Source: Meiothermus luteus
Lineage (GTDB): Bacteria > Deinococcota > Deinococci > Deinococcales > Thermaceae
DNA: 34,429 nt
Assembly: GCF_003574085.1 (NCBI RefSeq)
Contig: NZ_QWKZ01000021.1
Location: 1 to 34,429 of the forward strand
Direction of reading: 5' to 3'
A program made the position numbers and the translations under genes. This document shows positions 1-34,429 of this stretch, one piece after another. The first letter of the stretch is position 1, and every line of letters begins with the position of its first letter. A model generated the notes under the pieces. The model was not told the DNA's origin, ran no database searches, and worked only from the letters and a program-made list of their open reading frames with translations.

Positions 1-205
1 CCCCGGCAATGATGACCTCGAGCCCCCTCCCCTCAGCCTGCTCGGCGTACTCAAAGAGCAGGTCAGGGGTGCGGTGGGCCGAGACCACCCGAACCTCAAA
101 AGGCACCCCCAGCGCCTCTAGGGTCTGGGCGGCCGGCTCGAGGGTTTCCCAGTCGGACTTAGAGCCCATAATCAGGCCTACTAAGGGATGGGGTGGAAGC
201 TTCAT
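1..205 (-). CDS. purE: N5-carboxyaminoimidazole ribonucleotide mutase PurE, N-terminal part (cut by window edge)
   Basis: PurE converts N5-CAIR to CAIR in de novo purine synthesis in the cytoplasm. The visible 68 residues carry the family signatures [13 protein letters not shown] (phosphate and substrate loop) and [10 protein letters not shown] (the SAHRTP motif with the active-site histidine), then VIIAG at the window edge. The C-terminal half lies outside. The ATG is preceded by no Shine-Dalgarno sequence, but a TAAACT hexamer ends 9 nt upstream, so the mRNA is probably leaderless or nearly so. The gene diverges from the isocitrate dehydrogenase gene. purK usually follows purE, but that side is not visible. 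The family assignment is firm. Confidence 0.93.
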
Positions 206-208
206 CAG

Positions 209-225
209 GAGGGTAGTTTACCCTC
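209..225 (-). promoter_or_regulatory. Palindrome overlapping the purE -10 box
   Basis: GAGGGTA, a 3-nt centre, then TACCCTC form a perfect 7-bp inverted repeat. The proposed purE -10 hexamer (TAAACT on the minus strand, 220 to 215) lies inside it. A repressor dimer bound here would block purE transcription. The palindrome and its position are seen in the sequence; the operator role is inferred, and no specific regulator is suggested. Confidence 0.45.
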
Positions 226-364
226 ATTTTGGCTCGAGCTGGACCGCCCACCGAATTTTGAGCTGCTGCTCCCCAGGCTATGGGCAGTCTAGCAGAAAAT
301 CACCATGACTCAAGCCCGCCTCCCACCTGGAGCTTTGCCCTAGGATTGGGGCCCGGGAGAAGGT

Positions 365-1810
365 ATGCAGAAAACCCCCATCACAGTGGCCTACGGCGAC
401 GGCATCGGCCCCGAGATTATGCGTGCAGTGCTGCGCATCCTAGAGGCGGGCGGGGCCCTTTTGGAACCCGAGTTCATTGAGATTGGCGAGAGCGTCTACC
501 GCCGGGGGCACACCAGCGGTATAGAGGAAAAGGCCTGGGAGAGCCTGCGCCGTACCCGGGTCTTCCTCAAAGCCCCGATTACCACGCCTCAGGGCGGCGG
601 CTACAAGAGCCTGAACGTAACCGTGCGCAAAACCCTCGGCCTCTACGCCAACGTGCGGCCGGTACGAAGCTACGAGCCCTTTGTCGCCACTAAGCACAAG
701 GCCATTGATCTGGTCATCGTGCGGGAAAACGAGGAGGACCTCTACGCCGGGATTGAACACCAGCAAACCGACCAGGTGGTGCAGTGCCTGAAGCTCATCT
801 CCAGGCCAGGAACCGAACGCATCGTCCGCTACGCCTTTGAGTTCGCCCGACGGAACGGGCGCAAAAGGGTCACCTGCATCACCAAGGACAACATCATGAA
901 GCTCACCGACGGCCTCTTCCACAAAATCTTTGAGGAGGTCGGAAGCGAGTACCCAGACATACAAAAGGAGCACATGATTGTGGACATCGGGGCCGCACGC
1001 CTGGCCGAGGCCCCCCAGCGCTTTGACGTCATTCTGGCCCCCAACCTCTATGGGGACATCCTCTCCGACATCGCCGCCGAGGTGGCGGGGTCGGTAGGAC
1101 TGGCGGGTTCCGCGAACGTGGGAGACGACTGCGCCATGTTTGAAGCGGTGCACGGCAGCGCGCCGGATATAGCGGGGAAAGGCGTGGCCAACCCCTCTGG
1201 CCTGCTCCAAGCCGCCGTTTTGCTGCTGGTTCACATTGGTCAGCCCGAGGCCGCCGCGCGAATCCAGAATGCCTGGCTCAAAACCCTGGAGGACGGTATC
1301 CACACCCCAGACATCTACGACGAGCGGGTGAGCCGGAAAAAGGTAGGCACCGAGGCCTTCGCCGATATGGTCATTGAGCGGCTTGGCAAGCTACCCGAGC
1401 AGCTCCCTCCGGTTCGGTTTAGCGAGGCCAGCAAGACCCCTATGCCTCCCATTCGGGTTCGGGAACAACCGCCTGCCCAAAGGGAGCTGGTCGGGGTGGA
1501 CGTCTTCTTCTGCTGGCGCGGTACCCAGCCCGAGGAGCTGGCCCGGCTTCTGCAGCCCTTCTCTACCGAGAAGCTCAAGCTCACCCTAATCACCAACCGG
1601 GGGGTCAAGGTCTGGCCGGGCGGCTTCCCGGAAACCTTCCGCACCGACCACTGGCGAGGACGCTTCATGAGCGAGCAGGGCCACCCCAGCCACCGCGACA
1701 TCGTGGAGCTGCTGGGGCGGCTGGCTGAGGCGGGTCTGGACTTCATCAAGACCGAGCACCTTTACAACTTCAACGGAAAACCCGCCTACTCCCTGGGACA
1801 AGGGCAGTAG
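365..1810 (+). CDS. icd: Isocitrate dehydrogenase, Thermus-type with C-terminal extension, probably NAD-dependent
   Basis: This enzyme oxidatively decarboxylates isocitrate to 2-oxoglutarate in the TCA cycle. The 481 residues match the Thermus IDH layout: an isocitrate/isopropylmalate dehydrogenase core (about 1-340) and an extra C-terminal domain of about 140 residues typical of thermophile IDHs. Substrate residues are visible as S82-L-N84 with R88 and ANVR98, and as RENEEDLYAG from R120. The coenzyme loop reads HGSAPDIAGKG with D268-I269. NADP enzymes such as those of E. coli and T. thermophilus carry Lys-Tyr there, so an NAD preference is inferred. GGGAGAAGGT before the ATG serves as ribosome binding site. 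A homoisocitrate dehydrogenase is less likely because of the C-terminal domain. Confidence 0.9.
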   Translation: MQKTPITVAYGDGIGPEIMRAVLRILEAGGALLEPEFIEIGESVYRRGHTSGIEEKAWESLRRTRVFLKAPITTPQGGGYKSLNVTVRKTLGLYANVRPVRSYEPFVATKHKAIDLVIVRENEEDLYAGIEHQQTDQVVQCLKLISRPGTERIVRYAFEFARRNGRKRVTCITKDNIMKLTDGLFHKIFEEVGSEYPDIQKEHMIVDIGAARLAEAPQRFDVILAPNLYGDILSDIAAEVAGSVGLAGSANVGDDCAMFEAVHGSAPDIAGKGVANPSGLLQAAVLLLVHIGQPEAAARIQNAWLKTLEDGIHTPDIYDERVSRKKVGTEAFADMVIERLGKLPEQLPPVRFSEASKTPMPPIRVREQPPAQRELVGVDVFFCWRGTQPEELARLLQPFSTEKLKLTLITNRGVKVWPGGFPETFRTDHWRGRFMSEQGHPSHRDIVELLGRLAEAGLDFIKTEHLYNFNGKPAYSLGQGQ

Positions 1811-1902
1811 AATGGGAGCCCGCATGGAAAGCCTGCCCCATCGCTTCCCGCCAAAACCCATGGCATGGCCTTAAGACCCCACGTCACCGACTTGTCCAAA
1901 CC

Positions 1903-2871
1903 ATGGAAACCCTAGAACTCCTTCGCGCCAACCTGCTTTCCCCCGCGGTGCTGGCCTTCGCCTTGGGGATGGTGGCCACCTTGGTCCGTTCCGACCTCAG
2001 GATTCCCGAGGCCCTCTACACCAGCCTCTCCATCTACCTGCTCCTGGCCATCGGGCTCAAGGGAGGGGCGGCCCTGGCGGCCACCCCATGGAGTGAGCTG
2101 TGGAAGCCCGCTTTGGCTACCTTGGCCCTGGGGGTGTCCACCCCGCTGCTCTCCTACGCCGTGCTGCGGCGGCTTGGCCGCATGGACGTGGTCAACGCTG
2201 CGGCCCTGGCGGCCCACTACGGCTCGGTCTCGGCAGTAACCTTCATCGCTGCTAATACCCTCATGCAGTCGCTCCGGCAGTCGGTAGAAGGCTATCTGCC
2301 CACCCTGGTAGCCATCCTGGAGGTCCCGGCCATCGTCATCGCCCTGCTCATCGCCCGTCGCAACCTAAAAGGAGGCCCAATGGGCGAAGCGATCCGCGAA
2401 ATCCTTACCGGCCGCAGCGTCTTGTTGTTGGTGGGAGGCTCTCTCATCGGCTTCCTAAGCGGGCCAGAGGGCCTCAAAAAGGTAGCCGCGGCCTTCGTGG
2501 ACCCCTTTCAGGGGGTCCTGGTGTTGTTCCTCCTGGAGCTGGGGATGGTCGCGGCCAAACGCCTGCGCGACCTCAGGACTACCGGCGCCTTTCTTATCGG
2601 CTTTGGCCTGGGGATGCCGGTGGTCCAGGGGGCCTTGGGGGTCTGGCTGGGCAGCCTGGCCGGGATGTCGGTGGGCGGGGCCACGGTTCTGGGGGCCATG
2701 GCAGCCAGCGCCTCGTACATTGCCGCACCCGCCGCTGTGCGCATCGCCCTGCCCCAGGCCAACCCCAGCTACTACCTGACGGCCTCGCTGGGAATCACCT
2801 TTCCCTTCAACCTGACCCTGGGAATCCCCCTCTACTTCGCCTTCTCCCGCTTTTTGCACGGAGGTATGTGA
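1903..2871 (+). CDS. SbtA-like sodium-dependent bicarbonate transporter
   Basis: This is a 322-residue, very hydrophobic integral membrane protein with about ten predicted membrane segments, of the SbtA/DUF897 family. Cyanobacterial SbtA imports bicarbonate with sodium. Visible features include the amphipathic start METLELLRANLLSPAVLAF, glycine-rich helices such as IYLLLAIGLKGGAAL, and the second-half segment ASASYIAAPAAVRIALP, followed by NPSYYLTASLGITFPFNL. The next gene is an SbtB-like PII protein whose start overlaps this stop by 1 nt, and this pairing supports the call. In a heterotroph the likely role is supplying bicarbonate to carboxylases or pH/CO2 homeostasis. The substrate is inferred from the family. 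No clear SD precedes the chosen ATG. Confidence 0.85.
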   Translation: METLELLRANLLSPAVLAFALGMVATLVRSDLRIPEALYTSLSIYLLLAIGLKGGAALAATPWSELWKPALATLALGVSTPLLSYAVLRRLGRMDVVNAAALAAHYGSVSAVTFIAANTLMQSLRQSVEGYLPTLVAILEVPAIVIALLIARRNLKGGPMGEAIREILTGRSVLLLVGGSLIGFLSGPEGLKKVAAAFVDPFQGVLVLFLLELGMVAAKRLRDLRTTGAFLIGFGLGMPVVQGALGVWLGSLAGMSVGGATVLGAMAASASYIAAPAAVRIALPQANPSYYLTASLGITFPFNLTLGIPLYFAFSRFLHGGM

Positions 2872-3173
2872 TGGCGCTGGTCGCGCGCAAGCTGGTTACC
2901 ATCATCGCCGAGGGGTTTTTGGAAGAACGGCTGGTTCGCGAGATAAAACGCCTTGGGGCCAAGGGCTACACCATCACCGAGGCCCGCGGCGAGGGCAGCC
3001 GGGGGGTGCGGGCCAGCGAGTGGGAGGGAGGCAACATTCGCCTGGAGACCATCGTGAGCCCCGAGGTGGCCGAAAAAATCCTGGCCCACCTGGCCGAGAT
3101 CTACTTCCCCAACTACGCGGTCATCGCGTATGTGGAGACCGTGGAGGTGGTGCGGGGGGATAAGTACACCTGA
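2871..3173 (+). CDS. SbtB-like PII signalling protein
   Basis: This is a 100-residue protein of the PII-like SbtB type, which binds adenine nucleotides, including cAMP in cyanobacteria, and regulates the SbtA channel at the membrane. The pattern GEGSRGVRASEWEGGNIR (about 41-57) corresponds to the T-loop region, followed by the core ETIVSPEVAEKILAHLAE and YAVIAYVETVEVV. The C-terminus stops at GDKYT and lacks the Cys-containing GPxGC tail of many cyanobacterial SbtB proteins. ATG 2871 is preferred over GTG 2868 because GGAGGT (2860-2865) then has 5-nt spacing and the start overlaps the sbtA stop as TGATG. Translational coupling with sbtA is likely. Confidence 0.85.
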   Translation: MALVARKLVTIIAEGFLEERLVREIKRLGAKGYTITEARGEGSRGVRASEWEGGNIRLETIVSPEVAEKILAHLAEIYFPNYAVIAYVETVEVVRGDKYT

Positions 3174-3175
3174 GG

Positions 3176-3181
3176 TAGACT
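3176..3181 (+). promoter_or_regulatory. -10 box TAGACT for a leaderless transcript
   Basis: TAGACT ends 7 nt before ATG 3189, and there is no Shine-Dalgarno sequence. This spacing places the transcription start at or next to the start codon, the leaderless arrangement common in Deinococcota. The same hexamer recurs at 7680-7685, 7717-7722 and 19299-19304. The promoter role is inferred from position and repetition. Confidence 0.6.
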
Positions 3182-3188
3182 ATCTGGC

Positions 3189-4088
3189 ATGCCCAAGCGC
3201 ATTGTGAGCATCTCTATCGGCTCGTCCAAGCGCAACTCCAGGGCCGAGGTGCATATCCTGGGGGAAACCTTTGTGCTGGAGCGCATCGGCACCGATGGAA
3301 GCTGGGAAAGGGCCATTGAGTTGGTCAAGGAGCTAGACGGCGAGGTAGAGGCCTTCGGGCTCGGAGGGGCCGACTTATACGTGTATGCCGGAGGCCGCCG
3401 CTACACCTTTCGCGACGCACAGCGGATCGCCACGGCGGCCCGGAAGACCCCCATGGTGGACGGCTCGGGGCTGAAGCACACCCTCGAGCGCCGCGCTGTG
3501 CAAGCCCTAGAGAACGCGCTGGGCTGGCGGGGCAAGAGGGTGCTGGTCCCCAGTGCGGTGGACCGCTTTGGCCTGGCCGAGGCCCTAGACGAAGCGGGGG
3601 CCCAGACCCTTTATGGAGACCTCATCTTTGGGCTGGGCCTGCCCATCCCCATCTACCGCCTCTCCCTCCTGCAGAAGCTGGGCTACCTCCTTCTGCCCCT
3701 CATCACCCAGCTCCCCTTCCAGTGGCTTTACCCCACCGGGGAGAAGCAGGAAAAGCAGGTACTGGACTGGCGCCAGCGCTACTTCACCTGGGCCCAGGTG
3801 GTGGCGGGCGACTGGCACTTCATCAGGCGTTTTATGCCCGAGAGGATGGAGGGCAAAGTCGTCCTCACCAACACCACCACCGAGGAAGACCTAGCGTTTT
3901 TGCGGGCTCGAGGCGTGGCCAAGCTCATCACCACCACCCCCCGGCTGGAAGGCCGCAGTTTTGGGACCAACGTAATGGAGGCCTTTATCGTAGCCCTAGC
4001 GGGAAGGTACCCGCTGAGCGAGGCCGACTACCTCGCCTACATAGAGCAGCTCCAGCTAAAACCCGAGGTCACCGACCTTCAGGCCTAG
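3189..4088 (+). CDS. Conserved Deinococcota protein commonly labelled quinate 5-dehydrogenase
   Basis: This is a 299-residue cytoplasmic protein that I recognise as a family found in Thermus and Deinococcus and usually annotated as quinate 5-dehydrogenase. N-terminal blocks such as IVSISIGSSKRNSRAEV and EAFGLGGADLYVYAGGRRY suggest an alpha/beta fold. A second alpha/beta section begins at GWRGKRVLVPSAVDRFGL, and late blocks read KVVLTNTTTEEDLAFLRARG and LITTTPRLEGRSFGTNVMEA. I see no canonical GxGxxG dinucleotide motif, so oxidoreductase activity is not supported by sequence alone. The start follows TAGACT by 7 nt. Its 3' end overlaps the convergent GH13 gene by 20 bp. Family membership is fairly sure; function is not. 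Confidence 0.65.
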   Translation: MPKRIVSISIGSSKRNSRAEVHILGETFVLERIGTDGSWERAIELVKELDGEVEAFGLGGADLYVYAGGRRYTFRDAQRIATAARKTPMVDGSGLKHTLERRAVQALENALGWRGKRVLVPSAVDRFGLAEALDEAGAQTLYGDLIFGLGLPIPIYRLSLLQKLGYLLLPLITQLPFQWLYPTGEKQEKQVLDWRQRYFTWAQVVAGDWHFIRRFMPERMEGKVVLTNTTTEEDLAFLRARGVAKLITTTPRLEGRSFGTNVMEAFIVALAGRYPLSEADYLAYIEQLQLKPEVTDLQA

Positions 4089-7000
4089 GGCGCAGCGTCC
4101 GGAGATACTCAGCCAGGCCCACCTGATCGCCTGCGGCTAGGTAAGCAGCCTGCTGGGGCCAGGTGGGCAGGCTGGAAGGGCTACGCAGCCCGGCCGCGGC
4201 CAGCGCATGGCGCAGAGCTTCCTGGCTGGCCTTAGCCAGCCGGGCGTAGGTGATATAGCCCGCTGCCCGCAAGGCTTGGGCCGTGCTGGGGCCGACGCCC
4301 CAGATGCGGGTGAGGTCGTCCCCCACCTTTCGGCCTTTGGGAGGCCTGAGGGCAGCCAGGTAGGCCGGAAACCGGTAGCCCACCTCCTCCGCCGTCCGGT
4401 TTAGCCGGGCCTCGAGGGACGACCAAGCCCTCCGCAGGGCCCCCCTCCGCGCAGCAGAAACCCCCTCGGCGTGGGCCAAGGCCAAGGCCCTCCCCTTTAG
4501 GGCCGCCCAGAGGAGGGCATGGGCCTCGCGGTTGAAGTAGGTTTCTCCAGCAAAGTGGTTGACCCCCAAAAAGTCCCGCCAGCGGGGGTCGCTCAGCAGG
4601 CGAGGGTAGACCCGGGGCTCCCTGGGAAGGCCGGGGGTGGCCAGCACCTCCACCAGCCCAGCTGCCCGGCGGGCCGCTTCGGCCCCTAGCCCCGCCTCCT
4701 GAAAGGCCTCCTCCAGAAGCCCCCTCAAACGCCACTCCTCTAGGTGGGCCTCGAGCCCCAAAACCAAGGCCCAGCCCAGGAGGGCCATCCTCACCTCCGC
4801 CTGAGGCTCAGCCTGGGTGGCCCAAAGCGCACCCTCTAGCCGCTTCAAAACACGCCTGGGCGGGGGAAGCCTCAGGGCTGGGGCAAAGCCCCGCAGGCCC
4901 CGATAGAGCATCCGAAGCTCCTCCTCCAAGCCCCCCAACCGGCCCTGCAAAAGCCGGCGCAGCCGCTGGGGGGCAAGCAGCCTGCGCAAGGGAGCGTGCA
5001 CGGGAGCCAGCCAGAGGGAAAGCCGGGCTTCCCCTAGGCTCGGCACCCCCCACTCCCCCAAAGCCTGGTAAAGCTGGGCGTAGCTGCCATCAGTGTCGTA
5101 CACCTCGCGCCAATCCATGAACACCCGCCGCTGGTAGGGGCCCAGCTCGAGGCAAAGCCCCCCCTCCGCAAGCGCCCGGTTGGGCCGCAGGTACTCCAAC
5201 CCCGTTACCCGGTCGCGAAAGAGGCTGTAATACCCCTCCGCCAGGTGCAGCCCCAAGCCCTCCGCCAGGCTCACCCGACGCACCTCCCGCCCCCCTGAGG
5301 CCTTGAAGAGCTGGGGCACCGAGCGGCGCAGGCAAACCCGGGCAGTGGCGTTTTTATTGTGGTAGACCACCAGCGCCCGCACCCCGTCTTTCCGGTTGGA
5401 GTAGGCGAAAACGTCCTGGTTCACCCCGTCTTCCTGCTCGGCCTCGTACAGGACGAAGTTCTCTACCTCGGCGAAAAGCGCCCGTTCCTTCAGGAGAGGG
5501 GCTATCTGCTCCTGGTGGTAGGCCACAAGCCCCTCGTCCGGCGCCTCGTCGTAGTAGGCCCGGCCATACTCCATTCCGTAGCGCTCGGCCAGCCCTTCCA
5601 CCTGGCCGTGGGCCAGCATGGGCAGGCCCGGCAGGGTGGCGCAAAGGGTCATCACGCCAAAGTACTTGTCCCCCTTGCCAAACTGCTCCAACGCAGTCTT
5701 CTCGTCGGGATTGCTGAGGAAGTTCACGAAGCGCTTGAGGATTTCCGGTTCAAACGCCAGGGTATTCCTCAAAATCTCCTGGTAGCGGGCGTTCTCCTCA
5801 TCGCGCAGCATGTGCATAAAGGCCGAGTTGTAGACCCGGTGCATCCCCAGGCTGCGCACGAAGTAGCCCTCCATCATCCAAAAAGCCTCGGCCAAAAGCA
5901 GGGTATCGGGCGCTTCTTGGGCCACCCGGTCCACCACTTCCCGCCAGAACTCCTGGGGCATGGCCCGGTCAAAGTCCTCCTGAGGCATGGCGTGCTCAGC
6001 CCGGCTGGGCACCGAAGGCCCCCAGGGCGATCCTCCCGGCGGGGGCCACCACAGCCGCTGGTAGTGCCGCTTGGTCAGGGTCATAGCAGCGTCAAAGCGA
6101 AGGATGGGGAACCGGCGGGCCACCTTGAGGATGGTCTGGATGACCGCTTCCCGCACCTCGGGGAGCAGGTAGTTGAGCTGGGCGGTGTCGTTCCAGGGCA
6201 TGGCGGTCCCGTCGTTGCCGTGGTAGATGTAGCGCACCTCACCGCTTTGCCGGTCCACCCGCTTGAAGACCACCGCCGCATCGGAGCGGTCGTAGTAGTG
6301 GTCCTCCAGGTAAAGGCCCACCCGGGGGTCTTCGCTGAGGTCGGGTCCACCAAAACTATAGCTAGGGAAAGGGGAGTAGGGCAGGCCAATGAACCACTCG
6401 GGGTGCTCCATCACCCAGCGGCCGTCCATCGCGGTGTGGTTGGGCACCATGTCCGCCGCCAGGCGTATACCATACCGGGCCGCCTTCCAACGCAGCGCCT
6501 CTAGCGCCGACTCTCCCCCCAGTGCCTCGGCGATGGTGTAGTCGTATATGGCGTAGGCCGAGGCCAAAGCCTCAGGGTTCCCCATCCGGCGTTTGATCTG
6601 GCGGGAGGCCCGGCTGCGCTCCCAGACCCCAATCAACCACAGGGCGTTCACCCCCCAGTCCTGAAGCCGCTTTAGCTCCTCCTCGGGAATGGCGTCCAGG
6701 GTCTGGATGGACCGGGCGTACCTTTTGGAAAGCTGGTCAAGCCAGACAAAGGTGTTCTTGGCCAGCAGCACCACCCGCGGCATCCACTCTCGGTCTGGGC
6801 TAAAGGCCTCCGGCTCGAGCTGCGCGCTCGCCAAAAGCCACTTCCGGTCCAACAACGGGCTCTCGGCAGGCCTTTGAGGGGCCCCAGGGCCCACCGGCAC
6901 AGCGAACGAGCGGGCCGCCTCACGCACCACATCCAAGGCCACCAAAAGCCGGTAGTAAACGGCCCCCAGCCGTCCCCCAAAGCGCTCCATCAGGAAGCGA

Positions 7001-7659
7001 AGCTGGGCCTCTAGGGAGTCGGGGTAGAGCCGGGCCGGCAAGCGCAGGACCTGGAAAAGCGACAGCCCCTCTCCGCCAAAAGCGGGCCTAGAGGCAAAGA
7101 AACGCTCGAGGTGGAGGATCACCGCAGGGTAGGCGGTGGAGGCCTCGAGGCCGGCGTCGTCAAAAAGCTCGAGAAAAGGCCCAAAGGCCGGGTTGGCGTT
7201 GGCCAGATGGAGCATGAGGAGTTCTTCGAGCAAAATCTCGCGGTGGGGAATCCCTTCGGTCTGGCCCTCTATGTACGCCTCTAGGCTCTGCTCTCCCCGG
7301 TAGACCCTAAGGGGGGGAAACTCCTCGGCAAAGGCCCACAGAACCCTCTCCAGCTCCCCCTTTCCCACCCGCTCGGCCAGGTATCCAAGGGCTTCTCGCA
7401 TCGCCCCGGGGTGCTCTGCCAGGTACTGCCGGACCAGAAGGTGCAACACCTCATCAATGAGGCCCATGGCGTTAATCTGGGCCGGGCTCACCGCCTGCCC
7501 GGGGGGCCTTTTGGCGTTCATGGCCGCGGCAAAGCGCCGGGCCGCTTGGAAGTCAGCCAGAATCACATTTCCGCTCAGGGAGAAAAGCGAGAGGTCAAAA
7601 CGGTAGCGGTCACGTGCTCGCTTAGAAACGTGAAACTCAAAACCCCCCGGCTGCTTCAT
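4069..7659 (-). CDS. Large GH13 alpha-amylase-family protein with C-terminal helix-hairpin-helix domain
   Basis: This 1196-residue protein has an alpha-helical N-terminal region (about 1-300), a GH13 alpha-glucan barrel (about 300-780), an alpha-helical region (about 830-1100) and a short C-terminal helix-hairpin-helix (about 1110-1145, GVGPSTAQAL from G1121). All GH13 signatures are visible: DMVPNH from D403, nucleophile D523 in RFDAAM, acid/base E591 in LLLAEAF, and D652 in SNPDE. Substrate and reaction (hydrolysis or glucanotransfer of alpha-glucans) cannot be set from sequence. No signal peptide is seen, so it is probably cytoplasmic. ATG 7659 is chosen because GGAGGAGGG lies just upstream; TTG 7689 would extend past the TAGACT promoter hexamer. 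The HhH tail is odd for a sugar enzyme. Confidence 0.88.
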   Translation of the reverse strand: MKQPGGFEFHVSKRARDRYRFDLSLFSLSGNVILADFQAARRFAAAMNAKRPPGQAVSPAQINAMGLIDEVLHLLVRQYLAEHPGAMREALGYLAERVGKGELERVLWAFAEEFPPLRVYRGEQSLEAYIEGQTEGIPHREILLEELLMLHLANANPAFGPFLELFDDAGLEASTAYPAVILHLERFFASRPAFGGEGLSLFQVLRLPARLYPDSLEAQLRFLMERFGGRLGAVYYRLLVALDVVREAARSFAVPVGPGAPQRPAESPLLDRKWLLASAQLEPEAFSPDREWMPRVVLLAKNTFVWLDQLSKRYARSIQTLDAIPEEELKRLQDWGVNALWLIGVWERSRASRQIKRRMGNPEALASAYAIYDYTIAEALGGESALEALRWKAARYGIRLAADMVPNHTAMDGRWVMEHPEWFIGLPYSPFPSYSFGGPDLSEDPRVGLYLEDHYYDRSDAAVVFKRVDRQSGEVRYIYHGNDGTAMPWNDTAQLNYLLPEVREAVIQTILKVARRFPILRFDAAMTLTKRHYQRLWWPPPGGSPWGPSVPSRAEHAMPQEDFDRAMPQEFWREVVDRVAQEAPDTLLLAEAFWMMEGYFVRSLGMHRVYNSAFMHMLRDEENARYQEILRNTLAFEPEILKRFVNFLSNPDEKTALEQFGKGDKYFGVMTLCATLPGLPMLAHGQVEGLAERYGMEYGRAYYDEAPDEGLVAYHQEQIAPLLKERALFAEVENFVLYEAEQEDGVNQDVFAYSNRKDGVRALVVYHNKNATARVCLRRSVPQLFKASGGREVRRVSLAEGLGLHLAEGYYSLFRDRVTGLEYLRPNRALAEGGLCLELGPYQRRVFMDWREVYDTDGSYAQLYQALGEWGVPSLGEARLSLWLAPVHAPLRRLLAPQRLRRLLQGRLGGLEEELRMLYRGLRGFAPALRLPPPRRVLKRLEGALWATQAEPQAEVRMALLGWALVLGLEAHLEEWRLRGLLEEAFQEAGLGAEAARRAAGLVEVLATPGLPREPRVYPRLLSDPRWRDFLGVNHFAGETYFNREAHALLWAALKGRALALAHAEGVSAARRGALRRAWSSLEARLNRTAEEVGYRFPAYLAALRPPKGRKVGDDLTRIWGVGPSTAQALRAAGYITYARLAKASQEALRHALAAAGLRSPSSLPTWPQQAAYLAAGDQVGLAEYLRTLRPRPEGR

Positions 7660-7679
7660 ACCCTCCTCCGCTTGTCCCA

Positions 7680-7685
7680 AGTCTA
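7680..7685 (-). promoter_or_regulatory. -10 box TAGACT of the GH13 gene
   Basis: On the minus strand TAGACT reads from 7685 to 7680, 20 nt before ATG 7659, with the GGAGGAGGG ribosome binding site between them. This gives a short-leader mRNA. The divergent SRPBCC gene carries the same hexamer 37 bp away, so the two genes may share regulation. Inferred from motif and spacing. Confidence 0.55.
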
Positions 7686-7716
7686 CCAACGCTGAGGTCA
7701 GGGAATTCCCACCTGG

Positions 7717-7722
7717 TAGACT
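7717..7722 (+). promoter_or_regulatory. -10 box TAGACT of the SRPBCC gene (leaderless)
   Basis: TAGACT ends 6 nt before ATG 7729 and no Shine-Dalgarno sequence is present, so the transcript probably starts at the start codon. The flanking GGTAGACT is shared with the promoters at 3174-3181 and on the opposite strand near 7680-7687. Confidence 0.6.
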
Positions 7723-7728
7723 AACCTC

Positions 7729-8166
7729 ATGCCAGAGGTCTACGCCGAGCTCTACATCCCCAAGCCCCCCCAGGAGGTCTACCGGGCCGCTCGGGATTTG
7801 GCCGGGCTAAAGCCCTACCTGAAAGACGTGGAAACCCTAGAGGTCCTAGAGGACACGGGCAGCACCTCCCGCACCCGCTTCGTGGCGGTGGCGATGGGCA
7901 AGAAGGTCCAGTGGATTGAGGAGGAAAGGTGGTTTGACAGCGAGCTGCGCAACGAATTTGAAAGCACCGAGGGGGACTTTGACCTCTACCAGGGCACCTG
8001 GACCTTCCTCCCCGAAGGAGAGGGCACCAAGGCCGCCTTGCGGCTGGAGTACGAGCTGAACATCCCCATCTTCGGGGGCCTGCTGCAAAAGCTGGTCAAA
8101 AAGCTCATGCAGGAGAACGTAGAAGGCCTCTTGGCAGGCCTCAAAGAGCGCTGCCTGGCCACCTAG
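7729..8166 (+). CDS. SRPBCC (START/Bet v1-like) family protein
   Basis: This 145-residue protein has the layout of a polyketide cyclase/coenzyme Q-binding protein COQ10-like SRPBCC domain. An N-terminal strand and helix, YAELYIPKPPQEVYRAARDL, is followed by alternating strands with WIEEERWFD and YQGTWTFLPEGEGTKAAL, and by a long C-terminal helix, LQKLVKKLMQENVEGLLAGL. The fold makes a deep hydrophobic cavity that binds lipids or other small apolar ligands; the ligand here is unknown. No signal peptide or membrane segment is present. It is transcribed alone, diverging from the GH13 gene and followed by the cysS leader. Confidence 0.75.
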   Translation: MPEVYAELYIPKPPQEVYRAARDLAGLKPYLKDVETLEVLEDTGSTSRTRFVAVAMGKKVQWIEEERWFDSELRNEFESTEGDFDLYQGTWTFLPEGEGTKAALRLEYELNIPIFGGLLQKLVKKLMQENVEGLLAGLKERCLAT

Positions 8167-8204
8167 GCCACACCTCCCCAAAAGCCCCAAGCCCTGGGGA
8201 AGGG

Positions 8205-8310
8205 TATACTTTTCCTCGTGGCGAGCCCCCGCCAATGTTAGCGGCCCCTGCCTTAGGGGATGGCGTTTTAATAAAACCCTGCTGATCCAGCCCAACCCTG
8301 GAGCTTCCCT
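8205..8310 (+). promoter_or_regulatory. cysS promoter (-10 TATACT) and structured 5' leader
   Basis: TATACT at 8205-8210 is a strong -10 box with no good -35 match, leaving a leader of roughly 95 nt before cysS. The leader contains three small stems in a row: CCGC/GCGG around CAATGTTA, CCCCT/AGGGG, and GTTTT/AAAAC around AAT. The classic T-box sequence AGGGTGGNACCGCG is not present, so this is not a recognisable T-box. Whether the leader regulates cysS is open. Confidence 0.45.
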
Positions 8311-9753
8311 ATGCCGCTTCAAATCTACAACACCCTCACCCGCACCAAGCAGACCTTCACTCCCACCACGCCAGGCTACGTGGGCATCTACGTATGCGGC
8401 CCGACGGTCTACGCCGAACCCCACCTGGGCCACGCTCGAGGCCCCATCGTCTACGACGTGCTGCGCCGCTGGCTACGCCACCAGGGCTACAGGGTGCGCT
8501 TTGTCTCCAACATCACCGATGTGGGCCACCTAACCGACGACGCCGACGCGGGGGAGGACAAAATACAGCGCCGCGCCCGCGTAGAGCGCTTAGAGCCCAT
8601 GGAAGTGGCCGAAAAGTACATGTGGAGCTACTTTGATGAGATGCAGGCCCTAAATGTCCTTCGCCCCGACATTGCCCCCAGGGCCGCGGGGCACATTCCC
8701 GAGCAGATAGAGCTCATCCAGGCCCTCCTCGAGCGCGGGCACGCTTATGTGGCCAACGGCTCGGTCTACTTCCGGGTGCGAAGCTGGCCCAGCTTCGGTA
8801 AGCTCTCCAACCGGGAGATAGAGGAGCAGGAGGCGGGGGCACGCGTGGAGGTGCGCGAGGAGAAGGAAGATCCCCGCGACTTTGCCCTTTGGAAACGGGC
8901 TGAGCCGGGGCACATCATGCGCTGGAGCTCGCCGTGGGGGGTAGGATTCCCCGGTTGGCACATCGAGTGCTCGGCCATGAGCCTCAAGTACCTGGGCGAC
9001 GGCTTTGACATCCACGCCGGAGGGGTAGACCTGCAGTTCCCTCACCACGAGGCCGAGATCGCCCAAGCCGAGGCCGCCGGGCACACCTTCGCCCGTTACT
9101 GGATGCACCACTACCACGTCCTGCTCAACGGGCAGAAAATGGCCAAGAGTACCGGTAACTTCGTCACCCTGGCCGAGCTACGGGCCCGGCACGAGCCGAT
9201 GTACATCCGGTTCTACCTGCTGAACAGCCACTACAGGAGCGTGCTGGACTTCACCGATGAAGGCCTAGAAGGAGCTAAAAACGGGTACCTACGCCTGCTG
9301 AACGCCTACCGCGAGGTGCGGCGGCGGCTGCCGGGGGCACCTCCGGGCGTGCACCCCGGGCTCGAGGGGGCCCTAGACCGGCTGGAGGCCGAGTTCGCCG
9401 AGGCCCTGAACGATGACCTGAACACCCCCCAGGCCATCGCCGCTTTCTTCAACTTCGTCACCGAGCTGAACAAAACCCTCCTCGAGCAGCCCGGCCGGGA
9501 GAGCCTGGCCAGGGCCGAGCGAGCCTTCGCCGAGCTGGGGGAAGGGGTGCTGGGGCTGTTCCCTCACCGGGTGCTGGAGCAGGTGGGCGGGGCTTTGCTC
9601 CAGGGCCTGGTTGAGCTCCTTCTGGAGATGCGCGAAGAGGCCCGGCGCAACCGGAACTTCGCCCAGGCCGACCGTATACGCGACCGCCTGGCCGAGCTGG
9701 GGGTGCTGGTGGAGGACACCCGCGAGGGCCCGAAGTGGCGGATGAACCCTTGA
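8311..9753 (+). CDS. cysS: Cysteine--tRNA ligase
   Basis: CysRS charges tRNA-Cys with cysteine using ATP in the cytoplasm. The 480 residues are the usual length. The N-terminal class I catalytic domain shows [18 protein letters not shown], with the first zinc cysteine and the PHLGH form of the HIGH motif. Further zinc ligands appear as WHIECSAM and FPHHEAE. The second ATP motif is KMAKS in [11 protein letters not shown]. The C-terminal helical region (about 320-480) holds the anticodon-binding part, ending [17 protein letters not shown] lies upstream of the ATG. The stop is followed at once by the terminator of the convergent peptidase gene. Confidence 0.97.
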
Positions 9754-9755
9754 GC

Positions 9756-9785
9756 AAAAAGCCCCGCGGGTCCTCCCCGCGGGGC
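9756..9785 (-). terminator. Rho-independent terminator of the zinc peptidase gene
   Basis: GCCCCGCGG and CCGCGGGGC form a perfect 9-bp GC-rich stem. On the minus strand it is followed by a run of five T (9760 to 9756), which is the classic form. It lies 17 bp past the peptidase stop and just after the convergent cysS stop, so it may also slow cysS transcripts. Confidence 0.85.
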
Positions 9786-9802
9786 GCAGGAGCCCAAGCT
9801 CC

Positions 9803-10480
9803 TTACTCCCGGTTGGACATCATAATGGCCACGTAGTGCAGAATGGTGGCCACCGAGTTGGCCAGGGCCGCCACATAGGTCAGGGCCGCCGCCGTCAGCA
9901 CTGCCCGGGCCCCGTCCATCTCGCTGCGGTCCAGGAAGTTCATCTTCTTGAGAATGTTCAAAGCCCGGTTGGAGGCGTCAAATTCAATGGGCAGGGTCAC
10001 AAGTTGGAACAAAGCTGCGGCGGCGAAAAGCCAGATACCAACACTCATCAGGCCAGTAGCCTGCATAAACATGCCGGCTAGGAAGATCCAAGGACCGAAC
10101 ATGCTGCCCAGGTTGGCGATGGGCAGAATGCTATGGCGGACCCTCAACCAGGCGTAGCTCTTGGCGTCCTGGATGGCGTGCCCCACTTCGTGGGCGGCCA
10201 CCGCCAGGGCGGCTGCTGAAGGCGAGTGAAAGTTGGGCTCAGAAAGCCGCACCGCCTTGGCTATGGGGTCGTAGTGGTCGGTCAGGGCCCCGGGCACCAT
10301 CTCCACCCGCACGTGGTGCAGCCCATAGGCATCCAGGATGGCTCGAGCCACCTGCTCGCCCGTCACCCCACGGCTGTTGGCCACTCGGCTGTAGCGGGCG
10401 TAGGTGCGCTGTAACCAAAACTGGATGAACAACGTCGCCACGAAGACCAGAATCATCAGCAAAAAGGTAATCGTCGTCAT
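9803..10480 (-). CDS. Membrane zinc metallopeptidase, YugP family
   Basis: This 225-residue membrane protease belongs to the neutral zinc metallopeptidase family Zn_peptidase_2 (B. subtilis YugP-like). An N-terminal membrane helix, ITFLLMILVFVATLFIQFWL, is followed by the zinc motif HEVGH (H97, E98, H101) in AAHEVGHAIQD. Two or three further hydrophobic segments follow (about 115-165 and near the C-terminus). ATG 10480 is chosen over the upstream ATG at 10498 because AGGAGGGA lies between them, 4 nt before 10480. The physiological substrate is unknown; quality control of membrane proteins is a common suggestion for this family. A terminator closes the transcript. Confidence 0.87.
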   Translation of the reverse strand: MTTITFLLMILVFVATLFIQFWLQRTYARYSRVANSRGVTGEQVARAILDAYGLHHVRVEMVPGALTDHYDPIAKAVRLSEPNFHSPSAAALAVAAHEVGHAIQDAKSYAWLRVRHSILPIANLGSMFGPWIFLAGMFMQATGLMSVGIWLFAAAALFQLVTLPIEFDASNRALNILKKMNFLDRSEMDGARAVLTAAALTYVAALANSVATILHYVAIMMSNRE

Positions 10481-10644
10481 TCCTTCCCTCCTAGTCATCA
10501 GGGTAGCAAACCCCGAATGAGCGTTCTGAGTCTTGGCTCACCGCACAAGCAAAAGAGAACCCCGACAGACTGGTGCCCGTCGGTTCGGCCTCATTCTACA
10601 AGGCCTTCGGGTGGAAGCATACCCCTAGGTGGTACCCATAGAGC

Positions 10645-10917
10645 TTAGGGCTGCAAGGGTTGGCTGCGCACGGTAAAGCGCAGGGCGGTGCGTTCCTCGT
10701 TTTCCAGCTCGAGCTTCACAAAGGCCGGCTTGACGATCAGGTCAAGGTTGTCCGGGGCGATGTAGCCACGGGCAATGGCGATGGCTTTAATCGCCTGGTT
10801 GACCGCCTCGGGGCCGATGGCCTGAACCTCAACCTCGCTTTGGGAACGCAACAAAGCGGCAATGGCACCCGCAACGGAGTTGGGACGTGATTTGCCGGAG
10901 ACGCGCAGCGTTTCCAC
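10645..10917 (-). CDS. spoVS: Stage V sporulation protein S (SpoVS) family, Alba-like
   Basis: This is a 90-residue protein of the SpoVS family, a small Alba-like fold. In Bacillus and Deinococcota it is linked to cell development or nucleic acid binding. The family signature is clear throughout: TLRVSGKSRPNSVAGAIAAL, then VEVQAIGPEAVNQAIKAIAI, ARGYIAPDNLDLIVKPAFV and a final strand, TALRFTVRSQ. The GTG start is set by AGGAGGT at 10921-10927. A near-consensus promoter lies upstream, so the gene is probably highly expressed. The organism is not expected to sporulate, so the role here must differ from the Bacillus one. It diverges from gltB. Confidence 0.93.
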   Translation of the reverse strand: METLRVSGKSRPNSVAGAIAALLRSQSEVEVQAIGPEAVNQAIKAIAIARGYIAPDNLDLIVKPAFVKLELENEERTALRFTVRSQPLQP

Positions 10918-10948
10918 AAAACCTCCTAGGCGTTACGCTTCCTCCTGC

Positions 10949-10978
10949 ATTGTAGGAAAAAAACCGAAGCGATGTCAA
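10949..10978 (-). promoter_or_regulatory. Strong sigma-A promoter of spoVS
   Basis: On the minus strand TTGACA (10978 to 10973) and TACAAT (10954 to 10949) are separated by 18 bp, a near-consensus housekeeping promoter. Transcription should start about 25 nt before the GTG start, leaving a short leader with the AGGAGGT ribosome binding site. Confidence 0.82.
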
Positions 10979-11110
10979 GAAAACACCATCACAATCGGTT
11001 TTCAACCCCAAAATGGCCCCCAAGCGCAAGCGGGGCGAACCCCCGGGCCCCGAAGCAGGGCCTAGCCCGGTCGCCCCATTCCCTCCTGCCCAGGAGGCTT
11101 TTGCCCGGTA

Positions 11111-11139
11111 TTGACGTGCAGGCGTGGGGTTCGTATACT
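11111..11139 (+). promoter_or_regulatory. Strong sigma-A promoter of gltB
   Basis: TTGACG (11111-11116) and TATACT (11134-11139) are separated by exactly 17 bp, close to the sigma-A consensus. Transcription would start near 11146, inside the first arm of the inverted repeat at 11145-11172, leaving a leader of about 70 nt. Confidence 0.85.
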
Positions 11140-11144
11140 GCTTC

Positions 11145-11172
11145 AAATCTTCGCATAAGATTGCGAAGATTT
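11145..11172 (+). promoter_or_regulatory. Perfect 10-bp inverted repeat at the gltB transcription start
   Basis: AAATCTTCGC, an 8-nt spacer (ATAAGATT) and GCGAAGATTT form a perfect inverted repeat placed at the expected +1 of gltB. As DNA it would suit a dimeric repressor such as a nitrogen or glutamate regulator. As RNA it would form a 5'-terminal hairpin followed by UU. The sequence cannot tell operator from RNA hairpin. Confidence 0.65.
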
Positions 11173-11216
11173 TTCCCCCCAACACCGGTTCGTTTCGCCA
11201 AGCCTGGAGGTCGTAA

Positions 11217-14200
11217 GTGAGATTTAGTGAAGCCTATCCTGGTATACCAACCGGACGCGACGCTTGCGGCATCATCGCTATCGTTGAAAAAAGCGCCCGC
11301 CCAAGCCACGCCAACGTGCAGCGCACCCTTGAAAGCCTCTACAAGATGGCGCATCGGGCTGGCCTAATCCGGGGGGAAGGCGATGGCACCGGTATCCAAA
11401 CCGACCTACCGCGTGAGCTATGGGCCACCTATCTGTACGAGGCGGGGTTGGACAGCAACCTAGCCCAGAACCCTCGCTTTTTCGTAGGGCACTTCTTCGT
11501 GCCCAAAAGCGAGGGCAGCCGTGTACAGGAACTCTTTGACCTATTCCGGGTAGAGGGCTCCAAGCGGGGCATCCGGCTGCTCCTAGAGCGCAAGGGCGAG
11601 ACCAACAGCAGCGTGCTGGGGCCGGTAGGAAAACGCACCGAGCCTTTGTTCTACCAGGTGGCGGGCCTCTCCACGGACGGGGACGGGCCCCTTTGGGAAC
11701 TGGGGCTCCTCCTGGAAGAGCGCTTCCCGGTGCACGTGGTCTCCCTATCCACCGCCACCGTGGTCTACAAGGTGCGGGGCTCGGCGGAAATCCTAAAGCG
11801 CTACTACCCCGAGCTCTCCCGCGCCGAGTACAAGTCCGCCCTTACCCTGGGGCACAACCGCTACTCCACCAACACCATGTCCACTTTTGAAGCGGTGCAG
11901 CCCTTTGGGCTTCTGGGGCACAACGGCGAGATTAACACCATTGAGCGGCTGCGGCGGGAGGGGCGGTTCTTGGGCATCCCCCTCACCAGCGGCTCGGATT
12001 CGCAGGACCTAAACCGCATTCTAGAGGGGCTGCTCTACCGCTTCGGCCTCTCGCTCCCCGAAGCCATGGACGTGGTCTTCCCGCCTATCCTAGGGGAGAT
12101 AAAAAACTATTCCCCGGCCCTACAGGACCTCTACATGAACCTGCGCCAGCGCTTCGGGCCCCTGGCCCAGGGTCCCGCGGCCTTGGTAACCCGCCACCGC
12201 GACGAGGCGGTCTTCGGCACCGACGCCATGGGCCTGAGGCCCCTGTGGTTCGTGGAAACCGAAAGCGAGTTCGTCTTCAGCTCCGAGCGGGGGGTCTTCA
12301 CGGTGGAGGAGTTCGTCTCCGAGCCAAGGCCCTTTGCCCCGGGGGAAAAGATGTACCTGCGCCTCACGCCGGAAGGCGCCCGGCTCTATCCCTTTGACCG
12401 TCACCAGCGGCAAGTGCTGGAGCGTATCCTCACCAAAACCCAAGCCCTAGAAGGGCATCGCGTGCACCTACTGGGCCCCCGCTACGCAGCCCCCCCGCCT
12501 TTATCGGGTGGTGCTGAGGCCCAGGTGGAGGAAAAACCGGCCCCTCCCTCGCTGGGCCTCGAGCGGGCCTACGGATGGGACCGCTGGGACGGTGGCTACC
12601 TGGAGGCGCTGGCTGAGTCGGGCAACGAGCCCATCGGTTCGCTGGGCTATGATGGCCCCCTGGCCGCTTTGAACCCGGAAAAACCAAACCTCTCCGAGTT
12701 CCTCAAGGAAACCGTGGCCGTGGTGACCAACCCGGCCATTGACCGGGAGCGCGAGATTGAGCACTTCTCCACCCGCAGCATCCTGGGGCGCCGACCCACA
12801 CCGGACGGCCGCGGGGGCGGACAAGTAGAGGAGCTGGTGGTTCCCCTCCTATTGGAGGAAACTGCCCCCACGATACCCGCTGTGGCCCAAGGCCAGGGCA
12901 CCCTCACCTACGAGGAGGCCCTCCGGCGCTTCCACCATGCCGTCTTACTCTCCCAATTCACGGTGGAAGAGGGCCTGGTGGCCGGCGTGAAACGACTCCA
13001 AGAGGCTGCGGTAGAAGCGGTGCGCAACGGCGCCGAACTGCTGGTCCTCTCCGACCGTGGGGCCTTTGAGGGCGGGGTCTGGCTGGACATATACCTGGCC
13101 CTGGCAGCCATCGGCAAAGCCCTGGAAGAAACCCGCGATGAGGAAGGCATCTCCTTGCGGCGGCGCACCTCTGTGGTGGTGCACTCCGGAGCGGTGCGCA
13201 ACCTGCACGACCTGGCGGTCTGCTTGGGCCTCGGGGCCGACGCGGTGGCACCCTGGCTAATGCAGCAAAAGGCCCAGGCCGCCAAGGGCGTGGTAGGGCT
13301 GCAAAACCTCATTGAAGGCCTCAAGAAGGGGCTCGAGAAGGTAATTTCCACCATGGGCATCCACGAGGTGCGGGGCTACGGGCGCATCTTCAGCGCAATT
13401 GGCCTAAAACCTGAGCTGGCTGAGGCCCTGGGGGTTCGCAACTTCCTGGGCTCCGACAAGGCCGGCTACGGCTTCCTGGAGCTCGAGCGCACCGCCTTGG
13501 AACGTCTAAACCTGCTGCACGCGGAAAAAGTGCCCCCCGCCAAGGACTTCCGCTTCAACTCCCGCATCTTCAAAGCCGCCTTAGAGGTGGCCACCGGGCA
13601 GTCCCCCTACGCCCACTTCCAGGAAAAGGTGCGGAGCCTAGAGAACGAGTCGCCGGTGGCCGCACGGCAGCTCTTGTCGGTTCGCTTCCCCGAGAAGTCC
13701 CCGGTCCAGCCGGAAGAAGTAGACCTGAGCGTGGGCGGACACTCCTTGCCCTTTGTAATCACCGCAATGAGCTTCGGCTCCCAGGGTGAGGCCAGCTTCC
13801 GGGCCTACGTTGAGGCGGCCAAAAAGCTCAACATGGTCTGCATCAACGGCGAGGGCGGTGAAATCCCCGACATGCTCGGCAAGTACACCCACTGGCGGGG
13901 CCAGCAGGTGGCCAGTGGGCGGTTTGGGGCCCACGCCTACATGCTCAACTCGGCCAGCTTCATTGAAATCAAAATCGGCCAGGGGGCCAAGCCGGGCGAG
14001 GGGGGCCACCTCCCCGGAAAGAAGGTCACCGCCAAGGTGGCCGCGGCCCGCAACGCGGTGCCCGGGGTGGACCTCATCTCCCCCTCCAACAACCACGACC
14101 TGTACTCCATTGAGGACCTGGCCCAGCTCATTGAGGAGCTGAAGACCGTAAACCCCAAGGCCAAGGTCTCGGTCAAGGTTCCAGTAATTCCTGGCATCGG

Positions 14201-15713
14201 CACCATCGCGGTGGGCATCGCCAAGGCCGGTGCTGATGTGATCGCCCTATCCGGCTTTGAAGGGGGCACCGGCGCGGCCCGCTGGCACGCCCTGAAGTAC
14301 GCCGGGCTTCCGGTGGAGATTGGCGTGCGGCGGGCCCACCGGGCCCTGGTCCAGGCAGGCCTGCGCGACAAGGTAGAGCTGTGGGCCGACGGGGGCCTCA
14401 AAACTGCCTACGATGTCCTGCGCATGGTGCTCCTGGGGGCCGACCGGGTGGGAATGGCCACCATGGCCATGGTGGCCATCGGCTGCACCATCTGCCGCCA
14501 GTGCCAGACCGACACCTGCCATGTGGGTATCGCTACCCAGATCGAAACCCTGGAGCAGGCCCAGGCCCATGGCCTAAAGCGCTTTGTGCCCCAGGAGCTC
14601 GAGCGGGCCACTGAGCAGCTAGTCACCTTCTTCAGCGCCAAAGGCGAGGAGCTAAGGCGCCTGGTGGCGGCCCTAGGGGTCCAAAGCCTGCGCGAGCTGG
14701 TGGGCCGAAGCGACCTCCTGGCCCAGGAAGGCCACACCGAGGAGCTTGACCTGAGCTACTTCTTTGAGCCGGTGAAGGCCCCCGACTGGTTAAATGAGCG
14801 GGCCGCCCACATCCTGCGTAAACCCCTCAACCAGCTCACCCGCTCCATCACCGATGTGGTGGTCGCGGCCTACGCCTCAGGAGAGCGTGAGCTGGTCTTC
14901 CAGGAAGGACCGGTAGGCTCTACCGACCGCGCCTTGGGCACCCACCTGGCTGGGGAGATAGCCCGCCGCCGCCTCTACGGCAAGGGCTGGGATGCCCGGG
15001 TGGAGCTGCGCTTTGACGCGGGAAGCATAGCCGGAAACGGAATCGCCGCCTTCAATGTGGAAGGGTTGGACATCCTAGTAGAAGGGGGTGCCCAAGACGG
15101 CATAGCCAAAAACGCCTTTGGGGGCAAGGTAGCCATCCTCAAGGGCCGCAACCCCTACGGCCAGTACGTGGACGGGTCGGTGGGCAAGTCCTTTGCCTAT
15201 GGAGCCATCGGTGGGCTTCTCATCGTGGAGGGCCAGGCCGACAGCCGCTTCTGCATAAGGCTTTCCGGGGCCGATGTGGTGCTGGGCGGTGAACCTGACC
15301 GGCCCGTTCAAGACGAGCTGGGCAACATCGCCGCACGGGCTCAGGCCAAGGGCTTCGCCTTTGAGTACATGACCCGGGGACGGGCGGTGGTGCTGGGTGA
15401 CCCGGGCCCCTGGATTTGCTCCGGCATGACCGGAGGCAGGGTCTATCTGCGCTACTGGCCGGAGATGGGGCTCACCGAGGAGGCCATGCAGCGCCGGCTG
15501 GCCAAGGGGGCCAAGGTGGTCATCCAAAAGCTCGACGAGCGGGGCATCGCAGACGTACGGGAGCTGATGAGCGCCTACCTGGATACCCTACGGGCCGCCG
15601 AACGGGAGGAGAAGGCCGAGCGGCTACTGAAGCTCCTGGCCGACCCCGCAGCGCACTTCCGCATGGTGGTGCCGACCAACCAGCAGGTAGCCCAGGAGGT
15701 GAGCACCGAGTAG
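11217..15713 (+). CDS. gltB: Glutamate synthase large subunit
   Basis: GltB transfers the glutamine amide nitrogen to 2-oxoglutarate to give two glutamates. The 1498 residues match the full-length bacterial subunit. In order: an N-terminal class II amidotransferase, whose catalytic cysteine C17 in GRDACGII should be exposed by removal of a 16-residue propeptide, with HNRYSTNT and GHNGEINT; a central domain; an FMN/2-oxoglutarate barrel (GEGGEIPDML, KVSVKVPVIPGIG); the 3Fe-4S cysteines C1090, C1096 and C1101; and the C-terminal beta-helix domain with GGKVAILKGRNPYG. The GTG start follows GGAGGT with 5-nt spacing. gltD is not in the window, so the small subunit or another electron donor is encoded elsewhere. 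Confidence 0.96.
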   Translation: MRFSEAYPGIPTGRDACGIIAIVEKSARPSHANVQRTLESLYKMAHRAGLIRGEGDGTGIQTDLPRELWATYLYEAGLDSNLAQNPRFFVGHFFVPKSEGSRVQELFDLFRVEGSKRGIRLLLERKGETNSSVLGPVGKRTEPLFYQVAGLSTDGDGPLWELGLLLEERFPVHVVSLSTATVVYKVRGSAEILKRYYPELSRAEYKSALTLGHNRYSTNTMSTFEAVQPFGLLGHNGEINTIERLRREGRFLGIPLTSGSDSQDLNRILEGLLYRFGLSLPEAMDVVFPPILGEIKNYSPALQDLYMNLRQRFGPLAQGPAALVTRHRDEAVFGTDAMGLRPLWFVETESEFVFSSERGVFTVEEFVSEPRPFAPGEKMYLRLTPEGARLYPFDRHQRQVLERILTKTQALEGHRVHLLGPRYAAPPPLSGGAEAQVEEKPAPPSLGLERAYGWDRWDGGYLEALAESGNEPIGSLGYDGPLAALNPEKPNLSEFLKETVAVVTNPAIDREREIEHFSTRSILGRRPTPDGRGGGQVEELVVPLLLEETAPTIPAVAQGQGTLTYEEALRRFHHAVLLSQFTVEEGLVAGVKRLQEAAVEAVRNGAELLVLSDRGAFEGGVWLDIYLALAAIGKALEETRDEEGISLRRRTSVVVHSGAVRNLHDLAVCLGLGADAVAPWLMQQKAQAAKGVVGLQNLIEGLKKGLEKVISTMGIHEVRGYGRIFSAIGLKPELAEALGVRNFLGSDKAGYGFLELERTALERLNLLHAEKVPPAKDFRFNSRIFKAALEVATGQSPYAHFQEKVRSLENESPVAARQLLSVRFPEKSPVQPEEVDLSVGGHSLPFVITAMSFGSQGEASFRAYVEAAKKLNMVCINGEGGEIPDMLGKYTHWRGQQVASGRFGAHAYMLNSASFIEIKIGQGAKPGEGGHLPGKKVTAKVAAARNAVPGVDLISPSNNHDLYSIEDLAQLIEELKTVNPKAKVSVKVPVIPGIGTIAVGIAKAGADVIALSGFEGGTGAARWHALKYAGLPVEIGVRRAHRALVQAGLRDKVELWADGGLKTAYDVLRMVLLGADRVGMATMAMVAIGCTICRQCQTDTCHVGIATQIETLEQAQAHGLKRFVPQELERATEQLVTFFSAKGEELRRLVAALGVQSLRELVGRSDLLAQEGHTEELDLSYFFEPVKAPDWLNERAAHILRKPLNQLTRSITDVVVAAYASGERELVFQEGPVGSTDRALGTHLAGEIARRRLYGKGWDARVELRFDAGSIAGNGIAAFNVEGLDILVEGGAQDGIAKNAFGGKVAILKGRNPYGQYVDGSVGKSFAYGAIGGLLIVEGQADSRFCIRLSGADVVLGGEPDRPVQDELGNIAARAQAKGFAFEYMTRGRAVVLGDPGPWICSGMTGGRVYLRYWPEMGLTEEAMQRRLAKGAKVVIQKLDERGIADVRELMSAYLDTLRAAEREEKAERLLKLLADPAAHFRMVVPTNQQVAQEVSTE

Positions 15714-15724
15714 CGCCCAGGGGG

Positions 15725-15730
15725 TACAAT
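15725..15730 (+). promoter_or_regulatory. -10 box TACAAT of the globin gene (leaderless)
   Basis: TACAAT ends 7 nt before GTG 15738 and no Shine-Dalgarno sequence is visible, which suggests transcription starts at the GTG. It lies only 11 bp after the gltB stop, giving the globin gene its own promoter in addition to any gltB read-through. Confidence 0.6.
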
Positions 15731-15737
15731 TGCCCCA

Positions 15738-16289
15738 GTGGACGCCCAAACCCTCCTTCAGAAGCTGCTGTCCCGCACCGGCCTTCAGCAACACCACGCC
15801 GAGGCCCTGCGCAGCTTGGAGCCCCTGATGGCTCCTTTGGCCCCGGAGATTGCCTTGGCCTTCTACGACTACCTGGGCCGCGACCCGGAGATGCACGAAA
15901 TCCTCTGGGGAACACCGGGAAGGGTAGAGCGGCTGTACCGCTCCTTTGCCGCGTGGTACCGGGAGATATTCTCGGGGGTCTACGACGCGGGCTATGCGGC
16001 CCGGCGGATGCGCATTGGCCTCGTCCACGCCCGCGTCGGGGTGCGGCCGGAGCACGTGCTGCCCGCAGCCGGCATCGTACAGGAGCTGACCCTGGAGCAC
16101 TTCCGCCAAGCCCTGCGGGGCAGCGAGGTGTTTTTGGCCATTGAATCCTTTGAGAAAATCATGGCCGTAGAGATGGCCCTGATGGAGGAGAGCTACCTTC
16201 AGGCCTTAGCGGAAGGGTTGAAGCTCACCCAAGAGGTAAGGGAGGCCGCGATGGTGGGGGCCCGGGTGCTGCTGGAAGCCAAGGGTTAG
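15738..16289 (+). CDS. Protoglobin / single-domain sensor globin
   Basis: This 183-residue protein matches the globin domain of globin-coupled sensors and protoglobins and has no attached output domain. Helices run throughout; the signature RIGLVHARVGVRPEHVLPAA carries the proximal haem histidine at H97 and the conserved glycine and proline after it. YDYLGRDPEM and LYRSFAAWYREIFSGVYD match the family's earlier helices. Such proteins bind O2, CO or NO at haem. With no signalling domain, gas storage, NO or O2 scavenging, or sensing through a partner protein are all possible. The leaderless GTG start is supported by the TACAAT box. Adjacent gltB contains an oxygen-sensitive iron-sulphur cluster, but a functional link is only a guess. 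Confidence 0.85.
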   Translation: MDAQTLLQKLLSRTGLQQHHAEALRSLEPLMAPLAPEIALAFYDYLGRDPEMHEILWGTPGRVERLYRSFAAWYREIFSGVYDAGYAARRMRIGLVHARVGVRPEHVLPAAGIVQELTLEHFRQALRGSEVFLAIESFEKIMAVEMALMEESYLQALAEGLKLTQEVREAAMVGARVLLEAKG

Positions 16290-16313
16290 GCCCATCTTCA
16301 GCCTGGAATAGCG

Positions 16314-16319
16314 TAAGAT
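16314..16319 (+). promoter_or_regulatory. -10 box TAAGAT of the HAD hydrolase gene (leaderless)
   Basis: TAAGAT ends 6 nt before GTG 16326 and there is no ribosome binding site, the same arrangement as at 3189, 7729 and 15738. Confidence 0.55.
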
Positions 16320-16325
16320 TGGGCG

Positions 16326-17105
16326 GTGGTTCAGGCGGTTCTCTTTGACTTGGACGAAACCCTCATTCTAGACCATCCCGTCTCCCTTCACGCCCTGCAG
16401 AGTTGCGCCTTTTACGCGGCCTCCTGGTACAGCCTGGATATCGCCCAGCTGGTGCAGGCCGCCGAGGAGGCCGCGGTGCGGCTGTGGAGGACGGGACCCG
16501 CCTACAGCTACGCCCAACGCATTGGGCACAGCGCAGGCGAGGGGCTTTGGGCCCGCTACACGGTGCAGACCCACCCTGCCCTGAAAACGCTGAGCGAGTG
16601 GACTCCCGGTTTCCGGGTAGCGGTCTGGCAGGAGGCCTTAGAGGAACAACACATCCATGACCAAGCCCTCTGTGAGGCCTTGGCCCATCGCTATCTGAGC
16701 GAGCGCCGGCTCTTTCCTCGGTACCCGGAGGTGGACGCGCTGTTGGAGAGGTTGCGAGGTTATAAGCTCGGCCTTGTCACCAACGGGGTGCCCGACCTAC
16801 AGCGGGAAAAGCTGGCCGGCGCTTCGCTCCAAGACCGCTTTCAAGCCGTGGCCGTGTCCGGCGAGCTGGATGTGGGCAAGCCCGAGCGCGGCATCTTTGA
16901 GCACATCTGCCTAGAGCTCGGCGTGGAGCCCTCGGCCTGCGTGATGGTGGGCGACAACCCCGAGCGGGACATCGCCGGGGCTTTACAGGCAGGAATGCGG
17001 TCGGTCTGGGTAAACCGCGGCTTCAAACCCAAAGACCCCCGCTACAAGGCTGATCTTGAGGTCTCCAACCTGCTGGAGATGCTGCCCTGGCTGGAAACTT
17101 TGTGA
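16326..17105 (+). CDS. HAD-superfamily hydrolase
   Basis: This is a 259-residue phosphatase-like protein of the haloacid dehalogenase superfamily. Motif I is FDLDET with nucleophile D8 and acid/base D10. Motif II is LVTNG, motif III is the lysine of VGKPERGIF, and motif IV is MVGDNPERDIAG. A helical cap (about residues 20-120) sits between motifs I and II, as in subclass I HADs. The substrate is unknown; family members act on phosphosugars, phosphoglycolate or nucleotides. The leaderless GTG start follows TAAGAT. The gene converges on ruvA with only 15 bp between stops. Confidence 0.87.
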   Translation: MVQAVLFDLDETLILDHPVSLHALQSCAFYAASWYSLDIAQLVQAAEEAAVRLWRTGPAYSYAQRIGHSAGEGLWARYTVQTHPALKTLSEWTPGFRVAVWQEALEEQHIHDQALCEALAHRYLSERRLFPRYPEVDALLERLRGYKLGLVTNGVPDLQREKLAGASLQDRFQAVAVSGELDVGKPERGIFEHICLELGVEPSACVMVGDNPERDIAGALQAGMRSVWVNRGFKPKDPRYKADLEVSNLLEMLPWLETL

Positions 17106-17111
17106 GCCTAC

Positions 17112-17129
17112 CTGCGCTTTCTAGCGCAG
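17112..17129. terminator. Hairpin between convergent HAD and ruvA genes (weak bidirectional terminator)
   Basis: CTGCGCT, TTCT, AGCGCAG form a perfect 7-bp stem with a 4-nt loop. It overlaps the ruvA stop codon. Neither side has a long T run (only TTT on the plus side), so termination strength is doubtful. Confidence 0.4.
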
Positions 17130-17702
17130 TGCCTTTAGGGCCAGCTTGATGAGCTCCTGAGCGCTGGCCGTGGGGTGCTTCTGGGCAACCTCCGCCACTA
17201 CGCTGCGCACCTGGCCTTCGCGGAAGCCCAGGGCGATAAGGGCCAGCTCTGCCTCCTCGGTCTGGCTGTTGCGCACCAGCCTCCCACCTTGGCCCAGCAG
17301 GTGCGCGGGAACCCGGCCTTTTAGTTCCAAAGCGATGCGCTCGGCGAGTTTCCTTCCCACCCCTGAGGCCGCGGTGAGCAGCCGCAGGTCGCCTTCGGCC
17401 AAAGCCCGGGCCAGGAGCGCGGGGGTATGGGAGGAAAGCAAGCTCAGCGCCACCCGAGGGCCCACTCCAGAGACCGAGAGCAGAAGCTCAAACAGCTCCA
17501 GGCTCTCCTCGTCGGCAAAGCCGAAAAGAGAGAGGTCGTCCTCCCGCACGATAAGCCGGGTGTGTAGGACAGCCTCCTGACCCTCTTTCAGCTCGCTTAG
17601 GGTAGAAGCAGGGCAGGCCACCTCAAAACCCACCCCCCCCACCAGCAGCACCGTGCTCGAGGGCCCCTTTTTCAGCACCATACCCCTGAGGTAGCGCAGC
17701 AT
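17121..17702 (-). CDS. ruvA: Holliday junction branch migration protein RuvA
   Basis: RuvA binds four-way junctions as a tetramer and loads the RuvB motor for branch migration. The 193 residues show the three known domains: an N-terminal OB-fold (MLRYLRGMVL... to about 62), a domain with two helix-hairpin-helix motifs (VSGVGPRVALSLL near 77 and ASGVGRKLAERIAL near 112), and a C-terminal three-helix domain (EEAELALIALGF...) that contacts RuvB. A GAGAGGG ribosome binding site precedes the ATG. It lies 35 nt downstream of the PaaG-like gene on the same strand, so it may be the last gene of the minus-strand cluster headed by the addA-like gene. ruvB and ruvC are not adjacent. Confidence 0.96.
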   Translation of the reverse strand: MLRYLRGMVLKKGPSSTVLLVGGVGFEVACPASTLSELKEGQEAVLHTRLIVREDDLSLFGFADEESLELFELLLSVSGVGPRVALSLLSSHTPALLARALAEGDLRLLTAASGVGRKLAERIALELKGRVPAHLLGQGGRLVRNSQTEEAELALIALGFREGQVRSVVAEVAQKHPTASAQELIKLALKALR

Positions 17703-17737
17703 AGCCCTCTCTCACCACAGGCCGCCGGCGGAGCTGC

Positions 17738-18508
17738 CTACCGGCCCTGGAACCGCGCCGGGCGCTTTTCGTAAAAGGCCTGTACCCCCTCCTTGTGGTC
17801 CTGGGTCCGCCCCGCCACCTCCTGGAGCAAGGCTTCGTACTCGAGCACCTCTTCCAAGGTGGCCCCCGCGCTGTGCCGCAGGGCCCGCTTGATGAGGCCG
17901 TAGGTCTTGGTGGGCCCTTGGGCCAGCTCTGCGGCTAGGCGGGCTACTTCCTGCTCAAAGGCCTCCACCGGCACCACCCGGTTGACCAGGCCCAAAGCCA
18001 GGGCCTCCTCCGCCTTCAAGCGGGGCGAGAGGACCGCCAGCTCATAGGCCCGGGCGTAGCCCACTAGGCGGGGCAGGTAGTAGTTCATTCCGGCGTCGGG
18101 TATCAAGCCAATTTTGCTGAAGCCGGTAGTAAAGAGGGCATCCGCCGCTGCCACCCGAAGATCGCAGGCCAGGGCCAGCGAGAGCCCAGCCCCTGCGGCC
18201 GCACCGTGAATAGCTGCCAGCACCGGCTTCTCCAAAGCGGCAATCCCCTCCACCACCGAGCGGTAGTTGCGCAGATGGCCCTTGTAGGAAAGGCTTTGCC
18301 CTTCAAACTCGCGCAGGTCCTGCCCCGAGCAGAAGCCCCGGCCCGCCCCCCTCAAGACCACCACCCGCACCTCCGGAGCGGGGGCCTCCTTGGCAAAAGC
18401 CCTGCCCAGCTCCCGCAGCATCTCGGTGGTTAGGGCGTTGATGGCCTCCGGTCGGTTTAGGGTCAGGGTTAGCACGCCGTCTTTTAGTTCCCTCAAAAGC
18501 ACGCCCAT
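17738..18508 (-). CDS. Crotonase-family isomerase, PaaG-like
   Basis: This 256-residue member of the enoyl-CoA hydratase/isomerase family has the oxyanion-hole blocks SGQDLREFEG and HGAAAGAGLSLALACD. The two glutamates of true hydratases are absent. Instead the loop reads KIGLIPDAGMNYYLPR with D138, the acidic residue characteristic of the PaaG isomerase that rearranges ring-1,2-epoxyphenylacetyl-CoA to an oxepin-CoA or shifts enoyl-CoA double bonds. Its GGAGGGG ribosome binding site overlaps the stop region of the upstream hydratase gene, 9 nt away, so the pair is co-transcribed. No other phenylacetate genes are in the window, so the pathway is uncertain and fatty acid oxidation remains possible. 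Confidence 0.82.
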   Translation of the reverse strand: MGVLLRELKDGVLTLTLNRPEAINALTTEMLRELGRAFAKEAPAPEVRVVVLRGAGRGFCSGQDLREFEGQSLSYKGHLRNYRSVVEGIAALEKPVLAAIHGAAAGAGLSLALACDLRVAAADALFTTGFSKIGLIPDAGMNYYLPRLVGYARAYELAVLSPRLKAEEALALGLVNRVVPVEAFEQEVARLAAELAQGPTKTYGLIKRALRHSAGATLEEVLEYEALLQEVAGRTQDHKEGVQAFYEKRPARFQGR

Positions 18509-18517
18509 CTTCCCCTC

Positions 18518-19288
18518 CTAGCGCCCCTTCCAGACCGGCTTGCGCCTTTCCACAAAGGCCTGGGTTCCCTCGGCCTTATCCTCGCTGCCGAAGGCCACCA
18601 GGAAGTTGCTGCGCTCCAAGGCCAACCCCGCCTCCAAGCCAACCTCCAGCGCCCGATTCACCGCATCCTTGGCCAGCCTTACCGCCAACGGGGCCCGCTC
18701 GGCCACCCCCTGGGCCAGCTCCAGCGCCTCCTCCAGGTAGAGCTCCACCGGCACCACCCGGTTGACCAGCCCACGCCTGTAGGCCTCCCAAGCCGAGAGC
18801 ACCCGGCCGGCTAGAACCACCTCCATGGCCAGGTACCTGCCCACCTGCCGGGTAAGGCGCTGGGTGCCCCCACCCCCGGGAATGAGGCCCAGGTTGACCT
18901 CCGGCTGGGCAAACCGCGCCGTCTCAGAGGCCACAATCAGGTCACAGAGCATGGCCAGCTCGCAACCGCCGCCATAAGCGTAGCCCGAAACCGCGGCCAC
19001 CAGGGGCTTGCGCACCCGGCGCAAGGTTTCATAGGCATCGGTCCGCTGGCCCCGCAGCAGTTCGGGAAGGCTGGTCCTCTGAAACTCTAGGATGTCCGCC
19101 CCGGCAGCGAAAGCCCGCTCGTTTCCGGTGAGAACGATGGCCCCTATGGCCTCGTCCTGCTCAAAGCCCCGCACCGCCTGGGCCAGCTCGTTTAGGGTCG
19201 CGGTGTTTAGCGCGTTGAGCTGCTCGGGCCGGTTGAGCCGCACCAGCCCAACCCCCCCATGGGTCTCCACCAGGATGTTTTCAAACAT
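18518..19288 (-). CDS. Enoyl-CoA hydratase
   Basis: This 256-residue crotonase hydrates 2-trans-enoyl-CoA to 3-hydroxyacyl-CoA in fatty acid or phenylacetate breakdown. Both catalytic glutamates are present, E110 in GGGCELAMLCD and E130 in FAQPEVNLGLIPGGGG, and the oxyanion-hole segment FAAGADILEF is intact. That marks it as a true hydratase, unlike its downstream neighbour. It may correspond to PaaF. A TAGACT -10 box lies 10 nt before the ATG, so it has its own promoter as well as possible read-through from the addA-like gene 50 bp upstream. The two crotonases form a hydratase-isomerase pair. Confidence 0.9.
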   Translation of the reverse strand: MFENILVETHGGVGLVRLNRPEQLNALNTATLNELAQAVRGFEQDEAIGAIVLTGNERAFAAGADILEFQRTSLPELLRGQRTDAYETLRRVRKPLVAAVSGYAYGGGCELAMLCDLIVASETARFAQPEVNLGLIPGGGGTQRLTRQVGRYLAMEVVLAGRVLSAWEAYRRGLVNRVVPVELYLEEALELAQGVAERAPLAVRLAKDAVNRALEVGLEAGLALERSNFLVAFGSEDKAEGTQAFVERRKPVWKGR

Positions 19289-19298
19289 AATCGCAAAG

Positions 19299-19304
19299 AG
19301 TCTA
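19299..19304 (-). promoter_or_regulatory. -10 box TAGACT of the enoyl-CoA hydratase gene
   Basis: TAGACT reads on the minus strand from 19304 to 19299, 10 nt before ATG 19288, in the 50-bp gap after the addA-like gene. It is identical to the hexamers at 3176, 7717 and 7685. Promoter role inferred from position. Confidence 0.5.
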
Positions 19305-19338
19305 CCCCCACGCCTGCCCTATGGGAACCCCATTGGCC

Positions 19339-22074
19339 CTACCGCCGTATGGGCTCCAGGGCCGCCTCGAGCAAGGCCTTGTCCAGGGTAAGCACCTGCC
19401 CAAACCGCAGGTACACCAAGCGTACTTCGGGCTCCAGGCCCCAGGCCTGCCGCACCGCCTCCAGGTAGAGGCCGAGCTGGAAGTGGTAGCGTTCGGGCTG
19501 TAGCTCGTGGTCGGTTTTGTAGTCCTCCAGGTACCAGCGCCCCCCCACCCGGTAGAGCCGGTCTATCACCCCCTGCCAGACGGTGGTGCCGATGGGCAGG
19601 GCTACCCCAAACTCGGCGTAGTCCTCCTCGCGGGGCCAGGGGAGGGCTTCTCCCAGTAGGGCGTGATACTTAACCAAAAGCTCGCGCACCTCAGCCATGA
19701 TGGCTTCTCGTTCCCCCGGGTCGTAGGGAAACATCACCTCCTGCGCCTCGAGGTTGGCCATCCCAGCGGGGTGGTTGGGGTCCCAGTTCTGCCCTATGGC
19801 GTAGTGCACCAGGGTACCTACAGCCCGGGCCCGGCCTGGAATTTCCTCACCCTCAGCAGGGTCAGGCAACGCCAAGGGCTCGGCCTCCAAGCGCTTGTAA
19901 GCCGAAGGGGAGAAAAGGGGTGGAAAGGGCTCGAGGCCAAACCGCAGCTCTGCCCACGGCGAGGCAGCGGGCGGCTTGGGCGAGGCCGGAGGGGGCTCCA
20001 GCGCGACCTTCTGGAAGGGCCAGGTCCTCAGATGGAAGACGGGCTTGTTGTAGGGCTTGCTGTTGGTCCCTAGCCCCATTGCCTCCAATACCCCAGCCCA
20101 GCCCTCCAGGTTCCGACTTGGATTCACGCTACCGGTGAGCAGCAGAACATCACGGGCCCGCGAGGCCGCCACGTAGAACAGCCGGAGGCTCTCCTCCTCC
20201 TCCAACCTTCTGGCCTGAGCCTTGTACCCCTCGAAGGAAGGGGTTTCGGGCAGGGCCAGGCGCTGCACCAACCGATCCCCTTGAAAATCCTGCTTGCACA
20301 GGTACAAAGGGGCCTCGCGCCGATCCGGGCCCCGCCCCAGGTCAAAAACCGCCACCAAGGGCCACTCGAGGCCCTTCGCGCGGTGCACCGTCAGCACCTG
20401 CACCCCCTCCCCGGACTGGGGCACATCCCCCGCATCGGCTTGACGGGAGAGGTGTTCCAGCCGCTCCAAAAGCCCCTCCAGGCTCACCGGGGGGCGGGGG
20501 GCAAAGTAAAAAAGCAGCGCGTCCACGTTCTCCCGGGCGCGGGGCTCCAGGAAGTCCTGGTAGGCCCTCTCCCCCATCAGGGGGGCCCGGATCAAGAACT
20601 GCAGCGCTTCCAAGGGAGCCCTCTTCCTGATCTCCTCCCCAATCCGAAGAAGCCGGCGGTGTACCGAAGGAAAGAGCTGGCCTAAGGCCTGTAGGGGGTC
20701 GCTGGAGCGCATTACCCCCTCCACCTCCGCTAGGGCAAGGGGCCGCAGCCCGCCCTCCTCAGACTGCCCAAAGGGGCTTCGGAGAAACGCCGCCAAGGAC
20801 AGGCCCCGCGGATCAAGGGCAGCTTTTAGCGCGTGGTAAAGGTCGCGTACCTCCACCCGCTCGTAGTAGCCCCGCCCCTGCAGCAGCACGTAGGGAACCC
20901 CCACAGCCCGAAAGGCTTCCTCGAGGTAAGGGACACTCCCGTAAGCCCGGACCAGCACGGCCATCTGGGAAAAGGGCACCTCGGCCGAAAGGGCCCGCAA
21001 CCGCTCAGCCAGCACCCAGGCCTCGTAAGCCCGAAGCCTCTCCAGCGCCTCCTCCCCCACCACCCAGTGCACCTCCAGCCGCCCCCCCTCATGGCGCACC
21101 CCTTCCACCGGAGGGGCCTCTTCTGGGGTGAAGCCCCGGCCCTCCTCGGCCAGGTGTCGGGTCAGGGAGTTTAGGAAGCGCACCAGAACCTGGCTGTGGC
21201 GGTAGGTTTTTCGCAATGGGGGGAGCTGATCGCCCCTCCGCAGGGCCTGGCGAAACACCTCCACATCGGCGTTGCGAAACGCGTAGATGGACTGCTTGGG
21301 GTCGCCCACAATCTCAACGGCCAGCCCGGCCTTCTGCAGGGCCTCAAAAAAGGCCCCCTGCAACGGATTCACATCCTGATACTCGTCCACCAAGAGGACC
21401 CTTACCCGTTCCCGCACCCGCTTCAAGGCTTCAGGGTGGCGCACCAGCTCTAGGGCTTTCTGCTCGAGTTCCGCCAGCGGCAGAAGCGCCGTTCCCAGCC
21501 TGACCCGATAAGCCGCGTAAACGGTTCTATAGACCTCCAAAAACTCCGCGTTGGCCTCCCCCTCGGCGGGCTCAAAGACCTCGGCCAAGGAACGCCGGCT
21601 AAAGAGGTAGATCAGCGGTTCTTCCCAGGCCTCCAAGTTGCGCCCGTGGAACCGGTGGGCCGGGTCCTGGGCCAGGTAGCACAGGGTCTTCCACTCCTCC
21701 TCAAAAAGGGCTTTGGCTTCCCACTCCCCCAAAACCACAAAGTCCGGGTCAAGGTGCAAAAGGGGCGCGGCCAGCCGAAGGCAGTGGGCCATAAAGCTGT
21801 GGATGGTGCTGAGGATGGCCCCAGGTAGCTCGCGCTGGGCCTCCTCAAAAGCCCAGCGGCTTCCGGGCTCAGGCTCGTAGCCCTGGTGGTGGCCGTTTTG
21901 CAAGACCTCCACGATGGCCGACCCCACCCGTACCCGCAATTCATCGGCAGCCTTGCGGGTAAAGGTCACACCCGCGATACGGCGCAGGGGCGTACCGGAA
22001 GCGATGAGCTCGAGGTAACGACGGACCAGGCTGCTGGTCTTTCCAGTTCCAGCGGAGGCAACGCGGACTTTCAC
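19339..22074 (-). CDS. AddA/RecB-like UvrD-family helicase with C-terminal PD-(D/E)XK nuclease
   Basis: This 911-residue helicase-nuclease resembles AddA, which resects double-strand breaks with AddB. Superfamily 1 motifs run in order: Walker A ASAGTGKTS (K12), TFTRKAADEL, DEYQD (D230-E231), GDPKQSIYAFR, YRHS, VLTVHRAKGLEWP and RLFYVAASRARD. The C-terminal RecB-type nuclease shows H757, D838 in GVIDR and D851-Y-K853 in EDYKTD. GTG 22074 is preferred as start: TTGCCA, 17 bp, TAAGCT, then 8 nt to the GTG gives a leaderless promoter, and MKVRVASAGTGKT fits the usual AddA N-terminus. ATG 22101 is the alternative. No addB is adjacent. Recombinational repair and degradation of foreign DNA are likely roles. 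Confidence 0.88.
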   Translation of the reverse strand: MKVRVASAGTGKTSSLVRRYLELIASGTPLRRIAGVTFTRKAADELRVRVGSAIVEVLQNGHHQGYEPEPGSRWAFEEAQRELPGAILSTIHSFMAHCLRLAAPLLHLDPDFVVLGEWEAKALFEEEWKTLCYLAQDPAHRFHGRNLEAWEEPLIYLFSRRSLAEVFEPAEGEANAEFLEVYRTVYAAYRVRLGTALLPLAELEQKALELVRHPEALKRVRERVRVLLVDEYQDVNPLQGAFFEALQKAGLAVEIVGDPKQSIYAFRNADVEVFRQALRRGDQLPPLRKTYRHSQVLVRFLNSLTRHLAEEGRGFTPEEAPPVEGVRHEGGRLEVHWVVGEEALERLRAYEAWVLAERLRALSAEVPFSQMAVLVRAYGSVPYLEEAFRAVGVPYVLLQGRGYYERVEVRDLYHALKAALDPRGLSLAAFLRSPFGQSEEGGLRPLALAEVEGVMRSSDPLQALGQLFPSVHRRLLRIGEEIRKRAPLEALQFLIRAPLMGERAYQDFLEPRARENVDALLFYFAPRPPVSLEGLLERLEHLSRQADAGDVPQSGEGVQVLTVHRAKGLEWPLVAVFDLGRGPDRREAPLYLCKQDFQGDRLVQRLALPETPSFEGYKAQARRLEEEESLRLFYVAASRARDVLLLTGSVNPSRNLEGWAGVLEAMGLGTNSKPYNKPVFHLRTWPFQKVALEPPPASPKPPAASPWAELRFGLEPFPPLFSPSAYKRLEAEPLALPDPAEGEEIPGRARAVGTLVHYAIGQNWDPNHPAGMANLEAQEVMFPYDPGEREAIMAEVRELLVKYHALLGEALPWPREEDYAEFGVALPIGTTVWQGVIDRLYRVGGRWYLEDYKTDHELQPERYHFQLGLYLEAVRQAWGLEPEVRLVYLRFGQVLTLDKALLEAALEPIRR

Positions 22075-22082
22075 CAATGTAG

Positions 22083-22133
22083 AGCTTACAAGCCCCATCA
22101 TGGCTTGGCAAAGCCCGAGAAAGCCGGTATAAC
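22083..22133. promoter_or_regulatory. Divergent promoters with overlapping -35 boxes (addA-like gene / aminotransferase)
   Basis: Plus strand: TTGGCA (22105-22110), 17 bp, TATAAC (22128-22133), serving the aminotransferase. Minus strand: TTGCCA (22111-22106), 17 bp, TAAGCT (22088-22083), serving the addA-like gene. The two -35 boxes share five base pairs, so two RNA polymerases cannot bind at once and the promoters should compete. Spacings are read directly; exclusivity is inferred. Confidence 0.7.
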
Positions 22134-22148
22134 AAGCGGTGGAGGGCT

Positions 22149-23015
22149 GTGAAGTACGCTTACATTAACGGGACCATCCTGGAACACGCCCAGGCTACCC
22201 TGCACATCTCCGACCTAGGGCTCCGGCGGGGCTACGCTGTTTTTGAGTTCTTGCGCGTTCTGGAGGGAATCCCGGTCTTCCTAGAGGACCACCTAGACCG
22301 CTTTGCCCGCTCGGCAGCGCTCCTAGAGCTAGAACCCCCGCATGGCCCGGAGGAGCTGGCCCGGGTGGTGCTCGAGCTCATAGGCCGCAACCAGATTTCC
22401 GAAGGGGGCATCCAGATGCTCCTCACCGGGGGTTACTCGGAGGACGCCTTCACCCCTGGACGGCCCAACCTCATCATCACGCCCATCCCCGTCAATCCAC
22501 CTCCCCCCCAGCTCTATGAAAAGGGTGGGAAAATCATCCTCCACCAGAACCGGCGCGAGCTGCCCGAGGCCAAGACCACCGACTATTTGGTGGCGGTGCG
22601 GCTTGCCAAACGGGCGCGGGCCGAAGGGGCCACCGAAGTGGTCTACCACGATGGCCGCTGGGTGTTCGAGGGAGGCCGCAGCAGCTTGCTGCTGGTCAAA
22701 AACGGCGTGCTGGTCACCGCCAAAGAGGAAGTGCTGCCCGGCATTACCCGCAAACACCTCTTGGAAGTGGCCCGCCCTCTACTGCCCATAGAAGAGCGGC
22801 CCTTCACCTTAGAGGAGCTCTACTACGCCGACGAGGTCATCCTGACCGGGGCCACCCGGCAGGTTATGCCCATCACCCAAATTGAAGACCGGCCGGTGGG
22901 CAACGGCCAGGTAGGGCCCTGGGCCAAGGTCCTGATGGAGGCCTTTCAAAGGCACCTCGGGGCCTACCTAAGCCAGCGCAGGGCCAATGCTGTCCACAAG
23001 GCCTCGCCGCACTAG
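22149..23015 (+). CDS. Class IV (branched-chain/D-amino acid/lyase type) PLP aminotransferase
   Basis: This 288-residue fold-type IV PLP enzyme belongs to the family that includes branched-chain aminotransferase, D-amino acid aminotransferase and aminodeoxychorismate lyase. The N-terminal pattern INGTILEHAQATLHISDLGLRRGYAVFEFLR is split across strands typical of the family. The PLP lysine is K142 in PEAKTTDYL and the conserved glutamate is E174 in VFEGGRSSLLLV. TGATRQVMPI near residue 237 is the phosphate-binding block. The substrate cannot be assigned from sequence. GTG 22149 is chosen because GGAGGG lies just upstream and the promoter fits. It is divergent from the addA-like gene and is the last clear core gene before the accessory region. 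Confidence 0.85.
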   Translation: MKYAYINGTILEHAQATLHISDLGLRRGYAVFEFLRVLEGIPVFLEDHLDRFARSAALLELEPPHGPEELARVVLELIGRNQISEGGIQMLLTGGYSEDAFTPGRPNLIITPIPVNPPPPQLYEKGGKIILHQNRRELPEAKTTDYLVAVRLAKRARAEGATEVVYHDGRWVFEGGRSSLLLVKNGVLVTAKEEVLPGITRKHLLEVARPLLPIEERPFTLEELYYADEVILTGATRQVMPITQIEDRPVGNGQVGPWAKVLMEAFQRHLGAYLSQRRANAVHKASPH

Positions 23016-23785
23016 TTTACGGGGCTTTCGCTGCACACCCATGGTGGTTGCGCATCTAAACCCGCCTGACCCAGCCCCACTCGGCGCGAACCCCCTTTGC
23101 CCCTTGAAGAAAATATCGAGCTCTGCGGGAAGCGCCGGCTGCCTCAGCAGGCAACCCCCTAGGGGATTTTAGGCACCCCTCTTCGCACAACACGTTGTCT
23201 GGCAAGACTGAGCAGATAGGATGCGCCCCCACTGCGTACCAGACAGGCCTAAGGATGCATATGGACACATCTGAAGGCGAAAAGGTAAGGTTTTCCCGCT
23301 CGAGGCCCTTTACCTCCGTGGTTCCGGGAAACGCCTCCCACGCTGCCTCGCCCAACCCGCTAAGCGGGGGATAAGCCGGGTGATAAAGCCCACTGCCAGC
23401 CTGGCGAGCCAGTAAACCTGGGCTATCGTCTCCCCGGATTGCCCTGAACCACCTGCATCGGCAAGGCTCGAGGCCAGCCCGGATGGCCGGGATAGACATG
23501 GAGGTTCACTCAACCCAGAGCAAGGGGCGACGAATCCAGGAGAGGATCTCGTCAAGAGGCCGCCCATTTCCAAAGAAGAACCAGCAGGCTACTGGGAAGT
23601 TCCGTATCGGGTAGCCCACACCCCGAACTGTTGCGCGCTGTGGTGGCTCGAGCAGCCACGAGAATGGGCCTTTTTATGGTCTGGATTGAGGGGAAGGACC
23701 TGAGAGCGCTGTTTTTACGTCGGCTTGGTTTATTTGCACCAGCGGACGAGTCGTGGGGTGCTAAAAAATTCCAAGGGAGACCAGA
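23016..23785. other. 770-bp region with no convincing gene; GC-rich stems
   Basis: I find no plus-strand gene here. The minus strand has two overlapping open frames (about 23056-23499 and 23310-23573) without ribosome binding sites or recognisable domains. Several short stems are visible, including CCCGC-TAA-GCGGG (23356-23368) and GTGGCT-CGAGC-AGCCAC (23643-23659). The region separates the aminotransferase from the accessory operon and could hold its promoter, a structured RNA, or a degraded element. Nothing in it matches a known RNA family that I can recognise. Confidence 0.5.
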
Positions 23786-24055
23786 ATGCCTATCAAGTAC
23801 AACCCATTCACCCAGCGCTACGAGTACGCTGAGGAAGACCAGGAGCCCGTGTACAACGAGTACGAAGGGAACTATGAGCTTGGCGAGCCAAACGAAATCA
23901 GCCACTCTCCCTACACGGGCCGCTACAGCAAGAAGGGTAGTCGACTGGTAGACAAGTGGAATCCCTATACAAGCCGCTACGAGCAGGTGCCGGAGGACTG
24001 GGAAATTCAATTCAACCCCTTCACCGGTAAGTACGAGTTCGGGCCCAAGGAATGA
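23786..24055 (+). CDS. Small repeat protein with NPFTG(K/R)YE motifs, first gene of the accessory operon
   Basis: This 89-residue acidic, tyrosine-rich protein is of unknown family. It is built of about five degenerate repeats of 16-20 residues with consensus N-P-(F/Y)-T-x-(R/K)-Y-E: NPFTQRYEYA, NEYEGNYELG, SPYTGRYSKK, NPYTSRYEQV and NPFTGKYEFG. Each repeat ends in a charged segment. No signal peptide, membrane segment or cysteine is present. GGGAG lies 6 nt before the ATG. The stop overlaps the helicase start as ATGA, so translation of the two is coupled and the protein may be a partner or regulator of the helicase. The repeat may form a small all-beta binding surface; that is a guess. Confidence 0.72.
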   Translation: MPIKYNPFTQRYEYAEEDQEPVYNEYEGNYELGEPNEISHSPYTGRYSKKGSRLVDKWNPYTSRYEQVPEDWEIQFNPFTGKYEFGPKE

Positions 24056-27000
24056 GTGAGGGAAGGATGCTTGAAGGTGGACATCTGCCGAGCGCCCTAG
24101 GCGACTGGGTGGTCCTGGACCTCGAGGCCACCTCCCCAGACCCAAAGAAGGCCGAGATTCTGGAAATTGCTGCCCAGGACGCAGAGGGTAGGTTCTTTCA
24201 CCGCTTTGTATCCACCGAGGAGCCGCTCGAGGTCGACCACGAGGCTTTCCGGTTTACTGGCATCGCCTTTGACGAGTACGAGCGGGAGAAAGTGCCGCCG
24301 GAGAGGGCCCTCAAGGAACTGCAGAACTTCGTTGGGGGTCGTTTGCTCATCGGTCACAACCTGCTGCGCTACGACCTGCCCCTTTTGAACCGGAGCCTGG
24401 AAAAAACCGGCCTTCCTACCTACAGGGGCGCGGCCCTGGACACCTTGCGCCTGGCCCAGCTGGTCTTCCCCACCCCACCCGAAGGGCTTTCCGGTTACCG
24501 GCTGGGCGATCTCCACCGATACCTTACCGGTGAGGAGTTAACCAGCGCCCACCGGGCCGGGGCCGACGTGGAGGCTACCTGGAGGGTTTTGGCAGGACTG
24601 ATGCTGCAAAAATTGCCGGATGGGGTGGCTCGAGCCTGGAAAGAACTGGGTCTTGTGGAGGGCACCCTGTTTCCCAGCACCTCAGGCCAGGCTCAGGTTA
24701 AGGATTTGTTGGCCACGCCCGCCCGAGTGGAGAGGGTTTGCTACGAGGGCTGGCCCTTACCCCATCCTTCGGCGCTGGGTGCCGACCTGCTGCCCACCCG
24801 CCGGGAAGCCCAGGAGCAGATGTTCCAGGCGGTGGAGGGGGCTTTACGGGAAGGGCAAAAGCTGCTCCTGGAAGCCCCTACCGGCACCGGCAAGACCAAG
24901 GGCTACCTCTACCCTGCTTTGCACAGCGGGAAGAGAACCTGGGTGGCCACCCACACTAAGGTGCTCCAGGCCCAAGCTCTGCAGGAGCTTAAGGGGGTGG
25001 GCGAGAAGGGCTACGAGGTCAAAGCAGCCCTGGTCAAGAGCCCCCGCGACACCCTCTGCCCCGAGGCTCTCCTCGAGCTCTTCTTGGAAGCCAGGAAGGA
25101 AGAGGACGAAGAGCTGCGGGCTACGGTGGGGCTCTTGTTGCACTACGCGGCCCTAGGAGGGCATGACCTCGAGGCCCTCCCTGGCTACTGGCACTATTCC
25201 AGAGGCTTCCGTGAGGCGAGGGAGCGAGTAGGCACCAATCCCCTCCGCTGTCGTGCTGACTGCCCCTTTTTTCATAGCTGCGCCTTTCAAAAGCAGCTTG
25301 GTCGGCGTAAGGACGCCCAGATTCTGGTAACCAACCAGGCCTACCTCCTGGCCAATTTTTTGCGGCAAGAAAAAGACAAAGAAGAAACCGCAGAGGAAGT
25401 CTATCTGGTGCTGGACGAAGCCCATCACCTCGAGGACGTCGCCACCGAAGCCCTCACTTTGGCGCTGGACCATGAGGAGTTCACCCACCGGCTCAACCAC
25501 CTGGCCCACCCCAGCAAAAACCGCGGTCTTCTCAAGGATGATGAGCGGTTAAAGGACCTCTCGGAGGAAGAGCGGAGCAAGGTCAAGGAGGTGGTAGATC
25601 AGCTCCTCCCCAGGTTGCGCGATGCGTTGCAAAACTACTCCCTTTACTTGGTCAAGCTCATCAAAAACCGTGCCTCCGGGGATCCCCGCTACAGCCTGAC
25701 CCTGGGGCTCAGTGAACGCTGGAAGCAGTTTGAGGAGTGGCCCTACATCAACCGGGAAGAGGGGGTGCTGATTGAAGCGCTAAAGAAGCTAAAGGAGGCA
25801 CTCAAGGAGATCCGCAATGACCGCCTAGTCCGCGATCTCGAGCCCATCCGAGAGTACCTGCAAGAGGCGCTGGATCTCCTCTTCGAGCGCCGCCGAGCTC
25901 TGGGGCTTGCGTCGGAGGAGGCCGACCCCAACCTGCTTCATCTCTCGGAGTGGGATCCCCTAACGGATAGCTGGCGTCACCTGGCCCAGCCCATAGACGT
26001 CGCGCAGGCCCTTAAGGAGGGGCTATGGCCCCGCTTTAAGGGCGTCATCCTTACCAGCGCCACCTTGAGCGTGCCTACCGAGAAAGATGCGGAGGGCTTC
26101 GGTCATATCAAGCGTCTTTTGGGTCTTGAAGAAGCCAGACACCGGCGGCTGCCCCCCTCCCTTCCCTACGACAAAGCCCACCTGCTGGTGCCGCGCCACC
26201 TCCCGGAGGCCCGTGAGAGCACCTTGTCCCGCTTCCAGCGCATGCTTCACGAAGAGCTGAGGGAAATCTTACCCAAAGCCCACCGCAGCCTTTCCCTCTT
26301 CACCAGCCTCGTGCGCCTGGAGGACGCCAAGAACGCCCTGAGGGATCACCCTCACCTCCTGGCCCCCCTCACCCGCAAGGAGCGGGAAGACATAGCCAGC
26401 CACATCAAGCAGAACCCCGAGGCTCCGGTTGCCGCTTTGGGATCGCGAAGCTATATGGAAGGGGTGGACTTCCCGGCTTTGAAGCTGGTGAACCTGGAAC
26501 GCATCCCCTTTCCCTTGCCCTCGCTGCTTCTGAGCAGGCGTATGGAGCGGGCCTACGAGCAGGGATTGGATAAGTGGTGGGACTACTACTTACCCAAGGC
26601 CGCCCTCTCCTTTGCCCAGGCCTTTGGTCGGTTGATCCGCGACCGGCGTGAGCGGGTAGGGGACGGGGCCTTTGTGCTCTGGGACAAGAAGCTACTCAAT
26701 GCCGCCTACCAGGAGGCTTTCTATCGCGCCTTGCCGCCGGGCGTTCATCGGCACTTCCCCGAGAATAGGAAGAGCCTTTACGACCGGCTCGCGGAGATTT
26801 TGGGAATTGACCGAGCCCAGTTCCCCCAGGGCGAGCTGGAAGACGAAGCCCTGCGCCAGCTCAAGGAGATCCTGCGATCGGACCTCGAGCCTCTGGGAAA
26901 AGCCCGCCGCATCGCGGAAAAAGTCTTCGAGCTGGAGGTGGATGAGGAGCGCTGGCGCAAACAGGCCGAGGCCATCCAGGCTGCTTTAGACGGCCAGAAC

Positions 27001-29082
27001 CTGGTGGCCTTGCTGCCCACCGGCCTCGGCAAGAGCCTGGCCTTCCAGATTCCCGCCCTTATGCAGGAGGGCCTGACCTTGGTGATCTCACCCCTGGTAG
27101 CCCTGATGAAGGACCAGGCCGACCGCCTCCTGGAACTGGGCTTGCCGGTGGGTGCGGTGCACTCGCTGATGGGATCGGGGGAGCAGAGGAGTGTGCTGGA
27201 TGAGGTCAGGGCGGGTCGGGTACAGCTTCTTTACGTGAGCCCCGAGCGGGTCAACCGGAGCGGCGACTTGTGGAGGCTGATCCAAGATGAGCACGCCAGG
27301 GGCAGGCTCCGGCGGGTGGTCTTTGATGAGGCCCACTGCTTGGTGGAGTGGGGCTTCGACTTCCGACCGGACTACCTCAAAGCCCTGGAGAAGCTGGAGG
27401 CCCTGGAGGGGGTCCCCAAGAGCTTCTTCACCGCCACCCTGACCCCGAAGGATCTGGAGCGGTTGAAGAAGGCCGCCAAACTGGAAGCCTTCCAGCGGAT
27501 CAAGCCCGAGAGCTTCCACCGCCCCAACCTCCGCTTCGTGGTGAGGAAGGCGCAGGGGGAAGTGGGCAAGTTCCAGGTCCTGGCCAAAGCCCTTCATTGG
27601 CTCACGGAGTATGGGGAGGGAGGCAGCGCCATCGTTTACACCGCCACCCGCGCCGAGGCCGAGCGGCTGGCCTGGGCCCTGGGCCGCCTTTTCCCCAACC
27701 TGGAGGTCGAGGCCTACCATGCTGGGCTGGGCCCGGTTCCCCGCCGTGAGGCCCAGGAGCGCTTCACCTCCGGCGAGACCCGGGTCATGGTGGCCACCAC
27801 CGCCTTCGGCATGGGCATCGATAAGGCGAACATCCGCCTGGTGGTCCACTGGCGGCCACCGCGCAGCCTGGAGGAGTACATTCAGCAGTCTGGACGCGCG
27901 GGGCGGGACGGAAAAGAGGCTTACTGCCTGCTCCTGCATACCAGGTCGGACTGGGGCTTTCTGGAGTGGATGGTGGGGGTGGGCCACGGTGGGCAAGCCT
28001 ATGGGGAGTTCGCCCGGCGGCTCATCCGCCTCTTGGAGAATAAAGGGACTCTTGTTGGCTACCGCCAAGAGATTTACCGGGAAATCTACGAAGAGCCCGA
28101 TGAAGGAGAGGTGGAGGAAGACCTGTCCGAGGAGGACGAAGAGGAGGAAGAGGCTGCCGCACCCCCTCGGCGGGAAGTGGGTCTGGAGAATCTCGAGCGC
28201 ACCCTCTCCGGCCTCGAGCGCGCTGGAATTCTGGAATATGACTTTCCGCTGGGCAAGGCCCTCCTGCTGGAGTCTAGGGACGTCTTAAGAGAGCACCTGA
28301 CGCAGGAAGCCCTAGCCACGCTTTACAAGGCCGGTTACAAGGGTAGCGAGCGAGGGGACGAGCTGGACTTCTCCCGCATTTCCCCGGGGGAAGCCCTGGA
28401 GCTGGATCGGAAGCTTTATCAGCTCTTCCGGGAGCGGAAAATCCACCTCTACCACTACCGAGAGCCCCTGCTCCGCATTCAGGTGGGCGGTCGTCCGAAG
28501 GACGGCTACTTTGACTGGCACGAGGAGCAGGAAAAGTTAAGGACTCAGTCCAAGGAGCGCCTTAGCAGGGTGCAGGCTTACGCCGAAAACGGGCGGTGCC
28601 GCGCTCAGGTCCTCCTCAAGCACCTGGGGGAGTCCCCAGGTAGCTGCGGGGTCTGTGACATCTGCACCAAGGATGCTGGTCCCTGGGAAGCTTTAGAGGG
28701 GCTGGAGACGGAGGAGCTTGAGAGGGCCTACCGTCCCCTGGATACGTTGCTGGCCTTCTTCGCCTGGGCTGAGGAAAACGCCTGGCCAAAGGAAGGGCGG
28801 TACATGTACTTGGGTAAGACCAGCACCCTGATGGCCCTTAGGGGCAGGGATAGGGGCCAAAGCGGATCGCTAAGCCGTAAATACACAGACAATCGCTTCT
28901 TTGGGCACCTGTCTTTCTTCAAGCCAAAGGAGCTGGAGCGTGCGTTTGATGCCGCGCTCAGGGAGCGGTACCTTGAGGAGAAAGACCGATACGACGGTGT
29001 ACCGCTCTACGGACTTACCGAGCGGGGCCGCGCTCGCCACGGGCGCAGGCTGAAGCGGGAGGTGGCGGATGTTGGAGCCTGA
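24052..29082 (+). CDS. DEDDh exonuclease-DinG helicase-RecQ helicase triple fusion
   Basis: This 1676-residue protein joins three DNA enzymes. (1) DEDDh 3'-5' exonuclease, about 15-185: D23, E25, D108, H167 and D172. (2) XPD/DinG-type 5'-3' helicase, about 235-930: Walker A K281; cluster cysteines C336, C400, C404, C410; DEAH D455-H458; SATLS near 668; QAFGRLIR near 860. (3) RecQ helicase, about 955-1540: Walker A K994; DEAH D1092-H1095; QQSGRAGRDG near 1280; zinc cysteines C1516, C1532, C1535, C1538. An acidic linker (about 1344-1370) interrupts the RecQ part, and no HRDC domain is evident. All key residues look intact. It probably unwinds DNA with both polarities and trims ends. Cytoplasmic; coupled to genes on both sides. 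Confidence 0.93.
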   Translation: MSEGRMLEGGHLPSALGDWVVLDLEATSPDPKKAEILEIAAQDAEGRFFHRFVSTEEPLEVDHEAFRFTGIAFDEYEREKVPPERALKELQNFVGGRLLIGHNLLRYDLPLLNRSLEKTGLPTYRGAALDTLRLAQLVFPTPPEGLSGYRLGDLHRYLTGEELTSAHRAGADVEATWRVLAGLMLQKLPDGVARAWKELGLVEGTLFPSTSGQAQVKDLLATPARVERVCYEGWPLPHPSALGADLLPTRREAQEQMFQAVEGALREGQKLLLEAPTGTGKTKGYLYPALHSGKRTWVATHTKVLQAQALQELKGVGEKGYEVKAALVKSPRDTLCPEALLELFLEARKEEDEELRATVGLLLHYAALGGHDLEALPGYWHYSRGFREARERVGTNPLRCRADCPFFHSCAFQKQLGRRKDAQILVTNQAYLLANFLRQEKDKEETAEEVYLVLDEAHHLEDVATEALTLALDHEEFTHRLNHLAHPSKNRGLLKDDERLKDLSEEERSKVKEVVDQLLPRLRDALQNYSLYLVKLIKNRASGDPRYSLTLGLSERWKQFEEWPYINREEGVLIEALKKLKEALKEIRNDRLVRDLEPIREYLQEALDLLFERRRALGLASEEADPNLLHLSEWDPLTDSWRHLAQPIDVAQALKEGLWPRFKGVILTSATLSVPTEKDAEGFGHIKRLLGLEEARHRRLPPSLPYDKAHLLVPRHLPEARESTLSRFQRMLHEELREILPKAHRSLSLFTSLVRLEDAKNALRDHPHLLAPLTRKEREDIASHIKQNPEAPVAALGSRSYMEGVDFPALKLVNLERIPFPLPSLLLSRRMERAYEQGLDKWWDYYLPKAALSFAQAFGRLIRDRRERVGDGAFVLWDKKLLNAAYQEAFYRALPPGVHRHFPENRKSLYDRLAEILGIDRAQFPQGELEDEALRQLKEILRSDLEPLGKARRIAEKVFELEVDEERWRKQAEAIQAALDGQNLVALLPTGLGKSLAFQIPALMQEGLTLVISPLVALMKDQADRLLELGLPVGAVHSLMGSGEQRSVLDEVRAGRVQLLYVSPERVNRSGDLWRLIQDEHARGRLRRVVFDEAHCLVEWGFDFRPDYLKALEKLEALEGVPKSFFTATLTPKDLERLKKAAKLEAFQRIKPESFHRPNLRFVVRKAQGEVGKFQVLAKALHWLTEYGEGGSAIVYTATRAEAERLAWALGRLFPNLEVEAYHAGLGPVPRREAQERFTSGETRVMVATTAFGMGIDKANIRLVVHWRPPRSLEEYIQQSGRAGRDGKEAYCLLLHTRSDWGFLEWMVGVGHGGQAYGEFARRLIRLLENKGTLVGYRQEIYREIYEEPDEGEVEEDLSEEDEEEEEAAAPPRREVGLENLERTLSGLERAGILEYDFPLGKALLLESRDVLREHLTQEALATLYKAGYKGSERGDELDFSRISPGEALELDRKLYQLFRERKIHLYHYREPLLRIQVGGRPKDGYFDWHEEQEKLRTQSKERLSRVQAYAENGRCRAQVLLKHLGESPGSCGVCDICTKDAGPWEALEGLETEELERAYRPLDTLLAFFAWAEENAWPKEGRYMYLGKTSTLMALRGRDRGQSGSLSRKYTDNRFFGHLSFFKPKELERAFDAALRERYLEEKDRYDGVPLYGLTERGRARHGRRLKREVADVGA

Positions 29083-30052
29083 GGAGACCCTGGAGAAGGT
29101 GGTGAGAAAGGCTCTCGGCCTTCCAGCTGAGGCCAAGGGTTCCGTGGCCTCCCTGAAAAAGACTCTGGAGTCCCTTCCCTTAAGCCGCGAGGAACTGCTT
29201 GCCGCTCCTGTGAGCGTGGCCAAGCCAGCAGCAGGGGGTTCAACCCAAGAAACGGGTGCTGGTGAGGTGGCTTTGGAGCTTCCATCGGCAGAACTTACCG
29301 AGGAGCCGATGGCGCCAGTGGCCGAGGATCAAAGCCTGTTGCGCAGACTGCGGGAGTGCGAAAAGAAGTTTCAGAAAAAGGCCGATGAAGCCGAAAAGCT
29401 CAGGATCAGGCTGGAAAGGGAACAAAAGGCCGGGCAGGAAGCCGAGCGCGTCAAGGGAAGGGCCCTGGAGGAAGCGGCGCACTTGCGTAAAGACCTCAAG
29501 CGTCTTGGGGAGGAACTCGAGCAGCTCGGAAGGGAGCTCGAAAATCTACGCAAAGAGAATGCCGCTCTGCAGGAAGAAAAAAAGGGGTTGCAAGGGCGGC
29601 TTCGGGAGTACGAGGAGCAAGAGGGCGCTCTCGAGGCCAGGGTACGTGAACTGGAAGCCATCCAGGTGCAAAAGGAGCACCTCGAGGCCCAACTCGCCCA
29701 GCTCAACCGCTTCAAGGAAGCCCTTCCCGAGCCCTTTCCGCCGGAGGCCCTGTTTCGCGTTTTGGTGCTGGACTACCCCAGCTTCGGAGATAAGGCAGAA
29801 GAGCGGGTGATCGCCCTTATCGAGGGATACCAGGCCCTCCTCAAGGGGGAGAACCACCCCGCCCTCTACCACAGCAACCGTGAGCTGCTCCTGGGCGAAC
29901 CAGAGGGGATGGTGCTTGTGGGGCTGGAGCAGCTACTGCTTGATCTGGCCAACCTTCCCCTTGCGCGTTGGCTGAGAACCCATGCCTTTCGCTTAGAGAC
30001 CCTGCTTCAGCAAGGAGAGTGCCTTGTTTCGCCCCGATTGGTGGAGGAGTGA
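29069..30052 (+). CDS. Coiled-coil protein of unknown family (accessory operon gene 3)
   Basis: This 327-residue protein has three parts. A short N-terminal helical region (about 1-50) carries EETLEKVVRKALGL and a flexible segment. A long charged coiled coil (about 90-215) is rich in E, K, R, L and Q with heptad spacing, for example LGEELEQLGRELENLRKEN. A C-terminal domain (about 216-327) contains RVLVLDYPSFGDKAEERVIA and LEQLLLDLANLPLARWLRTH. I recognise no family or catalytic motif. Its start lies inside the helicase gene (14-bp overlap) after a GGAGGTGGC ribosome binding site. It is likely a structural or tethering subunit of a complex with the helicase. Confidence 0.82.
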   Translation: MLEPEETLEKVVRKALGLPAEAKGSVASLKKTLESLPLSREELLAAPVSVAKPAAGGSTQETGAGEVALELPSAELTEEPMAPVAEDQSLLRRLRECEKKFQKKADEAEKLRIRLEREQKAGQEAERVKGRALEEAAHLRKDLKRLGEELEQLGRELENLRKENAALQEEKKGLQGRLREYEEQEGALEARVRELEAIQVQKEHLEAQLAQLNRFKEALPEPFPPEALFRVLVLDYPSFGDKAEERVIALIEGYQALLKGENHPALYHSNRELLLGEPEGMVLVGLEQLLLDLANLPLARWLRTHAFRLETLLQQGECLVSPRLVEE

Positions 30053-30606
30053 TGGACTGCAGCGAGATACAGAAGCAGTTTGAGCAGAAATGGTTGGAGG
30101 ACAAGCGGCGCTGGGAAGAGGAGAAGAGGGAACTGAAAGAACTCCTGGAAAAAAAGGACGAGGAAATCACAAAGCTGAAGAGAGAGCTTACGGAACAGGG
30201 GAACCAAATCCGCGAGCAATGCAGGCGTGAGCTAGAAGCCCTGCGAGCTACCCTCGAAGGGATGCGAGAAGCCCATAGTGGGTGTGAACAAACCCTGTTA
30301 CATACCCAAAACCAGCTGGGGCAAACCCAAAAGCGGCTGGAGGCGCTCTCGCAACCTCCGTTAGGGGAGGGTTTTTTTCGCTACCTGGGAGAGCAAATCA
30401 AGCTTTGGGATCAGACCCTGATCGAAGAAGCCTCCCAGTTGCATGGGAACAAGCTAGAGTCCTAGTTCAAAGCGATCTGGGCTGAGCGGGAAGAGACCCT
30501 ATCCCAGGCTCTCGGCGGCGCAGCGGTGGACTGGCGCCGGGTGCGCACCGGCCTGGTACTGGAGTGGGCCCTTCTGGCCTGGCTGGAGGGGGTGCGGGAT
30601 GGCTGA
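30052..30606 (+). pseudogene. Second coiled-coil gene, interrupted by one in-frame TAG
   Basis: The gene starts at ATG 30052, overlapping the previous stop (TGATG) after GGAGG. It encodes a highly charged coiled coil for about 110 residues, then LGEGFFRYLGEQIKLWDQTL. TAG at 30463-30465 stops it at 137 residues. The same frame then stays open for 46 codons (FKAIWAEREETLSQALGG..., ending AWLEGVRDG) to TGA 30604-30606, which overlaps the next gene's ATG by 8 nt. That coupling and the helix-like continuation indicate a former 184-codon gene. The TAG may be a real nonsense mutation, a sequencing error or a readthrough site. If read as it stands, a 137-aa protein is made and coupling to the next gene is lost. 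Confidence 0.75.
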
Positions 30607-32134
30607 TCTGTGGCTGCACGCGCTGAACCTGGACAGGGCGGTGGAACAAGGAGGGGTAGCCCAAGCTCGTGTGGCCCAGGAGGATTTCGAGGGGGTAAAG
30701 CCCCTCATGCGCCAGGTGTGGCGGGGCGAGCGGTGGGAGAATCTGCTGACACCTATCTGCTCTCAGGATCGGGAGCTGATTCCTGCTCGAGTCCTCCTCG
30801 GCTACCTGCGGGGCTATTTCCTCTACCGGGAGGTGCCGGAGAACGACCAGGCCTTCTGGCCAAATTTCTTGAAAGACCTGGGGATCGAGGGACGCCAGCT
30901 CCCCACGCCAGGTGAGTACGACCGCCTTTGGGAAGCTTTGCAGGGGCACCTCGAGACCAGACCTCACCTCAGGACGCACCAGGGCGGCAAGCGGGATTTC
31001 ATCGGCAGCCTGGACGCGATCTTCCACTTCAAAGCCCTGCGCCTCAAGGCGCTCAAGGATTCCTTCCTGACCTTTTATCAGACCGGGGAGCTTCCCGTGG
31101 CGGCCCATCCCTACGAGCGGGTGTTCCGCAGGCTCCGGGAAGCAATGGAAGTTCTGCTGGAGGAAGATGACCAGGCGCCGGATTTATGCAATGAAGGAGC
31201 GGTGCTTGAGTTCCTCGAGCAAAGCGGCATCTACCTAGGGGAGCCCAACCCCGTGCGGCTGCTCTTCAACCGCTCCGGCCAGGCCCTGGAAGACCTTTAT
31301 CGGAAGCTTAAGGGAGAGAAGTCGCCCTCCAGGAGCACCGGCGCCCGTTTCCGACACAAGCAGGTGAGGATCGAATGCCTGAAATCCTCTCCGGGGCTTG
31401 AGGAGATCCGGCCCGCGCTCAGCCGAGAGCCGATACTGGAGGGTTGGAAGGTTTACGGTAAGGTAACGTTGGAAGACGGGCGCTTCAAGCGCTTTTCCTG
31501 GGTACCGCGGCTTACGCCAGAGGGAGAGCCCATTCCCGAGGAGCTCGAGGTTTCCTTTGAGGAAGGGGAAGCTATACGATTCCGCCTGCATCACAAAGCT
31601 TTTGCCGTGCGCTTCTCCCACTCGCCGTGGAGGTTTGACGAGCCCCTGGAAGTGCGCCCTATCGGGTTTGACCTGGTTCAACATCCCCTACGCTTCCTAC
31701 TTGCTTCCAAAGGAGAAGCGAAGCATTCTCCGGAGGAACTCGCATCAGAGGTTACAGAGGCCTCTATACCCGAAGATGAAGTTGTCGTTGAGATCAGGGT
31801 CGATGGTCGGGGAGACGAATGGCGGAGGATAGCGGTCTTGCCCGTAGAGGTGAGGCCACGCCTAGAGCATTGGGCGTCGCCTAAAGGGGTTTTTGTCCGC
31901 ACCCACCCCCCGGGCCTCGAGGTGCGGGCTCGAGTCTTCTTTGGGGAGCGCCTCGTCAAAGAGGAAACCCTAACCACCGAACCCGAGGGCCGTTTGGTGG
32001 CGCAGGCAGCACAGGTGCCTTTGCGAATCGAGGTGTGCCTGTTTACCGAAACCCGGTCTTTTACCCTGGCGCCGGTGGGGTGGCCTGAGAGATGGTGGCG
32101 GCAGGGCTTGGGCCTGGGTGGTTCGTTGGTCTGA
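30599..32134 (+). CDS. 511-residue protein of unknown family (accessory operon gene 5)
   Basis: I do not recognise this family. The N-terminal half (about 1-240) is mainly helical, with ARVLLGYLRGYFLYREVPEN and FHFKALRLKALKDSFLTFYQ. The second half is strand-rich (about 270-500), with YGKVTLEDGRFKRFSWVPRL, VVVEIRVDGRGDEW and a final LRIEVCLFTETRSFTLAPVG, which could be one or two beta-sandwich domains. No Walker, nuclease or protease motif stands out and there is no signal peptide. GGAGGGG precedes the ATG, which overlaps the end of the ancestral reading frame of the preceding gene by 8 nt. Its place in the operon suggests a role with the helicase fusion, perhaps as an assembly or recognition subunit. 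Confidence 0.8.
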   Translation: MADLWLHALNLDRAVEQGGVAQARVAQEDFEGVKPLMRQVWRGERWENLLTPICSQDRELIPARVLLGYLRGYFLYREVPENDQAFWPNFLKDLGIEGRQLPTPGEYDRLWEALQGHLETRPHLRTHQGGKRDFIGSLDAIFHFKALRLKALKDSFLTFYQTGELPVAAHPYERVFRRLREAMEVLLEEDDQAPDLCNEGAVLEFLEQSGIYLGEPNPVRLLFNRSGQALEDLYRKLKGEKSPSRSTGARFRHKQVRIECLKSSPGLEEIRPALSREPILEGWKVYGKVTLEDGRFKRFSWVPRLTPEGEPIPEELEVSFEEGEAIRFRLHHKAFAVRFSHSPWRFDEPLEVRPIGFDLVQHPLRFLLASKGEAKHSPEELASEVTEASIPEDEVVVEIRVDGRGDEWRRIAVLPVEVRPRLEHWASPKGVFVRTHPPGLEVRARVFFGERLVKEETLTTEPEGRLVAQAAQVPLRIEVCLFTETRSFTLAPVGWPERWWRQGLGLGGSLV

Positions 32135-32137
32135 GCG

Positions 32138-32323
32138 ATGGCCGGTTTTGAGGGCTTTGGGATCCGTGGAATTCTCAGACGCCGTGGTGGCAGGGTCAAA
32201 CTCCGCAGCGGGTTGAGCCGCACTACGTGGGTAAGCCTTCACCCTTTTCCAAGAGGCCCTGCTCTAAGCCCAGGGGTGGAGTTACCGCTACTGGAGAAGG
32301 TGGAAGAGCACCTGGCGAAGTGA
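32138..32323 (+). CDS. Small basic ORF, possible last gene of the accessory operon
   Basis: This is a 61-residue ORF whose ATG lies 3 nt after the preceding stop. It is basic at the N-terminus (RGILRRRGGRVKLRSGLSR) and ends in an amphipathic helix, LPLLEKVEEHLAK. No family is recognised and no good ribosome binding site is present, but the close spacing would allow re-initiation. It may be a real small protein, or the truncated start of a longer gene whose remainder has been lost, as the sequence after it is degraded. Confidence 0.45.
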   Translation: MAGFEGFGIRGILRRRGGRVKLRSGLSRTTWVSLHPFPRGPALSPGVELPLLEKVEEHLAK

Positions 32324-32433
32324 GATCGCGGTGAAACCGATGTGGGCCTGTGGGCACAATGCCTCCCCTGCCAGAGGCAAGGAAGTTGCCCTGCTACTGC
32401 CTAAATCAAGGCAAAGCGGACCTCAAGGCGGGC

Positions 32434-32635
32434 CTACCCAGCCTCGAGGAAGCGAAGCGTCACCTCCGCGTCCAGAGGGAGGGGCTTGACCAGCAGCACC
32501 AGGGCGCTCAATCCAATCTCGGGGAGAAAGCCCCCTGCCCTTCAGGCTTTTCCACCAGCCCCCGGCCCTTCATAGCCCTGCTGCATCAAATAAGTCCAGC
32601 CCCAGCCGATCACCCTTTGCCTCCACATTTGACAT
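32434..32635 (-). pseudogene. Possible frameshifted gene remnant, minus strand
   Basis: Three short minus-strand frames follow one another with protein-like composition. The first is ATG 32635 to TGA 32570 (MSNVEAKGDRLGLDLFDAAG). The second overlaps it from ATG 32573 to TGA 32508 (MKGRGLVEKPEGQGAF...). The third ends at TAG 32434 (IGLSALVLLVKPLPLDAEV, then TLRFLEAG). Joined by two frameshifts they read as one continuous 65-residue protein tail. Each is too short to stand alone. The family is unknown. It sits between the accessory operon and the phage-like genes, where decay is expected. This is an inference from reading-frame quality only. Confidence 0.35.
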
Positions 32636-32795
32636 CCTCAAGAAGCGGCCCGAGCGGTGGGACGACTGGCCCGGGCACGACCGAACCCGGTTGCTGGAAC
32701 ACTACACGGATCCCTGGGCTTTCCTGCAGAAGCAGGCCCAGGTGGGCCGGATAGCCTGGCCCAAACGCTGGGAGGTTGACGCGAATGTCGCGTGA
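32628..32795 (+). pseudogene. 5'-truncated ORF of the phage-like segment
   Basis: From about 32628 the plus strand reads as convincing coding sequence with no start codon: FDILKKRPERWDDWPGHD, then TRLLEHYTDPWAFLQKQAQV and GRIAWPKRWEVDANVA before TGA 32793-32795. Upstream in the same frame there is no ATG, GTG or TTG and the composition loses its protein-like character. The stop overlaps the next gene's start by 11 nt, as genes do in compact phage operons. It looks like the C-terminal fragment of a phage gene cut at the edge of the element. The family is not recognised. Confidence 0.5.
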
Positions 32796-32967
32796 GCTGT
32801 TTCCGCTGGCTGTGCTGGCTGGGGGCCTCTACCTGGGTTTGGGGCGGCTCAAAAACCTGCGCGACGGCCAGGGCTGCCCCAAGTGCGAAAGCCTGCAAGC
32901 CCTGGTGGCTTTCGGCCTGGCCGCATGGGCGGGGTGGGAGCTGTGGCAAGCCTATGGCCAGAAATAA
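32785..32967 (+). CDS. Small protein with two predicted membrane helices and a CPKC motif
   Basis: This 60-residue protein has a first hydrophobic helix at about 6-21 (FPLAVLAGGLYLGLG), a short loop with G-C-P-K-C, and a second at about 40-57 (LQALVAFGLAAWAGWELWQA). The CxxC pair could bind metal or form a disulphide. GGGAGGTTG lies upstream of the ATG. It overlaps both neighbours, consistent with a compact phage or plasmid operon. The small size and membrane character suit a phage membrane or virion protein, but the function is unknown. Confidence 0.65.
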   Translation: MSRELFPLAVLAGGLYLGLGRLKNLRDGQGCPKCESLQALVAFGLAAWAGWELWQAYGQK

Positions 32968-33145
32968 CAAACAGATTCGCAAAAGAATAGCGGGGATAGC
33001 AGATCAAGTATCCATCCACCAAAACAAAATCAAGCAAGAAATGAAAAAAGCCTTTCCCGATCTCAAACTTGTGGCAAAATGGAAAAGGGAGATTCGCACA
33101 TGGCAACAAGAGCTGGCCCGGCTGAAAAAACGACTGAAGGGTTGA
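32954..33145 (+). CDS. Small basic helical protein
   Basis: This 63-residue, strongly basic protein is rich in lysine, arginine, asparagine and glutamine (MARNNKQIRKRIAGIADQ..., ending LARLKKRLKG). It probably forms one or two long helices and could bind nucleic acid. Its DNA is clearly richer in A than the surrounding genome, especially 32960-33090, which hints at foreign origin. The start lies inside the previous gene and the stop overlaps the next start (TGATG at 33143-33147). No family is recognised. Confidence 0.6.
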   Translation: MARNNKQIRKRIAGIADQVSIHQNKIKQEMKKAFPDLKLVAKWKREIRTWQQELARLKKRLKG

Positions 33146-33327
33146 TGGATATTCCGCCGGCCTATTGGGAAGAGCTGTTGGAAGAGATGGAAACTTTCAA
33201 AGCCCTTTACCGCAAAGCTAAAACCCTTCCCCCAGAAAAGCGCGAGAAGGTACAACAAGCGCTGCTGACCAGCCTGATTCACCTTTTAGGGCACTTGCGG
33301 GTAATTTACGATGAAGCCGAAGTCTGA
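33145..33327 (+). CDS. Small acidic helical protein
   Basis: This is a 60-residue acidic protein (MDIPPAYWEELLEEMETF..., ending HLRVIYDEAEV) that is mostly helical. ATG 33145 is chosen because it overlaps the previous stop as TGATG, the same coupling used by the next gene. In-frame ATGs at 33079 and 33100 would give 82 or 75 residues and cannot be excluded; the one at 33100 has GGGAG upstream. The function is unknown. It directly precedes the ATPase gene, whose start overlaps its stop. Confidence 0.6.
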   Translation: MDIPPAYWEELLEEMETFKALYRKAKTLPPEKREKVQQALLTSLIHLLGHLRVIYDEAEV

Positions 33328-33995
33328 TGGCCGGTAGACAAACCTTCCGCATCCTCATCGTGGGCAAGTCGGGTTCGGGGAAGAGCACCCTGGCCCGACA
33401 AATCATCCGCCGCATGGAGGGGCGCTACCGCCACCTGGTCATCGTCAACCGCAAGCGCGAGTTCGCCGAGCTGGCCGAGGGGCGCTACACCGTGCGCGAG
33501 GACGGCGACCCCACCCCCGCCCTGCGGCAACATCGCCGGGTGATCTTCCAGGTCACCGGCTACGACCCCCGGCCCTTCCTAGACAACCTGGGCCAGGCCA
33601 TCATGGGTTTGCGGGATGTGCTCTTGGTGGTGGATGAGGCCCACCACTTCTTCCCCCGGGGCCAGACCCCCAAGGGTCTTTTCGAGGTGCTGACCGGGGG
33701 CCGTGAATATGGACACTCGGCCATCTTCATCACCCAGATGCTCCAGGGGGCCACGGGAGGCATCGAGCCCGGCGTGCGCCGCCAAGCCAGCCACCTAATC
33801 ACCTTTCGGGTTACCGAGCCCCGCGAGGTGCAGGCGGTAGCTGATATGTTCCCCGAGCTGGGGGAAGGGGTGCGGGCCCTGGCCCGGCCCGAGGAGGGCC
33901 TGCCGCCGGAGTACGGCATCAAAGACTTAGACCGGGATGTTGCCGGGGTGGTCAAACGGGCCCAGCAAGGCCGGGTGTTCGTGCGGCTGGGTTAG
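33327..33995 (+). CDS. HerA/FtsK-type P-loop ATPase, probable phage DNA-packaging ATPase
   Basis: This 222-residue single-domain ATPase has Walker A GKSGSGKS (G13-S20, K19), Walker B LLVVDEAH (D103, E104), a sensor-like GHSAIFITQ ending at Q137, and a possible arginine finger in PGVRRQASHLITFRV. The small size and motif spacing fit the HerA/FtsK clade, which includes the genome-packaging ATPases of tailless membrane-containing phages. Such phages (P23-77, IN93) infect Thermus, and a related provirus has been reported in Meiothermus. The run of tiny overlapping genes upstream fits that setting. A cellular HerA-like or plasmid-transfer ATPase is the alternative. The packaging role is inferred. 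Confidence 0.78.
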   Translation: MAGRQTFRILIVGKSGSGKSTLARQIIRRMEGRYRHLVIVNRKREFAELAEGRYTVREDGDPTPALRQHRRVIFQVTGYDPRPFLDNLGQAIMGLRDVLLVVDEAHHFFPRGQTPKGLFEVLTGGREYGHSAIFITQMLQGATGGIEPGVRRQASHLITFRVTEPREVQAVADMFPELGEGVRALARPEEGLPPEYGIKDLDRDVAGVVKRAQQGRVFVRLG

Positions 33996-34013
33996 CCGTC
34001 TGGCTTGGCCTTG

Positions 34014-34066
34014 ATTTTCTGCCAAAAGCCTTTCAGCCTGAGCGCAGGAGGCATATGGCAGAAAAT
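34014..34066. repeat. 11-bp perfect inverted repeat around a ribosome binding site and start codon
   Basis: ATTTTCTGCCA (34014-34024) and TGGCAGAAAAT (34056-34066) are exact reverse complements, 31 nt apart. The spacer contains AGGAGG (34046-34051), and the right arm starts within ATG 34055. As RNA this would tie up the start codon while leaving the ribosome binding site in the loop. As DNA it could be a binding site for an integrase accessory factor or repressor near the tRNA. Confidence 0.6.
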
Positions 34067-34222
34067 ACGCAAGCCAACGACATGCGTAAGCTGGCCAGCG
34101 CCACGAACCCGCTGCAGGTGGTGCAGAATCGGTTTCGTAGTTTTTCCGTCCTAGTGCTGGCGCGCCCGGGAGGATTCGAACCCCCGACCTACCGCTTAGA
34201 AGGCGGCTGCTCTATCCGCTGA
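34055..34222 (+). pseudogene. Small ORF running into the tRNA-Arg gene (truncated element gene)
   Basis: AGGAGG with 3-nt spacing precedes an ATG opening MAENTQANDMRKLASATNPL, then QVVQNRFRSFSVLVLA. From about 34158 the frame is only the antisense of the tRNA (ARPGGFEPPTYRLEGG...), ending at TGA 34220-34222. A strong ribosome binding site leading into a tRNA gene suggests that a mobile-element gene was cut when the element integrated at the tRNA 3' end. In the excised form the gene would continue differently. The true protein is unknown. Confidence 0.5.
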
Positions 34223-34233
34223 GCTACGGGCGC
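34158..34233 (-). tRNA. tRNA-Arg (anticodon TCT)
   Basis: Read on the minus strand the cloverleaf is complete: acceptor GCGCCCG/CGGGCGC (7 bp perfect), D arm GCTC/GAGC, anticodon stem GCCGC/GCGGT with loop CTTCTAA giving anticodon TCT for AGA codons, variable loop AGGTC, and T arm GGGGG-TTCGAAT-CCTCC. Discriminator G and an encoded CCA follow (34161-34158). Its 3' end faces the phage-like genes, the usual polarity for integration at a tRNA. Confidence 0.96.
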
Positions 34234-34256
34234 AGGGGCCTAAAGAGGCCAGCGAT

Positions 34257-34262
34257 AGTTTA
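34257..34262 (-). promoter_or_regulatory. -10 box TAAACT of the tRNA-Arg gene
   Basis: TAAACT reads on the minus strand from 34262 to 34257, 23 nt before the mature 5' end. The leader contains a small stem (GGCCT/AGGCC). No good -35 match is seen. The call rests on position and hexamer only. Confidence 0.45.
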
Positions 34263-34312
34263 GCAGACTTAGAGCACCAGGAAAGCCCAGCCCCCACAAA
34301 ACCAGGCTTTTA

Positions 34313-34429
34313 TCACGACCCTCGAATTAGCTTGAGCAGGGGGTGAGGATTAGCCGAGAACCTCCCGACCGAGCGCAACACGGGCCACTTTTTGAGATGC
34401 AATAAGTACATCAGTCCCGCCGCCCCCTT
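34313..34429 (-). CDS. C-terminal 38 residues of an unidentified protein (cut by window edge)
   Basis: The minus strand is open from the window edge to TGA 34315-34313 and reads GAAGLMYLLHLKKWPVL, then RSVGRFSANPHPLLKLIRGS. The composition is protein-like, with a hydrophobic segment followed by a basic tail, which could be the end of a membrane-associated protein. Too little is visible to name a family. It lies 51 bp upstream of the tRNA -10 box on the same strand. Confidence 0.5.
   Translation of the reverse strand, partial: KGAAGLMYLLHLKKWPVLRSVGRFSANPHPLLKLIRGS

Follow-up and report, generated by a model that had tools for sequence, protein, structure and literature searches.

Which of the genes around a large exonuclease-helicase fusion of Meiothermus luteus belong together, and what might they do in common? 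The window, i.e. the whole stretch of DNA analysed here (34,429 nt of contig NZ_QWKZ01000021.1), had been assigned in a preliminary description a six-gene operon, regarded as a candidate for an undescribed defence or repair system. Four of these six genes, called g2 to g5 here, form a module which is real, conserved and mobile. The outer two do not belong to it: the NPFTG-repeat gene at the 5' side is part of a separate TROVE-YbjN cassette, and the 61-aa reading frame at the 3' side is not conserved. Of the components of the module, the fusion was known before, and g3, g4 and g5 are without relatives.

The fusion gene g2

The gene g2 (24052-29082, forward strand) codes for a protein of 1676 aa. 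The combination of exonuclease, DinG and RecQ recognized earlier is borne out, together with its coordinates, by Pfam, PADLOC and NCBIfam domains: a DEDDh exonuclease (Pfam RNase_T, residues 20-179) is followed by a DinG-type helicase with FeS cluster (250-900), a RecQ helicase (970-1300) and a RecQ Zn domain (1491-1539). The reading frame is intact in the window, and its dN/dS is 0.19. The protein carries the D-x-E and H-x4-D motifs, Walker A, DEAH and four Cys, as do most of its homologues. In an alignment of 18 fusions the exonuclease motifs, both Walker A boxes, the DEAH box of the DinG part and the cysteines of the FeS and Zn sites are kept in nearly all. The RecQ core scores above the curated cut-off (TIGR00614, 314.7 bits vs 219.8), and so does the Zn-binding domain (RecQ_Zn_bind, 38.2 bits vs 25). 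The protein stays below the level of orthology to the housekeeping RecQ (TIGR01389, 335 vs 640) and below the full-length DinG/ExoDinG models (TIGR01407, dinG_rel, 254.6 bits vs 547.7; PRK08074, 276 vs 789).

The partner genes

Downstream of the fusion and on the same strand follow g3 (29069-30052; 327 aa, coiled coil, conserved in 15 genomes), a second coiled-coil gene, g4 (30049-30465), and the 511-aa orphan g5 (30599-32134). All four core genes are under purifying selection. Tight junctions had been proposed throughout, and they are found upstream of g4: g2 and g3 overlap by 14 nt, g3 and g4 by 4 nt, and 4 nt are also shared by g2 and the NPFTG gene g1 before it. The junction of g4 and g5 is different. 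As had been noticed, one of the two coiled-coil genes is broken, g4 being ended early by an in-frame stop at 30463-30465, and therefore a gap of 133 nt remains before g5 in the window. In most relatives an intact, longer g4 shares 8 nt with g5, and a programmed frameshift between the two genes was rejected for this reason. Constraint still seems to act on the 44 codons past the stop (dN/dS 0.27, compared with genome G028), therefore the break is either recent or an assembly error. The stop probably impairs the operon copy of the window.

For g3, the AF2 model (mean pLDDT 74.6) consists of a coiled-coil helix of 135 residues and a small alpha/beta C-terminal domain, and a fold search gave no PDB match. 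The g5 model (mean pLDDT 82.4) has a helical N-terminal domain followed by an Ig-like beta-sandwich region at the C-terminus; its pTM is only 0.48, so the arrangement of the domains is unsure. Since the fold search with g5 returned only generic Ig-like matches with TM values of 0.1-0.2, no specific structural homologue is claimed. Its designation as an orphan stands, as no match was found in Pfam, NCBIfam, PADLOC, PHROGs or PDB sequences. Ig-like beta-sandwiches also occur in PglZ and DndH, where they were proposed to bind the DNA backbone or foreign proteins (PMC12839542), a parallel that may give a hint for g5. Compared with the systems of PADLOC 2023, g5 has no match and g3 and g4 show coiled-coil similarity only. 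The weak matches of g3 and g4 are to the coiled-coil parts of Wadjet JetC and Lamassu LmuB, from which they differ by the lack of an ATPase head, and the likeness is thus one of coiled-coil composition only.

Neighbouring genes outside the core

The NPFTG-repeat gene g1 (23786-24055, forward strand) adjoins the operon only in the window and in genomes G023 and G008. Elsewhere it is found in genomes or at places without the operon, where it shares a cassette with genes for YbjN and, in many cases, for TROVE/Ro60 and a WYL regulator. It travels with the YbjN and TROVE genes, and its role as a dedicated partner of the operon was therefore rejected. The TROVE(Ro60/vWA)-YbjN-NPFTG cassette recurs in Thermaceae (loci L142, L143, L145, L146, L147 and L148), in some cases with the WYL regulator. 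Of this cassette only the NPFTG gene and a YbjN remnant are left at 23619-24055 of the window. The remnant (23619-23753, forward strand, upstream of g1) is by tblastn 53% identical, across 45 aa, to its intact counterpart in L072; the assignment to YbjN is by Pfam, on the homologue in L143. Bacterial Ro60 may have the NPFTG protein as a partner. Upstream of the operon of G023 (L072, 16818-20000) a TROVE/Ro60 gene has an RNase II gene as its neighbour, which recalls pairs of Ro60 and exonucleases. The 61-aa reading frame at the other end (32138-32323, forward strand) has no counterpart in related loci and is unlikely to be one of the system's genes.

Distribution and co-inheritance

A profile of g5 matched in 18 of 111 Deinococcota genomes, in 15 of them at full length. 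Exactly these 15 genomes gave strong matches to the g3 profile, and in all of them the fusion adjoins g3 and g5, although the contig of G028 ends within it. This agrees with the expectation that the partners co-occur. The core g2-g3-g4-g5 has a common order and overlapping junctions in the 15 genomes and likewise in 21 plasmid records from Thermaceae. Within the Thermaceae clade the divergence of the genes matches closely (r=0.98 for g2 vs g5 and r=0.95 for g2 vs g3; Mantel test, 0 of 2000).

Among plasmid records, g5 is present in 21, all of them from Thermaceae, and the fusion, to an extent of at least 80%, in 21 as well. One of these replicons is pTT27 of Thermus thermophilus HB27, on which the operon is present at full length (TT_RS10755-10770); the fusion protein of HB27 is 56% identical to that of the window over 98% of its length. 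No homologue of g5 was found in phage records and IMG/VR.

A diverged DEDDh-DinG-RecQ fusion is located on plasmid unnamed2 of Deinococcus actinosclerus (L112, 12198-33876), together with a different partner of 886 aa without known family, and may represent a second architecture. Next to it lie genes for a helicase that resembles GajB/UvrD and for a kinase-like defence protein, as well as a weak match to ZorB.

Genomic location, transfer and decay

In the window the operon is part of an accessory island of about 11.1 kb (23012-34152, no strand assigned) between a branched-chain aminotransferase-like gene (22149-23015) on its left and a tRNA-Arg (TCT) gene (34158-34233, reverse strand) as its border on the other side. 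The closest relative, G011, lacks the island with the operon. There the match to the aminotransferase extends to 9826 and the tRNA-Arg match begins at 9867, with nothing in between, so that an interval of about 40 bp faces one of 11.1 kb in the window. This interval is an insertion site. A direct repeat of the tRNA end was not found at the left island edge; in the absence of a tRNA-type attachment repeat, site-specific integration is not claimed. Directly beside the tRNA gene lies a virus remnant of the IN93/P23-77 type (matsushitavirus; 32776-33995, forward strand). It comprises the packaging ATPase region, with 80% identity to ORF11 of Thermus virus IN93, holds also a small phrog_32686 gene and is syntenic with that virus.

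In a phylogenetic tree the operon copies of the window and of Thermus brockianus are sisters with a support of 100/100, and a single Meiothermus clade was rejected (p-AU 1e-77). The operon is thus mobile and patchy and has been transferred horizontally between genera, to differing sites. Decay is frequent as well. In G012 (L069, 10674-12819) g3 is interrupted by some 2.2 kb of inserted DNA, in which transposase-like genes lie on the opposite strand, in T. thermophilus SG0.5JP17-16 the fusion is split, the N-terminus is disrupted in the copy of G072, and G008, G009 and G018 hold fragments. Mobility and frequent decay together are the behaviour of an accessory system and not of a core repair locus. 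A universal, syntenic core locus in the Thermaceae had been named as the contrary expectation, with which the presence in 15 of 111 genomes at differing sites does not agree.

Genomic surroundings

Known immune genes are found next to several copies: DISARM drmA and drmB with a type I restriction-modification system in G037, Csm5 (CRISPR III-A) in G039, Cas1c (CRISPR I-C) in G020, HmaC in G035 and G036, and PglZ beside the truncated copy of G008. In HB27 the operon is located between cmr (III-B) genes and I-C cas genes. A WYL regulator and a vWA/Tubulin_2/BrxL cluster adjoin the operon in G019, and related clusters are present in G023 and G009. At the loci concerned (L070, 12230-19999; L072, 299-4975; L085) genes for the WYL regulator, a vWA protein, a Tubulin_2 protein, a 677-aa protein and BrxL adjoin the operon. 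For the vWA, Tubulin_2 and 677-aa products PADLOC gave no match, and these three may constitute a BREX-like system of their own.

As controls we used matched regions of the same replicons. At E<=1e-25 the operon flanks (87 proteins) matched 81 PADLOC families, compared with 12 for 101 control proteins, numbers that come from few loci and include one control region with a pAgo gene. Defence neighbours were present at about 5-6 of nine operon loci vs 1-2 of nine controls, a small sample. The defence-rich context therefore appears real but is statistically modest. Proximity to defence genes is also partly expected, since many copies reside on megaplasmids that hold CRISPR and Ago genes too.

Among the genes examined in the flanks of G010, G064, T. 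aquaticus and T. brockianus, no known defence system was found, and upstream of the operon of T. aquaticus there is only a toxin-antitoxin pair. On plasmid pTbrSNM4-1b of T. brockianus (L111, 7939-12915) genes for a LexA-like S24 repressor and for ImuB-like and DnaE-type polymerases are divergent from the operon; this LexA-ImuB-DnaE2 set is a typical SOS mutagenesis cassette. The HB27 operon is near a topoisomerase fragment, which is described as a decayed reverse gyrase in an earlier account (PMC1274311).

Comparison with known proteins and systems

A three-domain fusion DnaQ-DinG-RecQ (REC_DNA) of HB27 pTT27 was already reported by Omelchenko et al. in 2005 (PMC1274311). As far as the accessible text of that paper goes, it is treated there as a single protein in the context of thermophily and repair, and as unique to HB27 in comparison with HB8, which was reported without the DinG and RecQ parts. 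The fusion itself is hence not undescribed. For the operon, by contrast, our literature search yielded no paper that names the system or its locus tags or describes its gene arrangement, and measured against the accessible text of 2005 the partner genes, the wider distribution, the mobility and the other defence neighbours are new here. A review on DinG does not mention a RecQ fusion. In a comparative paper (PMC5529391), HB27 and T. oshimai, both of them carriers of the operon, are credited with "DinG" and type IV CRISPR, and the entry for HB27 is probably this fusion gene. In a Tn-seq study, recQ of pTT27 was classified as "Highly Permissive" and "shell" (PMC13140390); this gene appears to be the fusion, which would then be dispensable for growth.

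The DEDDh-DinG arrangement and the active-site motifs of g2 are those of ExoDinG from Staphylococcus aureus and Bacillus subtilis (PMC12345164, PMC11981726), which is a single protein without a RecQ half. The S. aureus enzyme, SaDinG, combines a 3'-5' exonuclease with a 5'-3' helicase and is needed for crosslink resistance (PMC12345164). CasDinG (Csf4) of type IV-A CRISPR systems is likewise a DinG-type helicase near cas genes, but g2 is fused to an exonuclease and RecQ and has unrelated partners. The identity of its DinG half with CasDinG was rejected (TIGR03117, 54.6 bits vs a curated cut-off of 400). No csf1-csf3 genes were found among the open reading frames of the window or the top families listed for the flanks, and no CRISPR array among the repeats within the window. 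The best PADLOC match of the RecQ half is DpdF of the 7-deazaguanine DNA system (Dpd), with which it shares the generic helicase core only; this candidate was rejected as well (NF041063, 192.4 bits vs a curated cut-off of 550).

RecBCD and AddAB combine two motors and a nuclease in one machine, which can destroy linear foreign DNA, and the motors of RecBCD have opposite polarity. The likeness of g2 to these enzymes would be one of functional analogy, in that two motors of opposite polarity are predicted to act with a nuclease; in g2, all three are on one chain. By Pfam, g2 consists of SF2 DEAD/DinG/RecQ and RNase_T domains only, without an SF1 UvrD-type motor or a PD-(D/E)XK nuclease. The host of the window encodes a UvrD/PD-(D/E)XK protein of its own at 19339-22101.

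Possible function

RecQ helicases move 3'-5'. The fusion may be a single-chain bipolar helicase-nuclease. Its RecQ part would track one strand 3'->5' and its DinG part the opposite strand 5'->3'; with these polarities, both motors could drive in the same direction along the duplex, as in RecBCD. Degradation of the 3'-ended strand would fall to the DEDDh domain. For the products of g3, g4 and g5, two coiled-coil proteins and a helical/Ig-like one, a dedicated complex is envisaged which would recruit or gate the enzyme and might, for instance, sense ends of DNA, branched intermediates of replication or a protein of the invader.

Taking the evidence together, we consider it rather probable that g2-g3-g4-g5 is a mobile module that defends Thermaceae against invading DNA of phages or plasmids. 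A more specific version, to which we subscribe only tentatively, is an unnamed immune system of Deinococcota, distinct from the catalogued ones, in which a RecBCD-like single-chain enzyme is gated by a complex of the g3-g4-g5 type. That HB27, with its full-length operon, is highly transformable is a point against defence.

The main rival, which we regard as unlikely, is an accessory machine for DNA repair or recombination on megaplasmids and islands, e.g. for interstrand crosslinks or damaged forks, with the partners as loaders. It can draw on the need for ExoDinG, which has the same two N-terminal domains, in the crosslink resistance of S. aureus, on RecQ as a family of repair helicases, on the SOS mutagenesis cassette of T. 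brockianus and on the putative reverse gyrase remnant of HB27. Such a cassette is clear at the locus of that one species only, however, and immune genes adjoin the operon more often than repair genes do. The restriction to 15 of 111 genomes, the repeated decay and the variation within one species, between HB27 and HB8 according to PMC1274311, also argue against repair.

Quite improbable is a role in the maintenance, transfer or competition of megaplasmids or integrating elements, that is, in their stability, the exclusion of rival plasmids or the processing of DNA in transjugation. The 21 plasmid records from Thermaceae would fit, as would ParA/ParB-like genes near the operon in G012 and G028, ParB in T. 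brockianus and the virus remnant at the tRNA gene of the window. But the operon is also found in G039, a complete genome in a single contig, as well as on large contigs. Its surroundings show no recurrent relaxase or transfer genes, every plasmid that carries it is typed as non-mobilizable, and phage records and IMG/VR lack it; excluding rival plasmids would moreover be a form of defence in itself. That unlinked genes became adjacent by chance in a variable region is true of g1 and the 61-aa reading frame and hardly conceivable for the core, whose constant order in 15 of 15 genomes, with overlaps and proportional divergence across genera, excludes it.

If the module acts in defence, as we favour, a single chain that unites an exonuclease with two opposed motors and has three orphan partners would be a new solution to this task, and it would explain a fusion that was noted in 2005 and later listed as a type IV CRISPR DinG or as plain RecQ. 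HB27 is a genetically tractable model thermophile with a full-length copy between its III-B and I-C genes, and HB8 was reported without the DinG and RecQ parts, so the function can be tested at once. For transformation and genome engineering in Thermus, a defence function would be of consequence as well.
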